A DNA stretch of 38,717 bases from Anaerolineae bacterium (GTDB lineage: Bacteria > Chloroflexota > Anaerolineae > Aggregatilineales > Phototrophicaceae): assembly GCA_022843745.1 (NCBI GenBank), contig JALHNB010000055.1, positions 1 through 38,717 of the forward strand, read 5' to 3'. How positions within the stretch are numbered: position 1 is the stretch's first letter; each line of letters opens with the position of its first letter. The translations under genes and the position numbers were made by a program. Positions 1-38,717 of this stretch are shown here, piece after piece. The notes below the pieces were generated by a model, which worked only from the letters and a program-made list of their open reading frames with translations, had not been told where the DNA came from and made no database searches.

Positions 1-2
1 CT

Positions 3-773
3 GAACCCCCTGCCGAACGTCGCGGTATCCTGCGCGGTGATTTTGGGCGTTCGTTTTTTCAGCGCCGCCCTGTGACTGATGTGATTTTCGAGCGCGTCCC
101 GGCGACTCTCGAACTCGGCTTCACATCGCTCGTCATCAGCCTGATCGTCGGCCTGCCCATCGGCATCATCGCGGCGGTTAAACGCGGCGGGCGATTCGAC
201 AGTTTTACGCGCATCCTGGCGGTTGTTTTTAACGCGATTCCCGTGTTCTGGCTGGGGCTTCTTTTAATTCTGATTTTTGGCTCAAAACTGGCGATTTTAC
301 CGATGGGCGGGCGCTGCGAGACGACGCTGACTGGCGGCTGTCCACCCTTATATGACCGTTTCAACTTTATCATTTTGCCCATGATCGTGCTGGCGACAGG
401 CGGCATTGCCGGATTTTCGCGCCTGATGCGGGCCTCGATGCTCGACGTGATCTCACAGGATTACGTGCGTACCGCCGCAGCGAAGGGGCTGTCGCAGCGC
501 GTCGTTTGGTTCAAACATGGCGCACGTAACGCGCTCATTCCGATTGCGACCTTTCTCGGCCCGGCGATCACGCTTGTCCTCAGCGGTGCGGCTATCACGG
601 AGACGATTTTTTCGTGGCCGGGGCTGGGGCGCTTATCGGTCAACGCCGTTATCCAGCGCGACTATCCCGTCGTCATGGCGGTCACGATCATCACGGCTAT
701 CGCCACCATTATCGGCTACTTATTATCCGACATCCTGTACGCGGTGATCGACCCGCGCATACGGTTCAGATAG
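3..773 (+). CDS. Dipeptide/oligopeptide ABC transporter permease (DppB/OppB type), 5' truncated
   Basis: Inner-membrane permease subunit of a peptide (or nickel/oligosaccharide) ABC importer. The frame is open to the left window edge, so the N-terminal part (first helix and part of the periplasmic region) is missing; the visible protein begins inside the conserved DFGRSFFQRRPVTDVI segment. A GTG at 72 lies inside this segment and is not the start. Several hydrophobic helices follow. The binding-protein-dependent transport signature is seen as SQDYVRTAAAKGLS followed by a conserved GLGRLSVNAVIQRDYPVV segment and the usual C-terminal DPRIRF. The next gene, 950-1870, encodes the DppC-type partner, so the two form a heterodimeric channel. 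The ATPases and binding protein are not in view and are presumably upstream. The family call is secure; the substrate is not. Confidence 0.95.
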   Translation, partial: EPPAERRGILRGDFGRSFFQRRPVTDVIFERVPATLELGFTSLVISLIVGLPIGIIAAVKRGGRFDSFTRILAVVFNAIPVFWLGLLLILIFGSKLAILPMGGRCETTLTGGCPPLYDRFNFIILPMIVLATGGIAGFSRLMRASMLDVISQDYVRTAAAKGLSQRVVWFKHGARNALIPIATFLGPAITLVLSGAAITETIFSWPGLGRLSVNAVIQRDYPVVMAVTIITAIATIIGYLLSDILYAVIDPRIRFR

Positions 774-826
774 CATGTCAGCTATTTGCTGTCGTGTGAT
801 AGAGATTCGTTTTCATAACATGATTT

Positions 827-850
827 GGGCGCAAGGCCTTGCGCCCCTAC
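827..850. repeat. Dispersed GGGGCGCA palindrome, copy 1
   Basis: A perfect 20-bp palindrome (GGGCGCAAGG/CCTTGCGCCC, 827-846) is followed by CTAC. It is a member of the GTAGGGGCGCA family found at least seven more times in this window. It lies between the two permease genes and could fold in the transcript. No T-run follows, so it is not a standard intrinsic terminator. Confidence 0.75.
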
Positions 851-892
851 AACCCACATAGGGCGTAACAACCCGTATAAGTCGAATTAGGA

Positions 893-930
893 AGCTGAGA
901 TGCTGACAAGCTGACTGGCTGACACGCTAA
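893..930. repeat. 8-bp-period GCTGACNN array, copy 1
   Basis: Four to five consecutive 8-mers are seen: GCTGAGAT, GCTGACAA, GCTGACTG, GCTGACAC, then GCTAAAAA. The array sits just upstream of the DppC-type gene. The same array occurs in the opposite orientation at 29681-29719. Its function is unknown. Confidence 0.7.
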
Positions 931-949
931 AAAACTAAAGGCTCAAAAA

Positions 950-1870
950 ATGTCCGCACAAACGACACAAACGACTGTTCAAAGAATCGGCACGACTGAA
1001 ACGCGCGAGGTCAGCGAATCGCTGATGGCGCGGGCGATGCGCCGCCTGCGACGTGACCGGATGACGATGGCCGCGATTATCGTTATCGTGATTCTGGCGC
1101 TGCTGGCGATCTTCGCACCCTTCCTCACCACTCAGGTTTTCCACGTTGACCCCAACCGTACCGACTCCGATCTGCGCTTTGCCCCTGTCGGCACGTCAGG
1201 ACATCCCCTCGGCACGGATGACCTGGGGCGGGATCATCTGGCGCGGCTGCTCCACGCCGGGCAAATTTCGCTCGGAATCGGTTTCGGTGGCGCGTTTCTG
1301 ATTTTAATTATCGGCCTGTCTTTCGGCACGATCACGGGCTATTTCGGCGGCGCGGTGGACGACATCATGAATTGGGTGATTACGACGCTCGATTCCATCC
1401 CGACGCTCTATCTGCTGCTGATTATTTCCGCGATTCTGTCACCATCCGCTGAGGCGTTGGTGATCGTGCTGGCACTGGCAGGCTGGACTGGCACGACACG
1501 ACTGATTCGCGGCGAAACGCTGACTCTGCGCGAACGCGAATATATTCTGAGCGCGAGAGCCGTCGGCGCGTCACCCTGGCGCATCATGTTCTCGCACATC
1601 CTGCCAAACCTCACGTCGATCACGGCGATTTCGCTGGCAACGAGCATCGGCAACCTGATTCTGATCGAATCGGCCTTGAGTTTTCTGAATGTGGGTGTCC
1701 AGCCGCCGACACCGACCTGGGGCAATATGCTCAGTAATTCGCAGACGTTTTTTACGCTGGGTGGGCATCTGGTGGTGCTGCCGGGGCTGCTGATCGTGAC
1801 GACGGTGCTGTGCCTGTACGTCATCGGCGACGGCGTGCGCGACGCTTTCGACCCGACGATTGTGGATTAA
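950..1870 (+). CDS. Dipeptide/oligopeptide ABC transporter permease (DppC/OppC type)
   Basis: Second transmembrane subunit of the peptide-type importer begun at the left edge. It has a cytoplasmic N-terminal tail, one helix (about residues 45-62), a periplasmic segment with the family's HPLGTDDLGRD motif, then five more helices. The EAA-loop region reads YILSARAVGASPWRIMFSHILPN, and a conserved motif lies near LSFLNVGVQPPTPTWG. Length (306 aa) is normal. ATG 950 has no good Shine-Dalgarno sequence; the 176-bp gap upstream holds a palindromic repeat and an 8-mer array, so the start region may have been remodelled. The gene converges with the glycosyltransferase gene 11 bp downstream. Confidence 0.95.
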   Translation: MSAQTTQTTVQRIGTTETREVSESLMARAMRRLRRDRMTMAAIIVIVILALLAIFAPFLTTQVFHVDPNRTDSDLRFAPVGTSGHPLGTDDLGRDHLARLLHAGQISLGIGFGGAFLILIIGLSFGTITGYFGGAVDDIMNWVITTLDSIPTLYLLLIISAILSPSAEALVIVLALAGWTGTTRLIRGETLTLREREYILSARAVGASPWRIMFSHILPNLTSITAISLATSIGNLILIESALSFLNVGVQPPTPTWGNMLSNSQTFFTLGGHLVVLPGLLIVTTVLCLYVIGDGVRDAFDPTIVD

Positions 1871-1881
1871 TGGATAAGGCG

Positions 1882-3111
1882 CTAGATTTTACGGCGTTCC
1901 TGCCACTTTTCCCATAGAAATTGGACAGCATATACAAAAGCTACCGCCATAAATGGGGTCAGCATTGTTCTTTCGCGCGTATTCAATCCAGACGATTTCA
2001 CCAGGAGCGTGCCAACCGTATAGTATACCCCTATTGTGAACACACCCCCCAAAAGCACCCAGTGCTTGCGGCGGTACGCAAACCATAAACCCAATATGCT
2101 GCCCAGCAGAAAAATGCCGTTCCAGGCGATTTGAATGCCTATAGATAACCAGTTATTGCTAAAATGAGGTAGCAGATTCGATGCGAACGGCAGCAAACCG
2201 TACATTCGTGCAAACCCGACAGGAATTGTAGCAATATAAATTAGCGGATACTTTAAAAATATTTCCAGTGAGACGGCCTGAAGCGCATCGGCTACCTCTG
2301 GTGACGCGGCAAAATAACCATTGCGTGTCCCAGCATCAACGGTGCTTATATCATGCCCTAAATGCTGTTCAACGCGCTGGTTGATCTTTGTGTAGATGTC
2401 ATCCATATTCTCGCTTGTTTGCCCGACAGCAATTCGCTCGATGGATGCCGCGCGATAATAAAGCATCGTATAGGGTGAAATCGTCGAAAATGTTGGATTA
2501 TCAAATACTGTGGCGTTATGAATTAGCCAAACGCTAATCCCAAGCAGGCTGAATAATGCAAATGCTGCGATGCTTAACCATTTTTTTCGGTCAATCAGCA
2601 CAAACCAGAAAGCCAGAATAACCCAAAGCAGGTAAGTGGCAGGTCGCGTAAAAGCCGATAATACTAATGCTGTTGCGGCAGTGATTGACCACAACAACGA
2701 ATAGTTTTTATTCAGAGACGTCATAGATTTTAAGAGCAGAATTATCGACACCAGCAGCAAAAAATTCGCTATTGGCTCCGGCCCCAGAAAGGCCGAAAAA
2801 ACAATGGATGATGGATCAACTGCAACGATGATCCCGGCTAGAAGGGCGTATCGAGATGAGAAGCCAAATTGTAGCGCCAATATGCAGCTTAGAGGCGCGA
2901 TCAAACTGCCGATCACGCTATTGAACAGAAGCACAGCATTGTTATCCATATTGAGTGCATAAATGATTAATGAAAACAGCGGCGGGCGCACGAGGAAAAG
3001 GCTATTTGTGAAATCCCCAAAGGATTGAAAATGTTCTGCCCCAAGAGAATATAAAATGTAGTCACCCGCTTCAAAGCGACTCAAATCATCTGTGTGCCAT
3101 ATAGCCACCAA
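1882..3111 (-). CDS. GT39-like membrane glycosyltransferase, 5' end unresolved
   Basis: Polytopic membrane protein (at least nine hydrophobic helices) of the PMT/ArnT-like type that transfers sugars from polyprenyl-phosphate carriers. After the first helix it has the family's acidic loop (HTDDLSRFEAGDY, candidate catalytic Asp) and an FLVRPPLFSLII segment. The first usable start in this frame is TTG 3111, which cuts off the first helix: the frame stays open to about 3186 and encodes KSGLLLIFAAALILRLIL, a typical GT39 first helix. A run of eight C (3166-3173; G on the coding strand) separates it from an ATG at 3215. With nine G the ATG would join this frame. The gene is more AT-rich than its neighbours, which suggests transfer. 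The acceptor is unknown. Confidence 0.8.
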   Translation of the reverse strand: MVAIWHTDDLSRFEAGDYILYSLGAEHFQSFGDFTNSLFLVRPPLFSLIIYALNMDNNAVLLFNSVIGSLIAPLSCILALQFGFSSRYALLAGIIVAVDPSSIVFSAFLGPEPIANFLLLVSIILLLKSMTSLNKNYSLLWSITAATALVLSAFTRPATYLLWVILAFWFVLIDRKKWLSIAAFALFSLLGISVWLIHNATVFDNPTFSTISPYTMLYYRAASIERIAVGQTSENMDDIYTKINQRVEQHLGHDISTVDAGTRNGYFAASPEVADALQAVSLEIFLKYPLIYIATIPVGFARMYGLLPFASNLLPHFSNNWLSIGIQIAWNGIFLLGSILGLWFAYRRKHWVLLGGVFTIGVYYTVGTLLVKSSGLNTRERTMLTPFMAVAFVYAVQFLWEKWQERRKI

Positions 3112-3215
3112 AATTAGTCTTAGAATTAGAGCGGCAGCAAATATCAGGAGTAACCCTGACTTATTCCCCCCCCTCTTACAATTATTCTATTTCGCTCGCT
3201 CTTATCGAGTAACAT
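3112..3215 (-). other. Probable frameshifted 5' end of the GT39-like gene
   Basis: The first transmembrane helix of the downstream gene is encoded here without a start codon. ATG 3215 opens another frame that runs into an eight-base G run; one additional G would fuse the two into MLLDKSERNRIIVRGGG followed by the helix. This is a sequencing or assembly error, a real mutation, or a slippage switch. The rest of the gap up to 3351 shows no gene or clear promoter. Confidence 0.5.
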
Positions 3216-3351
3216 ATATATCTATTGCACTCTTGCTATTGGTTCTTGTATCGTGTGTGATAAGGAAAGTTAATCGCTTGACAGCCTTTCGCCATGCGGT
3301 TAAATTCGCTACAGATTTTACTTTACTTGGTAATTTGTTGCACTACTTTGA

Positions 3352-4077
3352 TTGACTAAAATATTGTCAGCGCGAATCATTCAATTTCTAGGCATACAGG
3401 GGCTTCTGTTTATCACGCTGATCACGATAGACGTGCAGCAAAGCGGCGATCCGGCAGGCCGAGCGATCAACGCCATGACGTGGGGGCTGATTCTGTTGTG
3501 GATCGTCCTCGGCGGCGGGCTGATGCTGTGGTTTCGCGACAATGTGCGCCAGCGCGTCCTCAAAATTGACCTGAACTGGCGCGTCAAATTCGTGCTGATG
3601 GCTGTCGGGCTGGCGTTGCTTGAAGAAGTGGTTACAACAGGGATGACCAATCTCGCGCCGCTGTTCGGTGTCGGTGTGGGCGAAGCGTATATCACGGCCT
3701 CCGCCAATTATTTTGACGTGGTGCTGTTCCACAGCGTCATCATTTTTGTCCCGATGTTTATCACCTGGGCGTGGCTGCTGAAGCGATACACCTTCAGCCC
3801 GAACGCGGTCTTTATCCTGTTTGGGCTGAACGGGATGTTGGGCGAGATTATCAGCTTTGGGTCGGGAAATCTCATCCTGATCGGCTTCTGGACATATGTT
3901 TACGGCCTGATGGTCTATCTGCCCGCCTACTCGATCCCGGCGGAGCGCAATGCTACAACGCCGCGATTTTACCACTACCCATTAGCAGTTATTTTGCCCA
4001 TTATCTGCTCCATTCCCGTTGTCCTCGTCGTCGGCACGATTCATCCTATCGGCATCCATTTTGCGGCGATACCGTAG
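3352..4077 (+). CDS. Hypothetical integral membrane protein with Glu-Glu motif
   Basis: Unrecognised protein of 241 aa with about seven hydrophobic helices. The first start after the upstream stop is TTG 3352, with another TTG at 3364; no ATG and no clear ribosome site is present, so the start is uncertain. A buried LLEEVV motif, an FHSVIIF segment and a FGLNGMLGE segment recall the Glu-Glu...His layout of CPBP-type intramembrane proteases, but the EExxxR consensus is not met and I do not assign it. It converges with the histidine kinase gene 7 bp downstream. Base composition is like the chromosomal background. Confidence 0.6.
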   Translation: MTKILSARIIQFLGIQGLLFITLITIDVQQSGDPAGRAINAMTWGLILLWIVLGGGLMLWFRDNVRQRVLKIDLNWRVKFVLMAVGLALLEEVVTTGMTNLAPLFGVGVGEAYITASANYFDVVLFHSVIIFVPMFITWAWLLKRYTFSPNAVFILFGLNGMLGEIISFGSGNLILIGFWTYVYGLMVYLPAYSIPAERNATTPRFYHYPLAVILPIICSIPVVLVVGTIHPIGIHFAAIP

Positions 4078-4084
4078 CAACCTG

Positions 4085-5953
4085 TTACGAGGCGAGTTCG
4101 CGGATGGGTATCGTGAAATGAAACGTCGTCCCCTGCCCCACTTCGGACTCTGCCCAGATGCGCCCATCATGCAGTTCTACCGCTTTCTTGCAGACTGCCA
4201 ACCCGATGCCCGTACCAGGATACTCGTCGGCAATATGGAGACGTTTAAAAATAATAAAAATCTGTTCCAGATACTGCTGCTCGATGCCGATGCCATTATC
4301 GCGCACTGAAAATACCCAGTGTTGATCCTTGCAGGTCGCGCCGATGTGGATTTCCGGTTTTTTCGCGCTGCGATACTTGATTGCATTTTCAATCAAATTC
4401 TGAAAAAGCTGGATCATGAGTTCTTCATCAGCGATGATTTTGGGCAGGTTATCATGGGTGATGTGAGCATCGGTCTCCGCTAACATCACTTCCAGAAATT
4501 GTATGGTTTTGTCCAGTACCTCCTGCATATCCAGCAGGGTGAAGGTGTGCGAACGACTCTCGACGCGCGAATACATCAGCAAATCCTGAATCAGGTTCTT
4601 CATGCGCAGCGCACCATCAACCGCAAATTTGATAAATTCACGACCTTCCTCATTCAGTTTGTCCGGGAAGCGCTGTTCAATCAATTGCAGATAGCTGGTT
4701 ACGGTGCGCAGCGGCTCTTGCAGATCGTGAGAGGCGACATAGGCATAGCGGCGCAGCTCCTCGTTTGATCGCTGCAATGCTGCCGTGCGTTCCTCGACTT
4801 TGTGTTCCAATTGCCCTGAGTAATCCTGTAATTCGTCGATCAGGCGGTGATTATCGAGAACGAGGATACACTCCCGAACCAGCAGTTCGAGAATTTTGAG
4901 GTCGTCATCAATAAAAAGGGAACGATCTCGCAGGGCAACGATCAGCAGCCCCCAGGAGCGCTCCTGATTGTGGATCGGCACGAGCAACCAGGTCTGCGCA
5001 CCGAGTGTCCGTAATTGGCGGCGTTCGTCGGCATCAGCAATATCAGGAAGAGAACGTGACATTGTCTGGCGATGCTGCCAGCCCTGATTGATGAACCGCT
5101 GACCATTTTGAATTAAACTGGCAAACAGCGCCTGGTCAGTCGCGGCGAGTATGTCCCACTCATTTGCGGACTCGTTGAGCCTCAACACGCCACCCGCCAT
5201 ACCATTAGTGGCTTGCTTCGCTCCCTGGCTCAACTGCCGGAAGTTATCGCTCACAAATGCCTCACTGGCAGGCGCTATTCTGGTTTGCAAGAGGTAATCG
5301 CGTAGTTCCTCCATTTGCCATGCAAGGCGTTGTCCACGTGGTGGCACAAAGGCCACGTAAAAAAACACGGCTGAAACTGCCGAGGCGATCTGAGCAATCG
5401 GGGTCGTGACAGGTGCGATGATGGGGAACTGCGCCTTGATAACATTGATGACGAAGGCCAATGTGAAAACAGCCGAACTGAGCGTAATAATCCACAGCCT
5501 GCGGCGAAGGGTCCCCACCGTCGCCTGCATACCCCGGTAAAACCCCAGCGTACAGTAGGCTTCGACAACCGCACAGTAGCCGAAAATGAGAACCACCGTG
5601 AGCGCCGGATTGGATACCATCCGAAACCAGAGCAAGGCACAGCTCAATAGAAAACCGACTACGATAATGATACCGATTCGTGGTCGGCTGGGGCGGAAGT
5701 ATTGAAGGAGGCGAAACAAAAAATAAGGCTGCGAAAACAGCACAAATGCGCCCGCAAGATCAAGCGCACCCGACTGGAAGAGCTGCAAATTGCGCAGCAG
5801 AACAAGGGCAAAGGGGAAGCCAAGTGCAGTCGCCATCAGGGCAAAGTCACGGCGGCGCGGGTCACGGTGACGGATATAGTCAACAATGGCAATCAAACTC
5901 AGCAGGATGAAAATAATCTGAGTATTAAAGGCAATAATTTCACTGATGTTCAT
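4085..5953 (-). CDS. Membrane-bound GAF sensor histidine kinase, orphan
   Basis: Sensor kinase of 622 aa. The N-terminal ~205 residues form about seven hydrophobic helices (a MASE-like sensor). A GAF-like domain follows (about 225-370), then a coiled coil around KVEERTAALQRSNEELRR, a HisKA dimerisation domain with the phospho-acceptor H-box ASHDLQEPLR, and a HATPase domain with N-box LIENAIKYR, G1 DNGIGIE and G2 GTGIGLAVCKKAVELHDGR. The layout resembles the phytochrome-like kinase group. ATG 5953 is preferred because GGAGG lies 7 bases upstream; the longer frame opens only with TTG 5998. No response regulator is adjacent, so its partner is elsewhere. The signal sensed is unknown. Confidence 0.93.
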   Translation of the reverse strand: MNISEIIAFNTQIIFILLSLIAIVDYIRHRDPRRRDFALMATALGFPFALVLLRNLQLFQSGALDLAGAFVLFSQPYFLFRLLQYFRPSRPRIGIIIVVGFLLSCALLWFRMVSNPALTVVLIFGYCAVVEAYCTLGFYRGMQATVGTLRRRLWIITLSSAVFTLAFVINVIKAQFPIIAPVTTPIAQIASAVSAVFFYVAFVPPRGQRLAWQMEELRDYLLQTRIAPASEAFVSDNFRQLSQGAKQATNGMAGGVLRLNESANEWDILAATDQALFASLIQNGQRFINQGWQHRQTMSRSLPDIADADERRQLRTLGAQTWLLVPIHNQERSWGLLIVALRDRSLFIDDDLKILELLVRECILVLDNHRLIDELQDYSGQLEHKVEERTAALQRSNEELRRYAYVASHDLQEPLRTVTSYLQLIEQRFPDKLNEEGREFIKFAVDGALRMKNLIQDLLMYSRVESRSHTFTLLDMQEVLDKTIQFLEVMLAETDAHITHDNLPKIIADEELMIQLFQNLIENAIKYRSAKKPEIHIGATCKDQHWVFSVRDNGIGIEQQYLEQIFIIFKRLHIADEYPGTGIGLAVCKKAVELHDGRIWAESEVGQGTTFHFTIPIRELAS

Positions 5954-6287
5954 GAAGCCCCCTCCACCCGCAGAAACTTGCGTCGATGAAGCAGACAAAA
6001 CGCCGTAAATAGAACCGAGCGTTTTAAAAATTACTCATCACCGCGCCTTGCCGAGAAACAGGAGAACTTAGTTGACTTGAACAGATTTCTCGTCGTGTGA
6101 AACTCTGCCGCAGCGATGTCCTGACATCTGAAAAACCAGCGCACCGATCCGCAGCGATGCGTCATATGAGGAAGAGATGGTTGATGCAGAGTTAGCGTTA
6201 ATATACCCCCTAAGACTGCCGAAAACATAGGTCAACTGGCCTATCATTATCCCTATATGTGAGCATCAATCGTATGTTTTAAATTGG
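5954..6287. other. Intergenic stretch without a recognisable gene
   Basis: About 330 bp between the histidine kinase and the oxidoreductase gene, both on the minus strand. Only short frames without coding character are present. A small inverted repeat (ATAGG...CCTAT near 6220-6236) and a TTGACC on the minus strand at about 6227-6232 lie here, but no -10 box at suitable spacing was found. It presumably holds the kinase promoter. Confidence 0.5.
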
Positions 6288-7163
6288 TTAGAACCACTCC
6301 TCCATCATGTTACGCGCCTCGCGCAGTTTTTTGACATGCTCGTCCAGCGTCGTAAAGCCCATGCCCATCGTGCTGATGCTCAGATGCGTCGCGTCGATTT
6401 CGTCCCAGGCGCGCACCGTGTCCGCCAATTCAGGGATTGGCAGTCGTGCCAGATGCAAACGCGGCTCGATTCCCACGTCCTCGACTTTTCGCCCCGCCTC
6501 GACAATGTATGCCCGAAACTGAGCGATCAACGCGCGGCCTTTTTCATCCAACTGCGTCTGCGGAAACCAGCCGTCGCCGATCCGTGCAGTACGTTTCAAC
6601 ACGATATCCGCCTCACCACCAAACCAGATCGGAATCGGGCGCTGAATCGGCATCGGCAAAATTCCGGCTTCGGGGATGTGATGCCACTGACCGTCAAATT
6701 TCACGACTGGCTGAGTCCACAGCAGGCGCAAAACTTCGACCTGTTCCTCGCTGCGTTTGCCGCGATTGTGAAAATCCTCGTTGAGCGATTCGTACTCGAC
6801 TTCGTTCCAGCCTGTGCCGATCCCCAGGCGCACACGTCCCCCACTGAACAGGTCAAGCTGCGCCGCTTGCTTGGCGACCAGCGCCGTCTGCCGCTGCGGG
6901 AGGATCAGAATTCCGGTCACAAATTCCAACTGCGTCGTGATGGCGGCGGCATAACCGAACAGCATAAAAATCTCGTGAAACAGCGTTTCCGAGTTATACG
7001 GCCCTTTCCAGTTCGGGCGATTCGCCAGCCCCGCGCCCAACACGTGGTCATAGGCCAGCAGGTGCTTATAGCCCATGCCCTCTACCGCCTGGATATAGTC
7101 GCGAATGGCGATCACATCTGTTCCGCTTTCCGTCTGTGGGAAAACGACTCCAATTTTCATCAT
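6288..7163 (-). CDS. LLM-class (F420-type) oxidoreductase
   Basis: Cytoplasmic flavin/deazaflavin oxidoreductase of the luciferase-like monooxygenase fold (TIM barrel). The N-terminus MKIGVVFPQTE, the YDHVLGA segment and the RLGIGTGWNEVEYESLN motif match the group annotated as TIGR03619-like F420-dependent oxidoreductases; PIPIWFGGEADIVLKRTARIGDGW is the second conserved block. ATG 7163 (or the adjacent ATG 7160) follows AAGGA at good spacing; an in-frame start at 7184 lies upstream of this ribosome site and is not preferred. Length of 291 aa is normal. Cofactor F420 versus FMN cannot be decided from sequence alone, and the substrate is unknown. The gene is divergent from the glycosyltransferase pseudogene. 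Confidence 0.9.
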   Translation of the reverse strand: MMKIGVVFPQTESGTDVIAIRDYIQAVEGMGYKHLLAYDHVLGAGLANRPNWKGPYNSETLFHEIFMLFGYAAAITTQLEFVTGILILPQRQTALVAKQAAQLDLFSGGRVRLGIGTGWNEVEYESLNEDFHNRGKRSEEQVEVLRLLWTQPVVKFDGQWHHIPEAGILPMPIQRPIPIWFGGEADIVLKRTARIGDGWFPQTQLDEKGRALIAQFRAYIVEAGRKVEDVGIEPRLHLARLPIPELADTVRAWDEIDATHLSISTMGMGFTTLDEHVKKLREARNMMEEWF

Positions 7164-7224
7164 GATTTTTTTCCTTGTGTACACAACAGCAAACCATATC
7201 CGATATTATTCCTACAGGCAAGGC

Positions 7225-7294
7225 TATGCTATATTGGAATCATGATGATAGATAACATCATAATCATGACGACACCATGATGAAGGAAATGCTG
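7225..7294 (+). promoter_or_regulatory. Duplicated promoter/leader, copy 1
   Basis: TATGCTATATTGGAAT (7225-7240) includes an extended -10 box (TG-C-TATATT). A later block, TGACGACACCATGATGAAGG (starting 7267), ends in a ribosome-site-like GAAGGAA. Both blocks recur at 8811-8855, directly before the SH3 gene. Copy 1 carries 26 bp between the blocks containing an ATGATG...CATCAT inverted repeat. The leader is followed by a short dead-end ATG frame, and the glycosyltransferase gene starts 45 bp later. Confidence 0.55.
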
Positions 7295-7338
7295 CCGACA
7301 ACTGGGGTTATTTACTCGTGAAAGGCTAAAAGCTCAGC

Positions 7339-8799
7339 GTGTCAAAATCGCAAGTTAAACCACGCATTATTATTCTCCTGCTCGCAGCCTGGGTAGTGAT
7401 GACCATCCGTTTGAGCGTTCCCTGGTTTGGCTATCACGATTCAAATGGTGCCATGTTCAGTATTTTTGTTCGCAATTATCAATGGTACGGTATGCCAGCA
7501 GTCGGTTTTATGCAAGTGCTGAACCCTGCACCGACGACCCCTGACCAGTTTCACTATTACCAACATCATCCTATCCTGACTGCCTGGGTATCTGCGCTTT
7601 TTAGCAGTGTCGCTGGCTTAAACGAAGTTTCAATGCGCATGGTGTCGATTTTGGCATCAATGATTAGCATAACCGCCTTTTACGTCATATGTCGTCGGCT
7701 TTATGGGGCGCGAGTGGGCTGGTGGGGTGCCGCTTTCTACGCAGCGTCACCCATGATCGCCTATTTTGGCCGAATGTCGAACCATGAATTGTTGACGTTG
7801 ATGTTCTTGATGCTGTTTACCTGTATCCTGATCAACTGGCTGCGAAAGCCAAGCCGGGTACGATGGTGGGCATTATTGATATTTGGGATTCTTGCTGTCT
7901 GGACGGCCTGGGCTGCGCTGTTTTTTATTGCTCTATTCGTTTTGCTAACATTGTGGATAGGATCGCGGGCGCAACGACAAGCAATGATTGTGCTGGGTGG
8001 CCTGACCGTCCTCAGTGTTATCGGACTGGTTGCATTTTATCAAGCTCAGTGGTCTGGCACGATTGCCGATTTGATCGAAGTTTTTATATGGCGCAGCAGT
8101 CCCACAACTTTGAGACGCGGCTCACAGAGCTTTACAATGCTGGAATAGTCAGGGAGGCAGTTCCAGGATATGATGTATTTTGCGACCCCTACCCTGGTTT
8201 TCCTGGCTTTTTGGGGCGGGATTCACATCCTGCGTTCCGGCACAAAACAGACGAGGGCGTTTCTGCTCGCTCTGCTTGTGTCAGGAATCGGTTATATACT
8301 GGTTTTCCGCAACGCTTCTTTTATCCACAGTTACTATAAGATTTATCTTTTCCCTGCTCTGGCGTTGGCTGCGGGCGCAGCGCTTATACCCAGTGCTCAA
8401 CCGAGAACACGGCGCAGTGACCGCAGAATTCATGCCGTCAAAGTTGCTTTTATCGTGCTGACATTCGTGACCAGTGGATACATCGTTTGGGCGCTCCATC
8501 GTATTCTCGACCAGAATAATCTGATGCCACTCGTAACAGGCATTGTCGAAAACACTTCTCAGGACGACCATATTCTATCTAATTTACCGGATACGGGTTT
8601 TGGCCTCGAATACTATGCAATGCGTCCAATAGAATATGAGATTGACCCCCAAACAGCCCTTAAGCTGGCTGAGAGCCTTCCACAAAATCAGGCCTACCTA
8701 TTTTGCGGGCAGGGTAATCCTGCAATCGAACTGGATGCCTATACCTATGTGGTGCTGGGTAATTGCCGCTTGTATCGCCTAAGTACCTCATCAGGATGA
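7339..8799 (+). pseudogene. GT39-like glycosyltransferase broken by compensating frameshifts
   Basis: Two open segments in the same frame (7339-8148 and 8170-8799) together encode a ~485-aa polytopic membrane protein of the PMT/ArnT-like type. Visible are helix 1 with RLSVPWFGYHDSNG (candidate catalytic Asp), YYQHHPILTAWVSALF, and a further helix block with a C-terminal soluble part. The frame is closed by TAG 8146-8148. In the +2 frame the intervening stretch reads naturally as HNFETRLTELYNAGIVREAV, so a one-base loss near 8095-8105 and a one-base gain near 8160-8175 explain the break. Start is GTG 7339 with no good ribosome site. Either a decayed gene or two assembly errors. It lies exactly between the two leader copies. 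Confidence 0.75.
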
Positions 8800-8810
8800 G
8801 CATGACGGGT

Positions 8811-8855
8811 TATGCTATATTGGAATTGTGACGACACCATGACGAAGGAACGCTG
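8811..8855 (+). promoter_or_regulatory. Duplicated promoter/leader, copy 2, of the SH3 gene
   Basis: TATGCTATATTGGAAT (8811-8826) with extended -10 TG-C-TATATT, then TGACGACACCATGACGAAGG (from 8829) supplying the ribosome site GAAGGAA upstream of ATG 8859. This is the probable functional promoter and leader of the SH3 protein gene. No good -35 box is seen, which fits an extended -10 promoter. The near-identical copy 1 lies 1.6 kb upstream. Confidence 0.55.
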
Positions 8856-8858
8856 ACC

Positions 8859-9887
8859 ATGAATCGGATAACAGGCCGTAAATGGGCGCTAGGCCATGCG
8901 CCCCTACAAGCGATACTTGTGCTTTTGATCCTTTTGCTGCCGATGTTTGCCCATGCACAGGAAGCCGAAGAAACGGAGCAGCCCGATGAACGCCTCTGGC
9001 TTCGCGTGTTCGTGGACAGCGCCTTTTTACGTGCCGAGCCGCTGCTGGTCGCGACTCCGGTTGGCTCGGTGGTCGAGGGTGAAAGCCTGCAAGCGGTGGG
9101 GCGCAACGCCGATGGCACGTGGTTCGAGGCGCGGCGTGCAGGCAGCCGAGGCACAGGCTGGATTTTCAACGAGATGGTGAGCAAGGAATTCGACGTGTGG
9201 GATTTACCGCTGACCAGTTCCGCCGGGGCGGATGGGCCGGAACAAGTCGTCGATACCGGACTCGCCGTTTTCGTGTTGTCGAATACCCGCCTGCGCGATG
9301 AGCCATTTCTTAGCGGCGAACAGATTATGCTCGTCCCCCACAGTGTCACGATTCCCGTCGTCGGGCGCAATCAGGACGCGAGCTGGCTGCGCGTCAATTT
9401 CAACGGGCATCTGGGCTGGATTGCCGAGTCGCTCACCCGCGCGTCCGGCGATCTGATGACCGCACCGCTGGGATTTGACCTGCCGCCGCTGACGTTCGCG
9501 ATTTTGATTATTCCGCCGGAGTTGCAGCTGGCGCAGGTGGATCGTCTGCAAGCATTCGTTCAGGCGCAGGTCGATTTATCCGATGGACTGAGCAGCTATT
9601 GGTGGCAGGTTTTCCGGGGCGAGATTTTGCCGTGTACCCCCCCGCCCTTCTCGTCGGAGTATCAATATACGCCGCAGGATATTCAACAGCTTCCCGAACT
9701 GGATCGCTTCGTCCCCAATTTGCAGGAGGCCGTCGATTCCGTCAACGACTCGCTCGAACCACTGCAATCGTGCGGCGCGTATATGCCGGACACGCTCATC
9801 GACGCGCGAAATTCAGCGATCAACGCTCGGCTGATTCTGCTCAATATTCTGGATCGCCTGGACGAGGTGCGGGCGATTATCCGATGA
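8859..9887 (+). CDS. Secreted double-SH3 protein with Cys-bracketed helical C-terminus
   Basis: Extracytoplasmic protein of 342 aa. A signal peptide with hydrophobic core (residues 18-30) ends at AHAQ. Two bacterial SH3 (SH3_3-like) domains follow, about residues 46-110 (ending GTGWIFNEMV) and 130-205 (ending LGWIAESL). The C-terminal ~110 residues are predicted helical and bounded by two cysteines (LPCTPPP and LQSCG, about 46 residues apart). The same layout is seen in the SH3 protein at 18855-19973. Residues 9-16 of the signal peptide are encoded by a dispersed palindromic repeat. SH3 domains of this kind bind cell-wall or surface polymers; the ligand here is unknown. The gene ends inside the promoter of the toxin-antitoxin pair. 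Confidence 0.85.
   Translation: MNRITGRKWALGHAPLQAILVLLILLLPMFAHAQEAEETEQPDERLWLRVFVDSAFLRAEPLLVATPVGSVVEGESLQAVGRNADGTWFEARRAGSRGTGWIFNEMVSKEFDVWDLPLTSSAGADGPEQVVDTGLAVFVLSNTRLRDEPFLSGEQIMLVPHSVTIPVVGRNQDASWLRVNFNGHLGWIAESLTRASGDLMTAPLGFDLPPLTFAILIIPPELQLAQVDRLQAFVQAQVDLSDGLSSYWWQVFRGEILPCTPPPFSSEYQYTPQDIQQLPELDRFVPNLQEAVDSVNDSLEPLQSCGAYMPDTLIDARNSAINARLILLNILDRLDEVRAIIR
8884..8907. repeat. Dispersed GGGGCGCA palindrome inside a signal-peptide coding region, copy 2
   Basis: GGGCGCTAGGCCATGCGCCC followed by CTAC lies in frame within codons 9-16 of the SH3 gene and encodes part of the signal-peptide n-region (WALGHAPLQ). It is an imperfect palindrome of the same family as 827-850 and 18960-18983. 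Confidence 0.7.
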
Positions 9888-9893
9888 TATAAT
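9885..9893 (+). promoter_or_regulatory. Extended -10 promoter of the toxin-antitoxin pair
   Basis: TGATATAAT is a perfect TG-N-TATAAT extended -10 box overlapping the stop codon of the SH3 gene, 31 bp before the antitoxin start. No -35 consensus at 17-18 bp, as is usual for extended -10 promoters. This would let the pair be transcribed independently of the upstream gene. Confidence 0.5.
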
Positions 9894-9923
9894 GGATTTG
9901 CTTACAAGGAAGAAAGGTCTACG

Positions 9924-10382
9924 ATGGCTGATATTGTTTTGCCGCCTGATTTGGTTGCGCGCTTAGAAGCGATTTCAGAGCAAGAAAAACGCTCTCCCAA
10001 AGCTGTTCTTCAGGCCATGTTCGATCAATATATTCCAGCATCGACGCAAGAGACCGATAGCAATGCTTTGCACCTCGTAAGGAAGAATCTTTATGTGCGT
10101 GCCCGGCAGTATTGGAAGCAAGTTGGCAATAGCGAACGTTTGGCGCTGACCGATCCACAGCTTGATGAGCAATTCTGGCTGTTTGATGGAGAGGGCATCC
10201 CACGCTTGAAATCTGAGCAGAGTAATATCGATATTCCGCCGGACTCGCTGCTTCGATTGGGGCAGCTTGCGAAACAAACTGGTTTTCGCTCTGGTCTACA
10301 TAATATCGCAGAGCAGAGCCGGAATATCGTGCGCGAAGAACTCGCTAAACGCCTGACAGGTGAGCGTTCGGATGGCTCGTAG
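9924..10382 (+). CDS. Putative antitoxin of a PIN-domain toxin-antitoxin pair
   Basis: Protein of 152 aa directly upstream of, and overlapping by 11 bp, a PIN-domain gene, which is the VapB position. The N-terminus (LPPDLVARLEAISEQEKRSPKAVLQAMFDQYI) looks like a ribbon-helix-helix DNA-binding unit. The remainder is unusual: a middle region rich in aromatic and acidic residues and a second short helical region with RLGQLAKQTGF, making it longer than the 70-90 aa typical of VapB. ATG 9924 follows AAAGG at good spacing. Expected role: repress its own promoter and neutralise the PIN nuclease. Assignment rests mainly on position; no specific family was recognised. Confidence 0.65.
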   Translation: MADIVLPPDLVARLEAISEQEKRSPKAVLQAMFDQYIPASTQETDSNALHLVRKNLYVRARQYWKQVGNSERLALTDPQLDEQFWLFDGEGIPRLKSEQSNIDIPPDSLLRLGQLAKQTGFRSGLHNIAEQSRNIVREELAKRLTGERSDGS

Positions 10383-10794
10383 TCGTGTTCTCGTGGACAG
10401 CAGTTTTCTATACGCTCTTTTTGATGAAGATGATAACAAACATGCTGCTGCTTACCTGTTTTCCCAGGCCGATAGCAGTCTGGCAGTCGTTCCCGACATT
10501 GTTCTGGTCGAAGTTATGCTTCTTGTTGACCGGGCTGGCGGCGTTCCGGCTGCGGTGCGATTTCTCGATTTTTTCTCAGCAGCCCCATTTCAGCTTGAGC
10601 CGATTATTCCCGGCGATTTGAAGCGGGTGCGTGAGATTACTTTCGCTTACTCATCATCCCGTTTTGATTTTGTTGATTGCTGTGTGATGGCTCTAGCCGA
10701 GCGACTAGAAATCACCCATATTTGCATGTTTGATCGCCGTGATTTTTCTATCTTTCGACCTCGTAACTGCGATTTTTACGATCTGCTCCCCTAG
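10372..10794 (+). CDS. vapC: PIN-domain ribonuclease toxin (VapC-like)
   Basis: Small PIN-fold nuclease of 140 aa. Acidic residues expected to hold Mg2+ are visible: D9 (LVDSSF), E47 (VLVEVML), D99 and D102 (FDFVDC), and D121/D124 (FDRRDF). PIN toxins of this type cleave tRNA or other RNA, but the target cannot be read from sequence. ATG 10372 is chosen over GTG 10360 because AGGTGAG lies at the right distance and the 11-bp overlap with the antitoxin frame is typical of translational coupling. It converges with the SH3 operon 18 bp downstream. Confidence 0.85.
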   Translation: MARSRVLVDSSFLYALFDEDDNKHAAAYLFSQADSSLAVVPDIVLVEVMLLVDRAGGVPAAVRFLDFFSAAPFQLEPIIPGDLKRVREITFAYSSSRFDFVDCCVMALAERLEITHICMFDRRDFSIFRPRNCDFYDLLP

Positions 10795-10812
10795 CACCAA
10801 AACGTTGACTCG

Positions 10813-11535
10813 CTACCGAAACGCATTCGGCACGCTGCTGTCGGTTTCCGGCTTGTCAAAAGTGCCGCCCGTGCGCAGTAAACAAATCTGCTGCCATTGG
10901 TAACGCTCTGTCCCAGTTGTCCAGTACGGCACGACGCGCCAGGTATACGTTCCCGCCTGCGACGGCAGTTGATCGAGTGGAATCACGGCGGTTGTCGTCT
11001 CGGTGTCGAACGCGATGCGGAACTGCGCGGGCGTGATGACGATGACGCTGTAGAGGGTCGCGCCGGTCAGCGCCGGGAAGGTGACCATAAGTTCAGAATT
11101 TCCGGCCATAAAATCGCCGGAGCGCGTGAAATCGCCCTGCCAGCCAGCGCAAAAATCAGTTGATACATCAAACACGTCCGGTATGCGCCCATTGCCATCA
11201 CGCGGCGGCATAATCCCCGTGACCGGGATGCTGTTAAAGGCCTTGCTTGTCCGAACCAGACGCGCATAAATCCAGGCACGGCTGTCACCATAATCAATCT
11301 GAAGCCACTGCCGCCCATCCCAGCGCGAATAAAAATCGCCCGCCCGTCCACGAATCGCCACCGACGTGTTCAGCGGAAGCTGCCCTACCGTATCAAAGGC
11401 GAAATCCGGCCCCGCCCGCACCTCCGCCGTATCGACGGAGATCAGGCCATAAATCGTGCCGTCCTGCGCTGATGCGATAAAAACCGATGCCAGCGCGGTC
11501 AATAAAATCGCAACAACAAGAATACTTCGCTTCAT
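10813..11535 (-). CDS. Secreted SH3-domain protein
   Basis: Extracytoplasmic protein of 240 aa: signal peptide MKRSILVVAILLTALASVFI ending near ASAQ, one bacterial SH3 domain (about 30-95, with EVRAGPDFAFD and WLQIDYGDSRAWIYARLV), then a beta-rich region (about 125-225) that resembles an Fn3-like or carbohydrate-binding sandwich (TFPALTGATLYSVIVITP...TYTWRVVPYW). ATG 11535 is preceded by AGGGGG, and this ribosome site overlaps the stop codon of the upstream gene, so the two are translationally coupled. Last gene of a three-gene minus-strand operon. The fold of the second domain is a guess. Confidence 0.8.
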   Translation of the reverse strand: MKRSILVVAILLTALASVFIASAQDGTIYGLISVDTAEVRAGPDFAFDTVGQLPLNTSVAIRGRAGDFYSRWDGRQWLQIDYGDSRAWIYARLVRTSKAFNSIPVTGIMPPRDGNGRIPDVFDVSTDFCAGWQGDFTRSGDFMAGNSELMVTFPALTGATLYSVIVITPAQFRIAFDTETTTAVIPLDQLPSQAGTYTWRVVPYWTTGTERYQWQQICLLRTGGTFDKPETDSSVPNAFR

Positions 11536-11543
11536 AATGCCCC

Positions 11544-12962
11544 CTACAAGCAAATGGGTATCTTCACCATACCATCAATGTCGTCCGGCACGTCAAAAAG
11601 GTTATCCGGGTCGGACGAATAACGGTGTCCGCTGTAAAAGTAAAACCCATAGTGAATGACCGATCCATCATCGAGTTTATCTTCATAATAATCGATTTTC
11701 GGATCGTCGCGATCAGTCACGAACGCCGTTTCCGCCGCAGCGCAGGCCGCATCCTGCCCTGCCAACTGATACGCATCCCAATACGCTCTCGCCATCGCCG
11801 CGTAAATGTGACCGTGTGTGCCGGGCGGGTATTCTCGCTCCAGGCTCCCAACCATGCTTTCAAGCGACGCAATATCCTGCTCCGATTGATAAATCTGCAC
11901 GAATCGATACCCGGCGAATGCTCGCAGATACGCCCGCTCCAACTCGGCAGCATAAGCATCTTTGTCAGCGATAGACTCCGCATAAATCAGCCAGGGCGTC
12001 TGCCAATTGCCTTCGGCCCAGGCCGTCAGCCTCTCGGAGTTGTATAAATTGCCGTAATATGTTTTTGCCTCGTTAAAGTGACCGCAGGCGTAGTAGGCTT
12101 CAGCGCTGTGCAACGTGTCAAATAGGCTGGTTGGCTCATCCGTAAAATAGCGACACTGTAACGTCAATTTGGGAGGCGTCCCTTCCCAAGTGTAAACCAT
12201 ATCAATCGGGCGGACATGGCTGTACTCAATAAATGCCGAGGCAGTTTCTTCCTCGTAGGCATAAGTGTAGCCGACGATCAGTTCCAACGTGGTCAGGTTT
12301 TCATCGAGATTGAGGAGACGCACATCGCTAAACGCGCCATAATACGGCCCGATGGTGAATGTCACCGCCAATTTTTCGCCATTCCACTCCAGCATTTCCA
12401 GCGTTTCGTGATATTTTTGCCCCTCGATGGTGTCCAGCTCCAGCACGATCTCAGGGCGCTGGTTGTTGCCGATGTCCACCACGTAAAGGAGGTGCGCTGG
12501 GCTTTCCTGATCCGCGCCGCTCCAACCGCCAGTCGTAAACGTATCGAGGTGTGAAAAGTGGGCGTCCTGGCAGGTAAACAATCCGATGTAGGTGGTAAAG
12601 GTCGCGCCATAATTCACGGTGACATTTACCAGAACATCCTCGAATCCGTCATTCGTAATATCGGACTCGATCACCTGGGCGAACATCAATGTGCCGGATG
12701 GCGCGAGCGCATCTTCCAGGCCTCTAGTTGAGTGCGTGAAATTCAAATACGTGACGATTTGATCATCCAGAATTTTGACATCATCAGTCCGCCCTTCCGG
12801 CCTGTCAAACACGATCACCGGCGCAGGGAAGTCGGTTGGCTCGACGCAGCCCTGCGCGGATACCGGGAGCGCAAAGGCAAACAAAAAAGGAATCAGAAAA
12901 ATGACTCGATCCAGCCGCGCCCGTTCTTTTTGGTGAATATGCAAATCGGCTTTGGGTCGCAT
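11544..12962 (-). CDS. Secreted protein with FG-GAP-like and TPR-like regions
   Basis: Extracytoplasmic protein of 472 aa, not assigned to a family. The hydrophobic signal VIFLIPFLFAFALPVSAQ is followed by a beta-rich half with Asp-rich FG-GAP/VCBS-like motifs (IESDITNDGFEDVLVNVTV; LNLDENLTTLELIVGYTY) and then a helical half with TPR-like pairs (AEAYYACGHFNEAKTYYGNLY; HGHIYAAMARAYWDAYQLAG). ATG 12962 starts two bases after the stop of the binding-protein gene (ATGTGAAAATG), and GGGGA upstream serves as ribosome site. A longer frame back to 13022 lies entirely inside the upstream gene and is not preferred. Middle gene of the three-gene operon; probably handles a surface or periplasmic ligand with its partners. 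Confidence 0.75.
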   Translation of the reverse strand: MRPKADLHIHQKERARLDRVIFLIPFLFAFALPVSAQGCVEPTDFPAPVIVFDRPEGRTDDVKILDDQIVTYLNFTHSTRGLEDALAPSGTLMFAQVIESDITNDGFEDVLVNVTVNYGATFTTYIGLFTCQDAHFSHLDTFTTGGWSGADQESPAHLLYVVDIGNNQRPEIVLELDTIEGQKYHETLEMLEWNGEKLAVTFTIGPYYGAFSDVRLLNLDENLTTLELIVGYTYAYEEETASAFIEYSHVRPIDMVYTWEGTPPKLTLQCRYFTDEPTSLFDTLHSAEAYYACGHFNEAKTYYGNLYNSERLTAWAEGNWQTPWLIYAESIADKDAYAAELERAYLRAFAGYRFVQIYQSEQDIASLESMVGSLEREYPPGTHGHIYAAMARAYWDAYQLAGQDAACAAAETAFVTDRDDPKIDYYEDKLDDGSVIHYGFYFYSGHRYSSDPDNLFDVPDDIDGMVKIPICL

Positions 12963-12964
12963 TT

Positions 12965-14290
12965 TCACATTTCCCCGCTGCATGACATGCGATTTTCGAC
13001 TGCCATCGCCCGTTCGCGCCATGTCGGAAATGGCAGCACACTCGAACAGGTCGCGACACTCTCCGGCCAGACCGAGCAGATTGCCCGTCCCTGCTGCTGC
13101 CGCGCGATGATCGCGGGGTGCTGGTTCACGCCGTTCGCGTCAAAAGCCAGCCCTTCGCCCATCAAGCCTGCTGAATCACTGATATTGACCGATCTTGCCA
13201 CCGCACGAATCGACTCCGCGCTCAGACCGTTATCCATTGCCAGCGGCAGCACATTTTGGAGCAGCACAAAAACGCCCGACGCGCTCAAATCGGCTGTCCA
13301 GCTCGGCGCTGTGCCATAATCCTGCTGATACGCCGCGCGGTAAAAGTCATTGATTTTCCAGATACGCGACGCTCGATATTCTTCGGTGACTGGCCCGGCA
13401 GTGTTGATCGAGATAAAGCCGTCACTGTTGGCATTCTGGCAAATATCGCGACGATAACTTTCGCTGCCGACGTGAATCCAGGCATCAATATTCGCGTCAG
13501 CCTCGCGCAGCGCATACCACAGCCGTTCGCCGTCGCGGTCAAACACGCTCAAAATGACAATGTTGATTCGCGCCTCGCGCATCTGCACCGCCAGCGTGTA
13601 AGCATCCCCGCAGCAGATTTCATCCGAATAGATATAGTCGATCAGCGGCGGGGTGTTCAGCGTTTCGCGAACGCCCTTGGCAACATCTGCACGGCGTTCT
13701 TCATAAATCAGCGCGACTCGCGGTTCGGCAAAATTTGATTGCGCGAAATTCGCCGCCCCTGCACCCAATTGCTGGAAATCCGCCGCCAGCGAAAAAATCC
13801 AATCGCCTCTCGCGTTAGTGGGTGGTGAATCGGTCACATCCCAATACATCACGCTGGATGATTGGGCGATGGCGCTTGCTCCTTCGCTGACGGCGCTCAG
13901 TCCACTGCCGATAATGAGGGGTACACCCTGCTCCACTAGCGTTTGCGCGGCGATTTCGGAATCAGCGCGGTCACTGGCTGGCTCGTAAAGCCACTCGATG
14001 GGGCGACCATTTATGCCGCCGCACTGGTTGATCGCTTGCCTCATGGCCTCCGCACCCCGAAAACTCTCTGTACTTTGAGCGCTGAATAGAGAGCCTTCTG
14101 GGAAAATGGCTCCCAGAGTGATGGGTTCACCTTCTGCCGGAACACACGCAGGGTCTATAGAGGTCTGGTTGAGGTTATAATGACTATACGAAACACCAAC
14201 TCCTGTAAACATCAAGGCTAACAGAATGAAAAAAATCCTCTGCGCCCCTGCTCCTCTGCGCCACTGCGTTAAGCTTTTAAAATTCTTCAT
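12965..14290 (-). CDS. Branched-chain amino acid-type ABC substrate-binding protein
   Basis: Periplasmic-binding-protein type I fold (LivK/Peripla_BP_6 group), 441 aa. After the signal segment (IFFILLALMFTGVGV) the canonical order is visible: ITLGAIFPEGS, GAEAMRQAINQCGGINGRPIEW, AAQTLVEQGVPLIIGSGLSA, VALIYEER and a C-terminal lobe with GLMGEGLAFDANG. ATG 14290 follows AGGGGA. The n-region SLTQWRRGAGAQR is encoded by a dispersed 8-bp-period repeat. No LivH/M/G/F transport genes are adjacent; instead the gene heads an operon with two secreted proteins, so it may act as a receptor or scavenger rather than as an importer component. No lipobox is seen. Confidence 0.9.
   Translation of the reverse strand: MKNFKSLTQWRRGAGAQRIFFILLALMFTGVGVSYSHYNLNQTSIDPACVPAEGEPITLGAIFPEGSLFSAQSTESFRGAEAMRQAINQCGGINGRPIEWLYEPASDRADSEIAAQTLVEQGVPLIIGSGLSAVSEGASAIAQSSSVMYWDVTDSPPTNARGDWIFSLAADFQQLGAGAANFAQSNFAEPRVALIYEERRADVAKGVRETLNTPPLIDYIYSDEICCGDAYTLAVQMREARINIVILSVFDRDGERLWYALREADANIDAWIHVGSESYRRDICQNANSDGFISINTAGPVTEEYRASRIWKINDFYRAAYQQDYGTAPSWTADLSASGVFVLLQNVLPLAMDNGLSAESIRAVARSVNISDSAGLMGEGLAFDANGVNQHPAIIARQQQGRAICSVWPESVATCSSVLPFPTWRERAMAVENRMSCSGEM
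14236..14272 (-). repeat. 8-bp-period CGCAAAG-type array, copy 1, inside a signal-peptide coding region
   Basis: Read on the minus strand: ACGCAGTG, GCGCAGAG, GAGCAGGG, GCGCAGAG. The array is translated as part of the N-terminus of the binding protein. One of seven related arrays in the window. Confidence 0.75.
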
Positions 14291-14333
14291 GATTCCCCTG
14301 CTGGCGTGACTGTTGATTCCGCTTATGATAATT

Positions 14334-14339
14334 ATTATA
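14334..14339 (-). promoter_or_regulatory. Possible -10 box of the binding-protein operon
   Basis: TATAAT on the minus strand, 44 bp before ATG 14290, in the 141-bp divergent region. The best -35 candidate 17 bp upstream (TTCTAC) is poor. The opposite-strand gene at 14432 shows no clear promoter. Confidence 0.35.
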
Positions 14340-14431
14340 GGGGTGTTTGCATCGGTGTAGAACAAACGCCGGGCAAGCGTTGGTCAATGACGTAGTGAGC
14401 CGATTTCGTCATTTGATAAAGTTGAATAATC

Positions 14432-14971
14432 ATGCACTCTCGCTCAATCAAAGTGGATTCGATGTTGGCCGAAGCCTTAAAATTCACCCATGACGACCTC
14501 TCGGCCAACCGCGATGGCTATATGACCAAGGAGCAGCGTAAGCGTCTGCGTCTAATCGGTTTAAGTCAGTATTTACCATCAGCAGTCGGTTCAATTGTCT
14601 TCGGTGCGGCTTTCATTTTATGCCTTTTGCTGCTTTTGGCGAGGTTGCGTGATAATACGCTTTTAATTTTGTCAGCTTTTTTTGGATTTGGTTCACTCTG
14701 GTTAGCCGGATACGCCTATGTGCAACGGCGCAAATTCAAAGCTGATCTTGAAAAAGGTGACGTAGTAGAGGCAGCGGGACAAATCAATCTGAATATTTTC
14801 GGCCTGAGTAACCGCGTCAGTTTCAGTATAGGTATTGAAAAGCAAAGGTTTAGGGTCACACGGCAGATTTTGCTGGTATTCAAAAACGGCGAACCTTATC
14901 GAATTTACTACACGCCGAACACCAAAACGCTGCTTTCCGCCGAGCAAATACCGCAGGGGAAACCCGGCTAG
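14432..14971 (+). CDS. Hypothetical two-helix membrane protein
   Basis: Protein of 179 aa, not assigned to a family. The N-terminal cytoplasmic segment (LAEALKFTHDDLSANRDGYMTKEQ) resembles the start of small Chloroflexota membrane proteins I have seen before, followed by two helices (about 48-70 and 77-94) and a C-terminal soluble beta-rich domain ending in VFKNGEPYRIYYTPNTKTLLSAE. Two starts are possible, ATG 14432 or ATG 14462; neither has a strong ribosome site, and 14462 would place the conserved LAEAL block right at the N-terminus. It stands alone between the divergent operon and the large propeller gene. Confidence 0.65.
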   Translation: MHSRSIKVDSMLAEALKFTHDDLSANRDGYMTKEQRKRLRLIGLSQYLPSAVGSIVFGAAFILCLLLLLARLRDNTLLILSAFFGFGSLWLAGYAYVQRRKFKADLEKGDVVEAAGQINLNIFGLSNRVSFSIGIEKQRFRVTRQILLVFKNGEPYRIYYTPNTKTLLSAEQIPQGKPG

Positions 14972-15009
14972 TCGCCCGAATCAGCCTAATTTCACGGTGG
15001 GCAGTTTTT

Positions 15010-15033
15010 GTAGGGGCGCACGGCTGTGCGTCC
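15010..15033. repeat. Dispersed GGGGCGCA palindrome, copy 3
   Basis: GTAGGGGCGCACGGCTGTGC followed by GTCC, 30 bp before the start of the large propeller gene. Stem arms GGGGCGCAC/GTGCGTCC are nearly complementary. Confidence 0.7.
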
Positions 15034-15063
15034 AAATTTAGCAACATAGAACAGGTTATTTTT

Positions 15064-18000
15064 ATGCGCCATACTCGTTTAATTTTTGCCATTTTTCTCG
15101 TCGCAATCGCCATTGTCGGGGTCACACTTGCCCAGCAGAGCGAGCTTTCCGGCACGGCGTTTCAGGTCGTCTCGGAGCTAGGTCGCGCTGTCCCCAAGAG
15201 CATGATCTACGACCCCAATTTTGAGCGCTACGCCGTCATTGATGCCTACGGCAAATTGATGCTCGTCGATGCACAGACATTTGAGGAGCAGCACGTCCTC
15301 TACGAATATGGCGCGTTTAATGATCTCGCCTTCAGCCACGACGGGCGCTGGCTGGCGCTGGCGGTTGAGACGCGCATCGAACTCTGGAACACCGAAACGG
15401 GCGAACTCACCGCCGACCTCACCGATCTCAGCCAAGCGAAGCGTGTTCACGGCCCGCTGACGTTTGCGCGTGATGACAATTTGCTGCTGTTTTTCGGCAC
15501 CTACCCTGCCCCACCGGAACTGCGCCGCTTCGAAGATGACACGACGACGGTTCCCTGGCTGTGGAATCTGACCAAAGCCCGCGATGAAGGCGACTCGACT
15601 TTCCCGCGCAACGTGGAAGCGCTGGCATTTTTTGATTATCGCAACGGTTTTGTGCTAGGGCCAGATAACCGCATCGTGGCAGCGCTACCGGGGCGCTTAA
15701 ATGTTATCGACGCATATTCGACGGACGTGCTGTACGACATCGACACGGCGCGTTACGAGCAAGACCCGATGGACGTGTGGTTCAGCCGCCGCGACAACCG
15801 CATCTATATCCGCCCTGTCGAGGAATTCAGCCTGATTCAGGTCGATACCCAGCGCGGCGTATTGGTCGAGTTTCCGCTTTCCCAAGAATTGACGCTCAAC
15901 GATCTGCAAACTATCGGCGGCATCGAACTCGGCACGACGGCGCAGGTCATCGGCGGTGCGGCATCGACGCAAAAAATCCCGCTGCTGGAAGTCCTACTTG
16001 GCTACGATTACCGCGATTACGAACCCTGGCTCAACCATCCCCTGACGGTGACGCTCATCGACGCGCTTGAGCCGCCCACAGGCGATGAGGCTCAACTGCG
16101 CCCGCTGCTGTTCGTTTTTGACGAGGAAACGCAAAAAGGTCAGTTCGTTTTCAGCCGTTCGTATATCGCCTCACAGCTTGTTTTCAGCGGTGACGACCAG
16201 CGCGTTCTGGTTCGCAATGTCGGCGGCGAAGAAGAGAAGATCGAAATTTATGATCTCGCATCAGGTCGCTTGGAACAATCGCTGATTCCGGCGCTGCGTG
16301 ACAGCTATTATTCGCCCTCGCGCAAGAATCGCATCCTCGCTTACGATCAAAGCGGCGAGACGATTATCAGCGATTTCCAGCGTTACGAGGCCGCCACGAC
16401 GGACGTGATTGCCGAGGATTTGCGCTACTCGCAGCGTTTTGACCGCTTCTTCTTCTCCGGCGACAATATCGTCACCCTCAGCGGCTCGGAGTGGCGCTTG
16501 TGGAATGCCGAAACGGGCGAGGTGATCGAGCGCAAAGTTCTCAGTTTTAATGGCGACATCATTGCCGCCGCGCCGGATGGCTACCAATTTTTGACGCGCT
16601 TCTACACCAACGAAGATCAGGGCGCAGAAATTCTGGATGTTACGTCGGGCGAACGACGCACGGTACGTTTCACCGAACTGCGCGGGCGCTTTATCGAGGA
16701 CGTTTTGCCGAGTGCCGATTGGGAACATTTTCTCGTCATTTATTCGACGAATTCCTATGGGCCGTATGATCCCGGCAACGAGATCGCCATGTACAGTATG
16801 GAGGATGGCGGTCAGCAGTGGTTTATGGCGGGTGACGATCTGCCCTACCCCTATGGCCGCAGCTATGGCTGGGTCGATAACAGTACGGTTTATGTCTACG
16901 GCGAAGATGGTGAACAGCCGGAGCGCGAATACGCCACCGAAGAAGAATATATTCCGCCGTATGAGACGGACGATACCCTCGGCTGCCTGTACTATATCTA
17001 CTTTTACGCGGGTGTGGACTACGAAACGCTCGAATCGGTCTACCCGCAGATCGAAGCGGCACTTTCGCCCCAGGCCATGTCGGAATTGACCACATTCGCC
17101 TGTAACCGCGCCCGCGAAATCGAAGCAAGCTGGACAGAAACAAGCGGTACTGTCACGCGCACGCCGCCTGCCCCGCTCGTCGTCGCCAATGTGCCGATGT
17201 GCCTGCTGTCGCGCTATGGCGAACATTCCCAGGCGCTCGTCACCGATTGGCAAAATCTGATCGCATCGCTGCCGGAAGAAGAAGGCGCGGAAATGGCGGC
17301 GCTGGTCTGCGAAGGCATCTCGAACGCCGACAGATTACCCGCCAGCTTTGCCCCGCAAACGATGATGATTGATGCCGAAAGCGGCGTGCGCTCGTTTGGC
17401 GATTACACGCCGCCGGGAAATATCCGCCCGATCAGCCCGATTTTAACCGAATTTGAACGCACGGAAGAACGCTCGATGGGAGCGGCGATTTTGAGTCCTG
17501 ATGAAAGCCTGGTCGCGGCATCCAGCTTACCGGGCGAACTCATCATTTACCGCTTCGTTTCGGCTTCCTATCGCGCACTTTTGGACTTCGGCACGGCAAC
17601 GGCAGGCGCGGTCTTTGATGCTGAAAATCGCATCGGTGCGCTGCCCTCGCCAACGCCGACCTTCAGCCCCCTCGGTACGGCGCGGCCTACGCTAACGCCA
17701 ACGATCACGCCGACCCCGCCGCCACGCGCGGAAACGCTGGCTGATCTGCCCCGGCTGGGCGAAACCGAAAATCTCTGCCCTGCCGAAACGCTCTACAGCA
17801 TCGACGCGCCGCCGCCGGACTATAACCCGGCTGGACGGCTGATCGCGCCCGTGACAGGCGACGAAGAATGGGCGATCAACCCCGCCAGCGGACGGCGCAA
17901 CCCCGACGAGACTATCCCGACCTGTCAGTTCGGCCTGACGTGCAAAATTTCGCCGGATTCGCGCTGGATTCTGGCGTTCGGCATCAACGAGATTTTTGTC

Positions 18001-18858
18001 GTGCGACCAGACGGCACGGATTCGCGCATCCTGTTCGAAGCCGAAGAGACCGAGGACACCTACGACTGGCCGGAGGACATCTGGTGGTCAGGCGCGAACA
18101 CACTCGAATATTACAACTACGGCGAAAGCACCAATGACGAAGGCGAAACCATTTACGGCTATTTTTACTTCCGCGATATTCTGGGCGTTTTCCCAGACCC
18201 CAAACCCTGGGATGGCGACATTTACTTCAATGATGATTACGCCGAGATGATTGCGCGGCAGCCCGGTGGCGATCTGGTCGTGGCGCGGCAGACCTTCAGC
18301 ACAGGCGTGAACCCCGGCTACACCTACTATCTCTATAACACCGTCACCGGGGAAGCCGACTATTTTGCCCGTCTGACCGAATATCCGGAGCAGGATTTGA
18401 CCGTTCTGTGGCATCCACTCGGCACAAAGCTTTATTATCACTACCCAACGCCGGAAAATCAGCCCGTCATCTGGTACATTTTTGACCCCGCCACGAGCCA
18501 GCACACGCGCCTCAACGAACTGTATTGGGGCGAATGGTCACCGCAGGGTCGCTACGTGGCCTACGCGACGAACAGCCGCACCCAACCGTTGGGCATCTGG
18601 GACGGCGAAACCGGGCTTTTCCGCACCTACTGTATCCCCGAAACCGGAGCGCGATTATACGACGGGCCGATTTTGTGGTCGCCGGATGAGCGCTACATCG
18701 CCCTGCAAACGGGCTTGCCGAAGGACGAATCGCAGGAAGGTGTCGGCGAACATATCCTGATTCTGGACATCGAAACGGGCAGCGTCACCGATCTTTCGTA
18801 TGGTGAAGGGCCATTGTATCTGTGGGCTGTCGAGCCGGGGACGGAGGTGGGGGAATGA
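15064..18858 (+). CDS. Giant secreted beta-propeller (WD40/TolB-like) protein
   Basis: Extracytoplasmic protein of 1264 aa. A signal peptide (LIFAIFLVAIAIVGVTLAQ) is followed by WD40-like blades (FSHDGRWLALAVETRIELWNTETGEL; FSGDDQRVLVRN; WRLWNAETGEV) over about residues 40-620. A middle helical part (about 640-770) contains two Cys-bracketed stretches (GCLYYIY...FAC and MCLLSRY...LVC). A Thr/Pro linker near 860-885 precedes a second propeller (ISPDSRWILAFGINEIFVVRPDG; WSPQGRYVAYATN; WSPDERYIALQTG). Such proteins usually mediate protein-protein contacts at the cell surface. The stop overlaps the ATG of the SH3 gene (ATGA), so the pair is translationally coupled. The ligand is unknown. Confidence 0.85.
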   Translation: MRHTRLIFAIFLVAIAIVGVTLAQQSELSGTAFQVVSELGRAVPKSMIYDPNFERYAVIDAYGKLMLVDAQTFEEQHVLYEYGAFNDLAFSHDGRWLALAVETRIELWNTETGELTADLTDLSQAKRVHGPLTFARDDNLLLFFGTYPAPPELRRFEDDTTTVPWLWNLTKARDEGDSTFPRNVEALAFFDYRNGFVLGPDNRIVAALPGRLNVIDAYSTDVLYDIDTARYEQDPMDVWFSRRDNRIYIRPVEEFSLIQVDTQRGVLVEFPLSQELTLNDLQTIGGIELGTTAQVIGGAASTQKIPLLEVLLGYDYRDYEPWLNHPLTVTLIDALEPPTGDEAQLRPLLFVFDEETQKGQFVFSRSYIASQLVFSGDDQRVLVRNVGGEEEKIEIYDLASGRLEQSLIPALRDSYYSPSRKNRILAYDQSGETIISDFQRYEAATTDVIAEDLRYSQRFDRFFFSGDNIVTLSGSEWRLWNAETGEVIERKVLSFNGDIIAAAPDGYQFLTRFYTNEDQGAEILDVTSGERRTVRFTELRGRFIEDVLPSADWEHFLVIYSTNSYGPYDPGNEIAMYSMEDGGQQWFMAGDDLPYPYGRSYGWVDNSTVYVYGEDGEQPEREYATEEEYIPPYETDDTLGCLYYIYFYAGVDYETLESVYPQIEAALSPQAMSELTTFACNRAREIEASWTETSGTVTRTPPAPLVVANVPMCLLSRYGEHSQALVTDWQNLIASLPEEEGAEMAALVCEGISNADRLPASFAPQTMMIDAESGVRSFGDYTPPGNIRPISPILTEFERTEERSMGAAILSPDESLVAASSLPGELIIYRFVSASYRALLDFGTATAGAVFDAENRIGALPSPTPTFSPLGTARPTLTPTITPTPPPRAETLADLPRLGETENLCPAETLYSIDAPPPDYNPAGRLIAPVTGDEEWAINPASGRRNPDETIPTCQFGLTCKISPDSRWILAFGINEIFVVRPDGTDSRILFEAEETEDTYDWPEDIWWSGANTLEYYNYGESTNDEGETIYGYFYFRDILGVFPDPKPWDGDIYFNDDYAEMIARQPGGDLVVARQTFSTGVNPGYTYYLYNTVTGEADYFARLTEYPEQDLTVLWHPLGTKLYYHYPTPENQPVIWYIFDPATSQHTRLNELYWGEWSPQGRYVAYATNSRTQPLGIWDGETGLFRTYCIPETGARLYDGPILWSPDERYIALQTGLPKDESQEGVGEHILILDIETGSVTDLSYGEGPLYLWAVEPGTEVGE

Positions 18859-19973
18859 ACGCACATTCATTTTTGACGCAAAGGCGCAAAGAACGCAAAG
18901 GAACGCAGAGAATTTTAGAATCATATGCAAAATGGGCGTTTTTCCGTAGGGGCGACATTGTAGGGGCGCATGGCTGTGCGCCCAAATCCTTTTACATCCC
19001 TGTTTTCTCCGCGTCCCTTGCACCTCTGCGCCTCTGCGTTGCGCTTCTCACCTTCCTGATTCTCGCCACGCCCATGCTCGCCCAGGACGAATCCGTCTAC
19101 GTGACGACGCAGGATTTCACGTCGTTTCGCGCTGGGCCGGGGCGCAGTTTTGAACGCATCGCCGTTATTCCCGCAGCGACGACACTCCACGCCATTGGGC
19201 GTACTACCGATAACCGCTGGATTCAGGTCGAGTATGAAAATCAACGCGGCTGGGTCGTTTCGTGGCTGCTGGTGTGGACAGGCGATGTGCTGACGCTCAA
19301 ACTGGACGGACTCGACCCGCTTCCGTTCGCCCGCCGCATCAGCGTGACCATGACCGCCAACCGTGAAGCGCCCTATTATGCCAGCTACGAATCCGGCGTT
19401 CGCCTGGGAACGATTCCCGAAGGCACGCGCGTAGAGATGACCGGGCGTTTCGGCTCTGGCCGGACGATCTGGCTGCAATTCGAAAAAGATGGGCAATATG
19501 TGTGGTCGGGCGCGTGGAATTACAATATTCGCGGCGATTTTCTGACGCTGCCGGATGCCGCCTCGATCTATCCCTACGGGCGTTTACTCGGCAAGCTCAA
19601 CACCGGAATCAGCAATACCGAGGACAATTTTTCGGACATCGCGTTTATCTGGCGCAGCCTTGCCAGCGGGGAAAGCGTGACGTGCGACGACCTGCCACGC
19701 CCTGCCCGTGTGATCGAATTTTCGACGGATGACGTGGCGGATGCCGAACTGCTGATGCCTGCCGTGAGCGCCGTCGCCTCAGCCATCGACCACACCAACA
19801 CGGCGATTCAGATGTTCGCGGACGTGTGCGCGTTGGAAGGCGCGGATCGTTACCTCACGCCGGAGCAGATCAACGCCGCGCTTGCCGAAGTGGATGCCGC
19901 CGCCCGCGATTTCGTGCTGGCGGAAAGCCTGTTCGAGCCGCTGACACGGAGGGATCCGTCGGTGGGGAATTGA
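18855..19973 (+). CDS. Secreted SH3 protein with repeat-derived N-terminus
   Basis: Protein of 372 aa. ATG 18855 overlaps the preceding stop and is preceded by GGAGGTGGGGG. The first ~50 residues (LTQRRKERKGTQR; RRGDIVGAHGCAP; APLRLCV) are encoded by an 8-mer array, a palindromic repeat and an inverted 8-mer array. The hydrophobic core ALLTFLILATPMLAQ follows this, so the signal peptide has a ~60-residue n-region. SH3 domain 1 spans about 78-140 (FRAGPGRSFERIAVIP; GWVVSWLLVW) and domain 2 about 160-225. The C-terminal helical region is bounded by Cys (VTCDDLP and FADVCALE), as in the 8859 gene. The last 20 codons (FVLAESLFEPLTRRDPSVGN) recur twice downstream behind unrelated genes. Confidence 0.85.
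   Translation: MNAHSFLTQRRKERKGTQRILESYAKWAFFRRGDIVGAHGCAPKSFYIPVFSASLAPLRLCVALLTFLILATPMLAQDESVYVTTQDFTSFRAGPGRSFERIAVIPAATTLHAIGRTTDNRWIQVEYENQRGWVVSWLLVWTGDVLTLKLDGLDPLPFARRISVTMTANREAPYYASYESGVRLGTIPEGTRVEMTGRFGSGRTIWLQFEKDGQYVWSGAWNYNIRGDFLTLPDAASIYPYGRLLGKLNTGISNTEDNFSDIAFIWRSLASGESVTCDDLPRPARVIEFSTDDVADAELLMPAVSAVASAIDHTNTAIQMFADVCALEGADRYLTPEQINAALAEVDAAARDFVLAESLFEPLTRRDPSVGN
18875..18910 (+). repeat. 8-bp-period CGCAAAG array, copy 2
   Basis: ACGCAAAG, GCGCAAAG, AACGCAAAG, GAACGCAGAG in tandem, translated as part of the N-terminus of the SH3 protein. It is inverted relative to the array at 19007-19044, and a palindromic repeat lies between them, so the three together look like a small MITE-like element. 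Confidence 0.75.
18946..18983. repeat. Dispersed GGGGCGCA palindrome, copy 4, with a partial duplicate
   Basis: A partial unit GTAGGGGCGACATT (18946-18959) is followed by a full unit GTAGGGGCGCATGGCTGTGC plus GCCC (18960-18983). It lies in frame in the SH3 gene, encoding RRGDIVGAHGCAP. Confidence 0.75.
19007..19044 (-). repeat. 8-bp-period CGCAAAG-type array, copy 3
   Basis: On the minus strand ACGCAGAG, GCGCAGAG, GTGCAAGG, GACGCGGAG. It is the inverted partner of 18875-18910. Its plus-strand translation (APLRLCVAL) forms the beginning of the signal-peptide hydrophobic core. Confidence 0.7.
19911..19973 (+). repeat. Gene-end tag, copy 1 (native 3' end of the SH3 gene)
   Basis: The last 20 codons plus stop of the SH3 gene. 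Copies 2 (21275-21338) and 3 (21748-21820) follow the next two genes. Shared core: TTCGAGCCG then TGA, a variable part, GAT, CCGTC or CAGTC, and GTGGGGAATT before the stop. Confidence 0.85.
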
Positions 19974-20004
19974 AGGTAAAAAAACAATTGAGCATCAACC
20001 CAAA

Positions 20005-21243
20005 ATGAAAATCACTTTGTATGTATTTCTAATTGCCATATGCCTATCTTCAAGGGCAGTATTTGGGCAATCTTTGGTATTTGAGGATGCTGTTGATTGT
20101 AGGCTTTATCCTGAATTACCGCCGGATGAAGCGGCTATAGCTTATCGAAACTTAGCCGCTAGACAAGATCAAAATCAAAACTATACTGAAGCGATTATTA
20201 GTTTGAGTTGCGCTATCCAACTCAAGCCAGATTATGCGTTAGCATATTACGAGCGTGGGAGTATTTTTCAAGTAGTCGGAGACTACTCTCAAGCAATTGC
20301 AGATGCTTCACAAGCCATCGAACTAAAGTTTTCACCAATAGACTGGGTTTACGATGTAAGAGGCTGGACTTATTTCAACTTGGGAGAATACGAATATGCT
20401 ATCGCTGATTACAATCTGGCTATCCAGTTTATTGAAGATACAATGCAGCTTCCAAAATATTACTTTTCCAGAGGGGCTGTATACCAGAGGCTAAATAATC
20501 ATATTGAGGCAATCCAAAACTTCACTTTAGCAATAAAAATTGACTCTAACGACTCAGGCGCTTACAACAGTCGAGGCGTGAGTTACTATGAACAAGGTGA
20601 ATATCAATTCGCACTTGCAGATTATAATAGAGCGATTGAGCTTGATCCCACAAATGCGAATATCTATTACAATCGCGGTGGAGTTTATGATGAGTTAGGT
20701 GATTATGAAAGCGCCATTTCAGATTACAATAGGGCAATTCAACTAGGCCAAACTGAGAATTTAACGAACTACTACACTGTACGTGGCACATCTTATACCC
20801 ATATGGGTAACTATGAGCAAGCTCTCGCAGATCACAATTATGCGATTGAACTAGCCCCCCAAAATCCTGCTGCATATTACAATCGCGGAAAAACTTACGA
20901 ACAGCAAGACGAATATCGGCTTGCCTTGCATGACTACAATACATCGATAGAGCTTGATCCTGATGGATATATAGGTGCATATATCACTCGGGGAGATATC
21001 TATAAGAAAATTGGTGATGATCAAAAAGCTGAAGCAGATTATATTCATGCTACTTTGTTAGATCCAGACATGGCTGATGCTTATAAACAACTTGGACGCT
21101 TATACGACTCACAATTCAAATATCCCCGGGCATTGGAGAATTATCACACCTATCTAGACCTCGCGGGCGAGGACACCGATCCTGAAATCGCGAGACGTGT
21201 TCTAGAGCTGGAGCGAGGCCAAGTTAGCTTAACTGGGCTGTGA
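20005..21243 (+). CDS. Secreted TPR-repeat protein
   Basis: Extracytoplasmic protein of 412 aa: signal peptide (ITLYVFLIAICLSSRAVFG) followed by about nine tetratricopeptide repeats from residue 45 to the end. Clear units include AYYERGSIFQVVGDYSQAIA, AYNSRGVSYYEQGEYQFALA, IYYNRGGVYDELGDYESAIS and AYKQLGRLYDSQFKYPRALE. TPR arrays are protein-protein scaffolds. The gene is visibly more AT-rich than the SH3 gene before it and lies between two copies of that gene's 3' tail, which points to insertion of foreign DNA. ATG 20005 has no strong ribosome site; the upstream tag ends in GTGGGGAATTGAAGG, 29 bases before. Partner unknown. Confidence 0.85.
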   Translation: MKITLYVFLIAICLSSRAVFGQSLVFEDAVDCRLYPELPPDEAAIAYRNLAARQDQNQNYTEAIISLSCAIQLKPDYALAYYERGSIFQVVGDYSQAIADASQAIELKFSPIDWVYDVRGWTYFNLGEYEYAIADYNLAIQFIEDTMQLPKYYFSRGAVYQRLNNHIEAIQNFTLAIKIDSNDSGAYNSRGVSYYEQGEYQFALADYNRAIELDPTNANIYYNRGGVYDELGDYESAISDYNRAIQLGQTENLTNYYTVRGTSYTHMGNYEQALADHNYAIELAPQNPAAYYNRGKTYEQQDEYRLALHDYNTSIELDPDGYIGAYITRGDIYKKIGDDQKAEADYIHATLLDPDMADAYKQLGRLYDSQFKYPRALENYHTYLDLAGEDTDPEIARRVLELERGQVSLTGL

Positions 21244-21274
21244 CTAGAACTACTCGGCAAAATAGCTATTTCAT

Positions 21275-21338
21275 TACTGTGCTGGCGGAGAAACTGTTCG
21301 AGCCGTTGACTCGCCGCGATCAGTCAGTGGGGAATTAG
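21275..21338 (+). repeat. Gene-end tag, copy 2 (orphan)
   Basis: Encodes TVLAEKLFEPLTRRDQSVGN and a stop without any start: the same tail as the SH3 gene end. It begins 31 bp after the TPR gene stop and ends six bases before the next gene. Its GTGGGGAATTAGG may serve as ribosome site for GTG 21344. Confidence 0.85.
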
Positions 21339-21343
21339 GCATA

Positions 21344-21820
21344 GTGGAAAGTAAACAACATCCTTTTAACTTCATCCCTGGATGCTTTTTTGCAGCCGCC
21401 GCAGTTTCTTGCGGGTGTATATTCGGCCTGCTAAATGAGTTTGGTTGTAAGGGTACGTCTACAACCCTAGGTACAAAGCAATGCACCTCTGAGTATTCAA
21501 ATTTTGTTTTGATATTTTCATTCTTGAGTCTCGTGTTCATGCTGGCGCTGCTTGCTGTTACGGCTAATCTCAGTTTTCGTCCTAAAATCAGACTCGCAGC
21601 GTTTGGGGTCTTTATCATCTACGGGATTTGGCTAATTTTTTCTCGTCTATGCTTTGGAATATTCCATACTTCACGACTCGCTATTAGCCATCCAATGTTG
21701 ATCGGAATTGTCTTGAATGCACACTCCTACACCAAAATGATTAATTCGCCCGCGATTTTGTGCTGGCGCAGAAGCCCGTTCGAGCCGTTGATGCGCCGCG
21801 ATCCGTCAGTGGGGAATTGA
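21344..21820 (+). CDS. Small hypothetical membrane protein fused to a gene-end tag
   Basis: Unrecognised protein of 158 aa starting at GTG 21344. About three to four hydrophobic segments (13-32, 53-75, 82-105 and a weaker one near 115-130), Cys-rich near the first loop. The last 13 residues, FEPLMRRDPSVGN, match the C-terminus of the SH3 protein because the frame runs into tag copy 3; the tag has gained one base, so upstream of that point it is read out of frame (ILCWRRSP). The natural stop of this gene may therefore be lost. The gene is AT-rich like the TPR gene, and both lie between tag copies. Confidence 0.5.
   Translation: MESKQHPFNFIPGCFFAAAAVSCGCIFGLLNEFGCKGTSTTLGTKQCTSEYSNFVLIFSFLSLVFMLALLAVTANLSFRPKIRLAAFGVFIIYGIWLIFSRLCFGIFHTSRLAISHPMLIGIVLNAHSYTKMINSPAILCWRRSPFEPLMRRDPSVGN
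21748..21820 (+). repeat. Gene-end tag, copy 3 (orphan)
   Basis: CGCCCGCGATTTTGTGCTGG (from 21748) through GTGGGGAATTGA matches 19901-19973, extending ten bases further 5' than copy 2. It carries one extra base in GCGCAGAAGCCCG compared with GCGGAAAGCCTG of copy 1, so the ancestral reading frame is shifted inside the copy. Confidence 0.8.
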
Positions 21821-21842
21821 AGAGAATTACCAGCATCCGCTA

Positions 21843-21964
21843 AGGGTTAAAACCCTCAGCTAAGGTAAATCAAGTCCACTAAAGGGACTCATGGTGACTG
21901 AAGTTTGTGTATTTTTAACCTCTTTAGTAGGTTTGGATTTCGGCAGCCGGGGCATTTCAATGCC
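21843..21964. repeat. Intergenic element with three short hairpins
   Basis: Three inverted repeats follow one another: AGGGTT-AA-AACCCT (21843-21856), AGTCC-ACTAAAG-GGACT (21873-21889) and GGCATT-TC-AATGCC (21951-21964). The style resembles dispersed palindromic intergenic elements of Chloroflexota and Cyanobacteria as I remember them. No gene is seen in this 226-bp gap. Confidence 0.45.
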
Positions 21965-22010
21965 TGGTGGAAGATAAACGCGAAAGTCGAGGTTTTGGAT
22001 CGATTCTAAA

Positions 22011-22051
22011 TCCTTTGCGCCTCTTTGCGACCTCTACGCCGTTGCGTCAAA
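22011..22051 (-). repeat. 8-bp-period CGCAAAG array, copy 4, at the 3' end of the Rieske gene
   Basis: On the minus strand TTTGACGCAACG, GCGTAGAG, GTCGCAAAG, AGGCGCAAAG. The stop codon of the Rieske gene (22047-22049) lies inside the first unit. Confidence 0.7.
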
Positions 22052-23054
22052 CCCCACTTCTTTCCGTCTCAAGGTAGAACTGCTTGACCCAATAGCGATA
22101 TTTCCCGACTGGCCCGTCACCCTCCGCGAGAATCGGCGGCTGGACATAGCGCTTGTGCTGCCAGATTGGGATGTCCTGCTCGACATCGTGCTTGAAGCCA
22201 GCGAACGTAAATGTGCTGACGAGGCGGTTAAAAACGGCGCGTGGCATCAGACTCAGCAGCGGGTGGATGCGCCCCGGCTCGTTATCATTGAACAGACTCA
22301 AGGCGATGCGCAGCGTGATTTGTTGACCATCCAGCGGTGTCGCCAGCACAAACAGCCGCGCCCGGATGCCCATCTGCGGCACAGTCACGTCAACCTGCGA
22401 ATAGCCCAGGCCGTAAACATGAATTTCAAACTCGGAGCGAACTGATGTGCGCAGCGGCCCTGAAGCCCGCCGCATGGCATAGCGCGTCGTCAGATATGGG
22501 CCATCTGTCACCAGCGGCTTGAGCATCTCAATCGCCGTGTAGCCGTGCGTCTCGCTGAAATGCCCAATATCGACACTGTTTTCGGTGGTTTCCTGCGGAT
22601 GCCCGCGAAAATTCCAGCTTGTTGCCGTCAGCGATGACCAGTTTTCGAGGTCGAGATCAGGCACTTCCCAGGCAGGCGGCGCACCTGTCGCATCAAAATA
22701 CGCCAGAATGAAGCCATTTTTTTCGCGCGTCGGGAAAACTTTCGCCAGCGCTTTCGGCGGGATGCGGGTGCCATATGGCACAACTATGCACAGCCCGGTG
22801 GTATCAAACTCAAAATGATGAAACGGACAGCGCACATATTCGCCCTGAATATCCCCGCCAACACCGAGATGTGCGCCCAAATGAGGACAATACGCGCCCA
22901 TGACATTCGCCACGCCGGAAGCCGTGCGATACAAAATCACGTCCTGCCCCATGAACTGCGTCCGCCGGATGTCGCCAGAGTGCAGCGCGGCGCTCAATTC
23001 CAGCGCGTACCAGCCTGTAGGGAATGGTGGTAGTAATGGGACATCAGATTCCAT
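22047..23054 (-). CDS. Rieske non-heme iron oxygenase (KshA/DAF36-like)
   Basis: Oxygenase of 335 aa. The Rieske [2Fe-2S] site is complete: C56-x-H58 (CPHLGAHLG) and C76-x-x-H79 (CPFHHFEF). The catalytic domain carries the mononuclear iron motif N159-x-x-D162-x-x-H165-x4-H170 (ENSVDIGHFSETHGY), the form found in 3-ketosteroid 9-alpha-hydroxylase KshA and cholesterol 7-desaturase DAF36/Neverland. Such enzymes need a reductase, which is not adjacent. ATG 23054 follows GGAG at good spacing. It is divergent from the KduD-like gene. A sterol- or steroid-like substrate is inference from the motif. Confidence 0.9.
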   Translation of the reverse strand: MESDVPLLPPFPTGWYALELSAALHSGDIRRTQFMGQDVILYRTASGVANVMGAYCPHLGAHLGVGGDIQGEYVRCPFHHFEFDTTGLCIVVPYGTRIPPKALAKVFPTREKNGFILAYFDATGAPPAWEVPDLDLENWSSLTATSWNFRGHPQETTENSVDIGHFSETHGYTAIEMLKPLVTDGPYLTTRYAMRRASGPLRTSVRSEFEIHVYGLGYSQVDVTVPQMGIRARLFVLATPLDGQQITLRIALSLFNDNEPGRIHPLLSLMPRAVFNRLVSTFTFAGFKHDVEQDIPIWQHKRYVQPPILAEGDGPVGKYRYWVKQFYLETERSGV

Positions 23055-23197
23055 GAGATCGACTCCGGCGTGTATATAGCGATTCCATCATTTTATCCAT
23101 AGTTGCCGAAACCGAAAAACTCAACGCCGAACGCTAAAGAATGAAAACGGAATTTCAAATTCTTTGCGTCAAAGATTACAGATTGCCCGCGCAAAAT

Positions 23198-23227
23198 TTG
23201 CCCCTCATCGAGCCGATTCTCTATAAT
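23198..23227 (+). promoter_or_regulatory. Promoter of the dehydrogenase-isomerase pair
   Basis: -35 TTGCCC (23198-23203), an 18-bp spacer and a perfect -10 TATAAT (23222-23227), with expected transcription start near 23234. Because it lies downstream of the in-frame ATG 23141, it supports 23267 as the true start of the dehydrogenase. Confidence 0.65.
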
Positions 23228-23266
23228 ACAAACAATCCCTACCCACCCGCCGAAGGAGTATCCCTG

Positions 23267-24025
23267 ATGTTGGAACAATTCAGCCTGGAAGGACGACGCG
23301 CCATTGTCACGGGCGGCGGCGGAGCGATTGGCAGCGCCCTGAGTGCCGCGCTCTATGACGCCGGGGCGAATGTGGCGATTATTGGCCGCTCCGACAGCGT
23401 GAATCAGGCTGCGGCGGCAGTCGGCTCGCCCGAACGCCCTGTTCATGGCATCGTCTGCGATTTGACGGATCGCGCCGCCCTCCCTGCTGGTTTTTCCGAG
23501 GCAGTCCAAAAACTCGGCGGTATCGACATCCTGGTCACCTGTCATGGCACGGTCAAAGCGGGCGATTCGCTCACCTATGATGCCGCCAATTGGGACGAAA
23601 CGATTGAATCCAACCTGAATTCGGTGTTTCACCTGTGCCAGCTTGCCGCCGCGCCGATGATCGCGCAAGGCTACGGCAAAATCATCACGATTGCCTCGAT
23701 GCTCTCCTTTGGCGGCGGCCTGAAGGCAGCGGCGTATGCAGCCAGCAAAGGCGGTGTCGCGCAGGTGACGAAAGCGCTGGCGAACGAGTGGTCATCAAAA
23801 GGCATTAACGTCAATGCCATCGCCCCCGGCTACATCAAAACGAAACTCAACCAGCATGTCTGGTCAGACCCGGTACGGCATGAGCAAGTCCTCGCGTGGC
23901 TGCCATCGGGGAGATGGGGCGAACCTGCCGACCTCAAAGGGACGGTTGTATTTTTAGCCTCGTCCGCCTCAGATTATATTCACGGCATCGTCCTGCCTGT
24001 AGATGGCGGCTGGCTGGCACGATAA
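23267..24025 (+). CDS. SDR-family dehydrogenase (KduD/gluconate dehydrogenase-like)
   Basis: Classical short-chain dehydrogenase of 252 aa. The cofactor loop TGGGGAIG (15-22) and catalytic S144, Y157 and K161 (YAASKGG) are intact. The opening MLEQFSLEGRRAIVTGG and the end FLASSASDYIHGIVLPVDGGW resemble 2-deoxy-D-gluconate 3-dehydrogenase (KduD), which reduces or oxidises keto-deoxy-uronates. ATG 23267 has AAGGAG 9 bases upstream; the longer frame from 23141 precedes the promoter and is rejected. It overlaps the isomerase/epimerase gene by one base (TAATG), so both act in one pathway, probably uronate or sugar-acid catabolism. Exact substrate is inference. Confidence 0.92.
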   Translation: MLEQFSLEGRRAIVTGGGGAIGSALSAALYDAGANVAIIGRSDSVNQAAAAVGSPERPVHGIVCDLTDRAALPAGFSEAVQKLGGIDILVTCHGTVKAGDSLTYDAANWDETIESNLNSVFHLCQLAAAPMIAQGYGKIITIASMLSFGGGLKAAAYAASKGGVAQVTKALANEWSSKGINVNAIAPGYIKTKLNQHVWSDPVRHEQVLAWLPSGRWGEPADLKGTVVFLASSASDYIHGIVLPVDGGWLAR

Positions 24026-24882
24026 TGAAATTCACGCTAGGAATCGACAGCTTTGCCTTTCATCGTTACTACGGCGAATGTACCCGTTGGGAAACGCCGC
24101 TTGGTTTCCGCTGGACACCCAATGATTTTGTTAAGTTCGGACACCAGCAGGGAGTCGATGCGCTCTCACTGCAAACCTGTTACCTGCCCGCGCTGACCGA
24201 TTCTTACGTGGACGAGCTGCGAGGGCAGTTGGGAAATCTCTCGCGTGTGCTGACGTGGGGGCATCCTGATGGCTTGCAAGGCGGGAAAGCGCATCAGGCC
24301 GCCGCTGATCTGATCGCCACGCTGCCCAAAGCGAAGGCGCTGGGATGCAGTCTGGTGCGTTTTGTCGCCGGGAATCATTTTTACTATCACCTCGATCCCG
24401 CAGAACGCATTCGGGCGCTAGTGCCGATGATCCGCGATATTGCTCAGGAAGCCGCAAATCAAGGGCTTGATCTGGCGATGGAAAATCACGCCGATTTCAA
24501 CATTCGCCATCTGCTCACGATCATCGAACAGGTCGGCACATCCAATCTCGGCATTTGCTTCGACACGGGCAACGCGATACGGGTCGGCGATGACCCCATA
24601 GAGGCGGCCCGACTGGCCGCGCCGCTGGTCAAAATGGTGCATCTCAAAGATTTGCTCGTGCAGGAAGCATCAAAAGGCGACCCGACGGCATTATGGCCTT
24701 CTGCGCCTGTCGGTCAAGGCGATTTCGACATTCCGCTTATCCTGGAAACGCTCGATCACGGCGGCTATCATGGCTGCCTGTTCGTCGAATTAGCCGGCCT
24801 GCACAGCGATTGGCACGACGAAGAGGCCGTCGTCGCGGAAAGCCTGAAGTATCTGCGTGAGTTATTGACCTCAAGCATTTGA
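24025..24882 (+). CDS. Sugar phosphate isomerase/epimerase (xylose isomerase-like TIM barrel)
   Basis: AP-endonuclease-2/xylose isomerase-like TIM barrel of 285 aa. Metal-binding residues sit in the expected order: Glu in LAMENHADF, Asp in ICFDTGNAIR, His in VKMVHLKD and Glu in GCLFVELAG. The start ATG overlaps the stop of the dehydrogenase by one base. A frame open from 23896 is the out-of-frame extension over the upstream gene and is not used. Likely isomerises or epimerises a keto sugar or keto-acid produced by or fed to the adjacent dehydrogenase. The gene is followed after 7 bp by an inverted orphan copy of the MerR gene end. Confidence 0.9.
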   Translation: MKFTLGIDSFAFHRYYGECTRWETPLGFRWTPNDFVKFGHQQGVDALSLQTCYLPALTDSYVDELRGQLGNLSRVLTWGHPDGLQGGKAHQAAADLIATLPKAKALGCSLVRFVAGNHFYYHLDPAERIRALVPMIRDIAQEAANQGLDLAMENHADFNIRHLLTIIEQVGTSNLGICFDTGNAIRVGDDPIEAARLAAPLVKMVHLKDLLVQEASKGDPTALWPSAPVGQGDFDIPLILETLDHGGYHGCLFVELAGLHSDWHDEEAVVAESLKYLRELLTSSI

Positions 24883-24889
24883 ATTTTCC

Positions 24890-24932
24890 CTACCGCGCCA
24901 GTTTTCTCGCTGCGTCCTCCGCTAACATGCGC
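24890..24932 (-). pseudogene. Orphan duplicate of the 3' end of the TipAL-like MerR gene
   Basis: On the minus strand this encodes MLAEDAARKLAR and a stop. A 39-bp block (24894-24932) matches 28806-28844 of the MerR gene at 37 positions by direct comparison. Homology stops at ATGCGC, so only the last 13 codons are present. With the native copy it forms direct repeats around the 3.9 kb that hold the sugar permeases and the two-gene unit. Confidence 0.8.
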
Positions 24933-24987
24933 CTTTTGTGAACTCGTAGACGATTTAAAATCGCGCTAAAATAGAATTTGAAATAGG

Positions 24988-25005
24988 TGCGTACACCAAT
25001 ACGCA
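24988..25005. promoter_or_regulatory. Candidate operator before the sugar permeases
   Basis: Perfect inverted repeat TGCGTA-CACCAA-TACGCA, 11 bp upstream of ATG 25017 and next to its ribosome site. An AT-rich TAAAATAG stretch about 15 bp upstream could hold the -10 box. Binding by a regulator is inference. Confidence 0.3.
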
Positions 25006-25016
25006 GGTGGGGGCTT

Positions 25017-25913
25017 ATGAACAAGTCGAACCAGAACGGCATTTCGTTCATCTTGCCAGCCGTTGCATGGGTAGCGGCTCTAACAATTTTCCCGTTGGCT
25101 TATTTGGTCTATCTCAGCTTTACGGACTATCGGGCTATCAGACCGGGTCAGGGTTTTATCGGCCTGGAAAATTACCAACAGTTATTCATGGATCGCTCCA
25201 TCGTTGAAGCTCTTCTACGAACACTGTTTTTCGCGATCAGCAGCACGGCGATCACTCTCCTTTTAGGAACAATCACCGCCTGGATATTCAGCTACGATCT
25301 GCCCGGCATCCGTTTTTTGCGATCTGTATTTGCCGCGCCGCTTTTCACCATGTCAGTGGCAGCAGCGACCATCGGGCGCTTTCTGCTTGCCTCTAACTTC
25401 GGCCTTTTCCCGGAAATACCTTTTCTGAATGATCCTGCACTTGCCGGATACGCGCTGATCGCCGTTGATGTCTGGCAGTGGACACCCCTGGTATTTGTCG
25501 TGGTTTTGAATGCCTTGCGTCATATCCCTGGCGCAGAAATCGACAATGCGCGTCTGGATACCAAATCCGACCTGACGATTTTTTCAGTTGTCGCTTTTCC
25601 ACGTGTACGCCGGGCGCTGCTGCTTGTGGCATTGCTTCGCCTCATTGAATCGCTGCAAATGTTCGACCTCCCCTACACGCTCACAAACGGCGGCCCTCTG
25701 AATTCGACGACGACATTGGGTTTGGCGGTTTTCAAATATACCTTCCAATTCTTTGATATCGGCTACGGCTCGGCAGTGGCGGTCATATTATTGATCCTGG
25801 TCGCGATCATTTCATTCGTCTTCTTCCGGGTGATGGGTCAGCGATTCAAGACTGTCGTTGCGAACCCGCGCACATCGCTCAAATCCTATCTGGAGGCTTT
25901 GCGAAGTCAATGA
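25017..25913 (+). CDS. Carbohydrate ABC transporter permease (MalF/UgpA type)
   Basis: Inner-membrane sugar permease of 298 aa with six helices. Family marks include FPLAYLVYLSFTDY near the N-terminus, FIGLENYQQLF and the TNGGPLNSTTTLGLAVFKYTF block. The cytoplasmic EAA loop is atypical: EIDNARLDTKSDLTIFSVVAFPRV replaces the usual EAAxxDGAxxWxxFxxIxLP, losing the Asp-Gly-Ala core that docks on the ATPase. ATG 25017 follows AGGTGGGGG; the in-frame GTG/ATG further upstream has no site. It overlaps the next permease gene by ATGA. No ATPase or binding protein is nearby, so a shared MsmK-type ATPase is likely. The substrate may relate to the adjacent uronate-type enzymes. Confidence 0.92.
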   Translation: MNKSNQNGISFILPAVAWVAALTIFPLAYLVYLSFTDYRAIRPGQGFIGLENYQQLFMDRSIVEALLRTLFFAISSTAITLLLGTITAWIFSYDLPGIRFLRSVFAAPLFTMSVAAATIGRFLLASNFGLFPEIPFLNDPALAGYALIAVDVWQWTPLVFVVVLNALRHIPGAEIDNARLDTKSDLTIFSVVAFPRVRRALLLVALLRLIESLQMFDLPYTLTNGGPLNSTTTLGLAVFKYTFQFFDIGYGSAVAVILLILVAIISFVFFRVMGQRFKTVVANPRTSLKSYLEALRSQ

Positions 25914-26794
25914 TCAACAACCGACGCTTTCAAACTCCTCCTCGCCGCCTCCCAAAATCAACCTCGCCGATTGTCATTCAGGTGGCTGCCTTTGTGATCG
26001 CCCTAGTGATGGTCGCCCCACTGCTCCTGATATTTTCGCTCTCCCTTAAAAGCCCGCCGGATATGTTCAGGTATCCGCCCGCCTGGATTCCGTTTGTCCA
26101 GTTCACGCCAACAGCCCAGAATTGGCAGGAGGTTTTCTCGCTTTCGGTTGGTAGTGTGACCACACCACTCATCAACAGTACATTGGTGGCGGGCATCTCG
26201 ACCATTTTTGCAGTGGGTGTTGGCAGTCTTGCCGGGTATGGACTGGCGCGGTTCAGGTACAGCGTGGGCAATCAAAATCTGATGTTCTTCCTGCTGATCC
26301 CGCGATTGATTCCCTCGATTGTAATCGCAGTCCCCTTGTTCCTGATCGTCCGAGAAGCCGACCAGTTGGATACATTGACCGGGTTGATTTTCGCACATAC
26401 AACGCTGCTGCTACCGCTTGCTACCCTCATTATGCGCGAATATTTTGCCGGATTTTCGAATTCCGTGACAGAGGCTGCCCGCGTCGATGGGGCTGGACTG
26501 CTGCAAACCTTTCGGCTGATTGCCCTGCCGAATGCCCGTGCTGCACTCGTGGCTACCGCCATTCTCTGTTTCATTATTTCGTGGAACGATTTAGATTTTG
26601 CCCTGATTTTTACGAACAGCATCCAGAACTCAACCGCCCCGCTATGGCTGTTGCGGTTCCAGGCTCAATACATGGCCGAATGGGGGCCTGTGGCGGCGAT
26701 GGTCATTATTGTGATCGCATTACCGATTGCGCTCTCGTTTCTCGTTCAGCGCTACATCTTCACAGGGCTGTCACTGGGGATCGCGCAAGAATAA
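25910..26794 (+). CDS. Carbohydrate ABC transporter permease (MalG/UgpE type)
   Basis: Second sugar permease, 294 aa, six helices, with a canonical EAA loop (TEAARVDGAGLLQTFRLIALP) and the usual N-terminal PLLLIFSLSLKSP region, as well as LIPRLIPSIVIAVPLFLI. It pairs with the MalF-type subunit, with which it overlaps by 4 bp. The C-terminus QRYIFTGLSLGIAQE is normal (GLTxGAVKG-like). It converges with the small gene on the minus strand, the two stops being 3 bp apart. Confidence 0.93.
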   Translation: MINNRRFQTPPRRLPKSTSPIVIQVAAFVIALVMVAPLLLIFSLSLKSPPDMFRYPPAWIPFVQFTPTAQNWQEVFSLSVGSVTTPLINSTLVAGISTIFAVGVGSLAGYGLARFRYSVGNQNLMFFLLIPRLIPSIVIAVPLFLIVREADQLDTLTGLIFAHTTLLLPLATLIMREYFAGFSNSVTEAARVDGAGLLQTFRLIALPNARAALVATAILCFIISWNDLDFALIFTNSIQNSTAPLWLLRFQAQYMAEWGPVAAMVIIVIALPIALSFLVQRYIFTGLSLGIAQE

Positions 26795-26797
26795 GCG

Positions 26798-27190
26798 TTA
26801 TCGCCCCAGCGTGAGAATCTGCCCGATGATCTGGGTGGCGATGAGCAAAACAGTGGGCGCAATATCCGCGAGATTTTGAGCAGCGGCTTTCAGATTTTCA
26901 CCCTTAATTTCCAGCAGCTTGCGATTGGGTTTTTCCTGCGTACCCGCCTGAACCAGTTCCTCGGTCAGCGCACCAACAACTTCAACGTCGTCCGCTTTTT
27001 CCTGCGGAATCTGCGCCAGGGCTTCGCGAAGCTGTTTCACAAGTTCATCCAGCGAATTCTGGAAATCGCCGCTGTTCACGTACTTGTGCTGTTCGGCGTG
27101 GGCGTTTGCGCCGACGGCGATCACCTCCGCCTTTATGTTATTCGCCTGAATACCTTCATTTTTTGTGCTTTTGTTGCTCATGTTGCTCAT
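26798..27190 (-). CDS. Small protein of an unrecognised two-gene unit
   Basis: Soluble 130-aa protein, not assigned to a known family. The N-terminus carries NEGIQANNIKAEVIAVGANA (11-30), a motif also found at the C-terminus of the upstream protein. The middle is helical and charged (about 40-80: DELVKQLREALAQIPQ; VVGALTEELVQ), and the C-terminus NLKAAAQNLADIAPTVLLIATQIIG is amphipathic to hydrophobic and could insert in a membrane. Its start overlaps the end of the 497-aa gene by 4 bp, so the two are coupled. Similar proteins with a GIxANNIxAxxxAVGxxAxA opening seem familiar from Chloroflexota and Cyanobacteria, but I cannot give a function. Confidence 0.7.
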   Translation of the reverse strand: MSNMSNKSTKNEGIQANNIKAEVIAVGANAHAEQHKYVNSGDFQNSLDELVKQLREALAQIPQEKADDVEVVGALTEELVQAGTQEKPNRKLLEIKGENLKAAAQNLADIAPTVLLIATQIIGQILTLGR

Positions 27191-28680
27191 GTGGTTGGAT
27201 TCCTTAGTGGCTCTTCCTTCGCGGGTTTTTCATTCGTCGCTGCACGAGCGCCCTCACCCACCGCCAATGCCTGGGCCTCGACATTTCCGCCCTGCACAAT
27301 AATTCCAGTGTTCAGGATGCTGGTGCGGCGTTCTTTCAGGTCGGTGGTGCTGATACGATGATCCGCCAGAAAATCGACGATAGCGTCCAGGATCGTGCGT
27401 TCGATAACCTTGTTGTACATTTCCTTATCAAGAACCTGAAAATAATGCTGGTAGCGCTGGCTGCTAACCATGTCGCGCACACTGGTCGAAATACCCCAAT
27501 CATAGCGCGGGTTCTCGTCAATTTCGTCGCACATCGCTTCGTCCAGTTTGCGTTTCCGGCGGCCTTCCATCCATGCGCCCAACCACATTCCGATGTACTC
27601 CAGTGGCAGGAAAACGCCGCCGATCAGGCTGAAAGGCGCCATCACCACATAGCCGATGATTTTCAGGATGGCATCGATAATCCGCCGCAGCCAGCCTTTC
27701 TCATCATCTTTCTGGCGACGGTTATCCAGTTCGCGATACGCATCGGCAGGCGGCGTGAGCAAAAAACGGCTGTGTTCGGTGAACAAATTGTTGCCACGCA
27801 ACGAGAAACGGAGAAAAACAGACAGTATGAGGGAGTCACTGGCGTAGTGAACACGAATCCATTTATAGTACCGGATCAAGGGGTCGTTATTCGCCAGATA
27901 AGCCTGGAGAGATTCGGAGTTGAGTTCCTGAACAGGTCGGTTGTAATGATTTGGCAAGATCGAGTCGTTATCGCGAATATCCAGGCCATTGACGTAAATC
28001 ATGTCCTGGAAATGAAGCCCCGCAAATTGCAGTCCATTCAGGCGCTCCTGGACAAATTGGTACAGTTCGGCGACCTCAAATGAAATGGGGTCTAGCGTTT
28101 GGCCGCTAAGTGGGTCTTCCTTACCATAAGTAACATTCGTCGCAAATGACCAATGATCCAAGTTGATTCCTGCCCCGATAAAAGGCAAAAATCCGCTGTA
28201 AACAACGACATTCTGGCTGGATTTTGGCATCCCACTTTCAATGTCCGGTTTCAGCGGGATATGCCCGAATACTTCTTGTATCTTGTCGGGGTCATAATTT
28301 CGGCGTTTGAAATGGTCGAGCAGCGTTTCCGGGTCATATTGTTCCTGGGCGGCAGATTGTCGCCATTGGATGACAGCCCCGACTGCAAACAGTACAATGA
28401 GGGTCAGCGCCGAGCTGCGAGAAACGGCAAACACAATGACCAGGATAATCGCCAGCGCTAAAAATATCCAGCCGAACCGCCGTCGGATGCGGCTGCGTTC
28501 CTCCTCCCAGTCTTCAATCAGAGCGACCACCTGCATCAACAGCCGCATATCCAGCCCGATTTCCGGTGCGGTTGCGACATATTTCTGCTCGAAATGCTCG
28601 GTCAGCTTGTTTCGAAATGTTGCACCGAGCAAAATTACACTTGCGCACAACAGGCGCGTTACATCATTAAACTTGTCCAT
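27187..28680 (-). CDS. Membrane protein of an unrecognised two-gene unit
   Basis: Protein of 497 aa. The N-terminal DKFNDVTRLLCASVILLGATFRNKL and a conserved-looking EIGLDMRLLMQVV precede two hydrophobic helices (about 68-87 and 90-106). A soluble middle (about 115-330) contains SGFLPFIGAGINLDHWSF and FQDMIYVNGLDIRDN. A second hydrophobic region (335-372) precedes a helical C-terminal domain and the tail NTGIIVQGGNVEAQALAVGE (from about 457), which is shared with the small partner. I have seen similar N-termini in actinobacterial hypothetical proteins, without known role. ATG 28680 follows a G-rich GGGGGGG site, and TATAAT lies at 28697-28702 on the minus strand. Confidence 0.75.
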   Translation of the reverse strand: MDKFNDVTRLLCASVILLGATFRNKLTEHFEQKYVATAPEIGLDMRLLMQVVALIEDWEEERSRIRRRFGWIFLALAIILVIVFAVSRSSALTLIVLFAVGAVIQWRQSAAQEQYDPETLLDHFKRRNYDPDKIQEVFGHIPLKPDIESGMPKSSQNVVVYSGFLPFIGAGINLDHWSFATNVTYGKEDPLSGQTLDPISFEVAELYQFVQERLNGLQFAGLHFQDMIYVNGLDIRDNDSILPNHYNRPVQELNSESLQAYLANNDPLIRYYKWIRVHYASDSLILSVFLRFSLRGNNLFTEHSRFLLTPPADAYRELDNRRQKDDEKGWLRRIIDAILKIIGYVVMAPFSLIGGVFLPLEYIGMWLGAWMEGRRKRKLDEAMCDEIDENPRYDWGISTSVRDMVSSQRYQHYFQVLDKEMYNKVIERTILDAIVDFLADHRISTTDLKERRTSILNTGIIVQGGNVEAQALAVGEGARAATNEKPAKEEPLRNPTT

Positions 28681-28801
28681 ATCCCCCCCATTTTGGATTA
28701 TATGGAAACGATGTAATTGATTTGTATAAGATTATAGCGCCAGAAGTCCAAATCTGCATGTCTTCACTTCCAGCCTCAGCCTTCTGCCACGCCATGTCCC
28801 T

Positions 28802-29605
28802 CTATCGCGCCAGTTTTTTCGCTGCGTCCTCCGCCAACATGCGCTCAAGCTCCGCCGTTTCCAGATCATCGACGTACTGCGTGATCGAGTCCTGCAAAAA
28901 CTGCGGCAGATCGGGATGCAGCTTCGTGAAATTGGCGATGAAACGCGCATCGGTGTTGTAGCCCACGCCTAACCCGCGCATAATCTCCAGAGTCGGCTCG
29001 TAGAAATAGTAGATGTGTTTGTGCCAGCGCTTCAGAATGTCCTGAACTTCGGCATCCTCCGGCGGCGTTCCGGCCTCAATCGCCTTCACGAGATCGGCGT
29101 AAACCTGATTGCCCTCCTCGCCAATCGCCTGCCGCTGGCTCTCGGTGTAGCCGTTCCAGCGCTTGATCGACTGGTTAACGGTGTCTGGGTCCCATTGCAG
29201 ACGCGCCTCGCGCTCATACTGCTTCTGTTCCTCCTCGCTGAAGGCTTCAAATAGCTGTTTTTTGCTCATTTCGACTTCCCCTCCCAGATAACGAATCGTC
29301 GTGTCTACGGTGCTGACCAGATTTTCCAGCCGTTCGATTTTTTCTTGCAGCGCTTTTCGATGCGAACGCAGCGCGGCGACCACATCAAAATCGGCGCTGT
29401 CGAGAATGTCCTTGATCTGAAGCAGTTCCACGCCCATCTCGCGATAAAACAGGATTTGCTGAAGCCGCAGCAGCGCGTTATCGTCGTAATAGCGATAATT
29501 GTTCTCGCCGACTTTCGACGGTTTCAGTAAGCCGATTTCGTCGTAATAGTGGAGCGTCCGCACGCTCACCTCGGCCAGATCGGATAGCTGTTTGACGGTG
29601 TACAT
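28802..29605 (-). CDS. MerR-family regulator with TipAS ligand-binding domain
   Basis: TipAL-like transcription factor of 267 aa. The N-terminal winged helix (YTVKQLSDLAEVSVRTLHYYDEIGLL) is followed by the recognition wing (NNYRYYDDNALLRLQQILFYREMG), a coiled coil (LRSHRKALQEKIERLENLVS) and a C-terminal TipAS-type domain (about 130-260: KQLFEAFSEEEQKQYEREARLQW; RWHKHIYYFYEPTLEIMRGLG). TipAS domains bind hydrophobic or thiopeptide antibiotics. ATG 29605 is chosen; TTG 29614 is an alternative. The gene lies behind a promoter with the 19-bp spacer typical of MerR control. The last 13 codons (MLAEDAAKKLAR and stop) are duplicated at 24890-24932. Confidence 0.93.
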   Translation of the reverse strand: MYTVKQLSDLAEVSVRTLHYYDEIGLLKPSKVGENNYRYYDDNALLRLQQILFYREMGVELLQIKDILDSADFDVVAALRSHRKALQEKIERLENLVSTVDTTIRYLGGEVEMSKKQLFEAFSEEEQKQYEREARLQWDPDTVNQSIKRWNGYTESQRQAIGEEGNQVYADLVKAIEAGTPPEDAEVQDILKRWHKHIYYFYEPTLEIMRGLGVGYNTDARFIANFTKLHPDLPQFLQDSITQYVDDLETAELERMLAEDAAKKLAR

Positions 29606-29637
29606 CGCACTCAACCTCGCATCGAAAACTCACAAGG

Positions 29638-29668
29638 ATCATAAACTATCACGTCACGTCAGAGTCAA
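29638..29668 (-). promoter_or_regulatory. MerR-type promoter with 19-bp spacer
   Basis: -35 TTGACT (29663-29668) and -10 TATGAT (29638-29643) on the minus strand, separated by 19 bp. This over-long spacer is the hallmark of promoters activated by MerR-family regulators through DNA distortion. The spacer contains the repeat TGACGTGACGTGA. It reads into the MerR gene itself, implying autoregulation. Confidence 0.7.
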
Positions 29669-29680
29669 GGGGGTTGGGGA

Positions 29681-29719
29681 GAGCATTTCAGCGGTTCAGC
29701 TTGTCAGCAGTTCAGCTAA
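29681..29719 (-). repeat. 8-bp-period GCTGACNN array, copy 2
   Basis: On the minus strand GCTGAACT, GCTGACAA, GCTGAACC, GCTGAAAT. Same family as 893-930. It lies between the divergent MerR and sulfotransferase genes and directly abuts a CGCAAAG-type array. Confidence 0.7.
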
Positions 29720-29728
29720 GAGCAAATC

Positions 29729-29768
29729 TTTGACGCAAAGGCGCGAAGATCGCAAAGTATCGCGAAGA
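29729..29768 (+). repeat. 8-bp-period CGCAAAG array, copy 5
   Basis: TTTGACGCAAAG, GCGCGAAG, ATCGCAAAG, TATCGCGAAG. Located in the leader of the sulfotransferase gene; an in-frame upstream extension of that gene would translate it (LTQRREDRKVSRRK) but is not part of the protein. Confidence 0.7.
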
Positions 29769-29846
29769 AAATTATCGAAATTCGTTGTGTCCAATCCCGA
29801 ATCGAGTACAATAATTGAAACAAAAGTTCTAGCAGGAGCGCGAAAA

Positions 29847-30449
29847 ATGAGCCTACGAGTCGTCGGTGCGGGATTGCCGCGTACCAGTACAACGTCCCAG
29901 AGTCAGGCGCTTGAGCATCTGCTCGGCGGGCGCTGCTACCATATGCACACGATCCCCGGCCATCCGTTTGACCTCGGCGCGGGCTGGGATACGGCGCTGG
30001 CAGGCGGTTCGCCGGATTGGGATGAAATTTTCGAGGGTTACACGGCGGCTGTAGATTGGCCTGCGTCGATGTTCTGGCGCGAACTGAGCGCGGCTTATCC
30101 CGATGCGCTGGTGCTGCTCTCCACACGCGATTCCGCCGAAACGTGGGTTCAGAGCGTCACGGCGACTATTCTCCCCCACGCACGTGAGCCTCTCGCGCCG
30201 GACTTGACAGGTGGACGCGGCCTCGTGACATTATTTGAGCCCTTCACAGGCACGGAAAAATGGGATGACCCGGCGATTTTGAAGGCCGCCTACGAGCGCC
30301 ACAACGCCGAGGTGCGCAAGTCCGTCCCGCCGGATCGCCTGCTCGATTGGCGTGCGTCCGAGGGTTGGGAGCCGCTTTGCCGCGCACTCAAGCTGCCCGT
30401 GCCAGATGTCCCCTTCCCCTGGGCGAACAAGCGCGAGGATTGGGGATAG
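29847..30449 (+). CDS. Sulfotransferase-family protein
   Basis: Cytoplasmic protein of 200 aa resembling the Sulfotransfer_4 group. The 5'-phosphosulfate loop appears as GAGLPRTSTTSQSQALEHLL, and the 3'-phosphate segment as LLSTRDSAETWVQSV. The enzyme would move sulfate from PAPS to a hydroxyl group; it is on the short side for the family. ATG 29847 has AGGAG 9 bases upstream. A frame open from 29592 crosses the 8-mer repeat and the divergent promoter region and is rejected. Substrate unknown; no sulfate activation genes are near. It converges with the HNH gene 6 bp downstream. Confidence 0.88.
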   Translation: MSLRVVGAGLPRTSTTSQSQALEHLLGGRCYHMHTIPGHPFDLGAGWDTALAGGSPDWDEIFEGYTAAVDWPASMFWRELSAAYPDALVLLSTRDSAETWVQSVTATILPHAREPLAPDLTGGRGLVTLFEPFTGTEKWDDPAILKAAYERHNAEVRKSVPPDRLLDWRASEGWEPLCRALKLPVPDVPFPWANKREDWG

Positions 30450-30455
30450 TTTCCG

Positions 30456-30875
30456 CTATTCCTTTGTGCAGGGGTATTCGCCAAGCCCCGCCAATATCTG
30501 CCGATTTTCCACACGGTCTATATCATTCATTTGCAGGACACGAACGGTTGTACGTGCCTCTGGCGTATGACCCTCAATATACATATCAATCTGAATTTGA
30601 AAATGATCTTCCCATGTTTGCGTGCGAGGAGAATAAAGTCGCGTGATTTCATTGGTTAGTGGGTCAAAACCAACAAGATCGTGACCTTTATGAGCGTTAC
30701 ATTTGTAACAGGCGAGACAGAGGTTGTCGATGTTATCTGAGCCACCATGTTTTACAGGAATGACATGATCGACATGAAAAGCAGCTGTACCAGCGCTGGC
30801 AGGTAAAAGACAATATTCACAACAGTCGCCCGCACGGGTTCGGACTGCTTGACGCTGTGACCGCGATAGACTCAT
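30456..30875 (-). CDS. HNH endonuclease
   Basis: HNH nuclease of 139 aa. Zinc ligands C19-x-x-C22 (CCEYC) and C56-x-x-C59 (ACYKC) bracket the catalytic core HVDHVIP (H37), N51 and the CNAHKG segment. The C-terminal half (about 70-139) is helical and may recognise DNA or the partner protein. The start overlaps the end of the small upstream gene by 4 bp (ATGA), a consistent arrangement for this small protein/HNH pair as I recall it from Cyanobacteria and Chloroflexota genomes. No methylase or tail genes are nearby, so classical restriction or phage packaging is unlikely. Confidence 0.9.
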   Translation of the reverse strand: MSLSRSQRQAVRTRAGDCCEYCLLPASAGTAAFHVDHVIPVKHGGSDNIDNLCLACYKCNAHKGHDLVGFDPLTNEITRLYSPRTQTWEDHFQIQIDMYIEGHTPEARTTVRVLQMNDIDRVENRQILAGLGEYPCTKE

Positions 30876-31129
30876 TCAGATGCTTTCTTAAGTTTTAGCC
30901 GCATTTTTGCCTTGAGCAGCGACATCATCTCGTCCACGCGGACAAAATCGAACATCTCATCGCGCTCCTCAGCCGTGATTTCACCTTCGCCGTTGAGTTC
31001 CAACAACTCATGGGCGCGTTCTTGCAGATCATCCGGCAGACGATAGGCAATAATGGCTTCCGGCGTGGGATTGGTCGCCAGAAAGTCGGTAATTTCGCTA
31101 AAAATTGTTCGAACAGGCGCATTCTGCAT
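30872..31129 (-). CDS. Small acidic partner of the HNH endonuclease
   Basis: Helical, acidic 85-aa protein: SEITDFLATNPTPEAIIAYRLPDDLQERAHELLELNGEGEITAEERDEMFDFVRVDEMMSLLKAKMRLKLKK (recognisable blocks, for example ATNPTPEAIIAYRLP and VDEMMSLLKAKMRLKL). The PTPEEI-x-A-x-RP / ELxELLExNRxG / MxLLKAxARLxL layout is common in small genes preceding HNH genes. It overlaps the nuclease gene by 4 bp. It may act as an antitoxin-like inhibitor or a subunit; this is inference from position and charge. No strong ribosome site is seen in front of ATG 31129. Confidence 0.75.
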   Translation of the reverse strand: MQNAPVRTIFSEITDFLATNPTPEAIIAYRLPDDLQERAHELLELNGEGEITAEERDEMFDFVRVDEMMSLLKAKMRLKLKKASE

Positions 31130-31153
31130 CGTTTATTTCCTCAACTCTTGCCT

Positions 31154-32221
31154 CTATTTTAACATTGTTTGAGCCACGTTGCCCTCAGCATCAAACACGC
31201 GCCAGATATTCACCCATCCATCCCCCGCCGCGCCTGCCAAGCGCTGCCCATCAGGATGCCAGTCTAGGGAGTAGTGGTATCCGATTGTTACGGCAATATC
31301 AGAAATACGACCTTCTAAACTGGTAAGAATTTCATCCTTGCTTGTATCGCAAATAATGACGTTATCTAAATCCTCTCTGGTATCAAGGTATTGCGCAAGG
31401 ATTCGGCTGTTTGGGTGCCAGTCAATTATTTGTGATTGGGGACAATTTTCGAAAACAATTAATTTTTCGCCGGTTTCTGGATTGAGAAGGCCATAGCTAG
31501 TTGCCAGTAATTGACCATTCGGACTCCATGTTACTACATAAGGAGACGGAGGTGGATAATAGCTATTTTCAGGTGGCCCCCAAGTGAGTTCTCCCGAGTC
31601 GGCATCCCACATAAAAACGCCAATATCTCCCGAAACCTCAACAATTTTTTGACCATCTGGCGACCAATCAACCGACATAATTTCAGTGGCATAGAAACTA
31701 TATTTTGTATTATCCATCTGAATGATATTCAAGACTTTCCCAGATAAAGCCTCCCAAATCTGGATATTGTTGTTTGAGCTACCGCTAACGATCTGGGTAC
31801 TCTCTGGATTCCAATCTAGTGCAGGGATCACAGCGCTTTGGCCTTTAAAAACAGTTACTAAATTACCTGTTTCAACCTCCCAGACATCTATTTCATGACC
31901 AAACGGGTCACCTGTATCAATATCAATAACAACATTTCCGCCCGCCGCAGCGATATATTTTCCATCCGGATTCCACACCATCGCGGTCATCTGTTCGCTT
32001 GGCTGCTCAAAGTGGCATATAAATTCCAAATCTTCGGTATAGAGTTGTATGCCCGTACTGTCGCCAACTGCTAACATTGTGCCATCAGGACTCCAGGCAA
32101 CCGCACTGGCTGTCGCGTTTTCAATCTGCATGATCGGCGGCATCGGCGTTTCTACCTGTGCGTGTGTTTGCGCCGGAAAAAGGCACATCAAAACAGCCAA
32201 TACAACCCAACTTAATCGCAT
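31154..32221 (-). CDS. Secreted WD40-repeat protein
   Basis: Extracytoplasmic seven-bladed beta-propeller of about 355 aa. Signal peptide MRLSWVVLAVLMCLFPAQTH-AQ, then WD40 units with clear motifs: AVAWSPDGTMLAVGDSTGIQ, MVWNPDGKYIAAAGG, DWNPESTQIVSGSSNNNIQIW, VDWSPDGQKIVEVSG, TWSPNGQLLATSYG, DWHPNSRILAQY and DWHPDGQRLAGAAGDGWVNI. ATG 32221 is chosen because AGGGA lies upstream and it gives a standard signal peptide; the in-frame ATG 32263 would add residues encoded by an 8-mer repeat (MQRRKGRRGAGKSL). It is AT-rich relative to its neighbours. Binding partner unknown. Confidence 0.87.
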   Translation of the reverse strand: MRLSWVVLAVLMCLFPAQTHAQVETPMPPIMQIENATASAVAWSPDGTMLAVGDSTGIQLYTEDLEFICHFEQPSEQMTAMVWNPDGKYIAAAGGNVVIDIDTGDPFGHEIDVWEVETGNLVTVFKGQSAVIPALDWNPESTQIVSGSSNNNIQIWEALSGKVLNIIQMDNTKYSFYATEIMSVDWSPDGQKIVEVSGDIGVFMWDADSGELTWGPPENSYYPPPSPYVVTWSPNGQLLATSYGLLNPETGEKLIVFENCPQSQIIDWHPNSRILAQYLDTREDLDNVIICDTSKDEILTSLEGRISDIAVTIGYHYSLDWHPDGQRLAGAAGDGWVNIWRVFDAEGNVAQTMLK

Positions 32222-32230
32222 TAAACTTTT

Positions 32231-32266
32231 CCCTGCGCCCCTGCGTCCTTTGCGCCTTTGCATCAA
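32231..32266 (-). repeat. 8-bp-period CGCAAAG array, copy 6
   Basis: On the minus strand ATGCAAAG, GCGCAAAG, GACGCAGGG, GCGCAGGG. It immediately precedes the WD40 gene and provides an alternative in-frame ATG and the ribosome-site-like AGGG. Confidence 0.75.
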
Positions 32267-32290
32267 ATCTTTGTATCTCTATTTCTCCAT

Positions 32291-32315
32291 GTCCTCTGTG
32301 ACCCTGTGGTTCAAA
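32291..32315 (-). repeat. 8-bp-period CACAGAGN array, copy 1
   Basis: On the minus strand TTTGAACCACAGGGTCACAG followed by AGGAC. It directly follows the stop codon of a Gfo/Idh/MocA gene. The same sequence family occurs 9 bp after the stop of the other Gfo/Idh/MocA gene (36615-36645). Confidence 0.65.
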
Positions 32316-33311
32316 TTACTCCAGCCCGAACGCCTCCTGCACCCGAATCGGCTTCCCCTCGTGGATCGAACGCTTCAGCGCCGCCTCGAATTGCAATTCC
32401 TGCAAGCCCGCGATCCCCGGCACAGGTGGCTCGACTCCCGCGCGAACCGAGTCCAGATACGCGCCTGTCGCCTTCTCGAACGAGGCGTTGTATTGATCCC
32501 ACTGCGACGTGCCGCGCAGCAAACTGTAAAGCTCATGATGTCCGGTGTTGTAGTCGAGCAGTTCCATATCGCCGTCCAGCCCGCGAAACGTGAATCTGCC
32601 GCCCTCGAAGCCGAACAGCAGCTCAAACAGCGGAGACGTAAAGCTCGTGCCGGATGTGCCGAGAATCGTGCCTGTCGCGCCGCCCTCGGTGACGAAGGCC
32701 GCCGCCACATCCTTCGCCTCGAACCCGCGCGGACGATGTTCGATCACGCCGGAAAGCGCCGTGATTTCCGCCACCGACCCGCCGAACAGGTGAATCAGGT
32801 CTATCGAGTGACTCCAGCAGGCGTAATGCACAAACGCGCTCACTTGCAGCAGCTTGCCGAGATTGCGCTCGGTGACGATTTTCCGCGCCCGCTGCGTCTG
32901 GTCGAAAAATCGGTAGTTGAAAACCATCGCCGTCTGCGTCCCGGCTGCTTTCGCCTTCCGCAGGACTTCGCGCCCCTTCTCAAAGTCCTCCTCGGTCACG
33001 TTGGCCTGCCCCGCCTGCGCCACCAGCGGCTTCTCGAAAAACATGTGTTTCGGCTTGTATTCGAGCGCCGCCATCGCCATTTCATAGCGCACCTTCTCGC
33101 TCGCCAGAATCATGACGACATCCGGCGCACCGACCATCAACTCGTCAATCGTATCGGCCACACGCCCGCCAAATTTTTCGGCGCTGGATTCGGCGTAATC
33201 CCGTGTGCGGTTGTAGTAACTGAGCGAAACATCTTCCTGCTGCGCCAGAAACGGCAGATAATTATTCCGCGCAACCTTGCCTGTGCCGATGACGGCGATT
33301 TTCAGTTTCAT
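32316..33311 (-). CDS. Gfo/Idh/MocA-family oxidoreductase
   Basis: NAD(P)-dependent dehydrogenase of 331 aa. The Rossmann start KLKIAVIGTGKVARNNYLPF, the EKPLV motif (Lys expected in catalysis) and the C-terminal GFO/IDH/MocA domain with HYACWSHSIDLIHLFGG (His pair near the active site) are all present. Members act on sugars, inositols, sugar acids or biliverdin; the substrate here is unknown. The ATG overlaps the stop of the HEAT-repeat gene (TTATGA), so it is translated with it. A second, divergent family member lies at 36655-37776. Confidence 0.93.
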   Translation of the reverse strand: MKLKIAVIGTGKVARNNYLPFLAQQEDVSLSYYNRTRDYAESSAEKFGGRVADTIDELMVGAPDVVMILASEKVRYEMAMAALEYKPKHMFFEKPLVAQAGQANVTEEDFEKGREVLRKAKAAGTQTAMVFNYRFFDQTQRARKIVTERNLGKLLQVSAFVHYACWSHSIDLIHLFGGSVAEITALSGVIEHRPRGFEAKDVAAAFVTEGGATGTILGTSGTSFTSPLFELLFGFEGGRFTFRGLDGDMELLDYNTGHHELYSLLRGTSQWDQYNASFEKATGAYLDSVRAGVEPPVPGIAGLQELQFEAALKRSIHEGKPIRVQEAFGLE

Positions 33312-34144
33312 AAATTGACTCCAGAATGTCGGTAATTACCTGAATATAGCGGAAATCCGTGTGCCTGCAATGCCTCACGCGCCTCTGGTGTACCAATACG
33401 GTTAAGCCCTTCAGACACATAATGGCGAATTGTGTTGTCATGAATTTCAGGATCGTTCAAGAGCGAGATGAGTGACTTAACCGCTGGTGGGCCAATATAG
33501 GACAAACCCCTGCTAACCCAGAACATTTTGTGACCTATCCGCAGATAGCCAATCATCAACTCAATCACGCGCTCGTCGCTCAGGTCACTTAGCGTACATA
33601 TGGCATTAACACTCAACTCATGGTTATCACTCATTACAGCCATGTTCAGGCGATCAATAATTGCAGACCCAAATTGCTTTAACGCATACCGGGCATAACC
33701 GTGTAATTTCCAGCCATTTCGATCTCCAAGAATTTCAAGAAGCGGCTCGACAACACCTTCGCCAAGCCTATAAAGTGCTTCAACCGCCACATTTCGAACA
33801 GAAAGATGCTCGTCACTTAATAGGGCGACTAACGCATCATATGCCCGTAAATCGCCGATATGTCCTAGTGCGAAAGCAGCATGTGTGCGAACAAACCACA
33901 CATCATCTCGTAGCGTAACAATCAGCGGTTCAACAGCACGCAAATCTCCAATCATGCCTAATGCTTCCGCAGCGACTTCACGCACATTGGGATTTTGGTC
34001 AGTTAAGCTTCTGATAAGTGGCTCAACGGCTTCAGGATCGCCGCTGATACCTAGTATGTGTGCCGCAAATCGACGAACGCGATCACTTGGACTATCTAGT
34101 CCTTCAATTAGTGTGGGCACCACAATACTGTCGCTCACATCCAA
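33308..34144 (-). CDS. HEAT-repeat (PBS-lyase-like) protein
   Basis: Solenoid protein of 278 aa made of about seven HEAT/PBS-lyase repeats: SDRVRRFAAHILGISGDPEAVEPLI, NPNVREVAAEALGMIGDLRAVEPLI and VWFVRTHAAFALGHIGDLRAYDALV are nearly regular, later ones are degenerate. Such proteins are scaffolds or, in phycobilin biology, chromophore lyases; nothing here supports the latter. No signal peptide. Start is TTG 34144 or GTG 34138, with no ATG; translation is probably coupled to the HicB-like gene ending at 34150. It overlaps the Gfo/Idh/MocA gene by 4 bp. Confidence 0.82.
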   Translation of the reverse strand: MDVSDSIVVPTLIEGLDSPSDRVRRFAAHILGISGDPEAVEPLIRSLTDQNPNVREVAAEALGMIGDLRAVEPLIVTLRDDVWFVRTHAAFALGHIGDLRAYDALVALLSDEHLSVRNVAVEALYRLGEGVVEPLLEILGDRNGWKLHGYARYALKQFGSAIIDRLNMAVMSDNHELSVNAICTLSDLSDERVIELMIGYLRIGHKMFWVSRGLSYIGPPAVKSLISLLNDPEIHDNTIRHYVSEGLNRIGTPEAREALQAHGFPLYSGNYRHSGVNL

Positions 34145-34149
34145 AGCAT

Positions 34150-34380
34150 TTATTCCGTCAAATATGCCGGACGATAGGAAGCTTCGGGTAAAGGCTTGCC
34201 CTGTTCCTGCAAAACTTCAATCGCTGCTTCCAGCGCAATCAACACCTGAAGAAGCGCTTCTTCAGGTGTAACTCCAAAGGCCGAGATGTACTTGAAATCC
34301 GGCACATCGGCGATGTAATCACCATCTTCAGGGTCGTAGAAAATATTGATGTGATATGGGCGCTTATCTCTTTTTCTCAT
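34150..34380 (-). CDS. hicB: HicB-family protein without HicA
   Basis: HicB-like protein of 76 aa, an RNase-H-like fold with YHINIFYDPEDGDYIADVPDF and the helix SAFGVTPEEALLQVLIALEAAIE. HicB proteins usually neutralise the HicA mRNA interferase, but no HicA gene is on either side; instead a HEAT-repeat gene starts 5 bp downstream. The usual C-terminal DNA-binding domain is absent (short form). ATG 34380 gives the family N-terminus; the frame extends to 34458 without support. A 28-bp perfect palindrome lies in the coding region. Solitary HicB-like proteins are common, so the toxin may be lost or distant. Confidence 0.8.
   Translation of the reverse strand: MRKRDKRPYHINIFYDPEDGDYIADVPDFKYISAFGVTPEEALLQVLIALEAAIEVLQEQGKPLPEASYRPAYLTE
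34242..34269. repeat. 28-bp perfect palindrome inside the HicB gene
   Basis: ACACCTGAAGAAGC followed immediately by its exact reverse complement. It encodes the TPEEALLQV helix, so both strands are constrained at once. It could form a strong mRNA hairpin or a protein-binding site. Confidence 0.85.
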
Positions 34381-34403
34381 AGGGAGATTATGCCACAAAC
34401 ACA

Positions 34404-34949
34404 CTACACTTTCGAATACACAGGCTGCGATGCTGTCATCTGTCGCAGTGCAACCCACGTCAACACCTGATACGCCAGCGCACCGGATGACCCGAAGACG
34501 ACAAAACCCTGATCCACATTATTACCGATCACCAGCGATGTGATGAACCATGCAACCGTGTATACAATTGTAACCACGATGATCCACCAATACCCGCTGT
34601 CAACGTGATCTTTCAAAATGAACCACTGCGCCGCGCCGATCAGCAGCCCGGTCAATGCTGCGCGGATGAGAATCGCCTCGCGTGTTGTCTCGATGCCGAA
34701 AATTACGGTACTCAGGCCGACACCGACTGCCATCGCTGCCGCCGTCGCCGCAATCCAGCGCCAATCGACAGGCAACCGCTGCCGCAGCGCGAACATTTGC
34801 GCCGCGCCGATCACCGCCCCGGCGACTGCCCCACCGATAAAGCCCTCGACGGGATTATCAATGTGTCCCAAAAGTATCGTCACCAGCAGCCCGCCAATCG
34901 GAAAACCGAGAAACGCCACAATCCACAAAATTCCCCAACGTGACTTCAT
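34404..34949 (-). CDS. Hypothetical membrane protein
   Basis: Integral membrane protein of 181 aa with about five to six helices, Gly/Ala-rich with repeated GGAVAGAVIGAAQMFALRQ and LTGLLIGAAQWFILK segments that look like an internal duplication (GAAQxFxL). The motif recalls small bacterial membrane proteins of unknown role. ATG 34949 follows AAGGA at 7 bases; the upstream extension to 35012 is not needed. Separated from the HicB gene by 23 bp in the same direction. A possible palindromic repeat lies upstream. Confidence 0.75.
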   Translation of the reverse strand: MKSRWGILWIVAFLGFPIGGLLVTILLGHIDNPVEGFIGGAVAGAVIGAAQMFALRQRLPVDWRWIAATAAAMAVGVGLSTVIFGIETTREAILIRAALTGLLIGAAQWFILKDHVDSGYWWIIVVTIVYTVAWFITSLVIGNNVDQGFVVFGSSGALAYQVLTWVALRQMTASQPVYSKV

Positions 34950-35000
34950 GTTCAATCCTTTATGTTTATATCTGCAAATCGTTAATCGCGAACATCTCTT

Positions 35001-35023
35001 GTAGGGGCACAAGGCTTGCGCCC
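35001..35023. repeat. Dispersed GGGGCGCA palindrome, copy 5
   Basis: GTAGGGGCACAAGGCTTGCG followed by CCC; imperfect palindrome between two genes of the same strand. A second, divergent unit lies at 35060. Confidence 0.65.
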
Positions 35024-35059
35024 ACCTGCCACACCAATTTCACCGCGTTGACAATATAC

Positions 35060-35084
35060 GTAGGGGCGGGTCTGAGACCCGTCC
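35060..35084. repeat. Dispersed GTAGGGG palindrome, variant copy 6
   Basis: GTAGGGGCGGGTCTGAGACC followed by CGTCC. The GTAGGGG head is the same, but the stem is GGCGGGTCT/AGACCCGTCC. It lies 30 bp after the stop of the DUF4386-like gene. Confidence 0.6.
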
Positions 35085-35114
35085 TTGCATTTGCGCAGGC
35101 AACAATCAAATACC

Positions 35115-35783
35115 CTACGCCAGGATCAAAATCACGCCGGAAATAATCAGCCACAGCGACCACACGACATAGCTGATCGCGTTGATCGCGCCGGCGGGTT
35201 TCCAGCCTGCGGGTTCGAGCATCCCGGCCAGGATGCCGACTGCCGCAATAATCCCGAAAATGCCGAGCAATGCGCCGAACATAGGCGTTGTGAACATCAT
35301 CACGCTGATGAGGATCGTCCAGGTGGCGGTGAAGAAATAGCCGAGATGCTCGCCGACCACCACGCCGATATATTGGTGAAAAGCGTTGAAAACCACGCCA
35401 ATCGTCTCACGCTGCGCCAGATTCGCCTGATACTGCGCCGCTAACATCGGCACGAGCAGCGGCCATCGCAGCAAGCCCATCGCCTGCACCACGCCGCTTA
35501 ATGTGCCGATAATGGCTGACGCAGCCGCAATCTGTGGATATTCCGCCGCGAATACGCCCTGCATCAGCAGCGCCATTGGGATCGCCAGCAGCGCCGTCAT
35601 CGCGAAGACGTACCAGAGTGTGACCAACCGTGCGCCACCCGCCAGGAAACGTGTGAGAATTTCGTCGGTGGGTTTGCGCAAAATATCTGGGTATTCAAAG
35701 GCGCGTCCCAGCATGAAAAACACGACATTAAAGGCAATTGGCAAAGCGATCAGAACCAGACCTGTGACCTGATACAGTGTCAT
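35115..35783 (-). CDS. DUF4386-like membrane protein
   Basis: Integral membrane protein of 222 aa with six to seven helices (LVLIALPIAFNVVFFMLG; LVTLWYVFAMTALLAIPMAL; AMGLLRWPLLVPMLA; YVVWSLWLIISGVILIL). The RWPLLVP segment and overall arrangement resemble DUF4386, whose role is unknown. ATG 35783 has AGGAG 8 bases upstream; the extension to 35852 has no support. It lies 157 bp downstream of the TetR gene on the same strand and is a plausible target of that regulator. Confidence 0.78.
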   Translation of the reverse strand: MTLYQVTGLVLIALPIAFNVVFFMLGRAFEYPDILRKPTDEILTRFLAGGARLVTLWYVFAMTALLAIPMALLMQGVFAAEYPQIAAASAIIGTLSGVVQAMGLLRWPLLVPMLAAQYQANLAQRETIGVVFNAFHQYIGVVVGEHLGYFFTATWTILISVMMFTTPMFGALLGIFGIIAAVGILAGMLEPAGWKPAGAINAISYVVWSLWLIISGVILILA

Positions 35784-35940
35784 GAGATTTTCTCCTATAG
35801 GGTTATGTGGAAATTCGGATTTTATACAGGCGCACACCGACCACCCGCGCATTGAAGCGGGGCAAGCCGTTTAGAACGATGCGCTCTACGTGAACGTTAT
35901 TTCGATTTTCGGTTGTGATTTATTGCGTGATGTGTTTGGT

Positions 35941-36531
35941 TTACTCGTCCGGCGGCGGTATATACGGCTTCAACACCTCCATCATCAACTCAATTCCGCG
36001 CTGCATTTGATAGTCATCAATGATCTGGCCTTCAACTTCCACTTCCGAGAGCCAGAACTCGCTGATGAGCCAGATCAGGTCAGCCAGGCGTACAGCCGTT
36101 TCGCTGTCGATTGGCCCTCTTAGCGTTCCGAGCGTCACCAATATCGGGATCATTTCGCGGAAGCCTTCGTAGCCACGCTGCCGGATGGTGATATAGCGAT
36201 CATGTAAAACGCTATCCTGCCGCAAGAGTGCCAGAATTTCGCGATATGCAAAACGATACTGGCGGATGATCTCGAAATTCGTGCGCACAACGCCTTGTAT
36301 ATCTTCCAGTGTTGGGATGCGGTCTCGTGGCAGATCGAACGAGACATCCCAAACATGGAACAGGCGCTCAAAAATCTCACGGATAATTTCTTCTTTGTTG
36401 CCAAAGTGATAGTAGAGATTGCCAGGGCTGATTCCGGCGGCCTCGGCGATATGGTTCGTCGATACGGCGCTTGTCCCCTGCTCGTTGAACAGCTTGATCG
36501 CCGCGTCGAGTATCCGATCTTTCGTCTTCAT
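35941..36531 (-). CDS. TetR-family transcriptional repressor
   Basis: One-component regulator of 196 aa. The N-terminal helix-turn-helix is clear (RILDAAIKLFNEQGTSAVSTNHIAEAAGISPGNLYYHFGNKEEIIREIF); the C-terminal ligand-binding part (about 60-190) is all-helical and resembles a TetR_C group found with membrane-protein genes. ATG 36531 has GGAG 5 bases upstream. Two identical operators and a consensus promoter lie directly in front, implying autorepression. The ligand is unknown; the downstream DUF4386-like membrane protein is a likely second target. Confidence 0.95.
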   Translation of the reverse strand: MKTKDRILDAAIKLFNEQGTSAVSTNHIAEAAGISPGNLYYHFGNKEEIIREIFERLFHVWDVSFDLPRDRIPTLEDIQGVVRTNFEIIRQYRFAYREILALLRQDSVLHDRYITIRQRGYEGFREMIPILVTLGTLRGPIDSETAVRLADLIWLISEFWLSEVEVEGQIIDDYQMQRGIELMMEVLKPYIPPPDE

Positions 36532-36546
36532 GTATCTCCAATAAAA

Positions 36547-36600
36547 TTAGAGTAATTACTCTAATATCTATAGATTAGAGTAATTACTCTAAATTGTCAA
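36547..36600 (-). promoter_or_regulatory. Promoter with two identical TetR-type operators
   Basis: TTAGAGTAATTACTCTAA, a perfect 18-bp palindrome, occurs at 36547-36564 and 36575-36592 (28 bp centre to centre). On the minus strand -35 TTGACA (36595-36600), a 17-bp spacer and -10 TAATCT (36572-36577). The second operator sits between the -35 and -10 boxes and the first just after the start of transcription. Confidence 0.85.
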
Positions 36601-36614
36601 GGGGTCAAAATTTA

Positions 36615-36645
36615 CTCTGTGTTCTCTGTGCCTCTGTGGTTCAAA
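36615..36645 (-). repeat. 8-bp-period CACAGAGN array, copy 2
   Basis: On the minus strand TTTGAACCACAGAGGCACAG followed by AGAACACAGAG: three 8-mers of CACAGAG type. It follows the stop codon of the second Gfo/Idh/MocA gene by 9 bp, the same position as copy 1 relative to the first. Confidence 0.65.
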
Positions 36646-36654
36646 AATCCGCCA

Positions 36655-37776
36655 TTAAAACGTCGTGCGCAAATTCTGCGCCTGCCCTGTGTCTGCCGAG
36701 CGATAGGCCGCGTCAAAGATTTCGATCACGTGGCGGGCGTGTTCAGCAGTGGCAACCGTCGGCGTACCATCGCGAATCAAATCGACCAACTGCATCACGT
36801 CCTCGTAAACGTGCGCTTCGTCCATCTCGCGGTGTGCGCCGACGACATGCGGCAGGCTGGTGTTGATGCCGATCTTGCCCGTATCGTCCAGATCACGCCC
36901 CGGATAATCAATCGCCGCGCCGTTGAATTCGCCGTTGGTGATGACACCCTTCGTCCCCATAATCATGGGTCGCCAGGTATTCGGCAGGCCGCCCGCCGCC
37001 ACGCCGTAGACGAAGGCGAAAAATGAGTTGCCAAAATCGAGCAGCATCACCGTGTTATCGTCCATGTCCACTGGCAGCATTTGCCCGTTAAATTCGCGCT
37101 CGTGCAGGCGAACGCCGGAGAAGGCCGTCACGCGCTTGGCTGGCCCCAGAATTCCGGTCATCGCGTGTAGGCCGTAAACGGTCATGTCATACAATGGGCC
37201 GCCGCCGGGTTTGCGGAAATACCACGCTGGGTTGATGTTTGACAGCACATCATCGCCGTGCCGCACCGATTCATCTTCGTGATAGCGCCCGAATGCCGAT
37301 CCCGTGACTGCCCACGTGAGTGTGCCGAGCGCACCGCTTTGCACCAGTTCGCGAATCGCCTGATGCCGAGGTCGCAGCATTTCGCCCGGAGACGACACCA
37401 ATTTCACGCCCTTTTTTGCCGCCCGCGCGATTAAATCATCGGCCTCGCCTACCGTCGTCGTCATACTTTTGTTGAAATGGACGTGAACGCCCTTCTCAAT
37501 CGCCAGTTTGCCCTGCTCATAATGCACACCAATCGGCGAGGCAATCGTCACCGCGTCCACCAGCCCCGAATCGAGCAGTTCTTCAATCGTTTCGAACGCG
37601 CCGCCCGCCGGGATGCCAAAACGCTCGGCAGCCGCTTTCGCCCGACCCTCTACCGGATCGCAAACCGCCGTCATGACGACGCGATCCTGCACATCTTCCA
37701 TCTGCAAATGTGGGCAAATCCCGCGAATCGAAATACTCCCCGCGCCCACAATCCCCATACGCACTCGATCGGCCAT
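36655..37776 (-). CDS. Gfo/Idh/MocA-family oxidoreductase with altered EKP motif
   Basis: NAD(P)-dependent dehydrogenase of 373 aa. Rossmann fold opens with VRMGIVGAGSISIRGICPHL and CDPVEGRAKAAAERFG. The conserved EKP segment is replaced by NKS (HFNKSMTTT), keeping only the Lys; the active-site Asp/His region appears as GGGPLYDMTVYGLHAMTG. The altered motif suggests an unusual substrate or acid-base arrangement. ATG 37776 is preceded by GGGGA. It is not in an operon with the first family member; a palindromic repeat and an 8-mer array lie just upstream. Confidence 0.92.
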   Translation of the reverse strand: MADRVRMGIVGAGSISIRGICPHLQMEDVQDRVVMTAVCDPVEGRAKAAAERFGIPAGGAFETIEELLDSGLVDAVTIASPIGVHYEQGKLAIEKGVHVHFNKSMTTTVGEADDLIARAAKKGVKLVSSPGEMLRPRHQAIRELVQSGALGTLTWAVTGSAFGRYHEDESVRHGDDVLSNINPAWYFRKPGGGPLYDMTVYGLHAMTGILGPAKRVTAFSGVRLHEREFNGQMLPVDMDDNTVMLLDFGNSFFAFVYGVAAGGLPNTWRPMIMGTKGVITNGEFNGAAIDYPGRDLDDTGKIGINTSLPHVVGAHREMDEAHVYEDVMQLVDLIRDGTPTVATAEHARHVIEIFDAAYRSADTGQAQNLRTTF

Positions 37777-37796
37777 CGCAAAAATCCCCTTGTCGT

Positions 37797-37845
37797 GTAG
37801 GGACGCATAGCGACCAATGGAAGTCCCAATGGGGCCATGCGCCCG
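37797..37845. repeat. Dispersed GTAGGG palindrome, interrupted copy 7
   Basis: GTAGGGACGCATAGCGACCA (from 37797) and GGGGCCATGCGCCCG (37831-37845) look like the two ends of one palindromic unit separated by an inserted or diverged stretch. Confidence 0.45.
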
Positions 37846-37863
37846 TTGCTTAAAACAGGGAAT

Positions 37864-37892
37864 TTAACGCAAAGACGCAAATGGCGCTAAGT
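37864..37892 (+). repeat. 8-bp-period CGCAAAG array, copy 7
   Basis: TTAACGCAAAG, ACGCAAAT, GGCGCTAAG, in the gap between two minus-strand genes, 25 bp after the stop of the right-end oxidoreductase gene. Confidence 0.6.
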
Positions 37893-37916
37893 TCACCCGC
37901 CATTGTTTTCCGCTTC

Positions 37917-38717
37917 TCAATTCAGTGTCACCTCGAAGCGCACATTTCCGGCGCTCTTGTCCACATCCTTGAGCCATTGATCGGACAGATGGACAGGCAA
38001 ATTGGGGGTCATGAGGCGGTAGGTCTGTTTCCAGAGAAGGCGGCTGCCCTGCCAGACATTCAGGGTGGGGCGCTGTATAAATTTCGTCACGCGGAGGATG
38101 AAATGCCCATGCGGTGCGGCAACTTGTCCCGGATCAATCACCTGTGGCGATACCCACAAAACCGGAGCGTTTGTTTCAATCGCGACAGGCGGTGTGTGCG
38201 GCCAGTCGCTCGTGAGCAGATAATTACTGACCGATTTGGCGACGTATCGACCACTAAGCGCGGCGACATCGGCGGTTTCGGCGGCGTGAATCAGATTGCC
38301 CGCTGCGAATACCCCTTTGGTCGAGGTTTGCAGTTGCAGGTTCACACGCGGACTGCTGGAAGGCTTATCAATCTCAATGCCTCCCGCGTGGCCTAATTCG
38401 TAATCGGGAATCCAATCCCCAGTAAAAACCAGCGTATCGCATTCGATTTGCCGGGTGCTGCCTGTGTTTACATCGGTCAATTCGACAGCTTCGACTCGTT
38501 TTTTGCCGAGGATGCTCGAGATTTTCAGATTCGTCCAGATCGGCACACGGTAGCGATCCGCGCTCACCAGTTTATAGGCAAAATAGCTCTGGTGATGCGG
38601 CAGATCGGTCACAATCGCGGTCACATCCACGCCAGCATGTTTGAGCGTCATGACCGCCGAAAATCCGACATGATCCGCGCCGATGACCAACGCCCGTTTG
38701 CCCACTGGATGGTTGTG
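37917..38717 (-). CDS. FAD/NAD(P)-dependent oxidoreductase, 5' truncated by the window
   Basis: C-terminal two thirds of a pyridine-nucleotide-disulfide-type oxidoreductase; 266 aa visible. The frame continues past the right window edge (HNHPVGKRALVIGADHVG), and the internal GTG 38705 is not the start. The NAD-binding Rossmann loop is VIGADHVGFSAV, and the FAD-contacting C-terminal block is STKGVFAAGNLIHAAETAD (the Asp of the usual GD is replaced by Asn: AAGN). A C-terminal extension of about 90 residues (APHGHFILRVTKFIQ...) is beta-rich and of unknown role. The family is sure, the substrate unknown. Confidence 0.85.
   Translation of the reverse strand, partial: HNHPVGKRALVIGADHVGFSAVMTLKHAGVDVTAIVTDLPHHQSYFAYKLVSADRYRVPIWTNLKISSILGKKRVEAVELTDVNTGSTRQIECDTLVFTGDWIPDYELGHAGGIEIDKPSSSPRVNLQLQTSTKGVFAAGNLIHAAETADVAALSGRYVAKSVSNYLLTSDWPHTPPVAIETNAPVLWVSPQVIDPGQVAAPHGHFILRVTKFIQRPTLNVWQGSRLLWKQTYRLMTPNLPVHLSDQWLKDVDKSAGNVRFEVTLN

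Follow-up and report, generated by a model that had tools for sequence, protein, structure and literature searches.

Genes and repeats of the SH3 locus

The window considered here is a stretch of 38,717 nucleotides from the genome of an Anaerolineae bacterium. It contains a gene for an SH3_3-domain protein, preceded by its conserved partner, a WD/beta-propeller-like gene, and followed by two cargo genes, each of which has a further copy of the SH3 gene's 3' end behind it (Table 1). The Pfam match of the WD gene is weak and under the Pfam cut-off; the WD-SH3 gene order is also found in relatives. The true start of the SH3 gene is probably later than that of the longest ORF. The first cargo gene encodes a TPR protein whose N-terminus appears signal-like in our reading of the translation. 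The second, an orphan ORF, appears by the same kind of reading to encode a membrane protein. No firm homologue of this membrane ORF was found when 395 further genomes of the class were sampled, and no homologue was found in the phages, plasmids and viral contigs that were searched. The description of the cargo as AT-rich in the initial annotation is borne out, as the WD and SH3 genes have a GC content of 0.58-0.59 and both cargo genes lie near 0.41. No toxin or immunity family was recognised among the SH3, TPR and membrane proteins, and no homing endonuclease was recognised in the inserts.

Table 1. Features of the SH3 locus and of the MerR locus in the same window.
Feature	Position	Strand	Remarks
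WD/beta-propeller-like gene	15064..18858	+	1264 aa; conserved partner 5' of the SH3 gene
SH3_3-domain gene	18822..19973	+	longest ORF; Pfam SH3_3, E 1.2e-12
Tag 1	19901-19975	+	functional 3' end of the SH3 gene; stop codon at 19971-19973
Cargo 1, TPR protein	20005..21243	+	412 aa; GC 0.41
Tag 2	21279-21338	+	displaced SH3 tail; intergenic
Cargo 2, body of membrane ORF	21344..21746	+	158-aa orphan ORF; GC 0.415
Tag 3	21747-21822	+	displaced SH3 tail; 1-nt insertion
Displaced MerR tail	24890..24932	-	40/43 nt identical; includes stop codon
Insert between MerR tails	24933..28801		3.87 kb
3' end of MerR/TipAS-domain gene	28802..28844	-	gene at 28802-29614 (-); Pfam

The repeated unit (the tag) is the terminal ~75 nt of the SH3 gene, and the downstream copies are 60 to 75 nt long. 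The SH3 3' end is indeed repeated twice downstream, as had been claimed, and the edges of the copies are sharp. Direct repeats containing the 3' end of the SH3 gene flank the inserts. The pairwise identities are 83% (tags 1 and 2), 85.5% (tags 1 and 3) and 88% (tags 2 and 3). No likeness was detected between the flanks before tags 2 and 3 or between the flanks after all three tags (shuffle p 0.30-0.60, six comparisons). A few extra bases upstream of tag 2 can be aligned past a 6-nt insertion. A genome-wide search (7.96 Mb) returned exactly three copies, all at the SH3 locus, and their E values of 3.6e-36, 1.6e-17 and 3.2e-10 place them far above chance. The expectation of many copies, each after a different gene, is contradicted by this count. 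The tags do lie after the TPR and membrane genes, as proposed, with two corrections. Tag 2 starts 35 nt past the TPR stop codon and in a different frame and is therefore outside the TPR gene. A 1-nt insertion in tag 3 breaks the SH3 frame, and no more than the final 13 codons are translated, as the C-terminus of the membrane ORF.

In an alignment of homologues, the sequence encoded by the tags corresponds to the conserved C-terminus of SH3 family proteins. Tags 2 and 3 are each other's closest copies and bear the frameshift and most of the nonsynonymous changes, a load that in our reading would be expected of dead copies; the two presumably have no function. The differences from tag 1 that tags 2 and 3 have in common are nearly all synonymous in our reading of the alignments. 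Tag 1 contains Arg codons that are rare in the WD and SH3 genes (AGG 3%, CGG 13%), and at these positions tags 2 and 3 have CGC (55% in the same genes).

Relatives of the locus

The WD tree joins L059 and L069, the nearest relatives of the locus, to the window (100/98), and both have the gene order PBP-WD-SH3. Each has a single SH3 gene whose tail is not repeated, and neither yielded a match to the TPR or the membrane protein. Comparison with relatives for empty sites had been proposed. One tail and no cargo are present in the nearest relatives, but these are just 41-54% identical to the window locus, so the empty site is visible at the gene level only. A more distant relative, L062, has two SH3 genes in tandem, with adjacent ORFs of 271 and 342 aa that are ~53% identical and of which the first is shortened mid-gene. 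This was the case at one of the 22 loci scanned; no comparable second SH3 gene adjoined the first at the other 21, where the extra matches were low-scoring.

The SH3-TPR gene order is present in other relatives. The best matches to the window TPR protein in the sample are three TPR proteins of the same genome (phmmer scores of 375, 166 and 162), whereas the SH3-linked TPR proteins that were tested score 112 or less. Acquisition of the TPR gene from an SH3-TPR relative was therefore dropped. Donor searches for the TPR protein and the membrane ORF gave nothing firm, and no donor was found in which either of these genes comes after an SH3 tail. A hybrid operon, with WD and SH3 genes from different clades, was hinted at by the identities and was no longer supported after L059 and L069 had been added.

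Similar scars elsewhere in the genome

A similar tail-cargo-tail layout occurs with the tails of other genes elsewhere in the genome, which was unforeseen in the initial annotation. Five further firm loci were found in the 26% of the genome that was sampled: the MerR locus in the window, C52, C68, C55 45001-45295 and C11 1007-2003. The genes with scars encode the SH3 protein, MerR- and DeoR-type regulators, an ABC permease and a DUF2461 protein. The displaced tails are short (39-108 nt), each firm case uses a different gene tail, and no core shared among the cases was seen. Six of the firm cargo cases are in gene 3' regions; the one at a 5' end (C11 9019-9108/11384-11473) is a mirror image, with the start of a gene as the repeated piece. 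Two intergenic pairs (C9 71513/78298 and C11 36002/43038) were left out, having 3-4 copies in the sample.

The insert at the MerR locus carries two ABC permease-like ORFs on the plus strand, the first of which had its Pfam match checked, and ORFs of 130 aa and 497 aa on the minus strand. For the first cargo ORF at C68, no firm homologue was found in 297 other class genomes. The DeoR array is followed by what we take to be a HAD-like ORF. This ORF was not found beside DeoR orthologues, with just 3 of the 10 loci read lying in the assumed orientation. The DeoR orthologues in nine genomes are 66-78% identical, too distant to tell which tail is native. The rate of 3'-end matches in another genome, G027, is similar to that of this genome; a higher frequency of the cargo class in this genome than in others is unsupported.

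Cargo-less tandem duplications that span stop codons, with a unit of ~33 nt, are unusually frequent in this genome: 31 were found in 1698 ORFs versus 1 in 792 control ORFs. An intergenic array with a period of 28, in the 2.7-kb overlap between the window and L070, was counted once.

Proposed insertion anchored in the SH3 tail

The best reading of the array is that it is the scar left when foreign DNA was inserted twice in succession by recombination, with the SH3 tail as the anchor; we give this a probability of roughly 45%. This reading rests on the unique tags, their sharp edges, the shift in GC content, the cargo-free nearest relatives and the recurrence of the layout elsewhere. Incoming DNA, linear or circular, would bring a foreign gene with a related SH3 tail ahead of it, and the incoming tail would recombine with the resident one. 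The SH3 gene would retain a full 3' end, the foreign gene would settle behind it, and the old tail would be shoved downstream as a dead remnant. The membrane ORF would likely have come first, leaving tag 3, and the TPR gene second, leaving tag 2; we infer this order as well as the anchoring by homology. The initial annotation compared the locus to cassettes landing at a gene 3' end. Insertion with the end re-created, which is probably homology-driven, agrees with the tag- and cargo-free nearest relatives, but the three copies do not bear out a cassette system.

Several points speak against an anchored insertion. The displaced tails are 39-108 nt long, whereas plain homology-facilitated illegitimate recombination should span a broad range. 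No donor with an SH3 tail and the cargo was found, the TPR protein is not especially close to those following SH3 genes, and one relative has SH3 genes in tandem. The tests of synonymous change are also not significant. Over seven tail pairs there are 22 synonymous and 19 nonsynonymous codon changes, which does not differ from the expectation for one constrained and one free copy (46%, p 0.20) or from the cargo-less tandem copies (15/26, p 0.18). When the weakest pair is dropped the counts are 21/14 and the p values become 0.07 and 0.06, respectively. These tests are not decisive.

Alternative explanations

The main rival is a local target duplication combined with insertion, in which the filling of a staggered break in the tail produces two copies with foreign DNA caught between them, or foreign DNA enters a tail duplication that already exists. 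The bias toward gene ends would then arise because only insertions that keep the gene complete survive. The abundance of stop-spanning tandem duplications and the mirror case at a gene start are in keeping with this explanation, and the distribution of changes over codon positions in the tags matches one copy under constraint and one without. We nevertheless consider it rather unlikely. The tails that flank cargo lack the ~33-nt unit of the tandem class, and the firm cases favour 3' regions by six to one. A Ku gene was looked for and not found, and Ku-type end joining was rejected on this ground.

A collapse of tandem SH3 paralogues had also been suggested; the tags would then be the 3' ends left after the bodies of such genes had disappeared or given way to other genes. 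The conserved C-terminus encoded by the tags and the mostly synonymous changes that separate tag 1 from tags 2 and 3 would suit such an origin, and the tandem pair in L062 makes eroded paralogues conceivable. The pair is one in 22 loci, however, and when the entire SH3 gene is used in a protein search, the tag is the sole match in the interval 19973-21340. The tail-only pattern is also found behind five unrelated genes. We regard paralogue remnants as a weaker alternative to insertion, and an unlikely one.

A broader proposal is that the lineage often gains foreign genes at resident 3' ends with the gene end rebuilt and no dedicated recombinase, the tail-cargo-tail loci and the ~33-nt stop-spanning duplications being two products of one break-and-fill process. 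We regard this as quite improbable.

Site-specific integration at the 3' end by small recombinase-less elements of a cis-mobilizable-like kind, with the tag as the att core, is very improbable. The stop codon lies inside the tags, tags 2 and 3 have left boundaries no more than ~6 nt apart once the gapped match ahead of tag 2 is included, and the 16 Phage_integrase matches in the genome (the family as a whole) could act in trans. None of the 16 is on C55, the contig of the window, in agreement with the earlier statement that no recombinase is nearby, which holds for tyrosine recombinases. Neither a shared core nor, on this contig, an integrase partner was found for an integrative element: the tag is absent from the rest of the genome and from the viral contigs searched, and the other loci use other tails. 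The inserts hold few genes, and the tags contain indels and no hairpin.

Integron cassettes have a gene-site-gene-site order, with attC sites that are imperfect hairpins and an integrase beside the array. A dedicated integron-like system with the coding tag as its recombination site would account for the alternation of gene and tag, but it is extremely unlikely and was rejected, since only three copies are present in the genome and none in the viral contigs searched. Unlike attC sites, the tags are coding and have no attC-like fold; folding both strands of all three gave structures that did not surpass those of shuffled sequences (z -0.92 to 0.63). There is likewise no integrase of the Phage_integrase family beside the array.

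Comparison with known displacement systems

Architectures that may be analogous have been attributed to displacement recombination. Jackson et al. (2009, PMC2935791) describe Rhs genes followed by a string of their own fragments, each joined to different downstream DNA, and ascribe the strings to sequential insertions by homologous recombination via a circular intermediate. The SH3 locus is similar in having self-fragments downstream of the gene, each beside unrelated DNA. In Rhs genes, fragments of the conserved core serve as anchors and the cargo supplies the new C-terminus, whereas the SH3 anchor is the last 60-75 nt including the stop codon, the C-terminus of the protein is kept and the cargo consists of separate genes. 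According to Kirchberger et al. (2017, PMC5361080), successive modules in the T6SS immunity-gene arrays of Vibrio cholerae land behind a conserved anchor and shove older genes and an effector 3' end downstream, and the authors invoke a mechanism resembling homology-facilitated illegitimate recombination. The landing of modules behind an anchor and the displaced older 3' end would be shared with the SH3 locus. In contrast to the T6SS arrays, no effector or immunity family was recognised at the SH3 locus, where a gene for an SH3 protein stands upstream and the cargo comprises a TPR protein and an orphan ORF. Beaudet et al. (2013, PMC3630166) report that mobile endonuclease ORFs in fungal mitochondria come with carboxy-terminal duplications. 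The host gene there acquires, along with the ORF, a 3' end of foreign origin and its native 3' end is found 3' of the insert, with DNA changes in the native end that are largely synonymous; this insert encodes a homing endonuclease, whereas none was recognised in those of the SH3 locus.

The published displacement scars that we found sit at toxin/immunity, Rhs and mitochondrial loci, whereas those described here lie behind ordinary genes and recur within one genome. If the pattern is general, gene tails would be landing places for genes without a recognisable mobile element, and each displaced tail would be a trace of an insertion event that can be counted by computer.

Structure of the SH3 tail array

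The window spans bases 1-38717 of contig C55, which is 47,877 bases long. The tail of the SH3 gene is present again at two downstream positions, and a genome-wide search found SH3 tail copies in three places in the whole 7.96 Mb genome and no others. The elements are arranged in the order WD gene (a beta-propeller-like gene), SH3 gene with tag 1 at its 3' end, 31 nt, TPR gene, 35 nt, tag 2, membrane ORF, tag 3 and a Rieske-type gene on the opposite strand. The TPR gene and the membrane ORF, referred to here as the cargo, have GC contents of 0.41 and 0.415. Tag 2 lies outside the TPR reading frame. Tag 3 bears an insertion, and as a result the membrane ORF takes in just the last 13 codons of that tag as its end. 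The flanks of the tags are unrelated to each other (shuffle p 0.30-0.60, six comparisons), the tags fold no better than shuffles, and C55 carries none of the 16 Phage_integrase matches found in the genome. Additionally, a degenerate form of the tag was absent from the viral contigs searched. When the whole 1971-base block was the query in a family search, 5 genomes out of 98 were matched, its own included; the matches at other places fell within TPR repeats or the membrane ORF and none was in a tag, a search that is weak for tags alone because just three candidates were scored per genome. Inverted copies of a dispersed repeat, whose left arm has nine matches in a 2.04 Mb sample of the genome, flank the SH3 gene and cargo block, possibly by chance.

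Features of the array, the gene-end copies and the related loci
Feature	Location	Copy length, identity	Copied block relative to stop codon	Remarks
SH3 array, window	gene end 19973; copies 21279-21338 and 21747-21822	last ~75 nt	extends to stop	first firm cargo case
MerR/TipAS-domain gene, window	24890-24932 and 28802-28844	43 nt, 93%	extends to stop	3.87 kb apart; four ORFs between copies
ABC permease gene	C55 45001-45295	50 nt, 86%	extends to stop	0.2-kb repeat-like insert behind gene
DUF2461 gene	C52 27609-27716/29111-29218	108 nt, 90%	17 nt short	insert: DUF1801 and Polyketide_cyc2 ORFs
499-aa gene without Pfam match	C68 (L129 7726-7767/8761-8802)	42 nt, 88%	extends to stop	5/5 codon changes synonymous
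DeoR-family gene	C11 1007-1095/1915-2003	89 nt, 92%	52 nt short	insert GC 0.43
Mirror case at gene start	C11 9019-9108/11384-11473 (L199)	~90 nt		includes start codon of short ORF, copied upstream; 2.3 kb insert encodes NapC/NirT-type cytochrome and cytochrome c552 protein
Weaker case	C11 78388-78428/81623-81663	41 nt, 83%	76 nt short	could be explained by chance
Stop-spanning tandem duplications, examples	C1 173178-173214; C3 133497-133541; C5 144651-144685; C11 71055-71083	~33 nt
Adjacent SH3 ORFs	L062 5596-6411 and 6466-7494	~53%		first shortened in middle
Second WD-SH3 operon	C7 127000-142000 (L034)
Inverted dispersed repeat, window	18872-18915 and 22008-22051
Near-identical block, three copies	C46 35462-35518, 36899-36998, 37549-37648	46-100 nt

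The locus in related genomes

The pairing of WD and SH3 genes is widespread across the family, and the named relatives found are mostly MAGs of Anaerolineae or Chloroflexi. In one clade two TPR genes and then another ORF come after the SH3 gene. The second WD-SH3 operon of the genome studied here shows this downstream order too, and its SH3 protein is ~45% identical to that of the window.

Within the window's own clade, with the gene order PBP, WD, SH3, the window TPR and membrane proteins were unmatched at L036, L043, L044, L059, L062, L063, L064, L067 and L069, of which L036 and L063 have little downstream sequence present. A repeated tail downstream was found in none of six of the eight window-clade loci searched, and the other two gave chance-level matches alone (E 0.065 or worse). 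Because the cargo is unmatched and the tail repeat is missing in these loci, the two cargo genes and the two extra tails are most simply read as additions in the window lineage. The WD tree (20 rows) groups the window with L059 and L069 (100/98), and the SH3 tree (23 rows) gives it no firm placement. These relatives are distant (identity 52-54% for WD and 41-45% for SH3), and the site is therefore empty at the gene level, not at the base level. The adjacent SH3 ORFs of L062 demonstrate that tandem SH3 paralogues do arise in the window clade, which counts against the favoured insertion reading; at no other of the 22 loci scanned does the SH3 gene have a comparable SH3 neighbour.

Copies of gene ends in the genome

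The genome was sampled over 2.04 Mb (26%). In the first part (1.64 Mb, 1378 ORFs), isolated copies of 75-nt segments were sought within 6 kb; the last 75 nt were copied downstream for 26 ORFs and upstream for 2 more, the first 75 nt yielded 8 copies, and inner segments 2, 3 and 0. The control genome G027 gave 3 matches on 2 genes at 3' ends (144 ORFs), a rate not below that of this genome, and the small G008 (162 ORFs) and E. coli (306) controls gave 0 each; the 5'-end counts were 3, 1 and 0, respectively.

The gene-end copies of this genome fall into two classes, cargo and tandem. The firm cargo-class loci each involve a different, unrelated gene, and 6 of 7 lie in 3' regions, a bias that is suggestive and falls short of proof. 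The firm list excludes members of repeat families, pairs located within genes and two intergenic pairs present in 3-4 copies, and the mirror case, scripted as intergenic, was assigned to a gene start by reading. Among the controls, G027 yielded two multi-copy pairs in the same scan and G008 none; E. coli yielded five pairs, and one of them reaches a stop codon, 11 of its 44 nt lying within the gene. An excess of the cargo class over other genomes is not established. The three-copy block on C46 contains a hairpin-like stretch and a T-run and lies beside small genes.

Cargo-less tandem duplications across stop codons were found in 31 of 1698 ORFs versus 1 of 792 ORFs from four control sets (Fisher p 1.5e-4). 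Eight others span start codons and 30 are intergenic, where the density is not clearly raised (25 in 163 kb of the first sample versus 5 in 47 kb of E. coli). The unit length peaks sharply at 30-34 nt, a range that takes in 30 of the 69 non-genic arrays, and a second peak near 66 corresponds to three copies in several arrays read. The tandem class has the look of a general, neutral tendency of this genome towards duplication; it is not obviously the product of one process with the cargo class, in which the tails measure 39-108 nt. A literature search on stop-spanning tandem duplications returned no match among the results listed.

Mechanism and precedents

The favoured mechanism is one in which successive insertions by recombination would each have been anchored in the SH3 gene tail. 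Tags 2 and 3 are closest to each other and appear dead, the differences from tag 1 that they share are nearly all synonymous by eye, and the Arg codons of tag 1 are unusual for the WD-SH3 operon, all of which count for anchored recombination. The shortness of the tails, the failure to find a donor and the codon changes over seven tail pairs (22 synonymous, 19 nonsynonymous) count against it. The 22/19 ratio does not differ from that for local duplication in which one copy is free (p 0.20), nor from the ratio seen in the tandem class (15/26; p 0.18), and omitting the weakest pair gives 21/14 (p 0.07 and 0.06). Given these indecisive counts, the short tails and the lack of a donor, two rivals stay live: local duplication of the target coupled to insertion, and erosion of tandem SH3 paralogues.

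Each element of the picture has precedent. Successive recombination insertions have been put forward to explain Rhs tips (PMC2935791) and also T6SS immunity arrays (PMC5361080), and homology-assisted illegitimate recombination is discussed as one origin of small variable segments (PMC2884548). The array is a variant in its anchor right at the end of an ordinary gene, its orphan cargo and its recurrence in one genome; we do not claim that the tail-cargo-tail pattern or the stop-spanning duplications are unpublished. The nearest look-alike is found in fungal mitochondrial genes, which have a foreign 3' end, then an inserted ORF, with the native 3' end lying downstream of it (PMC3630166).
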